Notes under the pieces: model-generated
Databases searched by the model: none
What the model was told of the DNA's origin: nothing
The model's input: the letters and a program-made list of their open reading frames with translations, nothing else
In this document: piece after piece, positions 1-64,000 of the stretch
Layout of the letters: every line of letters begins with the position of its first letter
Position numbering within the stretch: position 1 is the first letter of the stretch
Origin: an uncultured bacterium
Lineage (GTDB): Bacteria; Calescibacteriota; Calescibacteriia; Calescibacteriales; Calescibacteriaceae
Direction: 5' to 3'
Assembly (NCBI GenBank): GCA_938036315.1
Contig: CALHPK010000009.1
Span: forward strand, 124,001-188,000
DNA length: 64,000 bases
Program-made: the position numbers and the translations under genes

Positions 1-2
1 AT

Positions 3-794
3 CATGAAAAAGAAATGAAAAAATATTACCTCATAAATCAACATGAATTCAAAGTCCCAGAAAAGAGAGAATTCTGGATAGCAAAGTTTAGCTCAGAGGA
101 AAAAGCCAGATCATTTTTCGATGAAAATAAAAATACAAAATTTCAAAGCTTTGAAGAATTTGAAAAGATAGTAGCTAATAAAGAAGGGAAAGCAACAACA
201 ACCATTATAGGCAAAGAAAGAGGAGTTCAAGATCTCCAATTAGCCCCATTTTTTGCTGTGCCTGAAGGTACTATCTCACCGCCACTGCAGGCTCGAGATG
301 AGTGGTGGATAGTGCATGTGAACAAAGTATTTCCCGAAAATATAATGAGCTTTGAAGAAGCTCTCCCTAAAATAAAACAAAGGTTCTACACAGAGCAAGT
401 CAAAAATGAACTAAGAAAAATCATATCACAAAAAAATCTAGACTCACTCGATGAATTCGAAAGATTCATTTCAAAATATTCAGAAAATATATACAGAGAA
501 ACAATTCCAATCCATTTAGATTTCTACCCTCACATAGGAGTCCAGCAGGAGCTTACCCCATACCTATCAATAGAGAAAGAAGATTTTGTATTCCCGATAC
601 CAGTGGAGAACAAAGATAAAGTTTTTGTCGTGTTTATTGGCAAATTTTTCCCAGCTCCTGAAGAAAAATTTTCTCAAATGCTCATCAGTGATGTTGAAAG
701 AATAATTCAAGGGATTGTAGCATCATATCTACCCAGAATTAAAGTGAAACCAGCATCAAAGGAAGAAGCTATTAAAAAGCTAACAGGTATGTAA
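3..794 (+). CDS. Peptidyl-prolyl isomerase of PpiC/PpiD/SurA type, C-terminal part
   Basis: The reading frame is open to the left edge, so the start lies outside the window; an ATG at 15 is probably internal. The visible opening (YYLINQHEFKVPEKREFWIA) matches the linker that precedes a parvulin domain in PpiD/SurA-like chaperones. It is followed by a parvulin-like stretch with 'FFAVPEGTISPPLQ' and 'WWIVHVNKVFP', and then an alpha-helical region and a second unit of about 110 residues ending at the stop. Members of this family isomerise X-Pro bonds and escort outer-membrane proteins across the periplasm. The signal or membrane anchor would be in the missing N-terminus. It faces the minus-strand mtnA gene, 42 bases away. 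The family is fairly sure; the exact subtype is not. Confidence 0.65.
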   Translation, partial: HEKEMKKYYLINQHEFKVPEKREFWIAKFSSEEKARSFFDENKNTKFQSFEEFEKIVANKEGKATTTIIGKERGVQDLQLAPFFAVPEGTISPPLQARDEWWIVHVNKVFPENIMSFEEALPKIKQRFYTEQVKNELRKIISQKNLDSLDEFERFISKYSENIYRETIPIHLDFYPHIGVQQELTPYLSIEKEDFVFPIPVENKDKVFVVFIGKFFPAPEEKFSQMLISDVERIIQGIVASYLPRIKVKPASKEEAIKKLTGM

Positions 795-836
795 AAAATA
801 CGCAACAAGCTCTTTATGCAAAGGTAACCTTGTTTA

Positions 837-1931
837 CTAAAAGGAATATGGATATCTGAAGATTCCATCCTCAGTGATGATCGATGAGATGAGCTCTGGA
901 GGAGTTATATCAAATACGTAGTTTATAACATTGGTTTCATCATGAGTAATTTTTACCCCAAAAATTTCTTTCACCTCACGTGGGTCTCTTTGCTCCAAGG
1001 GGATAGTATCAGAGCTAACATCTATAGTTGTTTTTGGAGCAAGAACATAAAAAGGGATGGAAAAATGCTTTGACAAAATAGCAAGCATAAGAGTTCCTAT
1101 TTTGTTCGAAACCGTTCCATCTTTGAGAATCCTATCTGCCCCCGTCAGAACACAACTTATGTGGGGGGATGATTTTGACATAACAAATGCAGAAGCGGAA
1201 TCAACTATTAGCTTGAACTTTATTTTCTCTCTTATAAGCTCCCACGTTGTGAGCCTTGCCCCTTGCAAAAATGGTCTTGTCTCCAGAGAAATAACTTCTA
1301 TGTCCTTACCGAGCTTTTTGACCGCATACTTTATGGCCGAAAAAGCAGTACCCCATCCCCCGGTTGCTAAACTTCCAGTGTTACAGATAGTAAAAACAGT
1401 TCCTTCATCTGGAATGAGCTGAGCACCATTTTTCCCTATAAGGTAGCAGGATTTGAAGTCCAAAAACCAAATCTCCAAGGCTTTTCTTCTCATTCTTTCG
1501 ACCAAATCACTGCCTTGAGAACTTACAAACTCTTCCTCCATATCTTGAAGAGCTCGAAAAAGATTGTAAGCAGTCGGGCGCGAATCAAGTATTACGTTCT
1601 TTATTTCACAGAACACCTTATAATCTACTTTCTGCCCTTTCTCTACCCTTTTTTTCAATCCAAGCCAAACCCCGAAAGCGGCTGATATTCCTATTGCTGG
1701 CGCCCCCCTGACGACCATATTCTTTATGCAAAGCGCTACATCCCGTTCATCTCTGCAGATAACCCATTCTTCCCTCAAGGGCAGATACCTCTGATCTAAG
1801 AACTTGATGCAGTCATCACACAACTCAAACCAGGTATGTCTTCTCCCACCCTCTGTCTCTTCCTCAAATATCCTACTTACTTCATCACTCATCGAATCTA
1901 CTCTCAATGCTAAATCCTCCCTTGCAGTCAT
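837..1931 (-). CDS. mtnA: S-methyl-5-thioribose-1-phosphate isomerase MtnA
   Basis: Converts methylthioribose-1-phosphate to methylthioribulose-1-phosphate in methionine salvage. Hallmarks, numbered from the upstream TTG at 1940: RGAPAIG (78-84), the catalytic-Cys segment ICNTGSLATGGWGTA (Cys186), ETRPFLQGARLTTWEL, and GADRI with the catalytic Asp269, followed by DG..SNKIGT. I prefer the ATG at 1931, two bases after the TAA of the upstream gene (TAAGGATG). This gives 364 residues with about 30 more at the N-terminus than usual. Tight packing implies co-transcription and translational coupling with the TamB-like gene. No other methionine-salvage gene is in the window. MtnA belongs to the eIF-2B alpha fold family, but the Cys and Asp motifs favour MtnA itself. 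Confidence 0.93.
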   Translation of the reverse strand: MTAREDLALRVDSMSDEVSRIFEEETEGGRRHTWFELCDDCIKFLDQRYLPLREEWVICRDERDVALCIKNMVVRGAPAIGISAAFGVWLGLKKRVEKGQKVDYKVFCEIKNVILDSRPTAYNLFRALQDMEEEFVSSQGSDLVERMRRKALEIWFLDFKSCYLIGKNGAQLIPDEGTVFTICNTGSLATGGWGTAFSAIKYAVKKLGKDIEVISLETRPFLQGARLTTWELIREKIKFKLIVDSASAFVMSKSSPHISCVLTGADRILKDGTVSNKIGTLMLAILSKHFSIPFYVLAPKTTIDVSSDTIPLEQRDPREVKEIFGVKITHDETNVINYVFDITPPELISSIITEDGIFRYPYSF

Positions 1932-1933
1932 CC

Positions 1934-4900
1934 TTACCAAAACCTCATTATTGTTTTTATATCCATACCCAAATTGCCCATATTCCCAAGGCCAGAAAAT
2001 CCATATTTTTTGTTGTCCCAGGTCAACTGTAAAGATATGCTATCAGATAACCTATGTGACAACCGAAATTTCACAACTTCATCAATGATACTTTGAACAA
2101 TTTCGACTTCATTTGCTCCCCACTCTCCCGCTACCCCTACACTCGTCGGAGATATTGTCGGTCTTATAGTACCCTCCTTCAAGTTCATAGCCTCTTCAAT
2201 ACGAGAAAATAAGAATCTCACATTTCTGTACATTACAGATCCGAGTATCTTTCGGAAATCGTCTGCAGATCTACATTTTCTCAAAACAGCAATAACACAC
2301 ACTATATCTGATTCGGGAAGGGAAGGGATAGAAGATAAATATATGTTTGGAGCTCTCAGATTTCCCAGAATATTTAACTTTATCAGATAACTCTCACCAT
2401 CAAGTGTTGATATAGAATTTTGAGCAGATAAATTCACGATTATCTCTTCATTCCTCATAAAGACATTCCCCGTAATTTTTCTGAAATCCATACCAGCAAA
2501 CAAAAACGTCCCATCATGTATTTCAAATATTCCCAAAATTTTCGGAGAATCTACATATCCAACAATATATATCTGGCCACTAAGTTTCAAGTTTAAAGGA
2601 GGTTCATCATAGACAACATTCTTGAGATTTATAACTATATTTAATGGAGAACCTTTAGTTGGCTCCGCTGAGGCTGAAGCAAATATTCCTTTGGATTCAC
2701 CCGTACGAAAGCTCTGAAGCTCCGAGACAACAGAGCGAATTCTCCTATCTGAAAAGGTTTCATTTGAAATCGTCACTTCACCGAAAATACTCATAGCTCT
2801 AAGATCTCCTGAGATACTAAGTTTTCCACCAAGAGGAATACCTGCAAAACTTTTCATAAAAAGCTCGGCAGAAATTCTTTTAGTCACCATATTATAAATA
2901 CCATATAATTCTACGGGATTCTCCTTAAAACTCGCTCTCAAAGCAAAATCTAAAACATCTCTTTTTATATCGGAGGCGAAGTCAAAGTCATCAAATCTTA
3001 TCCCTTCGAAGATAAAATAACCTGATTTTACCTTTACAAAACCACTCCTATCTCTCTTACCATATGCAAACCTGAAAACCCCATCACCATAAATGGGTAA
3101 GACACTCTGTACCCCTTTGATACTTCCATCTCCATATATATCACTACCATTAGTAAAGATCATAACATCATCACTCCACACATATGCTAAAAATTTATTA
3201 GTATCGAATAAATAAGTAGCAGAGATCTGAAAATTCTCACAAGTATCACCTGAAAAATTCAGACGTTCCTGCGAGAAAGTAATTTTACCCTTAGCGCACG
3301 AACTTCTTATAGGATAATCAACAAAACTTAACTCCTGAGTAGAAACATCTATTTCTCCATAAATTTTTCCTTTCAAGTTTCCAGATACGCTCCCTAAAAA
3401 CTCAGAAACTCCAACCATACCCAAATCTACCATATCAAATCTTTGCAAATCATAAACACCTTGCAAATATGTCTTAAAGCCTCGATCATCGATTTTAGCC
3501 CTGAAGTTCACAAAAGATAATCCATCTAAACTTATTCCAGAAGAGGGACAAGCTCCTTCTTTTTCGTAATCCACTCCAACTCCCTCAAGATCTATATTAA
3601 ATCTTCCATCAAACCTTACTTTCGTTCTAACACTCAAGGATACACATTCTATTTTTTCTCCCAAGAAATTCGCGTTGCGCACATCTACATATCCGCTAAC
3701 ATTTATGCTATCTTTTAGAAAGAATTTTCCACTCCCGAAGGTAACCCCGTCTACAGGCATACTTACGCTTAGCGCTTCGAGTATTTTTTTTGCACTTACC
3801 TCAAAAAGATTAAAGTCAGCTCTCACGCTCTTTCTTCTCAAATCTGCCTCACCCCTCCACCTCACTGGATATTCTCCTACATAAATAAGCAGACTAAAAT
3901 AGGCAACATAATCCTTGAAAGATATCTTTGCCTCACCTCTTTCTATATTGATAATATCATATCTGAAATTTTTGATGTCGCCTATCAGCAGACCACCAAA
4001 CTTCGGAACCTGCGAAGACCCAGAAAATTTTAAATACCCCCTGAGATACCTGATGAGTGAAAGATCAATCGTTCCTGAGAATTTCAAATCCCCTGAACCC
4101 ATCTTAGAATCGTAGCTACCAGTAATTTCTATGCTTTCCGATTTTTCCTGACCCAGCTCTACCCTACTATTCCAATCAATTCGAACATACCCAGCATAAT
4201 CAACTACAATTTTCATCCAACTTGTGGATGATAAAAAAGTTTTAAATTCATCCCCTGATACAATCTCACTTAAAATATCTGAGAAATTACTTCCTATCTC
4301 TACAATCTTTTCCAGATCTGACATAAGTGAAACGGAAGCCATTACTTCAAACCAGTTATCCTGACAAATTACAAGATGAAAACCACTCCGAATCCGAGGA
4401 TTATAAATTTCAAACGCCCCGTCCCCTTCAGAACCTTTCAAATTCCCTCTAAAAGTAAGAATCCCGTCGGTCACCTTCCTGTCCCTGAAAATCAATGATA
4501 AGGTGGACTTCAAAGAGATCTTACCGGACAATACATTTATATTCCCATCTGAAATTATGCCGAAATCCTTCACATATAAACCAAGTGAACCAAAATCTAT
4601 GTTTACATTCAAAAGCTTCCCGATCTTCTCCCTTATCACCTCTAAAGTTGTACAAACTGAATTGAGATTCAAATCACCACCCGTGCTCCCAGAAATATCA
4701 ATACGGGCTCCACTGAGCTGGATAATGATATGATTTGGTAACCTTAATTTAAACTCAACTTGCTGAATTCCAACTACATTGGCATAGATTCCATCAGCAA
4801 CTAATTTGAAATTTTCAACTTTTACACTATCCAATTTCAGACTTTTCGCTCCGACTCCAAAGCTAACCCCCTTTGCATGAACATTCCAAATTTGAACAAG

Positions 4901-5098
4901 TGGGAAAAATTTAATGTCTATATCTTCAATTTTTACTGCGAACTTTCTATCTAAAAACTCGAGGAAAGGTTTTTTTATTTTATCCTGACGAGATATCAGA
5001 AGTCCTATAAGAGCCAGTAAAGATAGTATAACAGAAATTACAGTTAGAGCCCATATAATAAGAACAGATACAGATATAGGAACTCTGCCTCTGATCAT
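1934..5098 (-). CDS. TamB-like (DUF490) envelope protein
   Basis: 1054 residues with one N-terminal membrane segment (about residues 6-33) and a long beta-rich body, as in AsmA/TamB bridge proteins that help move lipids or insert proteins at the outer membrane. The C-terminus is the clearest match to the TamB domain: 'LPESDIVCVIAVLRKCRS', then a helical stretch, then strands ending with 'YGFSGLGNMGNLGMDIKTI' and a terminal aromatic pair (FW). E. coli TamB is about 1259 residues, so this one is somewhat short. No TamA/BamA-type partner is adjacent. It is first in a two-gene unit with mtnA, and its TAA nearly touches the mtnA start. Assignment rests on architecture and the C-terminal pattern, not on a strict motif. 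Confidence 0.75.
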   Translation of the reverse strand: MIRGRVPISVSVLIIWALTVISVILSLLALIGLLISRQDKIKKPFLEFLDRKFAVKIEDIDIKFFPLVQIWNVHAKGVSFGVGAKSLKLDSVKVENFKLVADGIYANVVGIQQVEFKLRLPNHIIIQLSGARIDISGSTGGDLNLNSVCTTLEVIREKIGKLLNVNIDFGSLGLYVKDFGIISDGNINVLSGKISLKSTLSLIFRDRKVTDGILTFRGNLKGSEGDGAFEIYNPRIRSGFHLVICQDNWFEVMASVSLMSDLEKIVEIGSNFSDILSEIVSGDEFKTFLSSTSWMKIVVDYAGYVRIDWNSRVELGQEKSESIEITGSYDSKMGSGDLKFSGTIDLSLIRYLRGYLKFSGSSQVPKFGGLLIGDIKNFRYDIINIERGEAKISFKDYVAYFSLLIYVGEYPVRWRGEADLRRKSVRADFNLFEVSAKKILEALSVSMPVDGVTFGSGKFFLKDSINVSGYVDVRNANFLGEKIECVSLSVRTKVRFDGRFNIDLEGVGVDYEKEGACPSSGISLDGLSFVNFRAKIDDRGFKTYLQGVYDLQRFDMVDLGMVGVSEFLGSVSGNLKGKIYGEIDVSTQELSFVDYPIRSSCAKGKITFSQERLNFSGDTCENFQISATYLFDTNKFLAYVWSDDVMIFTNGSDIYGDGSIKGVQSVLPIYGDGVFRFAYGKRDRSGFVKVKSGYFIFEGIRFDDFDFASDIKRDVLDFALRASFKENPVELYGIYNMVTKRISAELFMKSFAGIPLGGKLSISGDLRAMSIFGEVTISNETFSDRRIRSVVSELQSFRTGESKGIFASASAEPTKGSPLNIVINLKNVVYDEPPLNLKLSGQIYIVGYVDSPKILGIFEIHDGTFLFAGMDFRKITGNVFMRNEEIIVNLSAQNSISTLDGESYLIKLNILGNLRAPNIYLSSIPSLPESDIVCVIAVLRKCRSADDFRKILGSVMYRNVRFLFSRIEEAMNLKEGTIRPTISPTSVGVAGEWGANEVEIVQSIIDEVVKFRLSHRLSDSISLQLTWDNKKYGFSGLGNMGNLGMDIKTIMRFW

Positions 5099-5159
5099 TA
5101 ATTCAATTTAAGATACGCAAATTTAAGTTTTTACCTTTTCAGGAATAAGATTCTTATGC

Positions 5160-6569
5160 CTAAGATGAAGTACCTACGATTGATTCGAAATTTTTTCTGA
5201 CAAACTCAATAGCTTCGGATTTGGTGGCTTCAATTTTTCCTTCAACTATTGCCCTTTCAATTTCCGCCTTTATCTTGCCTACAAGCGGACCTGGTGGAAG
5301 ATTGAAGATAGACTGAATTTCGTATCCGTTTAGTGGTGATTTTATCTCAATTCTACCCAGTTTCATAACCTCCTTTGCTATTCTCGATCTTAACTCTTTT
5401 ATACCCTTGAGTCTCGGATATGGATCTTTTAGAGCCATTATATCATACTCAACAAATGAAAGGACAAGATCAGTATTTGTTCCGAGCTTTTTGATAAGCC
5501 TTCTTACAGCTGTATCTGACCAAGAAGGAGAATAGTTAATCATATGATTTTCGACGATAAATGCAACTTTTTTTCTTTCATTTTCTGGGAATTTAAAGGT
5601 TTCAAGGAAATCCGTAGCGATCTCTTTTGATATCTTTTCATGTCCCCAATACACGATCCTACCATCTGGCAACTCCTTTTCTGCGAAGGCTTTTCCTATA
5701 TCGTGGAAAAAGGCTGACAACCTCATAACTATATCAGCTGGTGTGATATCAGCGACTCGACAGCAGTGTTCAAAAACACCCTCATAGTGATATGGGGACT
5801 TCTGCTCTTTGTATAACGCGGGAACAATCTTAGGATATATTATATGAAATACTCCTACATCACGCAGGAATAGGAGTCCCAAGGATGGTTTTGATGCTAA
5901 AAAGAGCTTACGGAGTTCCTCACCTATTCTTTCTCGTGGCTCTGATGTGAGCATTTTCACACATTTTTGTATTGCAACTGTAACCTGATGTGATAAAATA
6001 TATTCATCAGCAACAAATCGCGCCGCTCGGATTATTCTCACTGGATCTGACTTTATACTTTTGAGTGGAGAACCTGGAGCTCTTATAACTTTATGAGTTA
6101 TATCCACAACCGAAGTTCCGAGAGGATCCAATATATTGCTGAATGGTTCAAGAATATTCTTCACTGGAATGACCAAGGTATTTATAGTAAAGTCCCTCCT
6201 CAGAAGGTCTTCCTTTACATCTCCTCCCTTTGCTGCGGACACATCTATTACAATTCTCTTTTCATAACTCTCCTTCCCTGAATTATTTTCAGATCTATCT
6301 AAAATTACTCTCACCATCTTGTATTTTTCGATATCCACAAGAACAACTTTCGAATCTTGAAAGAGCTCTTTAAGTATCTGAGCCAACTGTTTTGCAAAAG
6401 TCCTGTAATCTCCTCTAAAAACTGCAATATCAATATCATTAAGTTTTATGTCTTCGAATTTCTTTTTAAGGTATAGTTCTCGGGGGAATCCTCCCACAAC
6501 AAAAGAGTAAGATAGACTTTTGTTCTCTGCTCTATATATAGCAAATAGTATCTTTTTTGTAAAATCCAT
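5160..6569 (-). CDS. cca: CCA-adding enzyme / poly(A) polymerase family nucleotidyltransferase with HD domain
   Basis: 469 residues with the class II nucleotidyltransferase head: 'VVGGFPREL', the metal-binding DID in 'LNDIDIAVF', 'RRDFTINTL', 'SDPVRIIRAARFVADE' and 'ERIGEELRKLF'. A C-terminal HD phosphohydrolase domain follows, with 'HCCRVADI', 'SAFFHDIGK' and 'VENHMINYS'. Such proteins add or repair the tRNA 3' CCA end, and the HD domain gives phosphodiesterase/phosphatase activity in bacterial CCA enzymes. The first motif is normally GGxVRD; here the Asp is Glu. The tRNA in this window already encodes CCA, so a repair role or a related poly(A) polymerase role is equally possible. It stands alone, separated from the TamB-like gene by 61 bases, and lacks an obvious Shine-Dalgarno site. 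Confidence 0.85.
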   Translation of the reverse strand: MDFTKKILFAIYRAENKSLSYSFVVGGFPRELYLKKKFEDIKLNDIDIAVFRGDYRTFAKQLAQILKELFQDSKVVLVDIEKYKMVRVILDRSENNSGKESYEKRIVIDVSAAKGGDVKEDLLRRDFTINTLVIPVKNILEPFSNILDPLGTSVVDITHKVIRAPGSPLKSIKSDPVRIIRAARFVADEYILSHQVTVAIQKCVKMLTSEPRERIGEELRKLFLASKPSLGLLFLRDVGVFHIIYPKIVPALYKEQKSPYHYEGVFEHCCRVADITPADIVMRLSAFFHDIGKAFAEKELPDGRIVYWGHEKISKEIATDFLETFKFPENERKKVAFIVENHMINYSPSWSDTAVRRLIKKLGTNTDLVLSFVEYDIMALKDPYPRLKGIKELRSRIAKEVMKLGRIEIKSPLNGYEIQSIFNLPPGPLVGKIKAEIERAIVEGKIEATKSEAIEFVRKNFESIVGTSS

Positions 6570-6697
6570 AAAAGGAAAACAATTTTAATACTCAATATGA
6601 TACAACTTTAACCTTCAATTTTCAGTAAAATTAATCAAATAAAATTTATCTATTATCATTGTAAGATTATTGCTGGTCAGAGAAAAACAAAATTGAC

Positions 6698-7075
6698 ATG
6701 AAATGGGATATAAGTAATAGTATCCCAGATAATCTTAAGAGGCTGTTACCGATAATCCTACTTTTTATCTCTAATATCTTTATGACCTTTGCATGGTACG
6801 GGCATCTGAAAACTATGAAAAATAAAGGATTAGTTTTAGCTATAATTTTTAGCTGGACAATCGCTCTGTTTGAGTACTGCCTGCAAGTTCCAGCAAATAG
6901 AATTGGTTCGAATTACTTTACTTTACCGCAACTGAAGATCTTGCAGGAGATAATCACCATGGTTGTATTTGCGCTCTTTTGCATAATCTATATGAAAGTC
7001 AAGATAACAGCGGATTATATATGGGCCACACTGTGTCTTATCGGCGCAGCTTACTTTATCTTCAGAAAAATATAA
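6698..7075 (+). CDS. DUF486-family small membrane protein
   Basis: 125 residues with four predicted membrane segments. The conserved core 'NIFMTFAWYGHLK', 'WTIALFEYCLQVPANRIGS' and 'LKILQEIITMVVFALF' is the signature of the DUF486 family, distantly related to small DMT-type transporters. Function is unknown. It is the only plus-strand gene in the first 20 kb apart from the edge gene and is flanked by divergent and convergent minus-strand genes, so it is probably monocistronic. No Shine-Dalgarno sequence precedes the ATG. Family assignment is firm; substrate is not known. Confidence 0.85.
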   Translation: MKWDISNSIPDNLKRLLPIILLFISNIFMTFAWYGHLKTMKNKGLVLAIIFSWTIALFEYCLQVPANRIGSNYFTLPQLKILQEIITMVVFALFCIIYMKVKITADYIWATLCLIGAAYFIFRKI

Positions 7076-7160
7076 AATGTAACACCCTTTACGATAAGGG
7101 GCAGATCAAAAGCACTATCATAATTTCATTTACAATGGCAAACTATAAAAAATAATTCAA

Positions 7161-7208
7161 ATAGTCAAATATAAAGACTTCAATATAGTCAAATATAAAG
7201 ATTTTAAT
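7161..7208. repeat. Two-copy 24-bp tandem duplication in a convergent spacer
   Basis: Positions 7161-7184 and 7185-7208 are two copies of a 24-base unit beginning ATAGTCAAATATAAAGA, with two mismatches. The array ends just before the livM stop codon, in the spacer between DUF486 and livM. Similar short duplications occur in other spacers of this window. Confidence 0.85.
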
Positions 7209-7212
7209 AGAG

Positions 7213-8205
7213 CTACCTAAAGGGGAAATTCATAAAATATAATTTCAACTTAATCCACCTCCCATAAAGACCATGCTGTTCAAATATCATAACAAGCACA
7301 ATGGCAATAGCAAAAACAATAGGTATAAATTCTTTCAAAGCAACAAAGATTTGCTGAATAACTATAACAAAAGCAGCCCCCAGAGCAGAACCGAAAACAG
7401 AGCCTATACCTCCTATAACTATTGCGGAAAACATCAAAATAGACTCTGTTATGTTGAACATTGTCGGCTCAAGATAGCCGATAAAGTAAGCATATAGTCC
7501 ACCGGCAACCCCAGTGAAAAAGGAACTTATCATAAAAGATAAAATTTTGTATCTGCTTACATCTACACCCAACGATTCAGCAGCTACCTCACTATCTCTT
7601 ATTGCAACAAAAATCCTACCCGTATTAGATTTGACAATTCTATAACCCCAAAGATAAAACAGTATACACAAGCTCAGAGATAAACAGTACAGTTCATAAG
7701 GAGAATCTATCCCCCAGACTCTCTCTATAAATAGTCCCATTCTACCACCCGAGATAGCAGGCGTGTTTTGCACAAGTTGGAAAAATGCCACTGAGAATCC
7801 CAAGGTAGCTATAGCGAGATATGGACCTTTCAACCTCAGGGAAGGTACTCCCACAATAGCACCGACCACTGCCGCAGTTACGCCAGCCAAAAAAATAGCC
7901 GGAATAAGTCCAAGCTTCAAAGAATGCGCTAACACATAAGCTCCAACTCCCCAAAATCCCACCTGCCCGAAAGATATCAAACCTGTGTAACCTATGAGAA
8001 TATTCTGCCCTAAAACTGCAATCGAATATATAACAACTTGCGTTAGAATGTGAATGATGTAATCTGAAACGAAAGCAGGGAGGATAAATAATGTCAGAAC
8101 TGATACAGCCGTAAAGATAAAGGCTGGTCTGTCCTGAATTATCCTCCAGTCATCAAGATAATCAATTTTTAACCTTACCGTTCTTTTTTTCAGAGCTGAT
8201 ATCAT
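7213..8205 (-). CDS. livM: Branched-chain amino acid ABC transporter permease LivM
   Basis: 330 residues, about nine hydrophobic segments. The family signature 'GQNILIGYTGLISFGQ' followed by 'GVGAYVLA' is clear, as are 'GPYLAIATLGFSVAFFQ' and the EAA-type loop 'RIFVAIRDSEVAAESLGVD'. It forms the inner-membrane channel with LivH for uptake of leucine, isoleucine, valine or related substrates (some homologues take up urea or short amides). livH lies 81 bases upstream on the same strand, so both are likely one unit. The ATPases LivG/LivF and the binding protein LivJ do not follow; downstream comes a convergent gene, so these partners must be elsewhere. Confidence 0.92.
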   Translation of the reverse strand: MISALKKRTVRLKIDYLDDWRIIQDRPAFIFTAVSVLTLFILPAFVSDYIIHILTQVVIYSIAVLGQNILIGYTGLISFGQVGFWGVGAYVLAHSLKLGLIPAIFLAGVTAAVVGAIVGVPSLRLKGPYLAIATLGFSVAFFQLVQNTPAISGGRMGLFIERVWGIDSPYELYCLSLSLCILFYLWGYRIVKSNTGRIFVAIRDSEVAAESLGVDVSRYKILSFMISSFFTGVAGGLYAYFIGYLEPTMFNITESILMFSAIVIGGIGSVFGSALGAAFVIVIQQIFVALKEFIPIVFAIAIVLVMIFEQHGLYGRWIKLKLYFMNFPFR

Positions 8206-8218
8206 ATAATCTATCTAC

Positions 8219-8293
8219 TCAATAGATATCTAATCAATCAATAGATATCTGACAATAAACACCTAAACTTTCTTAATATGTAACACCTAAACT
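8219..8293. repeat. Two nested short tandem duplications between livH and livM
   Basis: TCAATAGATATCT occurs at 8219-8231 and 8238-8250 (period 19). ACACCTAAACT occurs at 8259-8269 and 8283-8293 (period 24); the second copy includes the livH stop codon. The spacer therefore holds two independent duplications. Confidence 0.85.
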
Positions 8294-9165
8294 CTTTCCT
8301 TAATCTCTTTACCAAATATCCCCTCAGGTCTTATTCCAAGGAAAATAAGACCGATAAAAAATATAAAGGCGGTCTTATACTTTATGGATACATATCCTCC
8401 AAATAGAGATTCTGTTATACCTACAATGAGGCTACCGATGATTGCTCCGGGCGGGCTATCGAGCCCTCCTATCACTGCACCAATAAAAGCTTTCAGGAAG
8501 GGGTCAAATAAAAAAAATTGATCAACAGAATATACTGGGGCTATAAGAATACCCGCTATTCCAGAGGCCAAAGAAGATAAAAAAAATGCAAAACCTACAA
8601 CGAATCTCACATTTATACCTAAAGTTCTTGAAGCATCAAGGTTCTGAGATATAGCTCTGAGAGCAATTCCAAGCCGAGTTTTCATAATAAGAAGATACAG
8701 AATAAACATAATAGTCAAGCTGACTACTACAATAACCGCAAAATGCCATGTCAGTTCAATCCCCATCAAACTAAACTTTCCTGAAACAAAGTGCGGCACA
8801 GCCTTGGGGTCCGCCCCCCAAATGATAATTTCCAGACTCTGAAAAAAATATGCAATCCCAATCGTGACTATAGTGAGTCCAAGAGGAGATACTCCTCTTT
8901 TCTGCCCTTCATAAATTATAAAAAAGTAGATAATGAATGATACACAGGCAGACAAAATTGCTCCCGCACCCCCAGCAAGAATATAAACCCACGCAGACTT
9001 ATCTCCGTATTTATCCAAAATATCTATAGCAATAAAAATCCCAAATGTAGCAAAATCTGGGTGAGCAAAATTCAAAATTCTTGTAGCCCGATATACAAGA
9101 ACAATCCCTAGTGAAACAAGGGCATAAATAAACCCGACTTGAATTCCAGCTATAAGATAATCCAT
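8287..9165 (-). CDS. livH: Branched-chain amino acid ABC transporter permease LivH
   Basis: 292 residues with about eight membrane segments. It opens with 'GIQVGFIYALVSLGIVLVYR' and 'RILNFAHPDFATFG', the classic LivH N-terminus, and has the coupling loop 'RLGIALRAISQNLDASRTLG' and 'IGGLDSPPGAIIGSLIVG'. It pairs with LivM, downstream on the same strand, to form the membrane channel of a branched-chain amino acid importer. A moderate Shine-Dalgarno site (GGGAG) precedes the ATG, better than most genes here. Upstream on the same strand, 12 bases away, is the PEBP-family gene. Confidence 0.92.
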   Translation of the reverse strand: MDYLIAGIQVGFIYALVSLGIVLVYRATRILNFAHPDFATFGIFIAIDILDKYGDKSAWVYILAGGAGAILSACVSFIIYFFIIYEGQKRGVSPLGLTIVTIGIAYFFQSLEIIIWGADPKAVPHFVSGKFSLMGIELTWHFAVIVVVSLTIMFILYLLIMKTRLGIALRAISQNLDASRTLGINVRFVVGFAFFLSSLASGIAGILIAPVYSVDQFFLFDPFLKAFIGAVIGGLDSPPGAIIGSLIVGITESLFGGYVSIKYKTAFIFFIGLIFLGIRPEGIFGKEIKERV

Positions 9166-9177
9166 TTAATCTCCCAT

Positions 9178-9639
9178 CTATCTTGAATAAGTTCCGTAAA
9201 ACTCTGCTTCCGCCAGAACCTTTCCTTCAATAGCTTTGATAACATCAGATTTCGAAGCCTCTGGTTTTAGTCCTATATTCTCCACTGAAAGAGCTTTGAG
9301 TTTAAATATATATCTGTGAGTTCCATGCCCCACAGGAGGACACGGACCGCTCCACCCTGTCCTGCCGAAATCATTAGTTCCCTGTTTTGTTCCATCTGGA
9401 AGCTGACGAACTCTCCCGAGGTTCTCAGGTAAAGAATTGCGCTGAGCAGGGATATCGTATATAACCCAATGATTAAAAGTTCCCCCAGGAGCATCAGGAT
9501 CGTCAACTATAATGACAAAACTTCTGGTACCTTCTGGAGCACCGCTCCACTCCAAAGGTGGAGAAACATCTTCCCCACTGCAGGTGTACTTTTCCGGAAT
9601 CCTCTCACCATTTCTAAAAGCGGGCGATCTTATCTCCAT
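9178..9639 (-). CDS. YbhB/YbcL-type phosphatidylethanolamine-binding (PEBP/Raf kinase inhibitor-like) protein
   Basis: 153 residues from the chosen start. Family motifs are clear: 'YTCSGEDVSPPLEWSGAP', 'DDPDAPGGTFNHWVIYDIP', 'GWSGPCPPVGHGTHRYIFK' (the ligand-pocket DPDAP and GxHR elements). The frame stays open upstream to a GTG at 9828, adding 63 residues with a hydrophobic stretch. I start at 9639 because a strong Shine-Dalgarno site (9647-9654) sits seven bases before that ATG and the family begins there. If the longer form were used, the product would be membrane-anchored. Biochemical role of bacterial members is not settled. It lies 12 bases upstream of livH on the same strand. Confidence 0.88.
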   Translation of the reverse strand: MEIRSPAFRNGERIPEKYTCSGEDVSPPLEWSGAPEGTRSFVIIVDDPDAPGGTFNHWVIYDIPAQRNSLPENLGRVRQLPDGTKQGTNDFGRTGWSGPCPPVGHGTHRYIFKLKALSVENIGLKPEASKSDVIKAIEGKVLAEAEFYGTYSR

Positions 9640-9646
9640 ATGTACT

Positions 9647-9654
9647 ACCTCCTT
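9647..9654 (-). promoter_or_regulatory. Strong Shine-Dalgarno site fixing the PEBP start
   Basis: AAGGAGGT on the minus strand, seven bases before the ATG at 9639. It is one of only a handful of strong sites in the window and decides against the 63-residue N-terminal extension. Confidence 0.8.
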
Positions 9655-9857
9655 TTTAGATATTTGCAAAAAAGTTGAATCATCAATAATTATATTGTTA
9701 TTTTCAGCATAGATATAAAAGGAAGTAATTTCTTTTACAGCGACAGAAAAAACTAATAACAATCCTATTTTTCCCACAAACAACACAGACCACTTATATA
9801 TCACAAGTAGCTTTCTTATACACATCACCTTACATAAAAATTCATAAGTTTTTCATC

Positions 9858-12593
9858 TTAACTACTGGACCGATGTTTTCTTTTTACAAGCGAAAATATT
9901 GCTGGCATAAGAATGAATGTTGTGATCATAGAGATGGTAATCCCTATAGCTATCGTTATTCCTAAGTGCTGAAGTCCTCTGAACCTTGCAATAACCAAGG
10001 CCATAAACCCGATAACTGTAGTTAGCGCTGCAACTAAGACCACCTTTCCCCCTTCTACTGTTGCCTTCTCAAAGCTTTTCTCTTCAGTAAGTCTATGAAC
10101 CATATGTAATCCATAATCTATACCTGAGCCGACTATTATAGCATAAGCTCCCATATTGATGTAGTGAATTTTCAATCCCAAAAGCGAGCAAATAGAAGCT
10201 GTAACTATTTCTGATATTGTAACTGGAAGCATTGCAATTAGGGCGAGTTTGACATTCCTAAATGTTATATAAGCAAAAATAAGGCATATCATATATGCCA
10301 AAGCAAGTGAAATTGCAAAATCTCTCTTTACTCTATCTGCTATGTGCAAAAATAATGTTGCTATTCCAAAAGCAGACCTTGAAATTTCTAAAGCTTCCAT
10401 AACATTCTTCCTCATATATCTTTCATCTTCCCACAGTGTCCGCTCAGGATAAGCAAATATTATGAATGAACCGTCTTTGCCTATAAATTGCTTCTTTATA
10501 TCCTCTGGGAGCTCCTCAAGCGCAAACCCAGAACTTTCTGATGCAAGCTTTATATCAGATAAAAACTCTCTTACTGTCTCATAATTTACCCTCTGAAGTC
10601 TTGAAATGTCAAAACTTTCCCTTTGCTTTACCAATTCAAGAATATCCGAAATATCTTTTTTGAGAATTTTCACTTCATCCTCTCCTTTGAAAAAACCAGA
10701 AAGAACTGCCAGCTCAGAAAGGGCTGAAGCAACGCTATACATACTCTCAAAAGCAGAATAAAGTTCAGCAGAACTGAAAAGCCCATCTTCAGGAATTGCT
10801 CCTAATCTAACATCCTTAACAACTTTGAAAACTTCTTTCACATACGGAACTTTCTCACTCATGTCTTTAGGGAAAAATGTCAAAACAGACTCCACTTTGC
10901 CGAACGTCTCCTTCTTTTCTATAAGCTCTACTTTATGCTTCAAATCTTCAAAATCTTCTGCTGTTATCACTTGATAATCCTTCGATCTACCGAATTTCTC
11001 TATCATATAATCCTCAGATTCGATAGCATTCAATTTCGGGAAAACTTTCCGTAGGTTATACTCAAACCCAAATTTTGGTAAACCTACCACGACTAACGGA
11101 ATCAAAGCTAAAAAACTGACTATTACTGCCCATGGATGCGACTCAGCTACGTAACTAAACTTTTTGTATAATTTATCAAAATAATCTAAAACCTTCTCTT
11201 TTTTAATAAGCCTATATACAGGTTTAACGTTCATAACAGATGGTAAAAACAGCATAGCTACCAGTGCATATATCATAACCCCAATTCCAGATACTAGCGA
11301 AAGGATTTTCACCCCCTCTATCTCAGAAATCAGAAGACATAAAAATGCAAAAGCTGTAGTTGTGAATTCCGAGAAAATAGCTGGAGAAAGGAAATAAACT
11401 GTTTCCTTAACTGATTCTTTCATATTTTCAATCCTGTTTTCCTTGGGACGAGATAGAACATAGACACCGTAATTGATACCCATCCCCATAAGAAATGCTC
11501 CAAACATTGCAGATATTACGGTCACATAACCATAAGTAAGCATAAGGAAACCAAATGTTATGGCTAAACCTATCACAAGGTAAACATTTAGAATAATAAA
11601 TGAAGCTAAACTTCCGTATACAATTAGAAAGCAAAGAGTAATGGCGAAGAAAGATAGAAGTCCCCCTCTTTGCATATCCTGAAGAACCACTCTTCTTTGT
11701 TCTTCAAGAACTATATAATTCCCACCTATGTAAGTTTTCAGTCCAACACATTCGGTTTTCTCGAGCTTTTCTTTTACTGAAAAAACTCTATCATATATAA
11801 TTCTGTTGAATCCATAATCATCAGCGGGTTTGTTTGGGAACACACTTATCAGAATTGCTTTCATATCAGGTGACATCAGAAATTCTTCGTCAACTGAATA
11901 TTCTCTCCTTGAGTTTCCCGAAGCTACAAAAAAGCTCTTTGAAAAATTTCTTTTATACCTTTCTGGATCTATCTCCTCACCCAAAACACCAGCTTTCACA
12001 TCTGTAAGCCACTTTCTCATATTCAAAACGAATTCCACAAATTCATCCTCCTCACCTTCAAATTTTTCCCTTTCCAAAATCTCCTGAGTCATTATTTTAG
12101 CCCAGTTGGAAATAAAATCTGGGAATCTTAATTCCAGAAACAGACGCCTGAATTCAAAATCCCTTCTACGGAGGAAATCCACAAAATCTTTAAGTTCCCT
12201 CTCATCTAGAAAATACAGAGCATGCTTTTTGAAAAATTCGATATCCAGTTTTCCTCTTACACTCTTTATCTCTGGGAGTAATCTCAGTTCTCTCTCAAAT
12301 GCGCGTGCGCAGTCTTTGAGCCTCCTCACGGGTTCTCCTTCGATAGCTACAAACACAAAGTCAGTTCCACCATAGTTCTCTGCAACATATCTGAATCTCT
12401 CGACATAAGGATCATCTGACGGGAGCTCATCAAAAAAAGAAAGCTTAACTTGAAAGTTCCTCAAAGAATATACAGAAAATCCAACCAAAATCAGTGTAAA
12501 TGGAATGATTGCCCAATAATACTTATTAGGAATCTCAGATAATGTATCTCTGTATTTATTTGTCACCTCTTCCACCTTTTTTATGAAGTTCAC
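9858..12593 (-). CDS. RND/MMPL-family exporter
   Basis: 911 residues, GTG start. Architecture is TM1 (about residues 25-45), a large periplasmic domain, a six-helix MMPL/sterol-sensing-type block (about 310-470), a second TM and periplasmic domain, then a second membrane block (about 730-905). The paired signatures 'GMGINYGVYVLSR' and 'GSGIDYGLHMVHRL' mark the two TM4-type helices that carry proton relay residues in RND pumps. Members export lipids, hopanoids or hydrophobic compounds. No membrane-fusion or outer-membrane partner is adjacent, which fits the HpnN/MMPL branch rather than tripartite drug efflux. It is followed on the same strand by the PEBP gene. Confidence 0.88.
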   Translation of the reverse strand: MNFIKKVEEVTNKYRDTLSEIPNKYYWAIIPFTLILVGFSVYSLRNFQVKLSFFDELPSDDPYVERFRYVAENYGGTDFVFVAIEGEPVRRLKDCARAFERELRLLPEIKSVRGKLDIEFFKKHALYFLDERELKDFVDFLRRRDFEFRRLFLELRFPDFISNWAKIMTQEILEREKFEGEEDEFVEFVLNMRKWLTDVKAGVLGEEIDPERYKRNFSKSFFVASGNSRREYSVDEEFLMSPDMKAILISVFPNKPADDYGFNRIIYDRVFSVKEKLEKTECVGLKTYIGGNYIVLEEQRRVVLQDMQRGGLLSFFAITLCFLIVYGSLASFIILNVYLVIGLAITFGFLMLTYGYVTVISAMFGAFLMGMGINYGVYVLSRPKENRIENMKESVKETVYFLSPAIFSEFTTTAFAFLCLLISEIEGVKILSLVSGIGVMIYALVAMLFLPSVMNVKPVYRLIKKEKVLDYFDKLYKKFSYVAESHPWAVIVSFLALIPLVVVGLPKFGFEYNLRKVFPKLNAIESEDYMIEKFGRSKDYQVITAEDFEDLKHKVELIEKKETFGKVESVLTFFPKDMSEKVPYVKEVFKVVKDVRLGAIPEDGLFSSAELYSAFESMYSVASALSELAVLSGFFKGEDEVKILKKDISDILELVKQRESFDISRLQRVNYETVREFLSDIKLASESSGFALEELPEDIKKQFIGKDGSFIIFAYPERTLWEDERYMRKNVMEALEISRSAFGIATLFLHIADRVKRDFAISLALAYMICLIFAYITFRNVKLALIAMLPVTISEIVTASICSLLGLKIHYINMGAYAIIVGSGIDYGLHMVHRLTEEKSFEKATVEGGKVVLVAALTTVIGFMALVIARFRGLQHLGITIAIGITISMITTFILMPAIFSLVKRKHRSSS

Positions 12594-12643
12594 AACTTCA
12601 TTTTAGGGAGATAAAAGGATTTTTTCTTATCCAACAAACTTTT

Positions 12644-13447
12644 TCAGTATTTTTTTCCGGAGATGAATTTTTGTCCAGTCAAGTTAAAAAATATTACAAG
12701 ACAAGTTATAGCAAGGCCTGGGAATATGACAAGATGCGGATGAGTCAGGATATAATCTATTTCTGCTGAGACGATAGATCCGAGGGAGATTTTGTGATGC
12801 GGTCTTAATCCCAAAAACCCCAGACTTCCTTCTGCCAGAATAAAAGCTGAAAATGAAAACATCAATTGCGTGAGCAATGCTGGGAATATAAATGGGAAAA
12901 CATATCTTAGTATAATTCTGGGGGTTTTCACTCCTAATACATAAGCAGAAAGGATAAATTCAGAATTTTTGAGAACAAGAGACTCCGCTCGAGATATTCT
13001 TGCAAAAGATGTCCACCCAAATATAGATAATGATATAATAAGATTCAAATCTCCGCCTCCAAATAAAGAAACAATAAAGATCACGAATATCAGAGATGGG
13101 AAACTTTGGAAAAATTCTACAATACCCATTATAATAAAGTCGTATAATCCCCCTCGGAATCCAGCAAATGTTCCGAGAGTTCCACCTATAACAAACGATA
13201 TTCCTGAGGCAAAAAAAGCTACCTTTAATGAAGACACAACTCCTTTACCAATAAGGCAGGCCATATCTTGGCCGAGTTCATTTGTTCCAAGCAGGAACTC
13301 AAAAGATGGCTTTAAAAATACTCTGTTGAGATCAACTTTACTGGGCGAACAATCAGAAAACTCTGCAAATAGCAAAAGTCCCAAAGGGTATACAAGAAAA
13401 AGGGAATAAAAGACTAAATCACGAATTCTAAAGCTTGCACTTATCAT
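12644..13447 (-). CDS. DppC/OppC-type ABC transporter permease
   Basis: 267 residues. The N-terminal part carries 'FLLGTNELGQDMACLIGKG', the conserved lead-in of DppC/OppC permeases, then five membrane segments with the coupling loop 'AYVLGVKTPRIILRYVFP' and 'SLGFLGLRPHHKISLGSIVS'. It would be one half of the membrane channel for peptide, nickel or similar uptake. The usual partners (DppB, ATPases, binding protein) are absent on both sides. Its start overlaps the tsaE stop by four bases (ATGA), so it is translated coupled to tsaE, an unusual neighbour for a peptide permease. Confidence 0.85.
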   Translation of the reverse strand: MISASFRIRDLVFYSLFLVYPLGLLLFAEFSDCSPSKVDLNRVFLKPSFEFLLGTNELGQDMACLIGKGVVSSLKVAFFASGISFVIGGTLGTFAGFRGGLYDFIIMGIVEFFQSFPSLIFVIFIVSLFGGGDLNLIISLSIFGWTSFARISRAESLVLKNSEFILSAYVLGVKTPRIILRYVFPFIFPALLTQLMFSFSAFILAEGSLGFLGLRPHHKISLGSIVSAEIDYILTHPHLVIFPGLAITCLVIFFNLTGQKFISGKKY

Positions 13448-13929
13448 TGATTTCTGTGTAAGTACAAAGTTATAAATCTCTGATCAAAATCTTCACCAAA
13501 CTCAATTTTTATCTTTGCGTAATTAAAATGGGTCAGATACAATTCCACTTTTTCTCCCCATTCAAAAACTACCAGATAGTTCTCTCGTAATTTCTCGGTA
13601 GCAAAAGCCAAAATTTTTATCAAATCCTCCTCCTGTGATAATCTATATAAATCAATATGTAAAATTTTCACGGTATCAGATAAGTACTCCTGAATTATCG
13701 TGAAGGTAGGAGATGTAACTTCTTCATCGGAAATACTGAATAGATTGGCGAGTCCCTTCACAAAAGAGGTCTTCCCGCTGCCAAGTTCCCCTTCAATAAG
13801 GATTAAAAAGTCACTACCCAAATTTCCTTGAATTTTTTTGTAGATAATTTTAGCAAGGTTTTTTGTTTCGTTCTCAGAACTCGATATGAAACTTATTCTA
13901 TCTCCAAAATAGACTCTATCCCTTCCCAA
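13444..13929 (-). CDS. tsaE: tRNA threonylcarbamoyladenosine biosynthesis ATPase TsaE
   Basis: 161 residues with a Walker A motif in 'GELGSGKTSFVKGLA' (47-61), the 'SPTFTIIQEY' segment, 'HIDLYRL' (91-97) and 'VFEWGEKVE'. TsaE is the ATPase of the TsaBDE complex that makes t6A37 in ANN-decoding tRNAs. The only reasonable start is TTG at 13929; there is no other start-type Met before the P-loop. The gene overlaps the downstream permease by four bases and begins 13 bases after the redoxin gene, so the three form one unit. Confidence 0.93.
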   Translation of the reverse strand: MGRDRVYFGDRISFISSSENETKNLAKIIYKKIQGNLGSDFLILIEGELGSGKTSFVKGLANLFSISDEEVTSPTFTIIQEYLSDTVKILHIDLYRLSQEEDLIKILAFATEKLRENYLVVFEWGEKVELYLTHFNYAKIKIEFGEDFDQRFITLYLHRNQ

Positions 13930-13942
13930 ACTTGTAAACTTT

Positions 13943-14467
13943 TTACTGCTTCCACTTTACTGTACAGCCAACAGGCTGGGTCTCTTGGATAGATGGGAAT
14001 TGCCCTTTTAGAACTGCTTCGAGAGCATCTACAAAGTAGTAATTTTTCACTTTGGTTTCATCTTCCCAGTTATCGTCTGGCGCTCCATGATACACGAGTT
14101 TGTGGTTTTGATCAAACAGGAAAATTTCAGGTGTCCTCTGTGCACCATATTTCCTTGCCACATCTTGACTCTCATCAAAAAGATACGGGAATGGATACCC
14201 TTTTTCCTCCGCCCTTTTTTTCATATTATCGAAGGAATCTTCGGGGTACCTTTTCGGGTCATTTGAATTTATCAGGACAAAATTAACTTTATCTTTGTAT
14301 TTTTTTCCTATCTTAACGATTCTATCTTCCCACGCTTTCACGTAAGGACAGTGATTACACCAGAATATAATTGCTATTGGTTTACTTTTATCAAATGAAT
14401 CAATAGAGTAAACCCTTCCATCTACCCCTGGCAACTTAAAGTCTATAATCTGATCACCTATTTTCAT
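13943..14467 (-). CDS. Thioredoxin-fold redoxin (AhpC/TSA-like) with CxxCP site
   Basis: 174 residues. The redox centre is 'FWCNHCPYVKAWEDR' with Cys37 and Cys40 followed by Pro, then 'LINSNDPKRYPEDSFDNMK' and the cis-Pro region 'AQRTPEIFLFD'. It ends with 'GCTVKWK' (Cys168), typical of a well-spread family of cytoplasmic thioredoxin-like proteins whose substrates are unknown. There is no signal peptide. It is the first gene of a minus-strand unit with tsaE and the DppC-type permease, and 56 bases downstream of phoU. Confidence 0.85.
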   Translation of the reverse strand: MKIGDQIIDFKLPGVDGRVYSIDSFDKSKPIAIIFWCNHCPYVKAWEDRIVKIGKKYKDKVNFVLINSNDPKRYPEDSFDNMKKRAEEKGYPFPYLFDESQDVARKYGAQRTPEIFLFDQNHKLVYHGAPDDNWEDETKVKNYYFVDALEAVLKGQFPSIQETQPVGCTVKWKQ

Positions 14468-14523
14468 AACTTGAAATTAATAACGATTCTAAATGAAAAG
14501 GTTTTTTCCACTTAAAAGAGGTC

Positions 14524-15183
14524 TTAAAACATTATTTTTTTTCTATGCTTTATTATTTCTCCTTTGACCATAAATATAACATCTTCTCCTATATTTGTTG
14601 ACAAATCAGCAATTCTTTCAAGATTTCCGGAAATCCTGATAAGATGTAGTGCCCTTTCTATAGTAGATGGATCTGATATCATATATGTTATTAGTTCTCT
14701 TATTATTTGATTTCTGTAGGCATCTATGATATCGTCTCTTTCGCATACAGATTTTGCAAGGCGAGGATCTTCTTTTATAAAAGCTTCAATACTATCATGG
14801 AACATACTTTTGACCTCTTCAGCCATCCGAGGAATATCGATCAGAGGTTTGACCTGCGGTCTATCTATTAGAAAAAGGGCACTCTGGGAGATATTTACCG
14901 CATGATCTCCCATCCTCTCAAGATCATTATTCATCTTCAGAGCAATTATAATAGTTCTTAAAAATTTACCTTTTGGCTGATATTTAGCAAGCATAGAAAT
15001 ACACATTTCATCTATTTCAAGTTCAAAGTTATTACTCCGTGGTTCATCCTTTTTGATCACCTCTTCCAAAACGTTTTTATTTTTTTCGAGAAGTCCTGAA
15101 ATTGACTTTGTAAGCATCTGAAGGATATGCTCTGAAAAAGTCCTGAGTTTCTGCTTCAGATTATCAATTTCTATATCCAGCAT
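14524..15183 (-). CDS. phoU: PhoU-domain phosphate signalling protein
   Basis: 219 residues containing two PhoU three-helix repeats. The metal-binding signatures are seen as 'KMNNDLERMGDHAVNIS' and 'RISGNLERIADLSTNIGED' (E/DxxxD patterns). PhoU represses the Pho regulon through the Pst transporter and the sensor kinase. Here no pst, phoB or phoR gene is adjacent, so it could also serve a Na/phosphate cotransporter. It lies downstream of the gspG/gspH genes with a 129-base spacer, probably a separate transcript. Confidence 0.9.
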   Translation of the reverse strand: MLDIEIDNLKQKLRTFSEHILQMLTKSISGLLEKNKNVLEEVIKKDEPRSNNFELEIDEMCISMLAKYQPKGKFLRTIIIALKMNNDLERMGDHAVNISQSALFLIDRPQVKPLIDIPRMAEEVKSMFHDSIEAFIKEDPRLAKSVCERDDIIDAYRNQIIRELITYMISDPSTIERALHLIRISGNLERIADLSTNIGEDVIFMVKGEIIKHRKKIMF

Positions 15184-15312
15184 CTTATAAATTCTATATA
15201 AAGTAACACACTTTATTAATATTTCAAAAATTTAAAATCTGATCAGCGAGTCAGAGTCTATCAGGCGAGAATATTGAGGGTATCACTTCTGTCAATTAAA
15301 TCAATTACACAA

Positions 15313-15891
15313 TTAAATTTTATGCAAAGGTTTATCGCTTATGATAACTTTAAGAGTATATGGATTAATTACTACCCAATTTTTTTTGTCAATCTCAATT
15401 TCAACAAATGGGATATTCAATCTCTGGAATAATATTTCAACATCTGCCCCAAATGTTTCTTCGTTTTCTACGAAAATTGCGGTGATTTCAGAACCAATTT
15501 TAATATCTTTGACTCTTTTCCACTCACATAAAATCGGTCTTACTTCTTCGAATACAAAAGGTAAAAATCCACCGAGCTGATCTTTTAGCTTCTCTATCTC
15601 TTTTTGCTTCTCCTTCCAGAGTTCATCTATTTCTCCTGATGGCACACATTCATAGATTTCAATTTTCCTGTCTTTCTTTGTAATCTTCACTTTTAGATTC
15701 TTTTTGTTTTTTACAACTTTTTCGAGAACATCGGAGAAGATTCTGTAAACAATTCTTGCGGAGCCCTTGCTCTTTTCACCTTTGGGGAGCTGGGGGAAGG
15801 CCAATATCAACACAAGTGTAAGAATAGCTATTACAACCGAGAGTTCTATAAGAGTAAAGGTTCTGAACTTAATGTGATTATTGATCTTCAC
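15313..15891 (-). CDS. Type II secretion / type IV pseudopilin, GspH-like
   Basis: 192 residues, GTG start. A short basic leader is followed by 'TFTLIELSVVIAILTLVLIL', the class III prepilin N-terminus with the conserved Glu at +5. The rest is a polar, partly helical domain without a diagnostic motif. The position right after gspG (12 bases) suggests the minor pseudopilin GspH or a related component. The residue before the predicted cleavage site is Thr instead of the usual Gly, which is unusual for prepilin peptidase substrates. The T2SS ATPase, secretin and platform genes are not in the window. Confidence 0.75.
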   Translation of the reverse strand: MKINNHIKFRTFTLIELSVVIAILTLVLILAFPQLPKGEKSKGSARIVYRIFSDVLEKVVKNKKNLKVKITKKDRKIEIYECVPSGEIDELWKEKQKEIEKLKDQLGGFLPFVFEEVRPILCEWKRVKDIKIGSEITAIFVENEETFGADVEILFQRLNIPFVEIEIDKKNWVVINPYTLKVIISDKPLHKI

Positions 15892-15903
15892 GCAAGCACC
15901 AGC

Positions 15904-16329
15904 TTAGTATTGCAGACTTTCTCCAGCCACAGCCCCACTACCCTCTAAGCTCACATCATCCTGTGTCCCCGGAGCTCTATCAGGACCGCTAGATTTCAAA
16001 GTATAGACATTACCGTCGGATAAATAATAGTAATCTGATCCCCACGGATCTTTTGGTACTTGCCTTGCTTTAAGATATCCATTCTTGACCAAAATTGCTA
16101 TCCCTTCTTCCGTTGTAGGGTATCTTCCATTTTCTAGCCTATATAGTTCTAGAGCCTGCTCTATCATCGTAAGCTGAGCTCTTGCTGTCTTTTCCTTTGC
16201 CCGCTCGAAATACCTTATAACATTTATACCAACAAGTCCAACAAGAAGCCCTATAATCAGAACAACAACCATTATTTCTATCAGAGTAAAGGCTCTCACC
16301 CTTTGGACTCTACTTTTTCTTTCTGCCAT
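15904..16329 (-). CDS. gspG: Type II secretion major pseudopilin GspG
   Basis: 141 residues. Leader then 'AFTLIEIMVVVLIIGLLVGL', then the family's 'YPTTEEGIAILVKNGYL', 'VPKDPWGSDYYYL' and the calcium loop 'SSGPDRAPGTQDDV'. Together these identify the major pseudopilin of type II secretion. The residue before the cleavage site is Ala, not Gly; the conserved +5 Glu is present. It heads a two-gene unit with the GspH-like protein, behind a terminator that separates it from the 1342-residue surface protein upstream. A strong Shine-Dalgarno site is lacking. Confidence 0.93.
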   Translation of the reverse strand: MAERKSRVQRVRAFTLIEIMVVVLIIGLLVGLVGINVIRYFERAKEKTARAQLTMIEQALELYRLENGRYPTTEEGIAILVKNGYLKARQVPKDPWGSDYYYLSDGNVYTLKSSGPDRAPGTQDDVSLEGSGAVAGESLQY

Positions 16330-16342
16330 GAAATTCTGTTAT

Positions 16343-16377
16343 GAATAAAAAAGAAGGGGGGAACTTCCCCCCCCCTT
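16343..16377 (-). terminator. Rho-independent terminator of the 1342-residue surface protein gene
   Basis: On the minus strand a G-run/C-run hairpin (GGGGGGGAAGTTCCCCCC core, 16357-16376) just after the stop codon at 16385 is followed by TTCTTTTTTATT. It is the best terminator in the window and insulates the surface protein gene from gspG. Confidence 0.85.
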
Positions 16378-16384
16378 TGCATCT

Positions 16385-19300
16385 TTACCTTTTTCTACTC
16401 TTCAATATAGCAGAGACAAACCCAAAGAGTAAAATCATTAGCCCTAAGCTTGGAATACCAGCTGCAGAAGAAGACGAGCAACCAAATACCCCAACTTTTT
16501 CAGTAACGAAGAATCTGTGCTTATATGTAGATATATTACCTACATCATCCTTTGCTCTGACCTCAAGTATGTGCTCACCTTTTGTAAGCCCTTTAAGGTC
16601 AATCGCGGTGATCTCAGATGCAGATTTCCAACCACTCCATTCTCCACCATCAATCCTATAAGATACTAATACCACGTCTTGAGGAGCTTGTGCATCGCGA
16701 ATGTCAGCAAATACCCTTACAGAATTTCCCTTCACAACTTCGGGGGCTTGAAGTCTTATATCAGGTCCGACTGAGTCAACCCTGAAGATATACCTTGCTG
16801 GCGTTGGGTCAATAAACTTGTTCTCATCCCTAGATCTAACCTCAAACATATGGTAACCTTCAAGCAAATGAGTCAGAACAACTTCGTCACTGCTCTGCCA
16901 GAGACTCCACGTTCCCCCATCTAATCTCCAGGAGTATTTTAGTCCAGAAGAACTATTAGCACTCCACCCAGCAAACTTAATCTTTGTAAACAGAGCATGC
17001 GGATCGGATGTGTAAACTATGAAAGTCTCTGGAGGAGTTACCTTATAGCCATTGCCATTAACCTCATAGTCAGCAAGTCTTACTTGAACAGGAACCTGCG
17101 GAGCACCTCCCATGACCCCGCTGATAGTATCAACTATATCCACCCCAAAGTTTTTCAAAAGCTTTATTATATTTGTGAGAGTTGGCCTGCCTCTCCAGTG
17201 TATAAACATCTCAAAGTAATCCCCTACACCATCCGCTGGATTGCCTACAAACGGAGTGTCCCAATTCTGAACCCCGGTTCCGAACTCAGGACCAACCCAT
17301 GGGAAGTTAAGCTCTATTGGAATCTGGATCAAAGCAGTGGGATCAAGAGCTACTCTAAGTTTTGCCCCGGCAAGACCATTTAAGACCACTGGAAGAACAT
17401 TCCCAAGAATCTCAGACCACTGAGAACCTGAAAGCCCCAGAGCATTAGAGTTATAAGCTATGAAATACCTTACATCAGGGTCAGCATAAAGAGTCAGATC
17501 TATCACACGGGCAAATGTCCCCCCCTGAGGGAAATAAGCATTATCTTTATTATAAGCTTGACCAGTGTAATAATCTTTGTAAATTGATGTCAGAGGTTGG
17601 GTAAAATTAGTAGAATCATATGGCGGGAATTTAACAGTCAGACCGCAATCAGGAGATACGCACGGAACTATATCAACATCTACAGAAAGCCTAATTCCAA
17701 CTGTCAGACCGAATACCCTCATCCAGTTTCTTGAGGGGGAATTTATATCTCCTGTCGTTATAACATTAAACGAAAGATCTATATACGGCAGATCTATTGT
17801 AAGATCAGCTGTATCAAACCATGTTGAAGGACTTGGAAACATTGTGAACGAACTTCCGAATGTAGCATTTGAAACGAATTCTGACCAGAAATTAACCCTT
17901 GTTGAACCAGTCATATACACATTGTTGACAGGTCTGAAAGTAGGACCACCTGTCTTAGCATAAGCCACAACAGATAAAGGCTTGTTATATGATGCTGCTC
18001 CACCTGTATTCCCAGATGGATTTCCTGGATCTCTGTAATTTGGAATGATCTCCACTGCCATATCTTTGCCTGGGAATGCATCTTTTAATTTTGGCATAAA
18101 GAATGCAAACGAATCGGTCTTGAGGAAACCGCCAGCAAACCCCCCAAGCATTGGTGTATACTTATCTACCCAAACACAAGCAAGACCATCACCTATTGCT
18201 TCATAAAGTATACGAGAAATAAGATTGTGATGAACCGCAATCCCTACATAGTAACTTGTCAGGCTATATCCATATCTACCCTCTGCAAGCGTTGGAGCCG
18301 AAGGATATTGTGGCAAAACCTCGGAAGAGAAAACATGTGGATACACACCCGAATTATTGTTAAGAGCACCTGTACACTGGGAGACCGTTCTTACTGGAGC
18401 AGGGCAGGTAGTTTGTGGTACACATTCTCTTATTAAGTTTATTGGGCTTGTTGCAGCTTGAAGTGCTGCAAAATTTCCTTGCACACAAGTTGAAACATAG
18501 TCATTAAAGTTTTGCAGTTTAACCTGAGTAATACTTGTTGCTGGCGAATTCCACAGAACGTATCTTATATCAACCCCAACATTCATTGCAAGTATAATTC
18601 CTGCTGAGTCTGCCCAGAAATCATTTGTAAAACCAAAATCAAAAAAGATCTTATTAGGCTTGTGTGTATAGTAATCAGGAGCCCCAACATATATAACCTC
18701 CTCAGTTGGATGATCTACTGGGCTCAGGGATTTTATTATATCTTTTAAATCGAAAACCTGTCCCGGAAAGAGGAAATAAGCTATACAAGTATCATATTGA
18801 GTAACTGTGTGATTGGGGATACAATCGGTTCTGAAGTAATCAAGTGCCATAAGTCTGAGCACAGCGTCAAGCCACAGAAGAGTTTTTGCAAATTTTTGTG
18901 AAACTCTGTACTCGGGACAATACTGAGCGGTTCCAACCTGGTTCCAGTTCGGGTTTCTACACGCCGGAGTTGTAGCGGACGAACTCATTGGTACAAAGTC
19001 ATAAGCAACTCCTGCTACCAAATCCAACGCTTTCAAGTTTATACCTAATCCCCTCACAACCTTGCCCCAATCATAGTCATCAGTAAAATTTCCTTTTATC
19101 TGTATACCAAGTCTCAACCCCAAAATCGGCATCCTTATATATGCTCTTCCATTTATGTAATTTGAGATAACTCTCTCAGGATCATAATCATAATTGGTAG
19201 TGTTTTTCCCTGGGTATTGAGGGTCACATATATGCTCATCATTCTTAACATCTCTGTTTTTAAAGCAGAATGAAGCCGAGTTCGGGAAGTAAGTCGCAGA

Positions 19301-20413
19301 TGCATTAAAATTACAACTTGGTCCAAAAGATAAACAATCAATATACAAATTTTGAGATGAAACATATGGAGATGAGAATGTAAGGGCAACCTCAAAATTC
19401 CTGAGTTCAACTGTTATATCAAGATAATCATCTGTGGTATGCTCGGTATAGTCACCTTCACAAGTTGCAGTCGCTGGCCAATCTTCACCTATGTTCCCCT
19501 TAAGTCTCACAGTCAAATCTTTCCTGTTATAGTCAACAATAAGCCTATTTCCTGTAATCCGGTCTATAAAGTAGTAATTATCCCAATTCCACGGAGAAGA
19601 AGTCGGACAAACGCCAGGTAAGTCTCTCCCACACTTTCCGAACGGAGACCAGTAAAACCCACCCATAGCATATGTGATCGGATTTCCTGCTGCAGGTCCA
19701 ACTCTTTTATCTCTCTCCTGCCCCCATATTATAGCATTTACACATATCGGTGCTCCTTCATCGTTAAGAAGTGGGATTGGGAGACACATTGAAAAAAGAC
19801 CTTTACCATCGTCTTTGCAGGAATTAGTTCCCTGATCCCATGTCCCAGTTGGGTTATACCCTGCAATGTACTCAAAGTAAATTTCATTCCCAAAACAGTG
19901 AGTGGTACCTTCACCGTAGTTAAAAAGGGAAGGATTACTGGTAGTAATTCCACAGGCGTAGGTAGCATTCTGGAGGTAGTAATTTTTAGTTGGCTGGTTC
20001 GGGTAATTATTATCTATCCAGTAGGTGAAATCTGCATAATTATCCCATAGGTCAGCAACAACTTTAGTATCTGTGCATTTGTCTAAAAATCCCATTGCAA
20101 GGTAGTTTATAAGATTTGCAACAGATGGATCTCCCGAGAGTATGTCAGAAATTAAATCTCCTATCTCTTTAAGTCCTGCTTGGGTAAGCCTTACAACAAC
20201 ATTGTGCTTTTCAAGCAAGCGCCTCTCAAGAACAGCAGTGCTCGTCACACCTCCCCAAGTTATGGGGTTTTTAGGCCCCACCTGATACGGGTTGGCACTA
20301 GTTTCTGTAACCGGTCTATCCTGATGGAATGTAACAGCAAGAGTAGAATATGGGAGAACAAAAACCGCCGTAAAGATTAGCCCTACCAACGCTGATACAA
20401 TTTTTTTACCCAT
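16385..20413 (-). CDS. Large secreted surface protein with MYXO-CTERM-like C-terminal tail
   Basis: 1342 residues. A signal peptide (about 1-26, ending 'PYSTLA') leads to a long beta-rich, Cys- and Tyr-rich body that I do not recognise. Near the C-terminus two similar Ig-like units occur, each with a (W/Y)RxDGGxWSxW core ('SWRLDGGTWSLWQ', 'SYRIDGGEWSGWK') and a later EVR(S/A)(R/K)D motif. The tail is Gly-Cys (Cys1312), a Ser/Ala/Gly-rich stretch, a membrane helix and a basic end (KSRKR). That layout matches MYXO-CTERM-like sorting signals, which in known systems are exported by type II secretion and cut by an intramembrane protease. A TTGACT-17-TATATT promoter and AGGGAGGT Shine-Dalgarno site (20421-20428) suggest high expression. 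gspG/gspH lie just downstream beyond a terminator. Confidence 0.75.
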   Translation of the reverse strand: MGKKIVSALVGLIFTAVFVLPYSTLAVTFHQDRPVTETSANPYQVGPKNPITWGGVTSTAVLERRLLEKHNVVVRLTQAGLKEIGDLISDILSGDPSVANLINYLAMGFLDKCTDTKVVADLWDNYADFTYWIDNNYPNQPTKNYYLQNATYACGITTSNPSLFNYGEGTTHCFGNEIYFEYIAGYNPTGTWDQGTNSCKDDGKGLFSMCLPIPLLNDEGAPICVNAIIWGQERDKRVGPAAGNPITYAMGGFYWSPFGKCGRDLPGVCPTSSPWNWDNYYFIDRITGNRLIVDYNRKDLTVRLKGNIGEDWPATATCEGDYTEHTTDDYLDITVELRNFEVALTFSSPYVSSQNLYIDCLSFGPSCNFNASATYFPNSASFCFKNRDVKNDEHICDPQYPGKNTTNYDYDPERVISNYINGRAYIRMPILGLRLGIQIKGNFTDDYDWGKVVRGLGINLKALDLVAGVAYDFVPMSSSATTPACRNPNWNQVGTAQYCPEYRVSQKFAKTLLWLDAVLRLMALDYFRTDCIPNHTVTQYDTCIAYFLFPGQVFDLKDIIKSLSPVDHPTEEVIYVGAPDYYTHKPNKIFFDFGFTNDFWADSAGIILAMNVGVDIRYVLWNSPATSITQVKLQNFNDYVSTCVQGNFAALQAATSPINLIRECVPQTTCPAPVRTVSQCTGALNNNSGVYPHVFSSEVLPQYPSAPTLAEGRYGYSLTSYYVGIAVHHNLISRILYEAIGDGLACVWVDKYTPMLGGFAGGFLKTDSFAFFMPKLKDAFPGKDMAVEIIPNYRDPGNPSGNTGGAASYNKPLSVVAYAKTGGPTFRPVNNVYMTGSTRVNFWSEFVSNATFGSSFTMFPSPSTWFDTADLTIDLPYIDLSFNVITTGDINSPSRNWMRVFGLTVGIRLSVDVDIVPCVSPDCGLTVKFPPYDSTNFTQPLTSIYKDYYTGQAYNKDNAYFPQGGTFARVIDLTLYADPDVRYFIAYNSNALGLSGSQWSEILGNVLPVVLNGLAGAKLRVALDPTALIQIPIELNFPWVGPEFGTGVQNWDTPFVGNPADGVGDYFEMFIHWRGRPTLTNIIKLLKNFGVDIVDTISGVMGGAPQVPVQVRLADYEVNGNGYKVTPPETFIVYTSDPHALFTKIKFAGWSANSSSGLKYSWRLDGGTWSLWQSSDEVVLTHLLEGYHMFEVRSRDENKFIDPTPARYIFRVDSVGPDIRLQAPEVVKGNSVRVFADIRDAQAPQDVVLVSYRIDGGEWSGWKSASEITAIDLKGLTKGEHILEVRAKDDVGNISTYKHRFFVTEKVGVFGCSSSSAAGIPSLGLMILLFGFVSAILKSRKR

Positions 20414-20800
20414 ATCTTTTACCTCCCTGTGAAAACTTTTTTACAGAAAAAAATATAATCACTTTTTCTGAAAAAGTCAAGTTTTTGAACATCTCCGCTC
20501 TCCCTTGTCAGGTAAAGGATTCCGAAGATCAACTTTCAAAATTTTCTGTCACACGCACAATTTTTTACAAAATTTTCAAAATGTAAATTATGTCTAACTA
20601 AGCAAAAAATTTCTCATCAGTAATCTCTTCTTTAAATAATCACAAGATTGGTAATTCTTTTTTTGCCAAACTTAGCTTAGCTAACTATACAATACAAAAA
20701 GCTATTCATCTACTCTTCTGAAGAGATTCTAAAAAAGCTCTGAAGTTTCTCATACAAAAAAGAATATAGAAAACTATAGAGATATTATGTTAATCTTGTT
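20414..20800. other. Divergent intergenic region (387 bp)
   Basis: Separates two divergent genes. The left part holds the promoter and Shine-Dalgarno site of the surface protein and a hairpin within the promoter spacer (20461-20477). The right part is AT-rich with a 14-base tandem duplication at the start of the next gene. No RNA gene or convincing ORF was seen in the remaining 270 bases. Confidence 0.7.
20452..20480 (-). promoter_or_regulatory. Sigma-70-type promoter for the surface protein gene
   Basis: Minus strand: TTGACT at 20480-20475, a 17-base spacer, TATATT at 20457-20452, giving a start near 20445 and a leader of about 30 bases with Shine-Dalgarno AGGGAGGT (20428-20421). The spacer is occupied by the inverted repeat ACTTTTT-CTG-AAAAAGT (20461-20477), a possible operator. 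Confidence 0.65.
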
Positions 20801-20811
20801 ATGTTAATCTT
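20785..20811. repeat. 14-bp tandem duplication spanning a start codon
   Basis: TTATGTTAATCTT at 20785-20797 and again at 20799-20811. Each copy contains an ATG; only the second (20801) opens the long frame, since the first runs into a stop after five codons. Confidence 0.85.
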
Positions 20812-22168
20812 ACCCAAAGAGCTTCTCACATTCAAAAAAGTAGGAAGAAGAGTTTCGCTGAATTTTGCTACAGAAGATGATGTGAATGAAATCCTCCAGC
20901 TATGGCATGAATCAAAAGGTTTAACTCTCAGAGAGATGAGAAAAAAATTTTCAGAACTTGAAGACTTCGCAAATTACAAATTTGTAAGAGGACTCCTTTA
21001 TATCCTCTCAAAAATTTCAGACTTTGAAAGCTCTGAAGAGAATGCTTACAAAATCAGGGAATTCCTATTCTCCTTTGGTCCAGTTTTAGAAGAAGATAGG
21101 AGGAACAAAATTCTGCTTGAGGCTGAAAGAGTCTTTGGATTCAGAATCTCAGACGATAAAATGTGGGGGGACCTCGATTCCTTCAAAGTCTTCCGGAGTC
21201 TGAAAATGGACTTCACCCCGCTCAAGATTGCGGGCTTATATAACCTGGCACTTATCCTTGGTACTTCATCCGTTTCCAACAAGATAAGAATAAAAACTTC
21301 AAAGAATATAAGGAATATCCTTTACTATACCAGAAAACTCGGGCTTATGTATGAAGTTGACCGCGGAGAAATCATCGTATTTGGTCCAGAAAGCATAATC
21401 AGAAATTCCCAAAGGTACGGGTTAGCCTTTGCAAGGCTCATAAGCAAGATCCTGAAACAAGGTGATTTCGAAATTTCTATAGAACTACCGCAAGGAATCC
21501 TAAATCTGTCTGACTCAGATATTCATAATTTTATTTTCTTAGAAGATGAAGAAGAAAAGTTCGATTCCTCGTATGAAGAAAGCTTCTTCAGGTTAGTCAG
21601 AGAAGTTTTTCCATCAGTTAAGATACTACGCGAGCCAGAAGTAGATATATCAGATGCAGGGATTTTTATCCCCGATTTCAAACTCATATCTGGACAAAAC
21701 CACATTTTCGTGGAAGTCATAGGATTCTGGACTCCCGAATATCTTCTTCGCAAAGCCGAAAAATTGAAAAGGTTCAAAAAGAAGATTCTCTTGATAGCTT
21801 CCGAAGAGTTTGCCCTATCTCAGCTAAATCCCAAAGAGCAGAACTCAGGTATTAGCAATAATCCAGACATAAGAATAATCACCTTCAAAAGAGAATTACC
21901 ATATCTTGAGATTATCAAATTCTTGAAATCCAATCTAGCGGTGGAAGTGGGGAGAGCCCAGAAAAAAGCTCTGATTCCTGAGTACATACTTGAGAGCTTA
22001 TCTGCAAAACTTCACGATGGCATGGACATCCGGTCAGCAAAAGATATAATAGCATCAGAAATAGATATCGATTTCAAGGAAGTTCTAAAACATCTGAACT
22101 ACTCAATAGAGTGGACTTCTCTTGTCCCACCTGTGGGCAGGATAAGGAAAAAACAGGACAAATTCTGA
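20801..22168 (+). CDS. DUF790 / Bax1-like nuclease
   Basis: 455 residues. The N-terminus (LPKELLTFKKVGRRVSLNF), 'YKFVRGLLYIL', 'RYGLAFARLI' and especially 'IPDFKL' followed by 'FVEVIGFWTPEYLLRK' match the DUF790 family. The archaeal member Bax1 is a nuclease partner of the XPB helicase. The PDF...VEVIGFW part (Asp292, Glu305) fits a PD-(D/E)xK-like active site. Bacterial copies are less common and usually sit with an XPB-type helicase; none is in this window, the next gene being an aldehyde dehydrogenase on the other strand. It lacks a Shine-Dalgarno site. Role in DNA repair is an inference from the archaeal system. Confidence 0.82.
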   Translation: MLILPKELLTFKKVGRRVSLNFATEDDVNEILQLWHESKGLTLREMRKKFSELEDFANYKFVRGLLYILSKISDFESSEENAYKIREFLFSFGPVLEEDRRNKILLEAERVFGFRISDDKMWGDLDSFKVFRSLKMDFTPLKIAGLYNLALILGTSSVSNKIRIKTSKNIRNILYYTRKLGLMYEVDRGEIIVFGPESIIRNSQRYGLAFARLISKILKQGDFEISIELPQGILNLSDSDIHNFIFLEDEEEKFDSSYEESFFRLVREVFPSVKILREPEVDISDAGIFIPDFKLISGQNHIFVEVIGFWTPEYLLRKAEKLKRFKKKILLIASEEFALSQLNPKEQNSGISNNPDIRIITFKRELPYLEIIKFLKSNLAVEVGRAQKKALIPEYILESLSAKLHDGMDIRSAKDIIASEIDIDFKEVLKHLNYSIEWTSLVPPVGRIRKKQDKF

Positions 22169-22191
22169 TATCTACAAACCAAGAACCGGTC

Positions 22192-23772
22192 TTATAGGTG
22201 TTGTTTTGATACCTTGCCAATATTCTTTATTATATTAAGGAGACTTTCAATTTTCTCCTTCAGATACGGTGAGTGAATTAAGTTAGTTAAAGATAAAGCA
22301 AATCTGTATTTTTCTGGGGTAAATGGATACCACCAAGGAGATCTTATTTTTTGTCCCATTTTATTTATGTGAATGTGGCGGATCTGGACCATTTCTAAAA
22401 GTCCCTCCTTCCCATGGGTCCTCCCAATCCCAGACTGTTTCACTCCTCCCCAGGGAACCTGGGGTATCGCATGAGTAATCAAGTTATCATTTATCATAAC
22501 TGTAGCATAAACTAACTTTTGGGCAATTCTCTTTGCTCTTTGTATATTACGAGTCCAAACAGATGCAGTAAGACCGTATATTGAGTCATTTGCAAGCTGA
22601 ATAGCTTCATCTTCAGTGTCGAACGGCATAACCGGAAGAACTGGACCAAATGTCTCTTCACTTACAACCTTGAACCTACCATCAACATTTGCTATAATCA
22701 CTGGTTCAACGAAAAGACTTTTAATTTTTCCACCCGCAAGAATTTTTGCTCCTTTTTCTTTTGCATCTTCTATATGCTCTTTGATTTTTAAAAGTTGCTT
22801 TTCAGATATTACTGCTCCAACATCATACTCCCAAGGTACAGCCGAATATCCACATCTTAGTTTTTTGGTTTTCTCAACAATCAGATCTACAAACTCGTTG
22901 AATATTTTTCTTTGGACGTAAATTCTCTCAACAGATGCGCAGACTTGTCCTGTGTTGAAAAACGAACCGAATATAGCTGCATCAGATGTTATATCTAAAT
23001 CAACATCTTCAAAAACTATCATTGGATCTTTCCCGCCAAGTTCCATAACTACAGGAGTTAGTTTTTCAGAGGCTATCTTGATTATTCTTTTCCCTGTAAA
23101 TGTTGATCCTGTGAAAAATATCTTATCAACACCGGCTTTCACAAGACACTCACCAGTGTACCCGTCCCCTGTGACAACCTCCACAACTCCCTGGGGTAAT
23201 CTGATATTATCGAAAATTTCCTTTATCATAATCCCAGTTTTAGGAGTGAACTCCGATGGTTTGAGGACACAGGTATTTCCTGCCATAAGAGCTATTACAA
23301 TCTGCCCAACTGGTATTGAGAAAGGGAAATTCCATGGCGATATTATTCCAATTACTCCATATGGGAAATATTCTATGTAACTTTCTCGTCCTATAAATTC
23401 CCATATCCCAATCTTAACTTTCTCCTTTTTAAGAATTTTTTCGGTGTTTTTTGCATAAAAGCTACATAGATCTAGAATCGGGAACACATCTGAGATGAGA
23501 GCTTCAAACTTTGAAACTCCCTTCTCCTTTGATATGACATCTGCTATATTTTCAATATTTTTTCTTATGAATTCCTTGAACTTAAGTATCCATTCAGCTC
23601 TTTCTTCAAATGGTAAGAATCCCCAGCTTTTCTGGGCTTGCTTAGCTTTCATTACAGCTGACAGAACTTCTGTTTCGTTCATATTCTTGAACTCTCCCAG
23701 GACCTCACCAGTTGCTGGATTTACACTCCTCAAAAGGGGGGGTCTCTCAACTACTTCTGTTCTCGCTATCAT
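22192..23772 (-). CDS. NAD(P)+-dependent aldehyde dehydrogenase
   Basis: 526 residues, longer than the usual 480 or so because of a C-terminal helical tail of about 45 residues. Catalytic features: 'SPWNFP' (145-150), the 'FFTGST' Rossmann turn, Glu244 in 'MELGGKDP', and the nucleophile Cys278 in 'NTGQVCASVERIYV'. The enzyme oxidises an aldehyde to the acid; the substrate is not evident (succinate-semialdehyde-type or long-chain aldehydes are options; the hydrophobic tail recalls membrane-associated fatty aldehyde dehydrogenases). It converges on the Bax1-like gene 23 bases away and is monocistronic. Confidence 0.9.
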   Translation of the reverse strand: MIARTEVVERPPLLRSVNPATGEVLGEFKNMNETEVLSAVMKAKQAQKSWGFLPFEERAEWILKFKEFIRKNIENIADVISKEKGVSKFEALISDVFPILDLCSFYAKNTEKILKKEKVKIGIWEFIGRESYIEYFPYGVIGIISPWNFPFSIPVGQIVIALMAGNTCVLKPSEFTPKTGIMIKEIFDNIRLPQGVVEVVTGDGYTGECLVKAGVDKIFFTGSTFTGKRIIKIASEKLTPVVMELGGKDPMIVFEDVDLDITSDAAIFGSFFNTGQVCASVERIYVQRKIFNEFVDLIVEKTKKLRCGYSAVPWEYDVGAVISEKQLLKIKEHIEDAKEKGAKILAGGKIKSLFVEPVIIANVDGRFKVVSEETFGPVLPVMPFDTEDEAIQLANDSIYGLTASVWTRNIQRAKRIAQKLVYATVMINDNLITHAIPQVPWGGVKQSGIGRTHGKEGLLEMVQIRHIHINKMGQKIRSPWWYPFTPEKYRFALSLTNLIHSPYLKEKIESLLNIIKNIGKVSKQHL

Positions 23773-24089
23773 ATCGATAAATTTACAATTTGTGCTTATG
23801 AATTATCAAATAACAATAGTTTAGCTCCAAGCACATTTGACACAAATTAATAATGCTCACACTTGCAAGTTACTCGAATTTTCTCATCATCTAACTCTCC
23901 ATAGGTTCTGACTTACATTCTACCTTATCACATATGAAGTAGTTTTCCTTGTACCCATGCTTATTCAATAGCAGAATAACTCTAAAGAATGCGATTATCT
24001 TACAAATGTGATAATCTGTAAGAATGAGCATTAATTATTATCCTTAAATCTTTTTACTATCATTTTTTGATTATAACTAACTGATCAAG
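23773..24089. other. Divergent intergenic region (317 bp) with interleaved inverted repeats
   Basis: Between the aldehyde dehydrogenase and RNB gene starts. At 23993-24022 two inverted repeats interleave: GATTATC/GATAATC (23993-23999 with 24010-24016) and CTTACA/TGTAAG (23999-24004 with 24017-24022). They lie 70-100 bases before the RNB start. No clear -35/-10 pair or ORF was recognised. Confidence 0.5.
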
Positions 24090-26126
24090 ATGCTAAGATC
24101 AGAGTACGCTGAGAATGATCTCAAAAGAGGTAAAATAGCATTGTTTTTCGATAGAGGGAAATTACATCTTGGTCTTATAAAAGATGAGTATAAAAATCAG
24201 AATAAACTCTTGATACTTAGCGAAACAAAAGAAGAAAAGATAATAAGAGAACTCCAGTTATACTTTATATCAAGTGTAGCAACCGATGAAAAATCTTTCT
24301 TTGCGCTTGCAGAGAGGATAAGAAACTTAGAAAAGGAAATAGATATTAGAACTTTATGGGAAATAGCAATATCAACACCAGATTTAAAGGAAATCACCGA
24401 AGATGAGATGCTTATGGCTCTTTTTCAAGAGAGTTCCGGAGAGCTTAAAATCGCTCTGAAACTGAAATTGCATTCTGATGAGAACATATTTTTCAAGAAA
24501 AAGATAAACGATCTATGGGAAATCATTCAAGAAGAAAAAGTAAAAAAAATCGAGCAAGAAAGGGAAATAAAAAGGCAAGAGGAGGAGAGGATTCTGAAGT
24601 TCAAAAAGTGGATACATTCAAATAAAGATTTCATAGAGAAGGTAAAAAATCTACCTATAACTGACTTTTTCTCTGGAAACTTCCCAACCTATCCAAATTC
24701 CGACTTAGATGATGATATAAGATTTTTTCTCGGTGAACTCAAAAATCTATTTCTTGGAAAAGATGTAAAGCAAACGATAAGGTCCGCACTATCTTACATC
24801 TCAGATATAAAAGAAAGCACCATATTCAAAATACTCTGTGCATTCTCAGTTATACATCCCTATGAAAACTTCTTTATAGAGAAATTTGGTTTGGATGTAA
24901 AAAAATTCAGCTCTGAAATAAAGATAGATATAGTTCAAAACATAACTGGAAGGGAAAAAATCGACATAGAAACTTACTCGCTTGACATTGAAGGTACAGA
25001 AATAAGAGATGATGCTGTATCAATTCCTGAAGAGGCTGATGATTGCTCCACAGAAATCTTTGTCCACATCATAGATATATCAGTGATTGATACGCCAGAA
25101 GTGATAGACAGGGTTTTGAAGATGGGAAAATCCTTCTACTTTCCTGAAGGGAAGATAGATATGCTATCAGAGAGCATAGCAAGAACTCTTTCGCTTGATT
25201 CTGGGATGATAAAGCCTGCTATTACATTCAAGATAAAAGTTAGCTTAAAAGAACATAGGATAGACGTTATCAAAGTTGACGTAGCAAAAACAGCAGTGAA
25301 GATACTCAAAAACTACGAATTTTCCAGTTGTGATGAAAAATTAGAGAAGATAAGGGATTTAGGGAAGAGGTTATACAAGATACGTGTGCTTGATAATGGG
25401 GGGGTAGACCTTATTTGTGAGGATCTGATAATTCTTATCAAGAACGGTAACAAAGAGGTGCTAAGATGGGGCGTAAATGACTACAGAATTGCTCTATCTG
25501 AAATAATGATGCTATGCGCCCACGCTATAGCAAAATTCTGTAAAGAGAATAAAATACCAATATATTACAGAAGATCGAATATAACTCGTGAAGCTAAGGA
25601 AGAAATAAGGAAGTTTAACAACGAAGCAATAACTTTGAACCTTCCTCGACCCTACATTTTGTGGAGGAATATAAGAGCTGCAAGACATATCGAAACAACA
25701 ATTGAACCATCAGGAGCTGAATCAATAGGATATGATCTTTATGCTTGGGGAACATCTCCGATACGCAGAGCGTGGGATTTTATTAACATCTTACAAATTG
25801 GAAGGTTTCTTGATGGGAAGAAATTATTTTCTGAAGAAGAATTAGAAAAGATGAAAACAAAAATTGAGGTGGCTATAAGCAATGCCGAAACCGCAGAAGA
25901 TAAAAGATATAAATACATTCTTTCAGCGCATATTCTTCAGGAGCTAAGAAATAAAGAATTTTCAGCTTTAGTTGTTGAAAGTGGGAAAATACACACATAC
26001 TGGGTAGACGAAATCGCCTCTTTCGTAAAAGGAAAAAGCAAAAGTGGAGCCGATGTACTAAAATATGTTAAGGTAAAACTGGAAGCAGACCCCGTAGAAC
26101 AAACAATAAAAGTAATAGAAATATAA
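24090..26126 (+). CDS. RNB-family (RNase II/R-like) exoribonuclease
   Basis: 678 residues. An N-terminal region of about 280 residues, partly coiled coil (about 140-175), precedes an RNB domain. Its first motif reads 'SLDIEGTEIRDDAVSI' (Asp299, Asp307, Asp308), followed by 'EIFVHIIDISVID', 'SFYFPEGKIDMLSESIA' and 'SLDSGMIKPAITFKIKV', and later 'KENKIPIYYRRSN'. RNase II-type enzymes degrade RNA 3' to 5' with two metal ions. The Asp that corresponds to E. coli RNase II Asp207 appears to be Ile305, so activity may be altered. An obvious S1 domain was not seen. It converges on rho, 55 bases away. Family call is firm; activity is not. Confidence 0.8.
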   Translation: MLRSEYAENDLKRGKIALFFDRGKLHLGLIKDEYKNQNKLLILSETKEEKIIRELQLYFISSVATDEKSFFALAERIRNLEKEIDIRTLWEIAISTPDLKEITEDEMLMALFQESSGELKIALKLKLHSDENIFFKKKINDLWEIIQEEKVKKIEQEREIKRQEEERILKFKKWIHSNKDFIEKVKNLPITDFFSGNFPTYPNSDLDDDIRFFLGELKNLFLGKDVKQTIRSALSYISDIKESTIFKILCAFSVIHPYENFFIEKFGLDVKKFSSEIKIDIVQNITGREKIDIETYSLDIEGTEIRDDAVSIPEEADDCSTEIFVHIIDISVIDTPEVIDRVLKMGKSFYFPEGKIDMLSESIARTLSLDSGMIKPAITFKIKVSLKEHRIDVIKVDVAKTAVKILKNYEFSSCDEKLEKIRDLGKRLYKIRVLDNGGVDLICEDLIILIKNGNKEVLRWGVNDYRIALSEIMMLCAHAIAKFCKENKIPIYYRRSNITREAKEEIRKFNNEAITLNLPRPYILWRNIRAARHIETTIEPSGAESIGYDLYAWGTSPIRRAWDFINILQIGRFLDGKKLFSEEELEKMKTKIEVAISNAETAEDKRYKYILSAHILQELRNKEFSALVVESGKIHTYWVDEIASFVKGKSKSGADVLKYVKVKLEADPVEQTIKVIEI

Positions 26127-26181
26127 TCAACTTAGTATATAGCATCACAAAGAAATCAAAAGATCAACATTCCCGAGCTCA

Positions 26182-28104
26182 CTAAGAAGATAGCATAAGC
26201 TCAAATAACTCTGTATTATTTTTTGTCTTTATCATCCTTTCGTAGAGAAGTTCCATAGCCTCTACCGCTGTTATTGGTTGAAGGCTCTTTCTCAAAAGCC
26301 ATACCTTCGGGAGAAATTCAGGTGGGATGAGAAGCTCCTCTTTTCTAGTTCCAGATCGATGAATATCTATTGCTGGGAAAATTCTCCGCTCAGAAATTCT
26401 TCTATCAAGGTAGATCTCCATATTTCCTGTTCCTTTGAACTCTTCGAAGATGACCTCATCCATTCGTGATCCTGTGTCAATAAGACAGGTAGCAAGAATG
26501 GTGAGAGAACCACCACCTTCTATCGCTCGTGCTGCTCCGAAGAATTTTTTCGGGAACTGTAAGGCAGCAGAATCTATCCCACCCGTTAGAACCTTTCCCG
26601 ATGATGGAATGTATTGATTATATGCTCTGGTAAGTCTGGTTATAGAATCAAGAAATATAACAACATCGTGCTTGTACTCAACAAGGCGCTTGGCTTCCGA
26701 TAGAACTATCTCAGCTACTCTTATGTGAGTTTCTGGCTTTTCATCAAAAGTTGCAGCGGCTACTTCAACTCTCCTTGATTTTGCATATTTCTCCACAATA
26801 TTGCGTTTCCAATCGGTCACCTCTTCAGGTCTCTCATCTATAAGAAGAATAATCATTATAACATCTGGATGATTTTCGAGTATAGCCCTTGCTATATTCT
26901 GCAAGAGCATAGTTTTGCCAGCCCGAGGTGGAGAAACTATAAGCCCTCGCTGCCCCTTACCAATAGGAGCTATAATATCCACAACCCTACAAGATATATC
27001 CTTATCTATCTGAAAATCAAGCTCAAATTTCTTGGTAGGATAATAAGGAATAAGATTCTCAAACAGAGTTCTTTCTCTGGACTTTCTCGGATCTACGAAG
27101 TTTATCTTATCAACAGTGTGAAGTGAAAAGTATCTATCCTTTTCGTCCCTTGGCGGCCTTATCTCACCAGCTACGATATCCCCTGTCCTAATCCCGTATT
27201 TTTTTATCAATGTTTTTGACACAAAGACGTCTTCATTTGACGGGAGAAAATTGTTGTGCGAAAATCTTATGAATCCGGACCCGCTCTCTATCATCTGGAA
27301 AACTCCCTCAGCATAAAGGCGTATATCATAATCAGTATACGCTCCTGCAAGAATTGCAGAAATTAACTCTTGTCTCCTCATACCAGATGGATCCTCTATT
27401 CCAATGTCATAAGCTATCTTGATAAGCTCACCTATAGTTTTCATACTAACCTTGTTCAGAAGGATATACTTACCTATCCTATGCGCCACATCATCATCTT
27501 CTATTATCAGCTCCCTCAATCTGTATGGAATAAATTTTTTCTTCTGCGGTGGCCGAGAAACAGAGGCTTCTTCAGATTCTGGAGATTCTGGAGATCTCTC
27601 CACATAAGACACCTGCTCCAGCGTATGTGTAGATTCTTGAGCCTCCACTACTGGTATGGATTGCTCATATTTGGATTGCTCATATTTACCAGAAACTTCA
27701 ATGCTCTCAGCTACCTCCTCTTCGCCATCTTCCCCCTTACGCTCAATCTCCCCCGATCTTTTTTCCCTCTCTCCTTCATCAACTCCCCCTTCCGACATAC
27801 TCTCATCTACTTCATCCCTCATAGTCTCTATTTCGCTTACCTCTGCTTTTATCCTTTCTTCTATTCCTTCAACTGTACTGGTAGATTGTTCGACGAGCAC
27901 TTCACGTTCTATTCCACTCTCTTGTGAGCCTTGTTGTGATGATACAGATTCACTCACAACATCCAGTCCTTCCATCCCCTCTACGGACTCTGAAATACTT
28001 GCTACACTTTCCCTTCTTTTCCTCCTATTTTTGGTTTTATCTGAATTACTCTCTGCCTGCGCTAATAATTCATTATCTCCTTTCTGTTGCTTTCTTTTTG
28101 GCAT
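26182..28104 (-). CDS. rho: Transcription termination factor Rho with a long acidic N-terminal extension
   Basis: 640 residues against about 420 in E. coli. Residues 1-190 are low-complexity, Glu/Ser-rich and apparently disordered, with a small YEQS-K-YEQS duplication. The Rho N-terminal helical domain (about 190-260), the RNA-binding cold-shock-like domain (about 265-345, 'SGSGFIRF'), and the hexameric ATPase follow with Walker A '[10 protein letters not shown]' (391-400) and Walker B '[15 protein letters not shown]'. '[10 protein letters not shown]' and '[19 protein letters not shown]' are the Q- and R-loop regions. Extensions occur in other phyla and can add RNA contacts or promote condensates. 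A moderate AAGGA Shine-Dalgarno site precedes the ATG. Confidence 0.97.
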
Positions 28105-28294
28105 AACAAATATCCTTTTGCTCGAGTAAAAATCTTATTCGGCAGAACTTCGTCTACTAAGAAGCATAAATCTCTTTTTTACCACGACTAATGAAAAATT
28201 TGTGAATAAAATATTTTAAATAATTTTGACAGAAAATTTCAAAATACCGAAAATTTAGAATATAGCCAGCGGATACCCAAATTATTAGATCGCA

Positions 28295-30667
28295 ATGCAA
28301 AGACCCAAAAGTGCAAATAGTAATAGAATAGGTCTTCTCAGAACTTTAATAATTTTAGCTACCCAACTTTGGACAATACCAGCATACCCCCAAACATCCA
28401 CCCACTCCCAAGCCCAAATACAGGAGCTAGCACTTAGAAAAATCGAAGATAAAATACAATTCCTTCTCCCTGAACAACGAATACTATTGAATAATCTAAT
28501 AAAAAAACTTTCTATAAATTATCAGGAGAAATTAATCTCAATAATAAATAGTATAACTCCTCCCATAATCCCAGCTTTAGTAAATCTGCTGTCTCTTATG
28601 GATGAACTTGAAATCCAAAAGACCTTAGATGAAATGGCTGGACTTCCCAGAATACTTCAGGAAGAATACATAAAAACCAAACTCAAAGTAAAAGAGAAGA
28701 TCAAAGAATCTTCAGAAATAGAAAAATTTTATCTATCAGGAGGAGATTTTAAAAAGTACTATGAGGAGGATGGGAGATTTCTCCGCCAAATCGGGTATGA
28801 CATAGCTTGGCCAAAAGATAGTTATCTATTAAAGCCACAATTTGTGTCAGAAGGCTACATTTTAGGACCTGGGGATTCCCTCCTTGTTTACATCTGGGGG
28901 AAAGCAAGACTTCCCGATATATTAAACTTCCCATTACAGGTTACAGTTCTTTCTGACGGAAGAATATTCATCCCTATGGTAGGTCCTATAAATGTTGGTG
29001 GACTCACAATCGAGCAAGCGTCTGAGATAATAAAATTAGCTACAAAAAGAGTATTAGGAGATGTGGAAACTGCCACATCTTTGTCATCAATAAAGTCTAT
29101 CCCAGTGATAGTGATGGGAGAAGTAGCCAATCCTGGGATCATAGCTCTTTCAGGGACACTATCTATATTTGATGCTATATCCTTAGCCGGGGGCATCAAA
29201 AAGTCCGGTTCACTGAGAAACATAGAAATAAAACGACAAGGAAAAACCATAGGCAAAGTGGATCTGTACGAACTTATAGTCAAAGGAAATACAGAGGGGA
29301 TCATAAGCGGGGTAAATCTGAGAGCATGGGATACAATATTTGTACCGAAAATTGGCTCCACCTTTGCCATAAAAGGTTCAATAAAAACAGAAGGAATATA
29401 CGAGATGGGAGGAAAAAGCATAAAACTTAAGGAAGCACTTGAGTATTCGGGAGGTACTTTACCAGAGTCAGGGAAATTCAGGGTCAGGATCTTGAGATAT
29501 GAAGGTGAAAAAAGGGTATCCGTCTCTGATGAGATAATAGAAATCAAAGAAGGAGAACCGCAAAAAGATTTTGAAATACAAAGTGGAGACGTTGTAGAAA
29601 TCTTCCCAGCTGTCTTTATAGAAGAAGATAGAAAAATTATGATATCCGGGTATGTCAGATCTCCCGGGATCATTCCATATTTCGAAGGGTTTACACTAAA
29701 AGATGCGGTAGCTTTGGCTGGCGGATTCAAAGATGCAATCCCACCGACAGGTTACGAACTCATAAGAAAAGTCGATAAGAACAATGAAGAAGCAAAAACC
29801 ACAATCTTCCCAGACGGGAAAAGGGAAATGAAGATAATTGTAGAAGAACTGGAAAAAATAAAGATTCTTCCATATGACAAAGTGACAATTCTTCCCCCAC
29901 CGGAAACTGAAATTCCAAGATTTATAGAGGTTGAGATCATAGGAGAGGTAAAATTTCCAAGCAGGTATATAGTTCAGAAAGGAGAAAGATTGTACGATGT
30001 TCTCAAAAGAGCTGGAGGTTTTACGGATAAGGCTTTCCCGGAAGGGATAGTTTTCCTGAGAGATTCCTTAGCTGTAGCGCAAAAAGAGAAGTTGGAGCTC
30101 GTATCCAACCTCCTGACAAAAGAGCTTTTAGGTGAAATATCTTATTACGCACCGCTCCAGCCTTTTTCTCAAACCCTCCCAGCGCAACGAACTCTTGCAG
30201 AAGACAGAATAAACTTGATAAAGTATCTTACAGAAAGAGCTCAAGCCAGGGGTAGAATAGTAGTGAAAGTAACAAAAGATCTTGAAGAGCTCCGCAGATC
30301 AGAACACAATATCGAGCTTGAAAACGGGGATAAAATCTTTATTCCATCTACTCCTTCTTTTGTTGTAGTAGCTGGCGAGGTGAAAAATCCATCAACATTC
30401 TCATATGTCAGGGGGAAAAGTGGAAAGTTTTATATAAACCAAGCAGGCGGTTTCACTAAATACGCAAATACTGATGAAACTTACATCATACGCGCAAGCG
30501 GGGAAACCTCAGATTCACTCTCAGATGTAAAACCTGGTGATACCATTGTCGTTCCCCCTAAAATAGTTTACCCATATCAGACCTGGTACATAGTAAGAGA
30601 TGCTTTATCTCTCATTTTCCAGGGAGTCTCCGCATCAGCACTTATGTACAACGCTATAAAACGATAA
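28295..30667 (+). CDS. Wza-like polysaccharide export protein with Poly_export and SLBB repeats
   Basis: 790 residues. A basic/hydrophobic N-terminus (about 10-32) is a probable signal. A helical region leads to the polysaccharide export motif 'EGYILGPGDSLLVYIWG' (186-202) and several SLBB units ('VMGEVANPGIIALSGTLSI', 'ISGYVRSPGIIPYFEGFTL', 'IIGEVKFPSRYIVQKGERL', 'VAGEVKNPSTFSYVRG'). It ends with a helix that may span the outer membrane, as in Wza. It would form the export channel for exopolysaccharide or a similar polymer. No glycosyltransferase or Wzc kinase is adjacent. The HD-GYP protein follows 162 bases on, same strand. Confidence 0.88.
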   Translation: MQRPKSANSNRIGLLRTLIILATQLWTIPAYPQTSTHSQAQIQELALRKIEDKIQFLLPEQRILLNNLIKKLSINYQEKLISIINSITPPIIPALVNLLSLMDELEIQKTLDEMAGLPRILQEEYIKTKLKVKEKIKESSEIEKFYLSGGDFKKYYEEDGRFLRQIGYDIAWPKDSYLLKPQFVSEGYILGPGDSLLVYIWGKARLPDILNFPLQVTVLSDGRIFIPMVGPINVGGLTIEQASEIIKLATKRVLGDVETATSLSSIKSIPVIVMGEVANPGIIALSGTLSIFDAISLAGGIKKSGSLRNIEIKRQGKTIGKVDLYELIVKGNTEGIISGVNLRAWDTIFVPKIGSTFAIKGSIKTEGIYEMGGKSIKLKEALEYSGGTLPESGKFRVRILRYEGEKRVSVSDEIIEIKEGEPQKDFEIQSGDVVEIFPAVFIEEDRKIMISGYVRSPGIIPYFEGFTLKDAVALAGGFKDAIPPTGYELIRKVDKNNEEAKTTIFPDGKREMKIIVEELEKIKILPYDKVTILPPPETEIPRFIEVEIIGEVKFPSRYIVQKGERLYDVLKRAGGFTDKAFPEGIVFLRDSLAVAQKEKLELVSNLLTKELLGEISYYAPLQPFSQTLPAQRTLAEDRINLIKYLTERAQARGRIVVKVTKDLEELRRSEHNIELENGDKIFIPSTPSFVVVAGEVKNPSTFSYVRGKSGKFYINQAGGFTKYANTDETYIIRASGETSDSLSDVKPGDTIVVPPKIVYPYQTWYIVRDALSLIFQGVSASALMYNAIKR

Positions 30668-30829
30668 CCCTTTGAAACTTGCAGAGTACCAAAATCTCCG
30701 AAGAATCTAAACATTATGTGTTCTGAGTTTTTACTCAAAATAATCCTCAGACCTAAAATTTCATAATGCACAAATCATTATAATAAATGGACATAAATTA
30801 AATAAATTAATGGAGTTAGACCTAAAGAT

Positions 30830-31945
30830 ATGCAGAGTTTTTTGACAGTTGAAGAGTTTGGACCTGACAAAATATCTTACTTTCTGAACTCAATAGTCTA
30901 CATAAGCAAGTTGCAGAATGTAGATGATATACTTTTCAAAATAGCCGATGTTCTCAGAAATATACTTGAATGTGATAGAGTATCTATCTTTGTCTGGGAT
31001 AAAAGAAAAGATAAACTATGGACAAAAGTAGCACACGGACTTGCTGGAAGAATAGAGGTAGACAAAGAAACCGGGATTGTGGGCTGGACATTCAGAAATC
31101 AAAAAAGCGTGATAATCAATGATCCTTACTCCAATCCGTACTTCAATCCAGAAGTTGACAGAAAAACAGGATACAAAACTAAAAATATATTGGCTACTCC
31201 GCTCAGAACATATTCCGGAAATGTTATAGGAGTTGTTGAAGCAATAAACAAGTTAAGCGGTAACTTCTCTGAAAGAGATATAAAACTTGCAGAAATCATT
31301 TCTATATACATATCAAACTTTTTTGAGAACTCTTTACTATATGAAGAGATAAAGAGGACTCAGGAGGAAATAGTCTACAGATTATCAATTGCTGCGGAAT
31401 TCAGAGATAGTACAACATACAAACATCTTGTGCGAATGTCTTTATATTCTTATCTTATAGCAGTGGAGATGGGGTTTGATGAAAGCTGGTGTGAAAAACT
31501 CAGGTTAGCAGCTCCGATGCATGATATAGGCAAAATCGGAATAAAAGACAGCATACTTTTGAAACCAGCAAAACTCACAAAAGAGGAATTTGAGGAGATG
31601 AAAAATCATACAATATATGGATATGAAATTCTCAAGGATTCAGATATTGAGGTATTGCGTATGGCGTCTAACATAGCAGCCTGCCACCACGAGAAATACG
31701 ACGGTTCAGGATATCCCCGCGGGCTAAAAGGAGAAGAGATTCCTCCCGAAGCGAGAATAGTCTCGGTAGCAGATGTATTTGATGCTCTCACATCGAAAAG
31801 ACCTTACAAAGACCCCTTCCCGCCAGAAGAGGCAGTCGAATACATAAAGAAAGAAAGCGGCAAATCCTTCGATCCTAAAGTAGTCTCCGCATTTCTAAAA
31901 GCTCTCCCCAAAATCTTAGAAACTATGAATGAAAACAAAGATTAA
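30830..31945 (+). CDS. GAF-HD-GYP cyclic-di-GMP phosphodiesterase
   Basis: 371 residues. An N-terminal GAF domain (about 25-165, with 'KNILATPLRTYSGNVIGVVE') senses an unknown ligand. A full HD-GYP domain follows: 'MHDIGKIGIKD' (HD 231-232), 'MKNHTIYGYEIL', 'HHEKYDGSGYPRGLKGEEIP' (286-305) and 'VADVFDALTSKRPYK'. All metal-binding residues and the GYP motif are intact, so it should hydrolyse c-di-GMP. Receiver or membrane domains are absent, so it is cytoplasmic. It is 59 bases upstream of flhF on the same strand, consistent with control of motility versus surface polymer. Confidence 0.92.
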   Translation: MQSFLTVEEFGPDKISYFLNSIVYISKLQNVDDILFKIADVLRNILECDRVSIFVWDKRKDKLWTKVAHGLAGRIEVDKETGIVGWTFRNQKSVIINDPYSNPYFNPEVDRKTGYKTKNILATPLRTYSGNVIGVVEAINKLSGNFSERDIKLAEIISIYISNFFENSLLYEEIKRTQEEIVYRLSIAAEFRDSTTYKHLVRMSLYSYLIAVEMGFDESWCEKLRLAAPMHDIGKIGIKDSILLKPAKLTKEEFEEMKNHTIYGYEILKDSDIEVLRMASNIAACHHEKYDGSGYPRGLKGEEIPPEARIVSVADVFDALTSKRPYKDPFPPEEAVEYIKKESGKSFDPKVVSAFLKALPKILETMNENKD

Positions 31946-32004
31946 TAATAACAGTACTGCCCGATGTCTCCGCATAGCCAGAACAAAAAGTAAAATTTTA
32001 TAAT

Positions 32005-33120
32005 GTGAGATACTCTGTAGTAAAGAAGTTCTCAGGAACAAACCTCCTCAAAATTTTCGAGAAAATAAAAGAAGATGCAGGGGGAAATTCTATCTTGCTC
32101 GGCTATGAAGAGAAAGATATAGGAGGGAAAAAACATTATGAGATCATAGTTGGGATTCCAGATAAGAACTTAGTAACCTCAGATAACGGACAACTCAACA
32201 AAGACGTATTAGAGAAAGTCCTTGTCAACATAAACGACATGAGGAATGAATTCAGAATGATAAAAGACAGTTTAGAATTTATTTCACGCAAAGTTTTATC
32301 TTCAGCGGAACTGAAGCTCAAAGATTCTGCCCTGTCCTTTTTCAAAAAACTTGTGTCCAGAGGAGTTGAAAAGAATACAGCACTATCCATTGTCCAGGAA
32401 ATATACTCCCGATGTGGGGACGATCAGGCAAGATTTGAAAAGGCTTTCATAGATATTCTGTCTGACTACCTTCTTTTTGATGTTCCCAAAACAAAAGGCA
32501 AAATTCTGGCTCTGGTAGGACCCACAGGTGTCGGGAAGACCACAACTGCTGCAAAAATTGGAGCAGTATATATAGCATCAGGAATAAGGAATATAGCATT
32601 CTTAGGAACTGATAGATACAGAATTGCTTCCGTAGAACAGATAAAAAAATACGCCGATATTATGGGAGTGCCCCTTTTTGTTGCTACCACCCCAGAGGAA
32701 ATAAAAAGAATCATATATAAACTTGACCAATTCGATATAGTAATAGTCGATACTATGGGGAAAAGTCATTACGATATAAAAAGCATAAGGAAAATAGCCT
32801 CCTTAATAAAAGAGATCGGACTTTACAAAAAAATCGAGGTGTTCCTTCTTATATCATGCTCCCAAAGAGAAGAAGAAATGATAAGCGTGATCCGAAATTT
32901 TTCCGAAATCGGAATAGATTACCTGATATTCACAAAAATTGATGAAACTTTTTACTCTGGCTCAATAATAAACATAGGCTCTATGATTGAAAAACCCATA
33001 GCTTTTTTCACAACCGGTCAATCTGTCCCTGACGATATAAAAATTGCCTCCCCTAAAAATCTAGCTGATATAATCCTTGGTCCTCCACCACTGACCAAAT
33101 ACCTCCTGAAGGAACACTAA
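32005..33120 (+). CDS. flhF: Flagellar SRP-type GTPase FlhF
   Basis: 371 residues, GTG start. The N-terminal B and N domains (1-160) precede an NG GTPase: G1 'GPTGVGKTTTAAKIG' (172-186), G2 'GTDRYRIASVEQIKKYA', G3 'DTMGK' (249-253, normally DTAGR), G4 'TKIDE' (310-314). FlhF sets flagellar number and place at the pole and recruits FliF. Upstream is the GAF-HD-GYP protein; downstream after 135 bases is an unrelated enoyl-CoA hydratase-like gene with its own promoter. FlhA and FlhG, the usual neighbours, are not here. Confidence 0.92.
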   Translation: MRYSVVKKFSGTNLLKIFEKIKEDAGGNSILLGYEEKDIGGKKHYEIIVGIPDKNLVTSDNGQLNKDVLEKVLVNINDMRNEFRMIKDSLEFISRKVLSSAELKLKDSALSFFKKLVSRGVEKNTALSIVQEIYSRCGDDQARFEKAFIDILSDYLLFDVPKTKGKILALVGPTGVGKTTTAAKIGAVYIASGIRNIAFLGTDRYRIASVEQIKKYADIMGVPLFVATTPEEIKRIIYKLDQFDIVIVDTMGKSHYDIKSIRKIASLIKEIGLYKKIEVFLLISCSQREEEMISVIRNFSEIGIDYLIFTKIDETFYSGSIINIGSMIEKPIAFFTTGQSVPDDIKIASPKNLADIILGPPPLTKYLLKEH

Positions 33121-33155
33121 AACCTGTTAAAGAAATTCTTGTGGAGACCTAAGCA

Positions 33156-33194
33156 TTGACAATTCATTATCAATTTTGTAAATTGGTAACCAAT
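33156..33194 (+). promoter_or_regulatory. Promoter with overlapping palindromic operator
   Basis: TTGACA at 33156-33161, a 17-base spacer and TAAATT at 33179-33184. The perfect palindrome ATTGGT-A-ACCAAT (33182-33194) overlaps the -10 and the expected start, a position suited to a repressor. It would drive the enoyl-CoA hydratase-like gene with a leader of about 65 bases. Confidence 0.6.
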
Positions 33195-33255
33195 AGCTCT
33201 AAAATATTCTAAAAGTTCCAAATTATTTGCAAAATTGGTCAATAATTAAAGTGCA

Positions 33256-34047
33256 ATGATAAAAATTGAAATAAAAGACGGAATAAAATGGATAGTGATA
33301 TCAAATCCTGCACGTAAAAACGCCATAACAACATTCGATGCAAAAATGATATCAAAAGAGATATTCAGTTCAATAAGCGATCCAAATATAGATATAGTGG
33401 TTATATCTGGAGAGGGAGACTTTTTCTGCTCTGGACTTGACCTTGTAGCATCTAAAGAGGATCTATCCAGAGAAGATATTCAGGATATATTTGAATGGCA
33501 TGTTGAGGAATTTGTATCAATAATAAGGGCGTGTGTGGAGAGCCCAAAATTAGTAATAGGACGCATAAATGGTCCAGCTGTTGGATTTGGAGCGGAAATG
33601 GTGTACTGGTTTGATTACAAGATAGCAATCAAAAATGCCTACTTTTACGAAGTCTTCTCCAAAAGGGGCTTGATTCCAGACGGCTGTGGAATTCCTTTTT
33701 TGGGAGAAACCATCGGAATATCACAAGCATCATCGATCCTTAGCTTTGGTGAGAAGATAGAAGCCAAAAAAGCTTTGGAACTAGGGATAATAAACGAAGT
33801 AGCGGAAAATGAAAAAGAGCTAGATGAGAAAACAAATCAAATCATAGAAAAGATAAGAAAAAGTCCCTCAGGTGCAATATCGAAAATAAAAAGGCTTATC
33901 ATTGATTCGGTATTTCATAATTTGGAAAATCATATAAGGAGATTGAGAGTTCTGCAAGCAAAACAAGTTCTGTCCGAAGAATTTGTGGAAGGAATAACTT
34001 CATTCTTTCAGAAGAAAGAGCCAAGCTACAAAAAGATAAAGTTTTAA
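33256..34047 (+). CDS. Enoyl-CoA hydratase/isomerase (crotonase) family protein
   Basis: 263 residues. The two oxyanion-hole segments are 'GDFFCSGLDL' (54-63) and 'GPAVGFGAEM' (106-115). The Glu in the second segment matches catalytic Glu144 of rat hydratase, while the second hydratase Glu is not evident ('YEVFSKRGLIPDGCG'), so an isomerase or another crotonase activity is possible. It would act in fatty or branched-chain acyl-CoA breakdown, in line with the two acyl-CoA dehydrogenases nearby. A promoter with an overlapping palindrome precedes it. A 16-base tandem duplication covers its 3' end. Confidence 0.85.
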   Translation: MIKIEIKDGIKWIVISNPARKNAITTFDAKMISKEIFSSISDPNIDIVVISGEGDFFCSGLDLVASKEDLSREDIQDIFEWHVEEFVSIIRACVESPKLVIGRINGPAVGFGAEMVYWFDYKIAIKNAYFYEVFSKRGLIPDGCGIPFLGETIGISQASSILSFGEKIEAKKALELGIINEVAENEKELDEKTNQIIEKIRKSPSGAISKIKRLIIDSVFHNLENHIRRLRVLQAKQVLSEEFVEGITSFFQKKEPSYKKIKF

Positions 34048-34068
34048 ACACTTAAAGTTTTAAACACT
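34038..34068. repeat. 16-bp tandem duplication at a gene end
   Basis: AAAGTTTTAAACACT at 34038-34052 and 34054-34068. The first copy contains the last codons and the stop of the crotonase-family gene; the second lies in the short convergent spacer. Confidence 0.85.
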
Positions 34069-34074
34069 CAGAAA

Positions 34075-35418
34075 TCAGAAATAAACTCTCACTATGTCTC
34101 CTTTGTATGAGACATAAGTGCAAACCTTACCCGATTTCCTTGCTCGCTCGCGCTTGATTCTATCTCTGATCTTAGGATCGATATCTTTGCCCACCTTAGG
34201 CAAGACAGAAATACGATAACAATAAATCTGATTTTCGACGACTTGCTCCGAAAAACTTGTCACTGAAACTGGAAATAGTGATACAGGAGTAAAGCTCGAG
34301 CAATTGTATCCAAGACATCGCTCAACTTCAACCTCTACATAATCCTCAGAAGGCGGAATTTTCCAGGAAAGAGAAAGGACTCCATCTTTATAGGAATCAA
34401 TAGAGATTACCGATGATGGCAACAATAATTCCTCTTTTATACTTGGGGTCTGAGGTGAATGAGGTAAAGTAGCCACCTTCTCTTCTTCTTTAGCAATCTG
34501 CTTCTGGGGTTGTTCTTTCTCCGGTTTCTCTCTTGCTTTCTCTTCCCCCACCTCCTGCTTCTTTGCTAATTCGGCTTCTTCTTGAAGTTTTTTTTCGAGT
34601 TCCGCCAATTTTTTTTCGAGTTCGGCAACCCTTCTTTTAGCCTCTTCGGACTCATACGCAAATTTTTCAGCCTCCTTTTCTTCCCTGTATACTATCTTCG
34701 TTATGTAGTAACTTGGGAGCCCAAATCCTACAGAAAAATCGACGAAAAATGCAATACCATACCGGCTATTATATTCCTCACCTACTATTTTCTTGCTCCC
34801 CGACTGCTGATAATTCATTATAGCCAATGACTCCTGCTGAGTTAAGGAAGGGACATTCAGCGAATAAGTTCTGAAACCAAACTTGATATCGAATTCGAAA
34901 GTCTCAGCAATGCTCCGGACCCCTGCGGAGATCTCAAAATGTGGATAAGGTCCAGGAGTAAACAATCTTTTTGTAAAAAGAGTAGGATTGAAAACCTCAA
35001 TAAGTATGAGATCGGAAATAGGGATAATCTGAAACCTTAAATTTGGTAAGATTTTCATTTCATACTCTTCTATATAAGTAGAGAATGCAAGGCTTGGGCT
35101 ATATATAAACAAAGATATAGGGAGAACTCCTCCTCCAGGTAAATATACAAGTTCTCTTACAAATTCAAATGTTCTATCTTCTCTGTTAAGATATAGCTGT
35201 GGGAAAAGTTTTGCTCCCGCAATGTACAGTCCAAAACCAAAGTAATCCTTCCATGACGGGATAATTTTGTAGTCTTGAAACTCTCCAACGTTAACTTCCA
35301 GTATAGATAGAGCTGGTTTTTCTTTAGGGCTCAGGTATCCTCCCCCAATATTGACCACGGTAAATCTGTTTTGCAATTCTACAGAAAAGATAAGCAGAGC
35401 TAACTTCAAAACCATCAT
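34075..35418 (-). CDS. Unknown envelope protein: beta-rich domain, coiled coil and FN3-like domain
   Basis: 447 residues; I do not recognise the family. A short hydrophobic start (MMVLKLALLIFSVEL) may be a signal peptide. Residues to about 240 are strand-rich with alternating hydrophobics, resembling a small barrel. Residues about 245-315 are charged and coiled-coil forming, with the near-repeat 'AELEKKLAELEKKLQEEAEL'. The last 120 residues look fibronectin type III-like ('DGVLSLSWKIPPSEDYVEVE', then a Cys-bearing hairpin). This arrangement suggests an outer-membrane anchored periplasmic or surface protein, possibly peptidoglycan-spanning. No informative neighbour. Function not assigned. Confidence 0.6.
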   Translation of the reverse strand: MMVLKLALLIFSVELQNRFTVVNIGGGYLSPKEKPALSILEVNVGEFQDYKIIPSWKDYFGFGLYIAGAKLFPQLYLNREDRTFEFVRELVYLPGGGVLPISLFIYSPSLAFSTYIEEYEMKILPNLRFQIIPISDLILIEVFNPTLFTKRLFTPGPYPHFEISAGVRSIAETFEFDIKFGFRTYSLNVPSLTQQESLAIMNYQQSGSKKIVGEEYNSRYGIAFFVDFSVGFGLPSYYITKIVYREEKEAEKFAYESEEAKRRVAELEKKLAELEKKLQEEAELAKKQEVGEEKAREKPEKEQPQKQIAKEEEKVATLPHSPQTPSIKEELLLPSSVISIDSYKDGVLSLSWKIPPSEDYVEVEVERCLGYNCSSFTPVSLFPVSVTSFSEQVVENQIYCYRISVLPKVGKDIDPKIRDRIKRERARKSGKVCTYVSYKGDIVRVYF

Positions 35419-35820
35419 AATTCTACAGAACTAATTTATAATTTTCATATACAAAAAGAATAATTCTAAAAAAAGTGAAAAAATAAAATTTAAACATAAA
35501 CTAACTCCCCTCTTTTTTATTTAATTTATGCTTACACTTTCTATGAAAAATCGTATATATCCTGATAATTCTTAACACTCCCATAGATGGGATGGTATAG
35601 ATAACTCCAATATCTTAACTTAACTAAATTCTTAGTCTATGTAGCCAATTTTCCTACATCCAGATATTTTCCCGAAAAGCAATCGACAGGGCTATCTACT
35701 AAAGACATAACCAAGATAAAAATTTGACCACATGTTCAAATTTTCAGAAAAAGCGAAAATTTCAAACTCAAAAGCTAAACTTACAGAGGAAACAAAAGGG
35801 AAACAAAAGGAGGTACTTCT
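35419..35820. other. Divergent intergenic region (402 bp)
   Basis: AT-rich, no ORF or RNA gene seen. Only the right end is informative: an 11-base duplication and the strong Shine-Dalgarno site AAGGAGGT at 35807-35814 before the acyl-CoA dehydrogenase. A TTGACC at 35723-35728 has no good -10 partner. Confidence 0.6.
35788..35808 (+). repeat. 11-bp tandem duplication at a ribosome binding site
   Basis: GGAAACAAAA at 35788-35797 and 35799-35808. The second copy runs directly into AAGGAGGT, so the duplication carries or created part of the strong Shine-Dalgarno region. Confidence 0.75.
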
Positions 35821-37008
35821 ATGAACTTTGGAGATAGCCAAGAATTACAGATGGTAAGGGAAACAGCTGAAAAGATATACAAGAAACTTGAAGGGAAAAG
35901 GCATGAAATCTTCCAGAAAATAAAAAGAAATGAATTTGTGCAAGAGATATGGGATGAAATAGCTGAAGCTGGTTTACTTGGGGCTATTATCCCTCCACAG
36001 TACGGTGGTACAGGAATGGGGCTTTTGAGCACTGCCATAGCAGTGGAAGAGCTTGCAAAATACGGAATAGGAAATGCACTCTTTGTTCTCACAGTGGTTG
36101 CTGAATCATGCATTGTGAGAAACGGAAGCGAGGAACTTAAAAAGAAATTCTTGCCAGATATGGCAAGTGGCAAAGTAAAATGTGCCCTTGGAGTGACAGA
36201 AGCAGATGCTGGAACAAATACCTTCAGAATAAAAACACACGCGATCGGCAAAAACGGAAGATATATAATAAATGGAGAAAAGACGTACATCACTGGGGCA
36301 GATGTTGCTGACTACATCCTTCTTATCGCTCGCACAACTCCATACTCCGAGGTGGCAAAAAAAGGATTACCTAAAATGTTTGGCCTATCAGTATTTATGG
36401 TCGATCTCAAGTCAAAAGGTATAAAAATAACAAAGCTGGGCACTCGAGGAATAGAAGGTATGAATCAATGTACCGTCGTATTTGAAGATGTTGAAGTCCC
36501 TGCAGAAAACCTTATAGGACAAGAAGATCAGGGCGTATGGGTTATGTTCAACGGATTAAATCCCGAAAGAATATTAGCCGGAGCAGGAGCTGTTGGACTT
36601 AGCGAATTCTGCCTCCGCAAAGCAGTGGAATATGCAAAAGAGAGAAAAGTTTTCGGGGAAAAACCAATAGGAGCATATCAAGCAATCCAACACCCACTTG
36701 CAGATGTCAAAATAAGACAGGAAAGCACAAGACTTGTTGTCTACAAATCAGCCTGGGCTTACGATATGGAACTTCCTCCACAGGAAATAATGTTCCTTGC
36801 AAACTGTGCAAAATACCTTTCAGCTGAGCTCCTACTTTACGCAGTAGACAGAGCTATCCAAACCCTCGGAGGTGCAGGATTTATGGAGGATAACTTCCTT
36901 ATAATCCTGTGGGACTCAGCTAGACTCCTGAAAACAGCTCCAGTATCAAATGAAATGATTTTAAACCTTACTGCAGAACATATCCTGGGACTTCCAAGAT
37001 CGTACTGA
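35821..37008 (+). CDS. Acyl-CoA dehydrogenase family flavoprotein (variant active site)
   Basis: 395 residues with the usual three domains. The FAD/substrate segments 'CALGVTEADAGTNTFRIKT' and 'GEKTYITGADVADYILLIAR' and the C-terminal 'QTLGGAGFMEDN' are clear. In many family members the catalytic base is Glu in an EGTxE motif near the C-terminus; here the aligned segment is 'KTAPVSNEM' (371-379) with Pro in place of that Glu. The base may therefore sit on another helix, as in isovaleryl- or long-chain-type enzymes. The protein ends 'LGLPRSY'. A strong Shine-Dalgarno site suggests high expression. The electron acceptor genes (ETF) are not adjacent. Confidence 0.9.
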   Translation: MNFGDSQELQMVRETAEKIYKKLEGKRHEIFQKIKRNEFVQEIWDEIAEAGLLGAIIPPQYGGTGMGLLSTAIAVEELAKYGIGNALFVLTVVAESCIVRNGSEELKKKFLPDMASGKVKCALGVTEADAGTNTFRIKTHAIGKNGRYIINGEKTYITGADVADYILLIARTTPYSEVAKKGLPKMFGLSVFMVDLKSKGIKITKLGTRGIEGMNQCTVVFEDVEVPAENLIGQEDQGVWVMFNGLNPERILAGAGAVGLSEFCLRKAVEYAKERKVFGEKPIGAYQAIQHPLADVKIRQESTRLVVYKSAWAYDMELPPQEIMFLANCAKYLSAELLLYAVDRAIQTLGGAGFMEDNFLIILWDSARLLKTAPVSNEMILNLTAEHILGLPRSY

Positions 37009-37050
37009 AAGCTTACCTACTTGATCTCAAGATCTATTGATAAAGTCCAA

Positions 37051-37629
37051 CTACTCAGAAAGACCGTTCGCTCTATGATGTTTATCTATAGCTAATGCAA
37101 AATACCCTTTCATAATAAATTCCGTCTTGTTACCACCTACAGTGTCAAACCTTACTATCTCCGAATGTACTATAAAATCTCCGGTTTTTTTATTCAATCT
37201 GCGTGAAAAATTGTAAATATTTCGTGGATTATCAGCCTTACCATATATGACAAAATCCAATTTTCTTTCGGTGGGAATAATTTCCATCCTATCTATCTTG
37301 ATACTTTTTGAAATTACGTTAGAAAGCCTAATAAGGAAAAGATAAACTCCCTGACTTTGGGTCTTTGATAATCTCCAAAGCGATAAAATTTGCTCCAAAT
37401 TCTCCACCTCTCTCTTTACATCCCGGACTACAATTTCCTTCTGTATAATACTTATCTTACGCTCAAGCTCACCTGCCTGCTCCTTATATTTCCCCCCCGA
37501 AAATCTCAGGGATAGAAAAATGAAAAAAGACGCAAATGTCAAAAAAATGAAAAATCTGATAGCTCTTCTCCCGTAATAAGTTCTGAAAAATATATACTTT
37601 ACCTCCTCAAATTCCCCTTTCAAACCCAT
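37051..37629 (-). CDS. PilN/GspL-like assembly protein
   Basis: 192 residues. A short cytoplasmic N-terminus, one membrane segment (about 24-42), a coiled coil (about 48-80) and a small ferredoxin-like domain with 'LDFVIYGKADNPRNIYNFSR' and 'FIMKGYFAL'. This is the topology of PilN or the C-terminal half of GspL, which help build the inner-membrane platform of type IV pili or type II secretion. No other platform gene is adjacent; gspG/gspH and two pseudopilin-like genes are elsewhere in the window. The call rests on topology and weak motifs. Confidence 0.55.
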   Translation of the reverse strand: MGLKGEFEEVKYIFFRTYYGRRAIRFFIFLTFASFFIFLSLRFSGGKYKEQAGELERKISIIQKEIVVRDVKREVENLEQILSLWRLSKTQSQGVYLFLIRLSNVISKSIKIDRMEIIPTERKLDFVIYGKADNPRNIYNFSRRLNKKTGDFIVHSEIVRFDTVGGNKTEFIMKGYFALAIDKHHRANGLSE

Positions 37630-37711
37630 ATCTATATTATAGATTTAGAGAAGTTTACACAAATAGAGAGCAGTTAGAAATTTCTTTGCATTGCATCTAA
37701 CATATAATATT

Positions 37712-38449
37712 ATGTTGGTCGGTATCTCTTTGGTTTCATTTCTACTCCAAAATCACCTTGAACTCTGTTACAAAGCGTATATCTTGACCTTTATTGAAGT
37801 CGGGAAAGTTTGCATAACCTATATTGAAAAAGAAAAAGATCTTGAAATAATGAGTTCTGCTAAAACAATGGGATTAGGGAAAATATTAAAAAAAATTTCC
37901 AATGTAGGAAAAGCAGTAATAGATAAAAATTCTCTTCTTCCAAAATCATTCATCTACTACCAGCAAGAAATAGGATATATCAGACTGCAGGAGTATAAAT
38001 TTCAAAACGGTAAAATAATGACCAAGATAATAAGATATAAAGATATGAATGATAAAATCGGAGAGAAAGAGGAGAATGAATATGAATGGACAGAAGAATT
38101 TGAACCATATTCAGCTTTCCTATCTTTACTAAAAAATAGCTCATCAGGGGGTACAATAAAAGTATTCTATGAGAATAAAGTCCATATAATAAATCATCGT
38201 TTCTTGGCAGAAGATGAGGTAAGACTTAGGACTGTTAGTTTTAAAGCCAACTTAGTGGAGATAGAAGCAGAAGTCGAGACACAAGCTCCTTTGAAGCCAC
38301 ACGGTAAATGGTACTTATGGGTGGATTCAGGAAATCTTCTTCCCCTAAAATTAAGGGTAAACTCAACAATTGGTAGTGCATCTATAATTCTCGAAAAGGT
38401 AAAAGGTGATCCAGCACTTCTTACCAATGTAATGAAAAATAACCAATAG
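37712..38449 (+). CDS. DUF3108-like exported protein
   Basis: 245 residues. An N-terminal hydrophobic stretch (about 1-16) is a likely signal. The C-terminal 'HGKWYLWVDSGNLLPLKLRV' followed by 'IGSASIIL' fits the DUF3108 pattern (a strand-rich periplasmic fold of unknown role). The frame is open to a TTG at 37691, but the ATG at 37712 gives a cleaner signal peptide. Its 3' end overlaps the convergent cobS gene by 29 bases. Confidence 0.6.
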   Translation: MLVGISLVSFLLQNHLELCYKAYILTFIEVGKVCITYIEKEKDLEIMSSAKTMGLGKILKKISNVGKAVIDKNSLLPKSFIYYQQEIGYIRLQEYKFQNGKIMTKIIRYKDMNDKIGEKEENEYEWTEEFEPYSAFLSLLKNSSSGGTIKVFYENKVHIINHRFLAEDEVRLRTVSFKANLVEIEAEVETQAPLKPHGKWYLWVDSGNLLPLKLRVNSTIGSASIILEKVKGDPALLTNVMKNNQ

Positions 38450-39164
38450 CCCAAATCAACTCTGAAATTTCACAAATTGCCCCGAGAACATCTCCAGTAA
38501 CCCCCCCAATTTTTCTCCTTATATACCACGACAATAAGAAGGTAAAAAATAGCGAGGAAAAAGTCTCAATAGGATAAAAATACAAAGGCAAGATAATAAA
38601 AGCTAAAGGTACAAAAAGTCTATTTCTACCGATTGAGATAAAAATATGTCCCAGTCCCTTATCCTTTGCTGGATATGGTACCAAAAAAGCGGAAAAGATG
38701 AATGATAGCCTCCCGATAAGGAAAATGAAAATTATGATTTCTGGTGATTTAGCTAGAATCTGGGAGTATAAAAATAATTTTGAGGATATATAAATCGATC
38801 CGAAAAGGACAGCAAAAGATCCGACTTGGGTATCCTCCATTATTCTAAGAATTTCGGTCTTATTTTTTCCCCCTAGGAAACCGTCGATGGAATCTAAAAA
38901 TCCATCAAAGTGGAAATAATTGAAAAGAAAATACTGCAGTGTAAAGATCAGAATTTGAGGCAAAGGAGAGGGTAAAAAAAAGTCAGCTACCTTCAGGAGA
39001 CAGAAAAGAAGTCCACCTGATATTAGAGAGAAAATAGGAATGTATTTTACTGAATTTGGGAACTCTTCAAAATTTTCGGCTTTTATGATACTTATTCGTG
39101 AGAAGAATGAGAAGGTGAGAGAAAAGGCTATAAATTCTTTCTTTAATATCTCTATAATGCGCAA
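38421..39164 (-). CDS. cobS: Adenosylcobinamide-GDP ribazoletransferase CobS
   Basis: 247 residues, five or so membrane segments. The signature 'YFHFDGFLDSIDGFLGGKNK' plus 'EILRIMEDTQVGSFAVLFG' is characteristic. The enzyme joins alpha-ribazole to GDP-cobinamide, the penultimate step of cobalamin synthesis, in the inner membrane. The start is TTG at 39164, nine bases after the rpsB stop, so it is translated from the rpsB transcript, an odd partnership. CobU/CobT are not adjacent; cbiX is 7.6 kb away. Confidence 0.92.
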   Translation of the reverse strand: MRIIEILKKEFIAFSLTFSFFSRISIIKAENFEEFPNSVKYIPIFSLISGGLLFCLLKVADFFLPSPLPQILIFTLQYFLFNYFHFDGFLDSIDGFLGGKNKTEILRIMEDTQVGSFAVLFGSIYISSKLFLYSQILAKSPEIIIFIFLIGRLSFIFSAFLVPYPAKDKGLGHIFISIGRNRLFVPLAFIILPLYFYPIETFSSLFFTFLLSWYIRRKIGGVTGDVLGAICEISELIWAIGYFSLHW

Positions 39165-39173
39165 CAGTATTTG

Positions 39174-39968
39174 TTAATTTACTTTCTCTTCTGCCTTTTC
39201 TTTTTGCTGAATATTTTCGTTTTCAAATTTCTGCTTTCCTGCCTTTATAGCTTCTGAAATCTTTGTGCAATAATATTTTATCACTCTTATACCATCATCA
39301 TTTCCTGGGAAATGGAAGAGGATAAGATCTGGATCGCAGTTGGTGTCAACTGGAGCGATTATGGGTATTCTCATTGCAATAGCTTCTGCAACAGCGACTT
39401 TTTCTTCTGCGACCCCAATAACAAATAAGGCATCAGGGAGCTTCTTCAGATCCTTTATGCCTTCATAAAATTTTCCCATCTTCTCTATTTTTCTTTTTAT
39501 ACTATTTGCTTCTTTTTTGGTGTATAATTTGTAAATCTCTCCTGACTCTATCAGGGCGGAATATTGATTATATCTTTCAATACCATTGAGAATAGTTTGA
39601 AAATTTGTGAGGGTTCCGCCAAGCCATCTTGTGACAACGTAAGGCATACCACATTCAACAGCAGCGGATTTGACAATATCCCTTCCTATATTCTTTGTAC
39701 CGACAAAAAGAATAATCCCCCCTTGAGATGCAACATAATAGGCAAATTTACAAGCCCTAGCCATCAACTCCACAGTTTTTTGTACATTTATTATATGAAT
39801 ACCGTTTCGTTCTCCAAAGATATACTTTGCCATCTTAGGATGCCACTTTGAAGTATCGTGTCCAAAATGAACCCCCATCTCAAGCAAATCTTTCACACTT
39901 ATTCCCGCATCATACTGAATCTCATTGATAAAATCATAATATGAATCTTGGAATCTTAGCTCGACCAT
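39174..39968 (-). CDS. rpsB: 30S ribosomal protein S2
   Basis: 264 residues. 'LLEMGVHFGHDTSKWHPKM', 'RNGIHIINVQKTVE', 'GTKNIGRDIV' and 'VTRWLGGTLTNFQTI' identify S2. It carries about 25 extra N-terminal residues before the core and a Lys/Glu-rich tail. In most bacteria rpsB is followed by tsf; here cobS follows with nine bases between. The ATG at 39968 lacks a Shine-Dalgarno site, unexpected for an abundant ribosomal protein. Confidence 0.98.
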   Translation of the reverse strand: MVELRFQDSYYDFINEIQYDAGISVKDLLEMGVHFGHDTSKWHPKMAKYIFGERNGIHIINVQKTVELMARACKFAYYVASQGGIILFVGTKNIGRDIVKSAAVECGMPYVVTRWLGGTLTNFQTILNGIERYNQYSALIESGEIYKLYTKKEANSIKRKIEKMGKFYEGIKDLKKLPDALFVIGVAEEKVAVAEAIAMRIPIIAPVDTNCDPDLILFHFPGNDDGIRVIKYYCTKISEAIKAGKQKFENENIQQKEKAEEKVN

Positions 39969-40141
39969 CTAAAGAACTGATAGTATTTACAGATTGATTT
40001 ACCAAAAATTCAACAATTTATACCAGATGCTTGAAAATATCTGAAACGCTCGGGGAACAATTTCTTTAGGATGACTTTACACACGGACCATACCTGCATA
40101 GAGCAAAAAGATCTGCTATCAAATGAAAAAAACTACATCGA

Positions 40142-41107
40142 TTATGTTATTGATACAAAAACAAGTGGGAATGTTATGGTTATCTCGCTCCCTGTTGCTG
40201 GGAACTTCCATCTTTTTACCATTCTCAAGACGCAAGATACCATTTCCTGATCATCTATAGTTGACTGTTCAAGGCTGATATCCGAAACATTGCCTTCTCC
40301 ATCAATTGTCAACTTAACAACTATCTTACCCTGAAGATTTGGATTTCTCATCTGAGCTTTCTGGAAGCAATACTTCAGGGATACTTGATTTTTCAGAGCT
40401 ATTTTCCTTACTGTTTCTTCATCTAAGTTACCTTCTATATTTGGTGCCTCAGCTGTGATCTGAGATCTGACTTGAGCAACTTTTTTCTCTCCAAGCCCAA
40501 CCTCTTTTCCTCCCTTTGCTGCAAGGTCTCCTACATCTGCACCTCTTCTTCCTATCCCTCCTCCTACACCCCCAGCTAGTTCTAGTGGCTTGAGATCTTC
40601 TCCTCCACTTCCAACCCTGACCCCTCCTATACTTCCTAAAATCTCATCAAGGCTTTGAGCAACTGATCCGCCTAATATTTCAGCTATTGGGCTACCACTC
40701 TCTCCTTTTGCAGTAAGTAGGGCTAAAACTCCAACACTCCTTACTTTCTCTCTTATAATTTCTCTTTTCTGCTGTGATCCAGCAGGGGGAGCTCCCCCTT
40801 CCCCTTGTGCTCTCTCTACTTTCTTCTCCACTTTCTTCTCCTCTATCTTAGCGGTGGCTTCGGCTTTTTTCTCCTCTATAAGCTGGGGAACTACTACTTG
40901 AGCAAATCTTTCTGGTAGCTGCTCGACTTCAACTTCCTCTTCTGGACTGACCTTAACTTGCGAAGAAAAAATTACAAATCCAATCCAGAATAAAATGAAA
41001 ATCAGAAATATAAATATCCTTTTCCTTTCTTTCCCCTCTTCTGAAGGGATAAATATTTCGGCTAATCTCCTGTATACTTGATCACTCTGCAAAACTTGAT
41101 CTTGCAT
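40142..41107 (-). CDS. TonB/AgmX-type periplasm-spanning protein
   Basis: 321 residues. One membrane helix (about 29-48), a long charged linker rich in Glu/Lys, a Gly-rich section (about 150-215), and a C-terminal AgmX/TonB-like domain: 'VSLKYCFQKAQMRNPNLQGK', 'VVKLTIDGEGNVSDISLEQS', 'CVLRMVKRWKFP'. The two conserved Cys are typical of the AgmX/PglI C-terminal family, common in myxobacteria and relatives, where it is tied to gliding motility or energy transduction to the outer membrane. No ExbB/ExbD is adjacent. The divergent gene upstream is hisD. Confidence 0.85.
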   Translation of the reverse strand: MQDQVLQSDQVYRRLAEIFIPSEEGKERKRIFIFLIFILFWIGFVIFSSQVKVSPEEEVEVEQLPERFAQVVVPQLIEEKKAEATAKIEEKKVEKKVERAQGEGGAPPAGSQQKREIIREKVRSVGVLALLTAKGESGSPIAEILGGSVAQSLDEILGSIGGVRVGSGGEDLKPLELAGGVGGGIGRRGADVGDLAAKGGKEVGLGEKKVAQVRSQITAEAPNIEGNLDEETVRKIALKNQVSLKYCFQKAQMRNPNLQGKIVVKLTIDGEGNVSDISLEQSTIDDQEMVSCVLRMVKRWKFPATGSEITITFPLVFVSIT

Positions 41108-41237
41108 AATTTATAAATATAAACAAATTCTTCGAAAATTCCTCTTTTTATGAAAACTTTTATCATCTGAAAATATTCAATTTTATAATCGATGGGGATA
41201 ATAAACATTAAAACATTAAAGAGTGAATCGAATAAAT

Positions 41238-42611
41238 ATGCTAATCCTGTCAACAAAAGATGAAGACTTTAAAGAAGTCCAAAAGAAGATCTTGATGAGG
41301 AATGCATATTTTGATTCGGATGTAGAAAGTAGGGTAAGGAGAATTCTATCGGATATAAAAGATAGAAGAGATAAAGCTCTGCTTGATTATACAAGAAAGT
41401 TTGACGGCTGGAATCCAAAAAGCCCCTCAGCTCTGGTTATGACAGAAAAGGAGTTAAGGGAAGCAGAAAAATATGTGACAAAGGAAGATAAAAAGGCAAT
41501 AGAAGTCGCTATAAAAAGGGTGGAAAAGTATCACAGAACAACATTTCCAGGAAACATAATATACAAGGAAAACGGGGGCAGAATTCAAAGGGTAGTATTA
41601 CCTATCGACAGAGTTGGAATATACTGTCCTGGCGGCAAGGCTGGGTACCCATCAACTGTGATTATGACCGGAGTTCCGGCAATAGTAGCCGGAGTAAAAG
41701 AGATCTATCTGGCAACACCTGCGATTCAAGGAAAACTCAACCCATATACAATCTTTACCTCAAAAGTATTAGGCATAAACAAAATATTCAAAATTGGAGG
41801 GGCACAAGCAATAGGAGCTTTAGCTTACGGGACAGAAACTGTACCTGCGGTAGATAAAATTGTGGGTCCTGGCAATATATATGTAGCAACAGCTAAAAGA
41901 CTCGTACAAGGGACAGTAGGAGTAGACTTGATAGCTGGTCCATCTGAACTTGTAGTGGTAGCTGACGGGAGCGTAAACCCTCTCATTCCTGCAATAGATG
42001 TAATAGCCCAAGCAGAACATGATGAGCAAGCATTCTGCGTCGTGATCTGTCACCTCGAATCCTATCTCGTCCAGGTAAAAAGCATCATACATATACTTAT
42101 GAAAATTATGCCAAGAAAAGAAATAATTCAGCAAGCCCTCAGAACAAACTCGTTCCTTATAGTGACAAAAAATTTGGAAGAATCAATTGAACTTGCTAAC
42201 AAAATAGGAGCAGAACATGTAAGCATCCTTACAAGGAATCCAATGAAAATCTCCAAAATGATAAAAAATGCAGGAACAATTTATGTGGGGAAAAATTCTC
42301 CCCCAGCTATTGGAGACTACGTAGCAGGTCCAAGCCATGTTCTTCCCACAGGAGGAACCGCAAGGTTTGCCTCAGGACTATCTGTAGATGACTTTATCAA
42401 AAAAACCAATATAATCTTCTTCACAAAAAGGAGAATGCTCCAAATTGCTGATTACTCAATAAAATTAGCTAATATAGAAGGACTATATGGACACGCTTTC
42501 TCAGTTGAAAAAAGATTCTCCTCAATCAAATCAATAGATTACATAATAAAAATAGCAGAAACTGAAACCACAAAAAATAATAAAAACAGGAAACAATCAA
42601 TACAGAAGTGA
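41238..42611 (+). CDS. hisD: Histidinol dehydrogenase
   Basis: 457 residues from ATG 41238 (a GTG at 41223 is in frame but less likely). Family motifs: 'PIDRVGIYCPGGKAGYPST', 'VDKIVGPGNIYVATAKR', 'VDLIAGPSELVVVAD', 'DVIAQAEHDEQA' and 'YVAGPSHVLPTGGTARF'. HisD oxidises L-histidinol to histidine in two NAD+-dependent steps. The zinc-binding His/Gln/Asp set is present (AEHDE and the VLPTGGTA region). The stop overlaps the start of the LolC/E permease by four bases (GTGA), so histidine synthesis and lipoprotein transport share a transcript. Other his genes are not here. Confidence 0.97.
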   Translation: MLILSTKDEDFKEVQKKILMRNAYFDSDVESRVRRILSDIKDRRDKALLDYTRKFDGWNPKSPSALVMTEKELREAEKYVTKEDKKAIEVAIKRVEKYHRTTFPGNIIYKENGGRIQRVVLPIDRVGIYCPGGKAGYPSTVIMTGVPAIVAGVKEIYLATPAIQGKLNPYTIFTSKVLGINKIFKIGGAQAIGALAYGTETVPAVDKIVGPGNIYVATAKRLVQGTVGVDLIAGPSELVVVADGSVNPLIPAIDVIAQAEHDEQAFCVVICHLESYLVQVKSIIHILMKIMPRKEIIQQALRTNSFLIVTKNLEESIELANKIGAEHVSILTRNPMKISKMIKNAGTIYVGKNSPPAIGDYVAGPSHVLPTGGTARFASGLSVDDFIKKTNIIFFTKRRMLQIADYSIKLANIEGLYGHAFSVEKRFSSIKSIDYIIKIAETETTKNNKNRKQSIQK

Positions 42612-43825
42612 AATGGGATAAATACTCCGATATAATTTTTCTTACCTTAAGGTATTCAAAAGGAAGATCCGCCTTCCTCAGATTCATGTCACTCCTTTCA
42701 ACAATAGGTATAACTATAGGAGTAGCAGCTCTTATAGTGGTTCTTTCTGTTATGTCAGGAGTAAGAGAAGTTCTCCGAGATAAAATTCTTGGAATAACAC
42801 CTCACATAATCGTTATGAAGTCAGGAGGTTCCATAGAAAACTGGGAAGAAGTAACTGAAAAGATAAGAGAACTAAAAAGAGAGATAAAGTGGGTTTTTCC
42901 GCTTCTTGTGGCTAATGCCATACTCAAAAAAGGAGAACTCACCTCTCCTGTTGTAATCCAGTGTATACCAGAAAAGTTCGTCTCCGATACTGAATTTAAA
43001 AAATTCATTAAAAATGGTGAAATATTCAGAGAAGAAAAAATAAATGTCGGAAAAGTCCTCTCAAAAAACCTTGCTCTTGACATAGGTGATGAAGTTACGA
43101 TAATATCCCCTTACGGTGAAACAACCCTTTTTGGATTTGTTCCAAACATTTTAACTTTAAAAGTGGGAGGAATAACCGAAGTTGGTATCTTTGACTGGGA
43201 TTCTGTCTTTGTATTTATGGATTGGGGAAAATGTCAACAACTCTTTGATACACAAAACTGGGTATCTTCTATAGCAGTAATGCTTCAAAACCCAGATGAA
43301 GCTGAGCCAGTAGCGCACAAAATCACAACAGTACTAAAACACCCATTTTTTGCTATCCCCTGGACAAAAACTCAAAAAAATCTCTTCGCTGCACTAAAGC
43401 TTGAAAAACTTGGTATGACAACAATACTGGCACTTATAATAATAGTAGCATCTTTCAATATACTATCAACGGTAAGCATTCTGGTTAAAGATAAGTCAAA
43501 AGATATAGCGGTAATGAAGGTGTTTGGAATCCCAACTAAAAAAATAAGAAATATCTTTTTGGGAGTCGGAATGTGGATAGGAATAAAGGGGATCTTTTGG
43601 GGAACCATAATAGCCATCCTGTTAGTTGCCGTGATATCAAAATATGGTATCGTATCGCTTCCGGAGGATGTATACTTTATCTCGAACCTACCAGCGAAAA
43701 TTGAGATTCAAAACATAGCTGTAAGCTGGGGAATAGCTATATTCGCTTCATTGATGGCCTCCTTTATACCTGCAGACAGAGCAACCAAGAGAGAACCATT
43801 TGAGATCTTGAGAAAAGAAGTATGA
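42608..43825 (+). CDS. LolC/LolE-type lipoprotein-releasing ABC permease
   Basis: 405 residues, GTG start overlapping hisD. Typical four-TM MacB/FtsX arrangement: TM1 with 'RSAFLRFMSLLSTIGITIGV', a large periplasmic domain, and three C-terminal helices with 'DIAVMKVFGIPTKKIRNIF' and 'IPADRATKREPFEILR'. It would extract outer-membrane lipoproteins from the inner membrane together with the ATPase LolD. LolD is not in the window, and only one LolC/E-like gene is present, consistent with organisms using a single LolF-type permease. Its stop codon abuts the stop of the convergent exchanger. Confidence 0.9.
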   Translation: MKWDKYSDIIFLTLRYSKGRSAFLRFMSLLSTIGITIGVAALIVVLSVMSGVREVLRDKILGITPHIIVMKSGGSIENWEEVTEKIRELKREIKWVFPLLVANAILKKGELTSPVVIQCIPEKFVSDTEFKKFIKNGEIFREEKINVGKVLSKNLALDIGDEVTIISPYGETTLFGFVPNILTLKVGGITEVGIFDWDSVFVFMDWGKCQQLFDTQNWVSSIAVMLQNPDEAEPVAHKITTVLKHPFFAIPWTKTQKNLFAALKLEKLGMTTILALIIIVASFNILSTVSILVKDKSKDIAVMKVFGIPTKKIRNIFLGVGMWIGIKGIFWGTIIAILLVAVISKYGIVSLPEDVYFISNLPAKIEIQNIAVSWGIAIFASLMASFIPADRATKREPFEILRKEV

Positions 43826-44983
43826 TCAGATTTTTCTGTAAAATTTCATTATAAAAAATGGTATGCACAGAGCAAGATACAAAAATGAAATTTCCTCCCT
43901 TATATGCTCTATGAAGAACTGAATAAAAAACAAAGAAGCAAGAGATAGCGCTTCTGCTAGAGAAAATTTTCTGTCATAAATGATAAAAAAAGCAAATAGA
44001 GACTGGGATGCAGTAAGAAATACCTCCCACTGCTGGCGGTGATCCATAGGCATACCAGAAAAAACATTCGGTACAGCATGAATAAATTTTGATATTGAAA
44101 AAGCAACGGGAATTGTAGCGATAAGTAGTGTCCACTGATTCACCTTAGAGGAAATCAAAGCCCGTAAGGCATCAGAGCCTCTACCCATTACAGCCCATAT
44201 CAACGTAACGACAAACTCTGGAGATTCTGAAGCTAAAGGAGCTATCCACTGAATAAGTAGGAATTCGCTTATTTCCAATTTTCTACCTATATGTATCAGT
44301 GACTCAGCAAACGGTTCTGCAGAAAAGAGTATACCTATACCTGCCCAGACGAACATAAATACAATCAACGTAATAGATATTCTTTTCGGCAATCTAACTA
44401 TAGTTTTGACAGGTTCAAACTCCTCCTCTAGCTCTTCCTTCATTTCTTTTGAGGCGCGATAAATATACACAGCAAATAAAACACCAAGCAATGCAGTGTC
44501 AAGTAAACTTATTGATTTCTTGAAGAATATATTGAAACTCCATAATGTAGCAGCCAAAAGCACAAATAAATCACTCTGAATACTTTCCTCAAACTCAATG
44601 AACTCTCTTAATCTAACTTTTTTCACTCGTATAAGATATACAACAAGAATTGCTGGCCATCCAACTCCGATGAGCAACCTATTAGCTCCGGTCATATTTG
44701 CAACCGCATAATGAGTGTACTCGGGATCAATCCCGGCTTTATACGATAAATAAATATCCACAGCGTATTCTGGAAGGACCGCAAGCAACGCTACAAAAGA
44801 TATAGCAAGAGCCCCAGATATATACTTCCTTGAAGAATCTGAAGCCCATGTCAAAATAAAACCGCTCGAAACAATACACAAAGCCGATGAAAATGCCTGA
44901 ACATAGTCATTGTGAGGAATACCTGCAAACCTAATCACTAACCATGGAACTGTACCACCAAAAGCTAAAAGTAAATACAACAT
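43826..44983 (-). CDS. Sodium/calcium exchanger family (CaCA) membrane protein
   Basis: 385 residues with 10 or 11 membrane segments in two inverted halves. The alpha repeats are 'ALLAVLPEYAVDIYLSYKAG' plus 'VANMTGANRLLIGVGWP' in the first half and 'IAPLASESPEFVVTLIWA' plus 'ALISSKVNQWTLLI' in the second, with the acidic ion-binding residues (Glu in PEYAVD and PEFVVT). A cytoplasmic Glu-rich loop lies between. Ion pair (Na+ or H+, Ca2+ or other cation) cannot be read from sequence. It abuts the LolC/E gene tail to tail without a spacer. Confidence 0.88.
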   Translation of the reverse strand: MLYLLLAFGGTVPWLVIRFAGIPHNDYVQAFSSALCIVSSGFILTWASDSSRKYISGALAISFVALLAVLPEYAVDIYLSYKAGIDPEYTHYAVANMTGANRLLIGVGWPAILVVYLIRVKKVRLREFIEFEESIQSDLFVLLAATLWSFNIFFKKSISLLDTALLGVLFAVYIYRASKEMKEELEEEFEPVKTIVRLPKRISITLIVFMFVWAGIGILFSAEPFAESLIHIGRKLEISEFLLIQWIAPLASESPEFVVTLIWAVMGRGSDALRALISSKVNQWTLLIATIPVAFSISKFIHAVPNVFSGMPMDHRQQWEVFLTASQSLFAFFIIYDRKFSLAEALSLASLFFIQFFIEHIREEISFLYLALCIPFFIMKFYRKI

Positions 44984-45058
44984 CGGCTAAATCATTTCTG
45001 AATTTACACACAAAAACATAGTTAACAATTTTCCTGAAAATTTTAAGAACCAAAACCG

Positions 45059-46666
45059 TCATTTCTTATCATTTATAAACTTGAATTCATACCTTCTGAA
45101 CGAGAATACGTACACATCCTGTCCATAAAGGAGAAATAACTTGTCCCCAAGAAAAACCGCAGAGCAATCCGATGAAATGTAAGGAAACTTAAACTCCTGA
45201 TCTCTAAAAGTAGGCTTTAACCCAACAAGAACATCCTTCTGACCATCATAAAAAATGCCGATCATACCAGAAAATTCTATCTCACCTCTTCTGAACCTTC
45301 CAACAATAAAGTATTTAGTTATGCTTAGCTCATCCTCAACCAAAACTACTTTCCCCTTGTAAAGATATCTCTGCTTGAGCTGAACCTCTTTGACATTTTC
45401 TATATCCTGAAGTGGAAGTTCCTCTTCTCGATCACCTTCTTTCTCTTCTTTCAGGTAAATAATTTTTGTTGTCCCCTCCGCCTCGCATGAATTTACAATT
45501 GATAATAATCTCCCGGAGAAGACCTGATAACCGCTCCAAGTTGCTTTCTCTCCGATTCTGAGAGAAAAAAGATCAGCAGTTGGAGAACCAAACTCTTCAG
45601 ATCTTCTCCCCCCAAAAATTAAAATCTCCCTTTGCTCTCTAGGAAAAACCGCAACCGCAGGGCTTACGACTGCAATAGGAGTTGTTGTTCCCTCAGTGTA
45701 AATCACATCCCAAATTAATCTATCACCCTGAACTTTAAATGTTGCAATACTTTCCAACCCTACTCTTGCATACTTTTTTGAGTTGACAGCAACATCTAAA
45801 TTTTGATCAAAATACTTTACCCCTCCGACTATAGCAAACCCATCCCCAAATTTAACTATCTTATGCCCCAGAATACCGTATCCGAAAAATCCGTTGGGAC
45901 CAAAAGGGACTAAATTCCCCTCATTTTTTAAAATTGCCACCTTACCATCTCTGTATACCGCTATGATTTGATCTGCAAGTCTTCCTTCAATATGACCGCC
46001 TATTGAGATAAATTTTTCTCCATCCCATACTACCCTACTTCCGGAGATCTTTGGAATATTCGGATTTATATTAGTGAGGACGTAAGTATTCCCCTTAATT
46101 TCAAGGCTTTTCAGACCTGGGAAAAGTATATATAATTTCTCTCCATCTCCCGCCAGTGCAGATGTATCAACTCCAAGTTCTATCCTTCCTTCGACACTCC
46201 CAGATGTGCCCGGAACATCGGATGTGATAACCTCTACAACATTTGAGACATTTGAAAAATTTCCGGCTTTGTCGTAAACCCGCAAAGCGGCATAATACCT
46301 TGTTTTAGGTTCAAGATTTTTTACAAAAAAGCTAACCCTGCTCCCGGCTGATTTAACATCTGGAACATCAGCAACTGGAATTCCCAAAAATTCAAAATTC
46401 CTCTCAGGAGCCTCAGCGAAAGCTGGATTTTCAGAATATCTAATCTCATATCTGAACGGCGTTCCAAAATAAAGATCATCTCCGGGTGATGTGAACTGAA
46501 TTTCAAAACCAAAATAGTCAGAGTTAACTACCTGAAGATCTGTGACATTACCAGGAGGAATTCTATCTTCCTGTTGGACTCCGGCACAGAAAATTCCCAC
46601 TACTAAAAGGAATATAGAGAAGGCAAGAAAAATCAATAATCTATTCATTAATGTCATTATATTCAT
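45059..46666 (-). CDS. Secreted protein with fibronectin type III and a repeat-rich (propeller-like) domain
   Basis: 535 residues. An N-terminal hydrophobic signal (about 8-28) ends in 'VGIFCAG'; the Cys is not in a canonical lipobox, so lipidation is doubtful. An FN3 domain (about 35-145) contains 'VTDLQVVNSDYFGFEIQFTS' and 'LEPKTRYYAALRVYDKAGN'. The remainder is strand-rich with recurring turns such as 'GGHIEGRLADQIIAVYRDGK' and 'ILIFGGRRSEEFG', suggesting a beta-propeller. I do not recognise a functional family. Likely periplasmic or surface exposed. It lies 75 bases upstream of the exchanger on the same strand, and diverges from cbiX. Confidence 0.6.
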   Translation of the reverse strand: MNIMTLMNRLLIFLAFSIFLLVVGIFCAGVQQEDRIPPGNVTDLQVVNSDYFGFEIQFTSPGDDLYFGTPFRYEIRYSENPAFAEAPERNFEFLGIPVADVPDVKSAGSRVSFFVKNLEPKTRYYAALRVYDKAGNFSNVSNVVEVITSDVPGTSGSVEGRIELGVDTSALAGDGEKLYILFPGLKSLEIKGNTYVLTNINPNIPKISGSRVVWDGEKFISIGGHIEGRLADQIIAVYRDGKVAILKNEGNLVPFGPNGFFGYGILGHKIVKFGDGFAIVGGVKYFDQNLDVAVNSKKYARVGLESIATFKVQGDRLIWDVIYTEGTTTPIAVVSPAVAVFPREQREILIFGGRRSEEFGSPTADLFSLRIGEKATWSGYQVFSGRLLSIVNSCEAEGTTKIIYLKEEKEGDREEELPLQDIENVKEVQLKQRYLYKGKVVLVEDELSITKYFIVGRFRRGEIEFSGMIGIFYDGQKDVLVGLKPTFRDQEFKFPYISSDCSAVFLGDKLFLLYGQDVYVFSFRRYEFKFINDKK

Positions 46667-46771
46667 ATATATATTGCTATTGCAGACTTCGTAACCCAGA
46701 TGATTCCCTTTTTGATAAAAAATTAGTCAGAATCTCTGAATTTTGCTTTACCATAAAATAAATTTTCAGAT

Positions 46772-47527
46772 ATGAATGACGGGCAAACTCAACCTGAAAA
46801 AATCATCTTCGTAGCACACGGTAGCCCAAAAAAAATTAACCATGACGATTTTTTCTCTTTTTTCAATAAACTGAAAACACATTTTCCTACCTCTGAATTT
46901 TGCTTTATAGAGCATGGCGAACCAAATTTCAAGGATAAATTTACAGAAATTGAAAAAAATGAATCTCTCACAAAAGTTATAGTGCAACCACTTTTACTTT
47001 TCAGAGCTGGTCACCTTGCAGATATTGAAAAGCATATCCCATCACAAAAATTTGAAGTAAAAAAAGCGATATCAGAGGCGGATGATTTTCCAGATTTCTA
47101 CGCTGGATGTCTACTTGATTGGATCAGAACAAAAAATATAGATTCAGATAACCCTCTATTTATTTTTGTTGGAAGAGGTAGCTCAAATCAAACTGCAAAC
47201 TCTGAGTTTTACAAAATCTGTCGTCTTGTATGGGAGAAGATAAAGAAAGGATATATTATGATAGCTTTCGCAGAGGTGACGCGCCCATCCGTTCAAGAAG
47301 TGCTCACAAACACTATAACTGATAATTTTGAGAAAATCTTCATAGTACCTGTTATTCTGTTCAGAGGGTATGTTATCGAAAAAATAACAAAAGATATTTC
47401 AGATTTTATTCAGAAGAGGAAGCCCAGAATCTATATAGCTCCACCAGTAGCAAGAATCTCTGAGGAAAAGTTTTCCACCTGGATTGCAAATTCAATAAAG
47501 CAAACACCTCGTCACAAGTCCGCTTAG
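46772..47527 (+). CDS. cbiX: Sirohydrochlorin cobaltochelatase CbiX (two-domain)
   Basis: 251 residues, with two similar halves. The N-terminal half starts 'KIIFVAHGSPKKIN' with the metal-site His and has 'QPLLLFRAGHLADIE' with the second His. The second half has 'FIFVGRGSSNQTAN' and 'VPVILFRGYVIEKI'. CbiX inserts cobalt (in some organisms nickel or iron) into sirohydrochlorin early in anaerobic cobalamin synthesis. The second half lacks the paired His residues, as is common in the fused form. It fits with cobS in this window. Followed by a repeat-bearing spacer. Confidence 0.85.
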   Translation: MNDGQTQPEKIIFVAHGSPKKINHDDFFSFFNKLKTHFPTSEFCFIEHGEPNFKDKFTEIEKNESLTKVIVQPLLLFRAGHLADIEKHIPSQKFEVKKAISEADDFPDFYAGCLLDWIRTKNIDSDNPLFIFVGRGSSNQTANSEFYKICRLVWEKIKKGYIMIAFAEVTRPSVQEVLTNTITDNFEKIFIVPVILFRGYVIEKITKDISDFIQKRKPRIYIAPPVARISEEKFSTWIANSIKQTPRHKSA

Positions 47528-47530
47528 GTG

Positions 47531-47603
47531 TAATAGAATCTCATAATAGAATCCCACAGATGCTGTCTTGCTCATAGATGCTGTTTTGTGTCCCATCAGC
47601 ATC
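47531..47603. repeat. Cluster of short duplications and a hairpin after cbiX
   Basis: TAATAGAATC occurs at 47531-47540 and 47544-47553. AGATGCTGT occurs at 47558-47566 and 47576-47584. GATGCTG (47577-47583, or its first copy at 47559-47565) can pair with CAGCATC (47597-47603). There is no U-tract after the hairpin. The remainder of the spacer to 47765 is featureless. Confidence 0.75.
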
Positions 47604-47765
47604 GTAACTAATCATCTATCCTACCTATAACATTATAAAGCCCAAACTTAGATCCCCTTGATTTTGTTCCGTTTATCCGTTTATAATATATTTCTGATTC
47701 ACTAATGCGGTTATAAGAAAAATTCTGGAGATGCCCTTACCGAGATCATTGATCTACTCAGGTAC

Positions 47766-48848
47766 TCATTCATATATGAATGTTTTCAATTCATAGTCAA
47801 GAGGAGTTCTTGCTCCGAACTCTGTGTGGAATGTTCCAGGACAGTTAAGTCTCAATCTTTTTCCGTTAAGCTCAAACTCAATGATACTACTTTCAATTTC
47901 ACTATTATGGCAAAATGCAAGATCCCCATCTGGATCAGTATAAGTTGCCATAATGAAGTTCCCAGGATCACCCTCCATTCTCATAAAAAAGTTCATATAT
48001 TTTGACTTCAATTCCCAGAGGGACTTTTCTTTTGAGAACTCCCAACTTTCACTATTGGTGATAATGTTTTTAAAATCGTTGAACTTGATTAATCTCCCTT
48101 TATATTTCAGATAAAACAGACTGATTGGTGGGAGCTGAAGTGGTCCTCTTTTTACTACTACTGTTAGCCCTTCAAAAAATGTATCCTCGAGGAGTTCTCC
48201 GTTTTCGTCATAAATTGAGTTGCAGTGTCCCCATACCCATTTGTAAGCATGTTTTTTACCCCATATGTGAGTTTGATACCCTCTACCACTAAGCGGAGAT
48301 ATATCGCATATGATCTCTCCTGTATCTATATTTTTAAGCTTTATGTATCCTGTGAATTTTAAATCTGGATTTGGCGAGAGAACCGAAGTTTCTATTGGGA
48401 GGTAGTATGCGGCATCTGGTAAGTGTTTGAGGATATAATTATTAGGAGAGAACTCGAGTTTCCACTCTGCCTTCACGTTTTTGACAACTATGGAGCCTGA
48501 ACAGTGTCCTTCTCCGAGTTCGTTTTTCTCTCCGATTCTTATGATGAACTCTTTACTGTCGCATCTAAATTCGCTGAGCGGAAATTTTCTGCAGAGCCCT
48601 AAGGGAGGTTGCCCCTTTTTGAATATGCTAATCCACACACCAGCCCAGTCGTTGAAACCATCCTCAGCCACATTTATTGTATACCTTATCCAGAACCCAT
48701 ATTCCTGGGCATTTCCCGTGATATACCAGACTTCATAGTGTCCTCTGGACTTTCCTGCCCACCTTGGTAAATTCTCTATAACCGATACATTACTTTTCTT
48801 TTTTTTACTGCTTGCAAGTTGCATCAATTTGAAAATTAGCGACCGCAT
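47766..48848 (-). CDS. Lipocalin-like (AttH/carotenoid hydratase-type) protein, tentative
   Basis: 360 residues from ATG 48848; the frame is open to a TTG at 48869. The sequence is strand-rich with many Trp, Gly and Tyr: 'WAGVWISIFKKGQPPLG', 'HCSGSIVVKNVKAEWKLEF', 'FTGYIKLK', 'GRGYQTHIWGKKHAYKWVWG' followed by HC. This W-x-H-C core resembles the double-lipocalin group that includes AttH and hydroxyneurosporene hydratase, which handle isoprenoids or act as stress proteins. I see no signal peptide beyond a basic N-terminus. It lies 31 bases downstream of the cyclase gene on the same strand. Function is uncertain. Confidence 0.5.
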   Translation of the reverse strand: MRSLIFKLMQLASSKKKKSNVSVIENLPRWAGKSRGHYEVWYITGNAQEYGFWIRYTINVAEDGFNDWAGVWISIFKKGQPPLGLCRKFPLSEFRCDSKEFIIRIGEKNELGEGHCSGSIVVKNVKAEWKLEFSPNNYILKHLPDAAYYLPIETSVLSPNPDLKFTGYIKLKNIDTGEIICDISPLSGRGYQTHIWGKKHAYKWVWGHCNSIYDENGELLEDTFFEGLTVVVKRGPLQLPPISLFYLKYKGRLIKFNDFKNIITNSESWEFSKEKSLWELKSKYMNFFMRMEGDPGNFIMATYTDPDGDLAFCHNSEIESSIIEFELNGKRLRLNCPGTFHTEFGARTPLDYELKTFIYE

Positions 48849-48879
48849 TTTTGATGAAAGATTTAGCAAAAAATATTAT

Positions 48880-51800
48880 TTATGCAAAAAATTTAAGTAA
48901 TTTTGTATCGAACGAAGGATATTTGCTTAGTATAGCGTTTAGCTCTGTTTCCATATTCTCCTCCTCTTCTTTATACATCAAGAAATCTATTTTTGTATTT
49001 GAAACTATTTTGAGCATATTCAGAAGAGCGATTATCTTTTCTATGTCCTTTTTTGCCTGATCCAGAACTGCCTTACCTTCCCTTTTTGCCTCATCTACTA
49101 TCCCATCTATAAGGAGAAGTTGACTCCGTGCGATTTTATATTCAAAATCATCCTTAACAGGCTCAGCTTTCTGAAGGTATTGTTTGGCTTTATCGTAATT
49201 TTTCTTCCCTAAGTATGCCAAAGCATATAAAAGATTGAATCTTGCCATCTTTGATTCCACAGGATTTTCTCTGACAAGCTCGTCCAGCGTATCTAATGCT
49301 GATTCATAGTTCCCAAGGAAGATATCTATAAGAGCATACGTGCTGAGCGATTCTATAAGACTGTATTTATCGCCTATCTTTCTGAAAATTTCTATTGCTG
49401 ACTTTGCCATCTCCTGTGATTCACTAAATTTTCCAGTTTCGAACAAAATTTGCGCCATATTGATCATAGCTATGGCTTCACCTCTGGTATCAGAGATAGT
49501 TTTTGCCATTTCAAGATACTCTTTCATATATGTAAGTGAAACTTCCAGATCTCCTAAAGCATAAAGCACAGCAGCATAATTTGATATAGCCACACCTTTC
49601 AACCTCAGGTTATTTATTTTTTGCGTTACCTCATAAAACATGGAAAAGAAGCCCCTTGCTTTTTGGTAATCTCCAAGTGAGAAATAACATCTACCTATAG
49701 CATTTGCTGCATCTGCATATATTTCTGGATAAATTTTTTTAATCTCATCTGATGCAAGAGATAGGGCTTTCTCGCCAAACTTTATCCCATCCTTTGGTTC
49801 GCCTTTTTCCACAAATAGATGGCACATCAGAGTTAATGCTTTCACCAATTCTGCTCTAAATTGTATGTCATCTTCTTTAGTTGACTCCTCTATTATCTGC
49901 TCATATATTTTCTGAGCTGACGAAAAGTTCCCGAGAATTTGTTCACAATCCCCAACCCATCTTTTAGCTCTGATCAGATCTATCTTTCTTTCTGCACAGC
50001 TTACAGCTCTGTTGAAAATCTCACATGCTTTCCCTATTTCTCCAATATTGTATAAAAGTCCCCCGTAATCCATAAGTACTCCATATAGTTTCTGAGGGTC
50101 GGTTAATTCTGTCTTTGATTTAGAAAGGTTCTGAAGAGCTTTTTCAAATAAGCTCTTTGAAAGAGGGATATTAAGCTTTGATTTTGCAATTCTTGCAGCT
50201 TCTGAATAAGCTTCAAAAGCTGATAGAAATTTTTCTGATCTTTCTGCTTGGAATCCAGCTGCGGATAAAAACTTTATATCATCTCCTGAAATTTCAGCCG
50301 TGACGTTGTAAAGTTTGGAGTGCAATTCAAGCTTCTTGCTCTTCAAGAGCATATCATATAAAACTTCTTTGAATATTTTCTGCCTTAAGTTGATGATTTC
50401 TCCATCATCAACTATTATATTTTTATCTTCAAGATCTTTCAGAATTCTTCCTAATTCTATTCTCTCTTTTTCGAAAAATCTGATCAGAATTTCTTTGTAA
50501 GGAATTTCAAGGCAGGATATAACCTGTAAAACATACTTTGAAAGTTCTGGGAGAGAGTCTATAATAGATAGAGCAATCTGCCTTGCACCTATAGCTTTGG
50601 GTATGGCTGATGTATCCTTTATTCTGGCTTTACCATCTTCTATTGTTATAGCTCCTTTTTCCTTAAGCAAGTTCACAAACTCAAAAATGAACAACGGGTT
50701 ACCTTCAGTTTTCTCCCATATAAACTCAAGTGTTCCGCGCTCAATTTCTGCTCCCTCATCCAGAATATATCTAACAAATTTCTCAGTTTTCTCCAAATCA
50801 AGGCTCTCAAGCTTGACTATCTCCCAATCACTAAATTTTTTCAAGTCTATACCAGCGTAAGACAAACCAATTATTACAGAAAAATTTGGCCTTCTCAAAG
50901 GTAGATTAATAAAGAACTTCTGAGAATAATTATCTATACTGTCAAAGTCATCTATTGCTATTATTTTGCTATGATGGATCTTTGATAATATCCCATATAT
51001 AGCCTCCTCTATTTTATCTTCAAGAACATCGGGGGACAGATACCTAAGCGGAGAATCAGGGAAAATAACCCCGAATATATAACCAAGAAGATGATAAGAA
51101 ATACTTAATTTTTCGGATAGGTTTATGATATCTCTTTCAAGCGAAGTTGAGTGCACGGGGATTAACCTTTTAATCGTGCTATATGGTTCATCTTTTGAGC
51201 CCTTTGTAGCTTTTACTACCCCGTCTACCTCCTGAGATATGAATTCGATAAAGCTCGAGATTCCCATACCCGGATCTCCAACTACTACGACAAAATTAGG
51301 ATGTGGTCTCGAAAGGATTTCTTTTGTTTGCTCTATTTCCTCATCCCTTCCAATGAGAACTTTGACTTGTTTCTTCCCCTTGATTTGAAAAATTCTTACA
51401 GGCTTTTCCTTACCTTTGAGTTTTATATCCCCCCACGGTAGAAAATCAAAAATATGGGATGTAAGAAGGTAAGTATTCTCATCAACCAAAAATTGCCAAC
51501 TTTGCGATTCTTCCTCCAATCTTTTTGCTATATTCACTGTATCTCCCATTGCTGTGTAGTCTCTTGGGTTATCAGAGATAGAACCGACTACAACCTCGCC
51601 CGTTGCAATACCTCCGTGTATAGATATATCTGAATAATTCTGCCTTATAAACTCCGATATTTCCAAAGCTGTTTGGACTGCCCTTTTGGTGTCATCACCA
51701 TAAGCTCGGGGAGCGCCAAACAGAGCCATAATTTCATCTCCTATGAATTTATCCACATATCCACCGTTTTTTTGAACTATCTTAGCAAGATTATTAAGAA

Positions 51801-52191
51801 CCTCTCCTATAAAGGCTCTCAGCTCCTCTGGGTCAAGCTTTTCCGATAGTGATGTGAATCCCGATATATCCGCAAAAAGTATAGATATTGGTCTTCTTTC
51901 ACTTTCTAATTTCTGCCTCTCCCCAGATAGCTTTTCAACTTGCCTTTGTTTTTCGGGTTCCTGCTTTTGGAATTGCTCAAGTTCCCTTGCTTTATAAATC
52001 TCCTCTGTTGTGTACTGTTGGGCTTTCTCTACCTGCTCTGGTTTTTCTTCCTTTTCAGCATCGGATTTCTCAGCAGTAGTTGGTTTTGCTTCTTTTGGAG
52101 TAGAAGTAAGTTTGGTTCCACACTCACCGCAGAATTTAAAATTTGGGGGATTCTCAAACCCACAGCTCGGACACTTTTTGGGCTCCTCCAT
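48880..52191 (-). CDS. Class III adenylate/guanylate cyclase with zinc ribbon, degenerate AAA ATPase and TPR repeats
   Basis: 1103 residues. Residues 7-24 form a zinc ribbon (CPSCGFENPPNFKFCGEC). A charged linker (about 30-100) leads to a class III cyclase domain: metal Asp108 in 'ILFADISGFTSLSEKLD', 'GGYVDKFIGDEIMALFGAP' (Lys148, Asp152) and 'YTAMGDTVNIAKRLE' (Asp217, Asn220, Arg224); all catalytic residues are there and the Lys/Asp pair favours ATP. An ATPase domain follows (about 280-560), but its Walker A reads 'GDPGMGISS' with Ile311 where Lys belongs. About ten TPR-like repeats fill 640-1050. The layout is known for large signalling ATPase-cyclases. No obvious partner except the lipocalin-like gene downstream. 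Confidence 0.9.
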   Translation of the reverse strand: MEEPKKCPSCGFENPPNFKFCGECGTKLTSTPKEAKPTTAEKSDAEKEEKPEQVEKAQQYTTEEIYKARELEQFQKQEPEKQRQVEKLSGERQKLESERRPISILFADISGFTSLSEKLDPEELRAFIGEVLNNLAKIVQKNGGYVDKFIGDEIMALFGAPRAYGDDTKRAVQTALEISEFIRQNYSDISIHGGIATGEVVVGSISDNPRDYTAMGDTVNIAKRLEEESQSWQFLVDENTYLLTSHIFDFLPWGDIKLKGKEKPVRIFQIKGKKQVKVLIGRDEEIEQTKEILSRPHPNFVVVVGDPGMGISSFIEFISQEVDGVVKATKGSKDEPYSTIKRLIPVHSTSLERDIINLSEKLSISYHLLGYIFGVIFPDSPLRYLSPDVLEDKIEEAIYGILSKIHHSKIIAIDDFDSIDNYSQKFFINLPLRRPNFSVIIGLSYAGIDLKKFSDWEIVKLESLDLEKTEKFVRYILDEGAEIERGTLEFIWEKTEGNPLFIFEFVNLLKEKGAITIEDGKARIKDTSAIPKAIGARQIALSIIDSLPELSKYVLQVISCLEIPYKEILIRFFEKERIELGRILKDLEDKNIIVDDGEIINLRQKIFKEVLYDMLLKSKKLELHSKLYNVTAEISGDDIKFLSAAGFQAERSEKFLSAFEAYSEAARIAKSKLNIPLSKSLFEKALQNLSKSKTELTDPQKLYGVLMDYGGLLYNIGEIGKACEIFNRAVSCAERKIDLIRAKRWVGDCEQILGNFSSAQKIYEQIIEESTKEDDIQFRAELVKALTLMCHLFVEKGEPKDGIKFGEKALSLASDEIKKIYPEIYADAANAIGRCYFSLGDYQKARGFFSMFYEVTQKINNLRLKGVAISNYAAVLYALGDLEVSLTYMKEYLEMAKTISDTRGEAIAMINMAQILFETGKFSESQEMAKSAIEIFRKIGDKYSLIESLSTYALIDIFLGNYESALDTLDELVRENPVESKMARFNLLYALAYLGKKNYDKAKQYLQKAEPVKDDFEYKIARSQLLLIDGIVDEAKREGKAVLDQAKKDIEKIIALLNMLKIVSNTKIDFLMYKEEEENMETELNAILSKYPSFDTKLLKFFA

Positions 52192-52427
52192 CTTTTATGC
52201 AATTGCCGAAAATTGAGCAAAGTTTAAAGTTAAAAAGATTAACAGAAAAAAATAAAAATGTATAAAGTTGAGGGGAAGCAGTATTCAGGAAAATAAATTG
52301 TTAGAATATATTTGAGCAGAATTTTGTCTGAAAATATAACTTTGAAGAAAGGGGGGAACTGGGATATGAAGTGCAATTGGAGACCGGCGCCAGTGCCGAA
52401 AAAGAAAAAGGGCAAAAAATAGAACAA

Positions 52428-53069
52428 TCAATATACACTAAAGCTAATTTGAGTCTTTTCGTCGGGTGTCTTGATATATACCCTACTGTTCAGAATTTGG
52501 ATCTTACCTTCTCCGACAAAAAATTTCGCTCGGTAACTAGCTCCATACCTTGAAACTTCTCTATATATTCTTTTACCTTCGCTATACCACCTTACCTTAA
52601 AAAGGTCGCTAAAGGCTATTTTACCAACAATGGTTTCATCGCACCTTTGAAGCAAAACTTCGTAAATTTTTCCCGCCAGTTTCCTTTTTGATAATACAAA
52701 GAGATTTTCTATCTCTCCCGATACATTATCCCAGATGAGGATATTCTTCTGCGGGTTGAGATTATATACGATAGCCTTACCGATATCTTGGTAACAATCT
52801 AAAATTATCCCCCAACCATCAGCGTTTTCATCGTCGGAAAGTGACATAAGAAAACCCTGAAGTTCCAAGATACTTCCTTGTTCTATTATATCTATAACTT
52901 TGGCCTTCATTATATCCTCCTTTAGCATATTGAATATATAAAGAATCTCTGCAGAACTCCTCTGGATCCTTATAGTCTCAATAAACTTTGAAGAAAAAAC
53001 CTTCACATAGTAGATGCAAAGGAAAATCAAAGAAGATGAGAAAATAATCCCAACAATATTTCCAAACAT
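52428..53069 (-). CDS. GspJ/PilW-like minor pseudopilin candidate without leader
   Basis: 213 residues. It begins almost directly with a hydrophobic helix (about 4-25), followed by 'AEILYIFNMLKEDIMKAKV', which resembles the helix and 'LxxDI' pattern of PilW/GspJ pseudopilins. No basic leader or FTLIE-type motif can be seen. The gene starts one base after the stop of the upstream 81-residue pseudopilin-like gene. Together they may make minor pseudopilins of pili or type II secretion. The identification is by analogy only. Confidence 0.4.
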   Translation of the reverse strand: MFGNIVGIIFSSSLIFLCIYYVKVFSSKFIETIRIQRSSAEILYIFNMLKEDIMKAKVIDIIEQGSILELQGFLMSLSDDENADGWGIILDCYQDIGKAIVYNLNPQKNILIWDNVSGEIENLFVLSKRKLAGKIYEVLLQRCDETIVGKIAFSDLFKVRWYSEGKRIYREVSRYGASYRAKFFVGEGKIQILNSRVYIKTPDEKTQISFSVY

Positions 53070-53070
53070 A

Positions 53071-53316
53071 TCAATTTCTCATTTTCTCAATTTTTCCGAA
53101 TCCGCACATATATCTTTGATCGTCAAAGCTCACCTCAACTTTCTTATCTTCATAGCACTTGAATTTCAGGAATATCTCAAATCTTACTCCAGTTTCATAA
53201 AGTAGCTCTTTCATTATCTTTTCTCTATCTTTTGCAAGCTTTATGGAAAGTGAAAACAGCAACAGAAATACTGTAGATATTACGATTGCTGTTAGTGTTT
53301 CAAGTAGGCTAAGCAT
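53071..53316 (-). CDS. Short pseudopilin-like protein (prepilin helix, no leader)
   Basis: 81 residues. The N-terminus 'MLSLLETLTAIVISTVFLLL' copies a mature pseudopilin helix, with Glu at position 6, i.e. +5 counted from Leu2. Usually a leader of at least five residues ending in Gly precedes this; here only Met precedes it, and an in-frame stop lies four codons further up. The remaining 60 residues are charged with two Cys. It is followed by the GspJ-like gene. Could be GspI-like. Confidence 0.5.
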   Translation of the reverse strand: MLSLLETLTAIVISTVFLLLFSLSIKLAKDREKIMKELLYETGVRFEIFLKFKCYEDKKVEVSFDDQRYMCGFGKIEKMRN

Positions 53317-53434
53317 ATATAGATTTTAGCCACCTGCTCAGATCAAAATTCGTTTCTGCACATATAAAAAAATTGAAAAAGCAGAATACAATAAAACCCG
53401 CAATAAAATGATAATGTGGGAGGTGTAGATAAAA

Positions 53435-54691
53435 ATGGAATTTGAAATACCCGAGCATCTCAGACAAATTGTCGAGCTAATAAAGTGGTTTGCCAAAGAG
53501 AAATTAAGACCTTTAGGTATTGAATATGACAAAAAACAAGAGCCCATCCCACCTGATCACCCATTTTTCAAAGAAGTAAAACAAATGGGGCTAGAGATTG
53601 GAACCATAGGAGGAGGTAAAGAAGATGGAGGGACAGAGTCTGGGAGGATAGCTGAAAGGTTTGGGATACCAAAAGATAAAAGTACTATGTTTGCGACATT
53701 ATCTATTATAGGAGCCGAGATTCTGGCGTGGGGAGACCAGGGCGTTACTATGTCTTTTCCGGGGCCTGGACTTGCCGCTCCTCCTGTGAGAGTTATGGGG
53801 ACTCCAGAACAGAAAAAGATGTTCTTTGATTTTTTTAGATCTTCTGAAAGTCCTGCATGGGGAGCATTTGCCCTGACAGAACCCGGAGCTGGTTCTGATG
53901 TTGCAAGAATAAGAACAACAGCTAGGAAAGAAGGTAAGTACTACATACTCAATGGTGAGAAAATGTATATAACAAATGGAGCAAGAGCAGAATGGGTTGT
54001 GGTGTTTGCCACTGTTGATCCAAAACTAGGAAGAGCAGGACACAGGGCATTTCTTGTCAGGAAAGGAACTCCTGGTTTCCGCGTCTCAAGAATAGAAAAG
54101 AAGATGGGATTACACGCTTCGGAAACTGCGGGTCTTGTTTTTGAGGATTGTAAAATTCCAGAAGAACAACTGCTCGGGGGAGAATCTTACTACTCATCAA
54201 AGGAAGGATTCAAAGGAGCTATGGAAACTTTCAATATGACGCGCCCAGCTGTTGCCGCAATGGCAATAGGTATAGCTCGCTGTGCATATGAATACACAAG
54301 AGATTACTTTTCGGAAAACTACCTCCTGAATAAAGTATCTATTCTTTCTGCCAAAATAAAAGCTGAACTTGAGAGGATGAAAAGGAAGCTAGACATCGCA
54401 CGACTGATGTGTCTTCGCGCCGCATACCTTATGGATATGAAACAGCCAAACGCCAAAGAAGCCTCCCAGGCTAAAGCTTACGCACCACCGATCGCCCTCG
54501 ATGTAATTACAAAATGTCTGGACCTACTCGGCGAAGAAGGAAGTTTAGAATACCATCATCTGGTTCACAAAGCCTACAGAGACATCAAAGTCTTCGACAT
54601 ATTTGAAGGAACCGGACAAGCTCAAAGAATAGTCATATCAAAAAGATTGTTCGCAAACAAAGGAAGACCTCCAGAGTGGCTTCATTCATAA
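53435..54691 (+). CDS. Acyl-CoA dehydrogenase
   Basis: 418 residues, strong Shine-Dalgarno site (GGGAGGTG at 53418-53425). Family segments 'WGAFALTEPGAGSDVARIRT', 'GEKMYITNGARAEWVVVFA', 'KMGLHASETAGLVFEDCKIP' and a C-terminal 'VFDIFEGTGQAQRIVISKR' with the expected catalytic Glu391. It oxidises an acyl-CoA to the 2,3-enoyl-CoA, feeding the crotonase-family enzyme. It differs from the 35.8 kb paralogue, which lacks this Glu. Chain-length preference cannot be read. The upstream genes are divergent pseudopilin-like genes. Confidence 0.95.
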   Translation: MEFEIPEHLRQIVELIKWFAKEKLRPLGIEYDKKQEPIPPDHPFFKEVKQMGLEIGTIGGGKEDGGTESGRIAERFGIPKDKSTMFATLSIIGAEILAWGDQGVTMSFPGPGLAAPPVRVMGTPEQKKMFFDFFRSSESPAWGAFALTEPGAGSDVARIRTTARKEGKYYILNGEKMYITNGARAEWVVVFATVDPKLGRAGHRAFLVRKGTPGFRVSRIEKKMGLHASETAGLVFEDCKIPEEQLLGGESYYSSKEGFKGAMETFNMTRPAVAAMAIGIARCAYEYTRDYFSENYLLNKVSILSAKIKAELERMKRKLDIARLMCLRAAYLMDMKQPNAKEASQAKAYAPPIALDVITKCLDLLGEEGSLEYHHLVHKAYRDIKVFDIFEGTGQAQRIVISKRLFANKGRPPEWLHS

Positions 54692-54934
54692 ACAATCAAA
54701 CTTAGATAAAAAAACACCCTTAACCAGCAAATCTAGTCCACTACAAATAAGGTCAAATCCAAAGTTGTTATCCATTCCATCATATCTACAAAAGCTAAAA
54801 GTAAATTCTCAAACAAATAAATTACCTAAAATATCACCAACCTAATCAAATTTGGTAAAATAGATGTTAAGAAAAAATAAGTAATAAGTAAACTACTATA
54901 TTAGAGATTCAGTTAAGGAAAAGGAGGAATACAG

Positions 54935-56554
54935 ATGACCGAAACATTAGGATTGATCTTTACTTTAATAGAAAAGGATATTAATATCAGCGAAGTCAGT
55001 AGAGTAAACCACAAAGAGGTAGGAGTATATCTACTCCTTGCCCAGTCAAGCGAGGAAGAACAAGGTGAAGAAGATGTCGAAGATATAATCAGGGAACTTG
55101 AAAAAGAACAAGAAGGAGGTGGGAAGGGTGAAGAAGAACAGTTAGAAGAAGAGCAAATGTACCTGCCATATGACTTTGCCGAAAGAGAAGAAAAAATCGA
55201 CATATTCAAGCTTAGTGGTTACTATAGAGCAAGAATCTTTCTCTTCTCCGGGCTCCCGTGGAAATTCGTAAATAATAATCTGCAATACCTAAACCCAAGC
55301 TTCGTGCAGTCAAGATTGAGATTAGATCCAACCATAAACATCTCACCTTCTCTGAGAATCAGAGGAACAGCAGATCTCCTTGATGATATAATTTGGGGAA
55401 CAAAAATCTTGGGCTCAACAGGAATGGGAGAGGAGGTATGTCCAACCTACAGCAATGGTGAAAATATATTCTGCGAATTCCCCCCAGAACCTCGCCCATC
55501 AAGAAGTATTGTGATAAAAAGATTCTGGGGAGAAATTAATAACCTTTTAGCTTTGCCTGTGAGTTTCAAGATCGGAAGACAACCAGTCCACTATGGGCTG
55601 GGAATTTTCTTCAACGATGGAAACGGCTTTAGGAATATCTGGGGAGACTCACACTTTGAATCAACAAGGGATAGAGTTTCAGTCAGTCTGAAGATATCTG
55701 ACAGAGTCGAAGGAGAAATAGGTCTTGATTTCTTACTATCTGAGCTTGACAGAGGTGAAAACTATGTAAGCCCATTCTTACTTCCAAAATTTGGCACAGA
55801 TCTCATAGAGATCTCCGCATATCTGGGAGCAATGTATACAACCTCACGAAGAACTGAAATATACTTTATTCTCCCTTATGTAAGCGTAACCCCCCTGCAT
55901 GACCTGAAACTTGAGCTTGAAGGAAACGTCATAACTGGAAATACAGATATGCCCCCAGTATTTGGAGACTTCCTGAGATATAGGATATTTGCTTGGAACC
56001 TGGCAGGGAGAATAAAGTGGGAACCCGGACTCGTTCGGCTCATACTTGACGGGGGATTTGCAAGCGGAGACGATAACCCTCAGGACCAGAAAATAACCTC
56101 AATACCTATGAATCCAGATTATAACGTGGGATTCATCTTGTACGAAGATGTCCTGGCAAGACACACACTTTTTATCGCTAAAGAAATAGAAACTTCGCTA
56201 CCTGGAAAGGGAAAGTACTATCTTTCCAAAGGTGGAGTTGCAGGTTCGTACTACATTATGCCAACGGTGGGATTGTTCCCATTCGAATCAGTTGGAACGT
56301 ACCTTAGTGTTCTTGTAGCATTCTCAAATCAGAAAATGCTTATTAACCCTGCTACCGGTCAAAGCCTGTACGGCAAAGAAGCTAAAAAAGGGCTTGAAGG
56401 AGTTGAAATAGACTGGGGAATTAAAGTTGGTACTGAAAACTTTGATTTTGGTGTCCAGCTTGGCTACTTAATTCTTGGGGATGCTTTAAGATCGGCACTA
56501 CCATCAGCTAAAAATACTTTCAAGACCCAGTTGAGGTTCACATATATGTTCTGA
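54935..56554 (+). CDS. Outer-membrane beta-barrel protein without a recognisable signal peptide
   Basis: 539 residues. Strong Shine-Dalgarno site (AAGGAGG, 54921-54927). The first 37 residues are unlike a signal peptide: charged, ending 'VGVYLLLAQSSEEEQ', which by itself looks like a signal cleavage region. Next is an acidic stretch (residues about 38-75), then a body of alternating strands ('LSGYYRARIFLFSG', 'FVQSRLRLDPTINI', 'SLRIRGTADLLDDII', 'VSFKIGRQPVHYGLGIF') and a terminal aromatic 'QLRFTYMF', as in outer-membrane porins. It fits myxobacterial-type barrel proteins of about 500 residues. The next gene overlaps its stop by one base. Barrel is convincing; function unknown. Confidence 0.7.
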   Translation: MTETLGLIFTLIEKDINISEVSRVNHKEVGVYLLLAQSSEEEQGEEDVEDIIRELEKEQEGGGKGEEEQLEEEQMYLPYDFAEREEKIDIFKLSGYYRARIFLFSGLPWKFVNNNLQYLNPSFVQSRLRLDPTINISPSLRIRGTADLLDDIIWGTKILGSTGMGEEVCPTYSNGENIFCEFPPEPRPSRSIVIKRFWGEINNLLALPVSFKIGRQPVHYGLGIFFNDGNGFRNIWGDSHFESTRDRVSVSLKISDRVEGEIGLDFLLSELDRGENYVSPFLLPKFGTDLIEISAYLGAMYTTSRRTEIYFILPYVSVTPLHDLKLELEGNVITGNTDMPPVFGDFLRYRIFAWNLAGRIKWEPGLVRLILDGGFASGDDNPQDQKITSIPMNPDYNVGFILYEDVLARHTLFIAKEIETSLPGKGKYYLSKGGVAGSYYIMPTVGLFPFESVGTYLSVLVAFSNQKMLINPATGQSLYGKEAKKGLEGVEIDWGIKVGTENFDFGVQLGYLILGDALRSALPSAKNTFKTQLRFTYMF

Positions 56555-56976
56555 TGCAGAAGAAAGAAAGGACAGTAAAGGTCAAATCTATTTTCCTTTA
56601 TGATATCGATGGTATCTTCAAATCAGTTCCATTGTCTAGATTCCAATCTATTTTTTCAAATTTTTTAAATAAAAATGAAAAATTAGACTTTCTCTTATTT
56701 GGCAGACCTCCTGTAAAAGTATTGAAGCTCTTGGATGAACAGAAGACTTTTAATCTAAGATCCGAGATAAATTATTTAGGATTAGATATTTATATAACTC
56801 TAGAAGATATTGGGGCAGAAACTTACGATGATTACATGCTTTCCTTGCCCAAAAAAGAATATATTCCACTTCTTGTCTTTGTGAGAACTTTTGATCAGAC
56901 AAAAGCAATTCTCTTTACCGAAGACGGAGTATTCGGGGATAAAAGCTATCTGAAATTCTTTGTGCGAAAAGACTAA
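56554..56976 (+). CDS. Unknown cytoplasmic protein coupled to the beta-barrel gene
   Basis: 140 residues with no signal or membrane segment. I do not recognise it. The sequence alternates strand and helix ('VKSIFLYDIDGIFKSVPLSR', 'LDFLLFGRPPVKVLKLL', 'LGLDIYITLEDIGAETYDDY', 'YIPLLVFVRTFDQTKAILF'), suggesting a small alpha/beta fold. The ATG overlaps the barrel stop codon by one base (TGATG), so it is translationally coupled. Its own 3' end overlaps the convergent CcdA-like gene by four bases. Confidence 0.75.
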   Translation: MQKKERTVKVKSIFLYDIDGIFKSVPLSRFQSIFSNFLNKNEKLDFLLFGRPPVKVLKLLDEQKTFNLRSEINYLGLDIYITLEDIGAETYDDYMLSLPKKEYIPLLVFVRTFDQTKAILFTEDGVFGDKSYLKFFVRKD

Positions 56977-58169
56977 TCTAATTTACACTCAGTAAACATA
57001 GAAAAATCCTCATTTAAAAATGCGATAATCTCCTCCTCGTCTACAATACCAAGTATTTTTCCTATAAATTTCCCTTTGTGGAAAAAGAGAGTTTCGGGGA
57101 GTCCATCTGGATCATAGTCAAAGCCTATATCTGAAAGCATAAAAACTGGAAAACTAACCTTGATTTCTTTTTCTAAGAATTTTAGGATCTCAGAAACTTC
57201 TGCGTCACTGTAAGCTATCCCTATTATGGTAAGCTGAGGATATTTTTTGATCATTTGATTGAAATCTACAAGTTCTTTCTTACAAGGTGGACAGTATATC
57301 GAGAAAAAGTTTACTATCATGAAATCGCCGTAGGATGGCATAAGACCATTTATTGGATCTGCCTTTAGCAGATTAGGTACAATCTCTTCAAGGTTAGGAA
57401 CTTTTGCAGATTGTGCAGCATGATAGAGTTTTTTCTTGCTCATCAAAAAATCTTCTATGGGAGAGATGGAAATTGAAAAGGAGTTAAGTACAGATATTCT
57501 TTGAGTTATGAAAAGAATGGCGATCAGAATTAGTAGAATTCCAGATACTAATTCAAAAGCTCTTAGATGTTTTTTAACCTTTGCGAAGAGAGAAAGGAAT
57601 TGGGCAATAAAGACTGAAGATATGAGGAATGGGACTCCAAGCCCTATAGAAAACACAAAAAGGAGCACTGCCCCCTCAAGCAGGGTTTCCTCAGAAGCAG
57701 CAAGGGTCAAGATTCCAGCAAGAATCGGTCCTATGCAAGGTGACCAACCAAAAGCAAAGAAAAAACCTAACAGGAAAATGATGAATTCCCTCGGAAATTT
57801 CTCAGTCTCCCCAAGCTTCATCCTAAACTCTCGAGTTAGGAAAGGAATTTTCAAAATTCCTGTGAGGTGTAACCCAAGGAAAAGAAGAATGATTCCTGCA
57901 GCTATCGAGAATTCCTTTTTAAAAGATTTTAAAACTGTACCTATAAAGCTTGCAGAAACTCCAAGTGACGTGAAAGCTATCGAGAATCCAAGAATAAAAA
58001 ATAAAGATTTAAAGAGACCTGACAGAACAATTCCACTTTTCCCCCCACTCTTAAATTCATCAATAGAAACTCCAGTTATGAGAATAAGATATGAAGGTAT
58101 TAAAGGGAAAAAGCATGGAGAGAAGAAACTCAAAAGTCCACCTAAAAACGCCAATGCTAAATTCCCCAT
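56973..58169 (-). CDS. CcdA/DsbD-type thiol transporter fused to a TlpA-like redoxin
   Basis: 398 residues. The first 225 form six membrane helices with the CcdA pattern 'LLSFFSPCFFPLIPSYL' (Cys19) and 'FFFAFGWSPCIGPILAG' (the second Cys). After a short linker, a thioredoxin-fold domain (about 265-398) carries 'FFSIYCPPCKKELVDF' with CPPC. Such fusions pass electrons from cytoplasmic thioredoxin to periplasmic substrates, for cytochrome c assembly or disulfide reduction. The redoxin part has a full CxxC. Cytochrome c maturation genes are not adjacent. The gene lies tail to tail with the previous one. Confidence 0.88.
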   Translation of the reverse strand: MGNLALAFLGGLLSFFSPCFFPLIPSYLILITGVSIDEFKSGGKSGIVLSGLFKSLFFILGFSIAFTSLGVSASFIGTVLKSFKKEFSIAAGIILLFLGLHLTGILKIPFLTREFRMKLGETEKFPREFIIFLLGFFFAFGWSPCIGPILAGILTLAASEETLLEGAVLLFVFSIGLGVPFLISSVFIAQFLSLFAKVKKHLRAFELVSGILLILIAILFITQRISVLNSFSISISPIEDFLMSKKKLYHAAQSAKVPNLEEIVPNLLKADPINGLMPSYGDFMIVNFFSIYCPPCKKELVDFNQMIKKYPQLTIIGIAYSDAEVSEILKFLEKEIKVSFPVFMLSDIGFDYDPDGLPETLFFHKGKFIGKILGIVDEEEIIAFLNEDFSMFTECKLD

Positions 58170-58618
58170 AAATAACTATTTTATACACCAAAAGCATTGA
58201 ATCTAATATTTACGTAAAGTTGAAAAAATGTGTCCGAATTGTGAGAAGAAAGATTGTGTATACTTCATCTTTGCAATCTTTACGACCTCTGATCTATTAT
58301 TTATTTATTTTATCTAAAACATTACGTTTAAAAATGTCAGTGAAATGTAATAATAAAATCTTGATCGCTTTTAGCGATAGGTAGATATAGTTTAGCAGGT
58401 GAAAATATCGGGGATTATCCATCACATCCTTTTCAAGAAGAACAAATAGCAATTAATTAAATTATTCAAGAATGAGGAAAAGATTAAGAGAGAAGATAGA
58501 AAGGAAGGCAATAAAAGAAGAGATGATAAAAATAAAAAAAGAAAAGAAAACAAAAGAGAAAAGCTGGAAATGATATGTGAAAGAAAATATACACTTTAAA
58601 GGTGGGAGGAAAAACCAG
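58170..58618. other. Divergent intergenic region (449 bp)
   Basis: AT-rich, no RNA gene seen. Two tiny ORFs occur. One at 58228-58317 (29 codons) starts MCPNCEKKDC. One at 58472-58573 (33 codons) is very basic (MRKRLREKIERKAIKEE...) and lies 45 bases before the radical SAM start. Neither has a convincing Shine-Dalgarno site, so I do not call them genes. A small hairpin (ATCGC-TTTTA-GCGAT) is at 58364-58378. Confidence 0.5.
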
Positions 58619-59671
58619 ATGAAGAATATCTCTTATTCTATTGAATTTAGGAGGAGGATGTTTGTTCTCCGTAGACTTTTACCCTTTGATTCGCCTTCTC
58701 TTCTGTTGAAGAGATTTAAAAATTTATTGACGTCCTTTATGGCTTGGAAGTATGGCATACACATTGGGGTAGCTAAACCTTGTACCTTGCAGATTGAACC
58801 TGTCCGAGGTTGTAATCTAAATTGTATAACGTGCAGAGCTGGAGAGCTCGAGAAAAAATTCCTATCATTTGAGGATTTCAAAAGAATTCTAAACTTTTTT
58901 CAAGAAGCTTTCATTGTGTTCCTTAACTACGGCGGAGAGCCTTTTCTATCAAGGGATATTCTGGATATGGTAAAATATGCAAGCTACGAAAGAAAAATGA
59001 TAGTACACCTTTTTTCAAACTTTACAATCTTACCCGAGCCAAGAGATGTTATAAACTCAGGAATATACGAAATACACGCTTCGATAGATACATTTAATCC
59101 AGAGAAATTTTCAAAGATAAGAATTAACGGCGACTTGAACAAAGTCACCTCTAACCTCAAAAAACTTGTAGAAGAAAGACGAAAGCAAGGAAAAGTTTTA
59201 CCCATAATAAGCATAAATGTTGTCACTATGAAGGAAACTATTGAAGATGCTGAAGATATAATTGAGAACGCGACAAAAATAGGAGTCGATAGAGTTGAGT
59301 TTAGCAGAGCTTTCCTCAGATACGGGATCAATCCAGAAATCAACTTGCCAGATAAAAGAGATATAGGTCAGTACATTAGACTTAAGCAGAAATACTCTGA
59401 CAGAATCGAAGTTTTACTTCACAATTTCGAATTTGGTGATAAACACACCCCCGGATTCTGTCACTACGCATATTTTATGGGAATGATTAGCATAGAGGGA
59501 TATTTTTTCCCGTGCTGTATGATGTATGCCTTTTTTGACCCTAACTCAAGGTTTGGGAACGTATTTGAGGATACATCTGAAATACTTGAGAGGCGAAGGG
59601 ACTTCATTATGAACTTTAGAAAAACGAAACCATCTCCTTGTTTATCCTGCCACTTATATTACAGACCTTAG
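58619..59671 (+). CDS. Radical SAM protein with SPASM-like C-terminus
   Basis: 350 residues from the ATG at 58619, which has a GGGAGG Shine-Dalgarno site eight bases away; a GTG at 58577 is in frame but unsupported. The [4Fe-4S] site is 'EPVRGCNLNCITCRAGE' (CxxxCxxC). The 'NYGGEPFLSRDIL' strand is the conserved GGEP. At the C-terminus Cys-rich segments 'YFFPCCMMYAFFDPNSRFGN' and 'PSPCLSCHLY' suggest auxiliary clusters, as in peptide- or protein-modifying SPASM enzymes. No precursor peptide gene is obvious, apart from the doubtful micro-ORFs upstream. Substrate not known. fliE follows 67 bases on. Confidence 0.88.
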   Translation: MKNISYSIEFRRRMFVLRRLLPFDSPSLLLKRFKNLLTSFMAWKYGIHIGVAKPCTLQIEPVRGCNLNCITCRAGELEKKFLSFEDFKRILNFFQEAFIVFLNYGGEPFLSRDILDMVKYASYERKMIVHLFSNFTILPEPRDVINSGIYEIHASIDTFNPEKFSKIRINGDLNKVTSNLKKLVEERRKQGKVLPIISINVVTMKETIEDAEDIIENATKIGVDRVEFSRAFLRYGINPEINLPDKRDIGQYIRLKQKYSDRIEVLLHNFEFGDKHTPGFCHYAYFMGMISIEGYFFPCCMMYAFFDPNSRFGNVFEDTSEILERRRDFIMNFRKTKPSPCLSCHLYYRP

Positions 59672-59738
59672 AATTTTAAGACCTTTACTATTCAAAACTT
59701 CGGAGTTTTCCGAATAGAAATTTTAAAATTAAATTATT

Positions 59739-60074
59739 ATGAAAATAGAAGCAAGTATTGATAAATTCCCAAGTTCTGAAATTGTCGATAAGATTTTCCA
59801 AGATAAAACAAAGGAGATAATAAGTGGGGTTAGGCTTCCGGAGAAGGTAGAAAAAGTAAGTTTCTGGGCAGAACTCGGTAAAGCCCTAAAAACTGTCTCG
59901 GAGGCTCGAAGGGAAGCCAACGAAAAGTCAATAAAAATGATTCTCGGAGAGACTCAGGATATCCACGATGTGATGATAGCAAGAGAAAAAGCAGAAACTC
60001 TATTCCAACTCTTCCTTGAGGTAAGAAATAGAGTAGTTCAGGCCTTTGAAAACATAATGAGGATGCAGTTTTAA
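59739..60074 (+). CDS. fliE: Flagellar hook-basal body protein FliE
   Basis: 111 residues, all helical, with the family C-terminus 'HDVMIAREKAETLFQLFLEV' and 'RNRVVQAFENIMRMQF' (normally ending ayxeimrmqv). FliE links the MS ring to the rod. The N-terminus is basic/acidic without a signal, as expected for a flagellar type III substrate. It is directly followed by fliF with two bases between. FlgB and FlgC, the common upstream partners, are missing; a radical SAM gene is there instead. Confidence 0.92.
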   Translation: MKIEASIDKFPSSEIVDKIFQDKTKEIISGVRLPEKVEKVSFWAELGKALKTVSEARREANEKSIKMILGETQDIHDVMIAREKAETLFQLFLEVRNRVVQAFENIMRMQF

Positions 60075-60076
60075 CT

Positions 60077-62068
60077 ATGAGAGGAGTTGACATAATAGAG
60101 AGAATAAGTTCTTATGTGAGAAGGATTCCACTTCCGATACTAATTGGGGCTGCTGTAGTCTTTCTAATAACAGCAGTAGCTCTCACCGCATTTCAGTTTG
60201 CCAGGGGGAAAAAACAGGAAATAAAGTGGGGGATCTTATACACTGATCTGAAACCCGTGGACTTATCAAAAATAGTAGATGAACTTGAAAGAATGAAAAT
60301 TCCTTATAGAGTTTCGGAAAGCGCCGACACCATCTTTGTACCTCAGGAGCTTATCCCGGATATAAGGAATTCACTTGCTGTCAAAGGGCTACCTCAAGAG
60401 AGAGCTGGCTTGGAAATCTTCGAAAAACCAAAATTCGGACTTACTGACTTTATGCAAAGAGTAAATTACCAAAGAGCAGTTCAAGGGGAAATAGAAAGAA
60501 CAATATCAAAAATAGATTGTGTAGAAAATGCAAGGGTTCACATTGCGTTCCCTGAAAAAAAGCTTTTTACGGAGCAAGAGAAAGAACCAACTGCATCTGT
60601 TATGCTATGGCTTACCCCAGGATGTTCAGTCTCTCCAGCTGCTATCAAGGGAATAGTCCACTTAGTTTCATTTGCTGTTGAAGGTCTCAGGCTAGAAAAT
60701 ATTACCGTGGTAGACCAGAGAGGGAGAATACTAAACAGAAGGCCTGAAGAGGAAGAAAAACTCTCCGCTGTTGAAGTGAGCCAGGCACAAATTGAGATCA
60801 AAAAAAGCTTTGAAAAAACCCTTGAACAGAGGATTACAGAACTTCTTGAGAAGAGTGTCGGTAATGGTAAGGTCGGAGTGAAAGTGGATGCAGAATTTGA
60901 CTTCACTAAGGTCAAGAGAGTGTCGGAAAGATACGATCCATATGAGACCGCTGTAAGAAGCGAACAGCTGATAAACGAAAGATTCAAGGGAGTCGGAGCA
61001 GTACCTGTTGGTCCGCCTGGTACAAGGCCAAATGTTCCCCCAGAGATTGGTATAGAACCGCTCCCAGGAAAATCTGAATATGAGAGAGAGGAGAGAATAA
61101 GAAACTATGAGATATCAAAGGTTGTAGAACATGTTGAAGAACAGGTAGGAGATTTGAAGAGGATTTCAGTTGCGGTTATGGTAGATGGGCAGTATCGGGT
61201 TGAGTGGCATAACGGGAAGCCTTTTATAAAATTCATACCAATGCCTGAAGATCAGCTTGAAAAGTTGAGGCAATTTGTTGTTTCAGCGGTTGGGCTTTTA
61301 CCTCAGAGAGGGGATCAGGTTTCAGTAGTTTCTGTCCCATTCGAAGCTTCGCTGAGATATGCTGAGAGACTTGCTATGTTTGAGCTTCATGAATTAGGGA
61401 AAGAGCGGGCAAGTATGTACAAGTGGATTGCCATAGCAGCGATAGGCCTCTTCGTATCTATGTATCTGATATTTAAAAAGCTCTTTGAGAGAAGATTGCC
61501 ACAGGAAGTCGAAGTAGTCATTCCGAAATTTGAAAAAGCACCGCCCGAGAAATATGAAATTCCAGTTGCTGTCGAGGTAGTTTCTCCGCCGGCATTAACA
61601 GTTGAGGCTCCCGCTCAACCACCCCCAGCAATTGAAATCATCTCCCCACCAGTAATTGAAGTTCCAGCTCCTCCACCTCCTATAGAGATAGTTCCCCCAC
61701 CACCAGCAGAAGTAGTAGCTCCATCCCCGCCAGTTGAGGAGAGAATACCGGTTATAGAAAAACCTCCAGTTGAGGAAAGAATACCAGAAGAAGTAGTTGA
61801 AGTTCCTCCGCCTCCTGTTCCGGAAAAGCCACCTTTTATAGAAGTTCCACCGCCTGCACCTGAAAAGCCCATAGTTATTGAAGAAAAGCCACCACAAATC
61901 GAGTTGGCTCCACCACCTACCTTTGAAATACCCAAGATAGAAATTGCTGCTCCCCCACCGCTTCCAGAGGAAGATGTAGAAACAGTCGCTACCGTATCAC
62001 GTGAAATTGTATCATCAAATATAGATATTGCTTTATCTGTGATAAAAAAGTGGCTATCTGAGAAGTAA
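60077..62068 (+). CDS. fliF: Flagellar MS-ring protein FliF with a long proline-rich linker
   Basis: 663 residues against about 550 in most bacteria. TM1 at about 18-38, ring-building motifs ('GILYTDLKPVDLSKIVDELE', 'ERAGLEIFEKPKFGLTDFMQ' and 'YQRAVQGEIERTISKI', 'ARVHIAFPEKKLF', 'PTASVMLWLTPG'), TM2 at about 449-468. The cytoplasmic part then has about 120 residues dominated by PPP/EVP/IEI repeats (about 508-628), and finally the FliG-binding helix 'SSNIDIALSVIKKWLSEK'. The linker is the unusual part. FliG does not follow: pyrF, on the other strand, overlaps the last 15 bases. Confidence 0.95.
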   Translation: MRGVDIIERISSYVRRIPLPILIGAAVVFLITAVALTAFQFARGKKQEIKWGILYTDLKPVDLSKIVDELERMKIPYRVSESADTIFVPQELIPDIRNSLAVKGLPQERAGLEIFEKPKFGLTDFMQRVNYQRAVQGEIERTISKIDCVENARVHIAFPEKKLFTEQEKEPTASVMLWLTPGCSVSPAAIKGIVHLVSFAVEGLRLENITVVDQRGRILNRRPEEEEKLSAVEVSQAQIEIKKSFEKTLEQRITELLEKSVGNGKVGVKVDAEFDFTKVKRVSERYDPYETAVRSEQLINERFKGVGAVPVGPPGTRPNVPPEIGIEPLPGKSEYEREERIRNYEISKVVEHVEEQVGDLKRISVAVMVDGQYRVEWHNGKPFIKFIPMPEDQLEKLRQFVVSAVGLLPQRGDQVSVVSVPFEASLRYAERLAMFELHELGKERASMYKWIAIAAIGLFVSMYLIFKKLFERRLPQEVEVVIPKFEKAPPEKYEIPVAVEVVSPPALTVEAPAQPPPAIEIISPPVIEVPAPPPPIEIVPPPPAEVVAPSPPVEERIPVIEKPPVEERIPEEVVEVPPPPVPEKPPFIEVPPPAPEKPIVIEEKPPQIELAPPPTFEIPKIEIAAPPPLPEEDVETVATVSREIVSSNIDIALSVIKKWLSEK

Positions 62069-62713
62069 GGATTTGATCTCCTTTGCGGTTAAATCTGGTC
62101 TTTGTGAGTAAACTATAGGTCTTCCCACAACTATCATATCCACTTTATGCTCGATAGCTTTCTGAGGAGTAAAACTATCACGATGCTCCTCACCTTCAGA
62201 TTCGGATTTATCTATCCTTATCCCCGGAGAAATTATCCGTATATCACCTAATTTATCTTTTATAATGATAGAAAATTTCGGGTGGGATACTATCCAATCT
62301 GCTCCCCATTTACAGGCTTTCTCTGCGAGTTCCAAAACAGCATTTTTATCAGCATCGTGTGATGTCAGAATCGTAACCCCGGCTATTTCCGCGGAGCAGG
62401 ATTTCGCAGTCTCAACAGCGGTTTTGAAAATATGCTCCCCAGCCAGAATGTGAACAGTAAATATTCTACACCCAAACTTTGAAAAATTTTGGATTGCTCT
62501 CCGAACTACTGATGGAATATCAAAAAATTTCAAATCTATAAATATTTGTTTTGTCATCTGTGCAACATATTCCACCGAGTAAAGTCCTATTGATGAGAGG
62601 GCAACCGGACCAATTTTGTAAAAGTCTGCAAATTCAATAGTTTTGTTGATGATCGTTTCGAATTTACCTTTTTCTTCTACGTCGAGTGCGATACAAAGTT
62701 GGATATTATGCAT
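62054..62713 (-). CDS. pyrF: Orotidine 5'-phosphate decarboxylase
   Basis: 219 residues. Asp11 in 'CIALDVEEKGKF', the catalytic DxKxxD in 'FIDLKFFDIPSVV' (Asp60, Lys62, Asp65), 'TVHILAGEHIF', 'ISPGIRIDK' and the phosphate loop 'DMIVVGRPI'. It makes UMP from OMP in pyrimidine synthesis. Its 3' end overlaps fliF on the other strand. The next gene upstream on its strand is the LapA-like gene, 16 bases away, so they probably share a transcript that starts before tRNA-Pro. Confidence 0.95.
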   Translation of the reverse strand: MHNIQLCIALDVEEKGKFETIINKTIEFADFYKIGPVALSSIGLYSVEYVAQMTKQIFIDLKFFDIPSVVRRAIQNFSKFGCRIFTVHILAGEHIFKTAVETAKSCSAEIAGVTILTSHDADKNAVLELAEKACKWGADWIVSHPKFSIIIKDKLGDIRIISPGIRIDKSESEGEEHRDSFTPQKAIEHKVDMIVVGRPIVYSQRPDLTAKEIKSLLLR

Positions 62714-62729
62714 TACCGATATTATGTCT

Positions 62730-63095
62730 TTACTTTTCCTGATCTGCTGCGTAGTTTCCCTGAGATTGAATTATCTCAGTCTGCTCATCTTTTCTTCTCT
62801 TTTCTTCCTCGTTTCTTCTCCTTTCCTCTTCAAGTTGTTTTTCGAGTTCTTCAATCTTCTTTAAGAGTTTGGAGAGTTCTCGAGATTTTGAGAATTCTTT
62901 CACCTTCGCTGGAACAGCTCCAAAGTAGCCTATAACATAACCTGCTGCAAAGATTATGATCATCCATACACCTACTGGCAGTGGAGGGGTTCTAAGGTAG
63001 AAGAAAGCTAAGGGTGCTTGGTATGAGAAAAATGGGTAGTTCTGCAGTATAATTATCAAGATTGCTGTAAATATTGCAAAGTATATTATGCCCAT
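62730..63095 (-). CDS. LapA-like (DUF1049) inner-membrane protein
   Basis: 121 residues from ATG 63095. Two membrane helices, 'MGIIYFAIFTAILIIILQNY' and 'VGVWMIIIFAAGYVIGYFGA', separated by a short loop, then a charged coiled coil (about 65-110). This matches LapA, which with LapB tunes LPS synthesis in E. coli by regulating LpxC turnover. The longer frame that starts at 63161 runs through the tRNA-Pro gene and is not real. The start lies five bases after the tRNA 3' end. Confidence 0.75.
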   Translation of the reverse strand: MGIIYFAIFTAILIIILQNYPFFSYQAPLAFFYLRTPPLPVGVWMIIIFAAGYVIGYFGAVPAKVKEFSKSRELSKLLKKIEELEKQLEEERRRNEEEKRRKDEQTEIIQSQGNYAADQEK

Positions 63096-63100
63096 ATATT

Positions 63101-63176
63101 TGGTCGGGACGACCGGACTTGAACCGGCGACCTCCGGCTCCCGAAGCCGGCGCACTACCACCTGTGCTACGTCCCG
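63101..63176 (-). tRNA. tRNA-Pro (anticodon CGG)
   Basis: On the minus strand: acceptor CGGGACG/CGTCCCG, D arm GCAC-AGGTGGTA-GTGC, anticodon arm CCGGC-TTCGGGA-GCCGG with anticodon CGG, five-base variable loop, T arm GCCGG-TTCAAGT-CCGGT, discriminator A and encoded CCA. All stems pair (one G-U). Reads codon CCG. By hand count 53 of 76 bases are G or C, high for this AT-rich region. Confidence 0.97.
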
Positions 63177-63189
63177 ATCCCAAAAACAA

Positions 63190-63198
63190 TTTATACCA
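63190..63198 (-). promoter_or_regulatory. Extended -10 promoter for tRNA-Pro
   Basis: TGGTATAAA on the minus strand (TATAAA at 63195-63190) about 14 bases before the tRNA 5' end. No clear -35 is found at 17 bases. It would also serve the LapA-like gene and pyrF. Confidence 0.45.
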
Positions 63199-63269
63199 CC
63201 ACAGACTTATTTTAGCTATTTCTAACTTTCTTTATCTACCACACCAGTTAATAAAGGGATCTACCTTAC

Positions 63270-63317
63270 TAGAAAATTTGCCCGATAGAAAATTTGCCCA
63301 ATAGAAAATTTGCCTTG
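63270..63317. repeat. Three-copy 16-bp tandem repeat
   Basis: TAGAAAATTTGCCCGA, TAGAAAATTTGCCCAA and TAGAAAATTTGCCTTG start at 63270, 63286 and 63302. The array sits between the sulfatase stop and the tRNA-Pro promoter and is the largest of the spacer duplications. Confidence 0.9.
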
Positions 63318-63323
63318 ATCTAC

Positions 63324-64000
63324 TTACTGTTCGTCGATCAGAGGTGATGTCAACTTAAAGAGAAAATTCTTACTTTTGGAGTTAATTATAAACTCTGACA
63401 ATTTATTGAGAAGCTCGCTAAACTTCTCTTGGTTTACCATTTCTTGGTTCTCTACATTTTGTGGAATATAGAGTAATTCAAACCTTGGCAGAGTTGTTTT
63501 CCCTGTATAATTGTAATACATAAGTTTATATTCTCCGTCTGATACGGCATATATTCTTTTCCACATCTCATCTTTCTTGCACTGCCATCCACATGGCGAT
63601 GACGAAGCAAAAATGTATCTTCTTTTGGGAATACCTCTTTTGAGCCTAACCTTACCACCCTCAAACCTAATCGGAGAAAATCCGTCATATATCCTCTGAG
63701 TATCGACCGGAATTTCTATCCCAATAATTTCAAAAAGTATTGGCATAATATCAACCTGCATCACAGGGTAATCTATTACCTTCTTCCTGAATCCGGGGAT
63801 TCTCACTATAAGCGGTATCTTTAATATTTCCAAATACAGAGGCGAATCAAGGGATGTGGAAGCATGACCAATCCACCCATGCTCAAATAACTCCTCTCCG
63901 TGATCTGCAGTAATAACAATTATAGTCCTTTCCCAAAGATCTAATTCCTTTAGCTTCGAAATTATACCCCCAATCTCTTCATCTTGCAATCTAACCTCTG
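63324..64000 (-). CDS. Sulfatase / alkaline phosphatase superfamily hydrolase, C-terminal part
   Basis: The frame is open to the right edge, so the N-terminus with the metal- and formylglycine-type nucleophile site is outside. Visible: 'EVRLQDEEIGGIISKLKELD', then 'VITADHGEELFEHGWIGHA' (metal-binding Asp-His), 'IPLIVRIPGF' and 'MQVDIMPILFEIIGI'. This is the sulfatase core. Substrate could be sulfate esters, phosphoglycerol or phosphoethanolamine headgroups. The C-terminal 70 residues are less typical. No sulfatase-maturase is adjacent. Confidence 0.85.
   Translation of the reverse strand, partial: EVRLQDEEIGGIISKLKELDLWERTIIVITADHGEELFEHGWIGHASTSLDSPLYLEILKIPLIVRIPGFRKKVIDYPVMQVDIMPILFEIIGIEIPVDTQRIYDGFSPIRFEGGKVRLKRGIPKRRYIFASSSPCGWQCKKDEMWKRIYAVSDGEYKLMYYNYTGKTTLPRFELLYIPQNVENQEMVNQEKFSELLNKLSEFIINSKSKNFLFKLTSPLIDEQ

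Follow-up and report, generated by a model that had tools for sequence, protein, structure and literature searches.

A recurrent cysteine-containing C-terminal tag and a myxosortase-like protease point to a probable surface-sorting system in Calescibacteriaceae

Is the C-terminal tail of a large exported protein from an uncultured bacterium an ordinary membrane anchor, or is it a signal that is recognized and cut? The question is raised by a 64,000-nucleotide stretch of DNA, hereafter the window, from a Calescibacteriaceae genome (phylum Calescibacteriota) of hot-spring origin (1.87 Mb, 85% complete). A sequence-only reading had described a 1342-residue protein with a signal peptide at one end and G-C1312-S-S-S, a spacer, a helix and K-S-R-K-R at the other. 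The open reading frame and an alignment of orthologs bear this description out: the protein starts with MGKKIVSALVGLIFTAVFVLPYSTLA, followed by VTF, and ends with ..EKVGVFGC1312SSSSAAGIPSLGLMILLFGFVSAILKSRKR. Among the 69 open reading frames of at least 120 residues in the window, this one alone combines a cysteine, a C-terminal helix and a basic end. The locus contains the following features.

16385..20413, minus strand: tagged exported protein, 1342 residues (open reading frame; cysteine-rich body without a recognised fold, C-terminal Ig-like domain, putative sorting tag)
20336..20413, minus strand: predicted Sec signal peptide, residues 1-26, ending between STLA and VTF (read from the sequence; hydrophobic N-terminus kept in orthologs)
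16535..16672, minus strand: Y_Y_Y / OmpL47-type Ig-like domain, residues 1248-1293 (domain matches below curated cut-offs)
16388..16501, minus strand: C-terminal tag, residues 1305-1342, with KVGVFGCSSSS, spacer, membrane helix and KSRKR (tag alignments A3-A5 and genome searches)
16478..16480, minus strand: codon of the invariant Cys1312 (pattern match G000:C9:140470-140483 and ortholog alignment)
16406..16456, minus strand: C-terminal membrane helix, residues 1320-1336 (most hydrophobic 17 residues, Kyte-Doolittle mean 2.25)
15904..16329, minus strand: gspG, type II secretion major pseudopilin (TIGR01710 equivalog, 112 bits against a cut-off of 88.85)
15313..15891, minus strand: second pseudopilin-like gene, 192 residues (weak N_methyl/GFxxxE matches, N-terminal FTLIE motif; homologs at the equivalent site in relatives)

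As had been claimed, gspG directly follows the tagged gene. The gaps from the tagged gene to gspG and from there to the pseudopilin-like gene are only 55 and 12 bases, so the three genes likely form an operon. The third gene had been called GspH-like. Its prepilin-like character stands (FTLIE, weak N_methyl match), but the GspH model does not recognise the 192-residue product. The body of the tagged protein has no sequence match among solved structures, and an AlphaFold model of it built from four sequences (pLDDT 27) is too poor to use.

Close relatives of the 1342-residue protein occur in Ca. Calescibacterium nevadense, Ca. Calescibacterium sp. SKYB43, HRbin19 and BF2.bins.44. The protein is 67-69% identical to these four Calescibacteriaceae orthologs; in the alignment its body is 69-70% identical right up to the G-C-S motif, which is invariant in all five proteins. 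The residues after this motif are only 15-38% identical among the orthologs, yet in every case a hydrophobic stretch leads into a basic end. Judged from the alignment, this is the conservation pattern of a recognition motif ahead of an exchangeable helix.

The tag recurs on proteins with unrelated bodies. A profile of the ortholog tails (A3), run against five genomes, found a 2053-residue FG-GAP/PKD-like protein with a non-homologous body that ends with VVGCSVSP, a helix and RKRRKR. When another suspected protein served as the query, homology searching returned its five orthologs, which have tails of the form [L/V]-[S/K/G]-C, helix, basic end and include a 785-residue copy in the window's genome. 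In six-frame searches of the five genomes with widened versions of A3 (A4, built from three groups, and A5), nine of the first 12 new matches in the A4 round lay at the C-termini of long open reading frames, one was an internal fusion and two were spurious. These two profiles added, among others, RCC1 proteins, a lipobox-bearing group of 600-650 residues, a peptidase M19-like protein and one that carries a thermolysin-propeptide motif. A plain DNA pattern for G-C-S/T x3 had a low yield (100 matches against 59 for the reversed pattern), with one of its loci carrying a genuine tagged RCC1 protein.

Together the five genomes hold 42 tails on about ten groups of proteins, grouped by body similarity and otherwise unrelated. 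The bodies are of surface type: RCC1, the MopE metal-binding motif, FG-GAP, choice-of-anchor D/VesB-like Ig and CarboxypepD_reg. The cysteine is preceded by G in 37 of these tails and followed by S in 32, frequencies that are biased because the set was gathered with models that reward the motif. The independent evidence in this set consists of the positions at the ends of open reading frames and the unrelated bodies. The helix begins 2-10 residues past the cysteine and is followed by basic residues; 26-42 residues lie beyond the cysteine, except in the internal tags and in one frame that continues further. The cysteine is present in 21 of 21 rows of alignment A5. In the genome of the window we found nine tagged proteins, eight with terminal tags and one with an internal tag. 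The prediction that further proteins of this genome would carry similar tails is thus confirmed by at least eight cases besides the window protein.

Contig C9, 38428-40782: tagged protein, 785 residues (homology search)
Contig C1, 202135-207798: tagged RCC1 protein, 1888 residues
Contig C6, 185735-187630: tagged RCC1 protein, 632 residues
Contig C25: tagged RCC1 protein, cut by the contig end
Contig C26, 6966-8861: tagged protein, 632 residues
Contig C3, 29631-31451: tagged protein, 607 residues
Contig C31: tagged fragment
Contig C1, 88792-95514: internally tagged protein, 2241 residues

A 1910-residue homolog of the 2053-residue protein in this genome (G000:C10, L075/L076) has a lipobox and no C-terminal tag, nor is there a tail in other frames past its stop. 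A tag model trained on unrelated proteins from other genomes placed the window tail ahead of everything else in the window, but at E 0.038, which is no better than reversed decoys (E 0.012, or 0.0024 with a wider training set). With the held-out score at decoy level, the membership of the window tail rests on its motif, its position and its orthologs.

If the tail is cut, the genome should be searched for a sorting protease, and the sequence-only reading had suggested a CPBP or rhomboid-type enzyme. PF02517 (CPBP) finds a single protein (C6:54623-55252), whose best NCBIfam match is Mrt_core (NF040914, 86.9 bits), followed by MrtP/MrtC/MrtX/MrtS/MrtZ/MrtJ. Exactly one such match is present in each of the relatives as well (94.8-98.6 bits), so that all five family genomes encode one Mrt-type CPBP protein alongside tagged proteins; the five scores, 88-99 bits in the comparison across genomes, lie just below the curated Mrt_core cut-off of 100 bits. 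By comparison, generic CPBP proteins of other genomes reach 20-44 bits, three Mrt-like ones excepted. The active-site residues of the CPBP family (EExxxR, FxxxH, H) are invariant as E118, E119, R123, F156, H160 and H196. In a small tree, which is based on a short alignment with several long branches and one row of noise (L054), the family proteases cluster with Mrt proteins from other lineages that exceed the cut-off, apart from generic CPBP proteins (87/92 support). Solved structures gave no sequence match to the Mrt-like protease. In the window's genome, a diacylglycerol-kinase-like gene (L001:260-1192, plus strand) abuts the start of the protease gene; this neighbour was not seen in the relatives. 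Mrt_core proteins above the curated cut-off also occur in two genomes of other families (L037 in G018 and L036 in G024). A large exported-looking open reading frame directly follows the gene in L037 and may encode a tagged substrate.

We are fairly confident that the tail is a cysteine-type C-terminal sorting signal processed by the single myxosortase-like CPBP protease of this genome. This Calescibacteriota lineage probably uses a version of the myxobacterial surface-anchoring system that is its own and has not been described before. What we observed directly is the tag on a range of unrelated exported proteins, the unique protease with intact active-site residues and the presence of GspD, GspG and Lgt; from the myxobacterial system, which has been studied by experiment, we infer lipidation of Cys1312, cleavage of the tail and export by type II secretion. 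In such a pathway Sec would export the precursor, and the C-terminal helix with its cytoplasmic K/R residues would keep it anchored in the inner membrane, Cys1312 lying directly outside. This residue would be lipidated, the Mrt-like protease would cleave distal to it, and type II transport would carry the product to the cell surface. In the myxobacterial system, cleavage of MYXO-CTERM by MrtX has been demonstrated and requires the conserved cysteines, while lipidation is still a hypothesis (PMC11980579).

A competing proposal accepts a myxosortase-type tag but does without type II secretion: the tagged proteins would arrive at the surface in some other way, or remain in the inner membrane or periplasm, and gspG would be an accidental neighbour. 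Our search for type II components covered GspD and GspG (both over cut-off). GspD reaches 477 bits, and its gene lies far away, 11 kb from the protease gene and outside any gsp operon, which leaves room for another route. So do the N-terminal lipoboxes of several tagged proteins, which could anchor them otherwise, and the locus in Ca. C. nevadense, where the trio is broken and aroA instead of gspG lies downstream of the ortholog. Against this, four of the five genomes retain the trio of tagged protein, gspG and pseudopilin, even though the window and its relatives have different genes on the outer sides of the trio. MYXO-CTERM proteins of Myxococcus also depend on type II secretion (PMC11980579). 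We consider this competing proposal somewhat unlikely.

N-terminal lipoprotein signals are found on the tagged proteins L176, L178, L144, L187 and L183, and also on L175, L068 and L192 (for example LLFSLSC/AGS and IILFLAC/GGT). An N-terminal lipobox together with a C-terminal tag would mean lipid anchors at both ends of the protein.

Tags inside longer chains bear on whether cutting occurs at all. Internally tagged proteins of about 2240 residues are present in three genomes, namely that of the window, G001 and G003 (L191:293-7015, minus strand; L193:2118-8831; L194:2657-9388). Their first part combines a signal peptide with several choice-of-anchor D / VesB-like Ig domains and GGGCSCS[A/S]SS. 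After this motif come a helix, basic residues (RRKK), another export-like helix, a long stretch that appears beta-rich by eye and an OmpA domain. A tag in mid-chain with a further export signal behind it implies that the chain is cut. The same order around an internal tag is known from MXAN_5598 of M. xanthus, which consists of adhesin, internal MYXO-CTERM, outer-membrane barrel and OmpA (PMC11980579). The fusion is atypical in M. xanthus, and its presence here in at least three genomes argues for functional design rather than accident. The OmpA part resembles that of myxobacterial TraB (E 2.7e-16 in L193). In G001, another protein, which has a MopE motif, carries NYGCSTS as an internal tag and a helix after it.

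Could the tail nevertheless be an ordinary membrane anchor that is never cut, with a structural or incidental cysteine and a CPBP protein that serves another role? The free variation of the residues after GCS among orthologs would suit such an anchor, as would the decoy-level score of the window tail in the held-out profile. However, an anchor does not need G-C-S right before the helix, a motif that recurs on about ten unrelated exported groups. It also leaves aside the exactly one Mrt-type protease match in every family genome, and the internal tags with their second export helix and OmpA domain are most easily explained by cutting. A plain anchor is, in our view, quite unlikely.

Cleavage by a rhomboid protease, along a route like that of GlyGly-CTERM and rhombosortase, is hardly credible: the genome does encode one rhomboid along with a type II secretin, and the tails are Gly/Ser-rich, but the fixed residue is a cysteine, which fits the CPBP/Mrt route (PMC11980579), and a rhomboid is found in 14 of 14 control genomes. 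The sole rhomboid was also considered as a rhombosortase and rejected (18.8 bits against a cut-off of 84; closer to GlpG-type models).

The preferred reading, a cysteine tag cut by a Mrt-like protease, has its closest counterpart in MYXO-CTERM and MrtX of Myxococcota. In both systems the tail is tripartite (invariant cysteine, helix, basic end), the many substrates carry signal peptides, an adhesin/OmpA fusion with an internal tag occurs, and the genome has type II secretion genes and a Mrt-family CPBP glutamic intramembrane protease. They differ in phylum and in consensus, which is G-C-S-x-S in Calescibacteriaceae with a basic end that mixes K and R, whereas generic MYXO-CTERM has GCGC. The Calescibacteriaceae system also has about nine substrates found, compared to dozens, and a protease that scores 68 bits to MrtX, below the cut-off of 180. 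TIGR03901 (MYXO-CTERM) has no match in the window's genome even at E 10, nor any to the window protein. The systems of MrtP, MrtC, MrtZ, MrtS/Synerg-CTERM and MrtJ/JDVT-CTERM share the protease superfamily and core, yet the protease of this genome falls below the cut-off of every model. MrtP ranks first or second by score for this protease and its relatives, and this protease reaches 87 bits against a cut-off of 250. None of the NCBIfam CTERM tail models matches the tagged proteins. GlyGly-CTERM tails (Vibrio, Acinetobacter) share the Gly/Ser-rich stretch, the helix, the basic end and the link to type II secretion, and VesB-like Ig domains occur on some tagged bodies in Calescibacteriaceae. 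In contrast to these tails, the Calescibacteriaceae tag has a fixed cysteine and a candidate protease of CPBP rather than rhombosortase type. The earlier description of a MYXO-CTERM-like sorting tail thus holds for a recurring tag with a Mrt-type protease, but the tag falls outside the MYXO-CTERM and GlyGly-CTERM families as they are modelled.

In the literature covered, which did not extend to the 2024 in-silico myxosortase study by Haft, we came across no account of such a system for Calescibacteriota; sortases and secretion go unmentioned in the 2016 paper on the Calescamantes genome. The present finding would bring cysteine-type C-terminal sorting into an uncultured, deep-branching phylum of thermophiles whose small genomes measure about 2 Mb. 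Current models miss both partners: no tag model fires, and the protease falls just under the curated cut-off.

Which enzyme lipidates the cysteine is an open question in the myxobacterial system. A compact system with one protease, about nine substrates and two Lgt-like proteins seems well suited for asking it. The window's genome encodes a canonical Lgt (contig C4) and, on the same contig, a second Lgt-domain protein of 566 residues (positions 1414-3111 of locus L133, around G000:C4:14050-14802). In this paralogue, which keeps a GCCYG motif, the Lgt domain leads into a lipobox-like segment (LISQFSSC) and then an extracytoplasmic domain at the C-terminus. One may speculate that Calescibacteriota have a self-contained cysteine-tag pathway, in which this Lgt-like acyltransferase lipidates the C-terminal cysteine, substrates are lipidated at both ends and internal-tag polyproteins are split into an adhesin and an OmpA-type outer-membrane protein; we regard this combination as unlikely. 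The gene for the 566-residue protein adjoins an ABC transporter gene.
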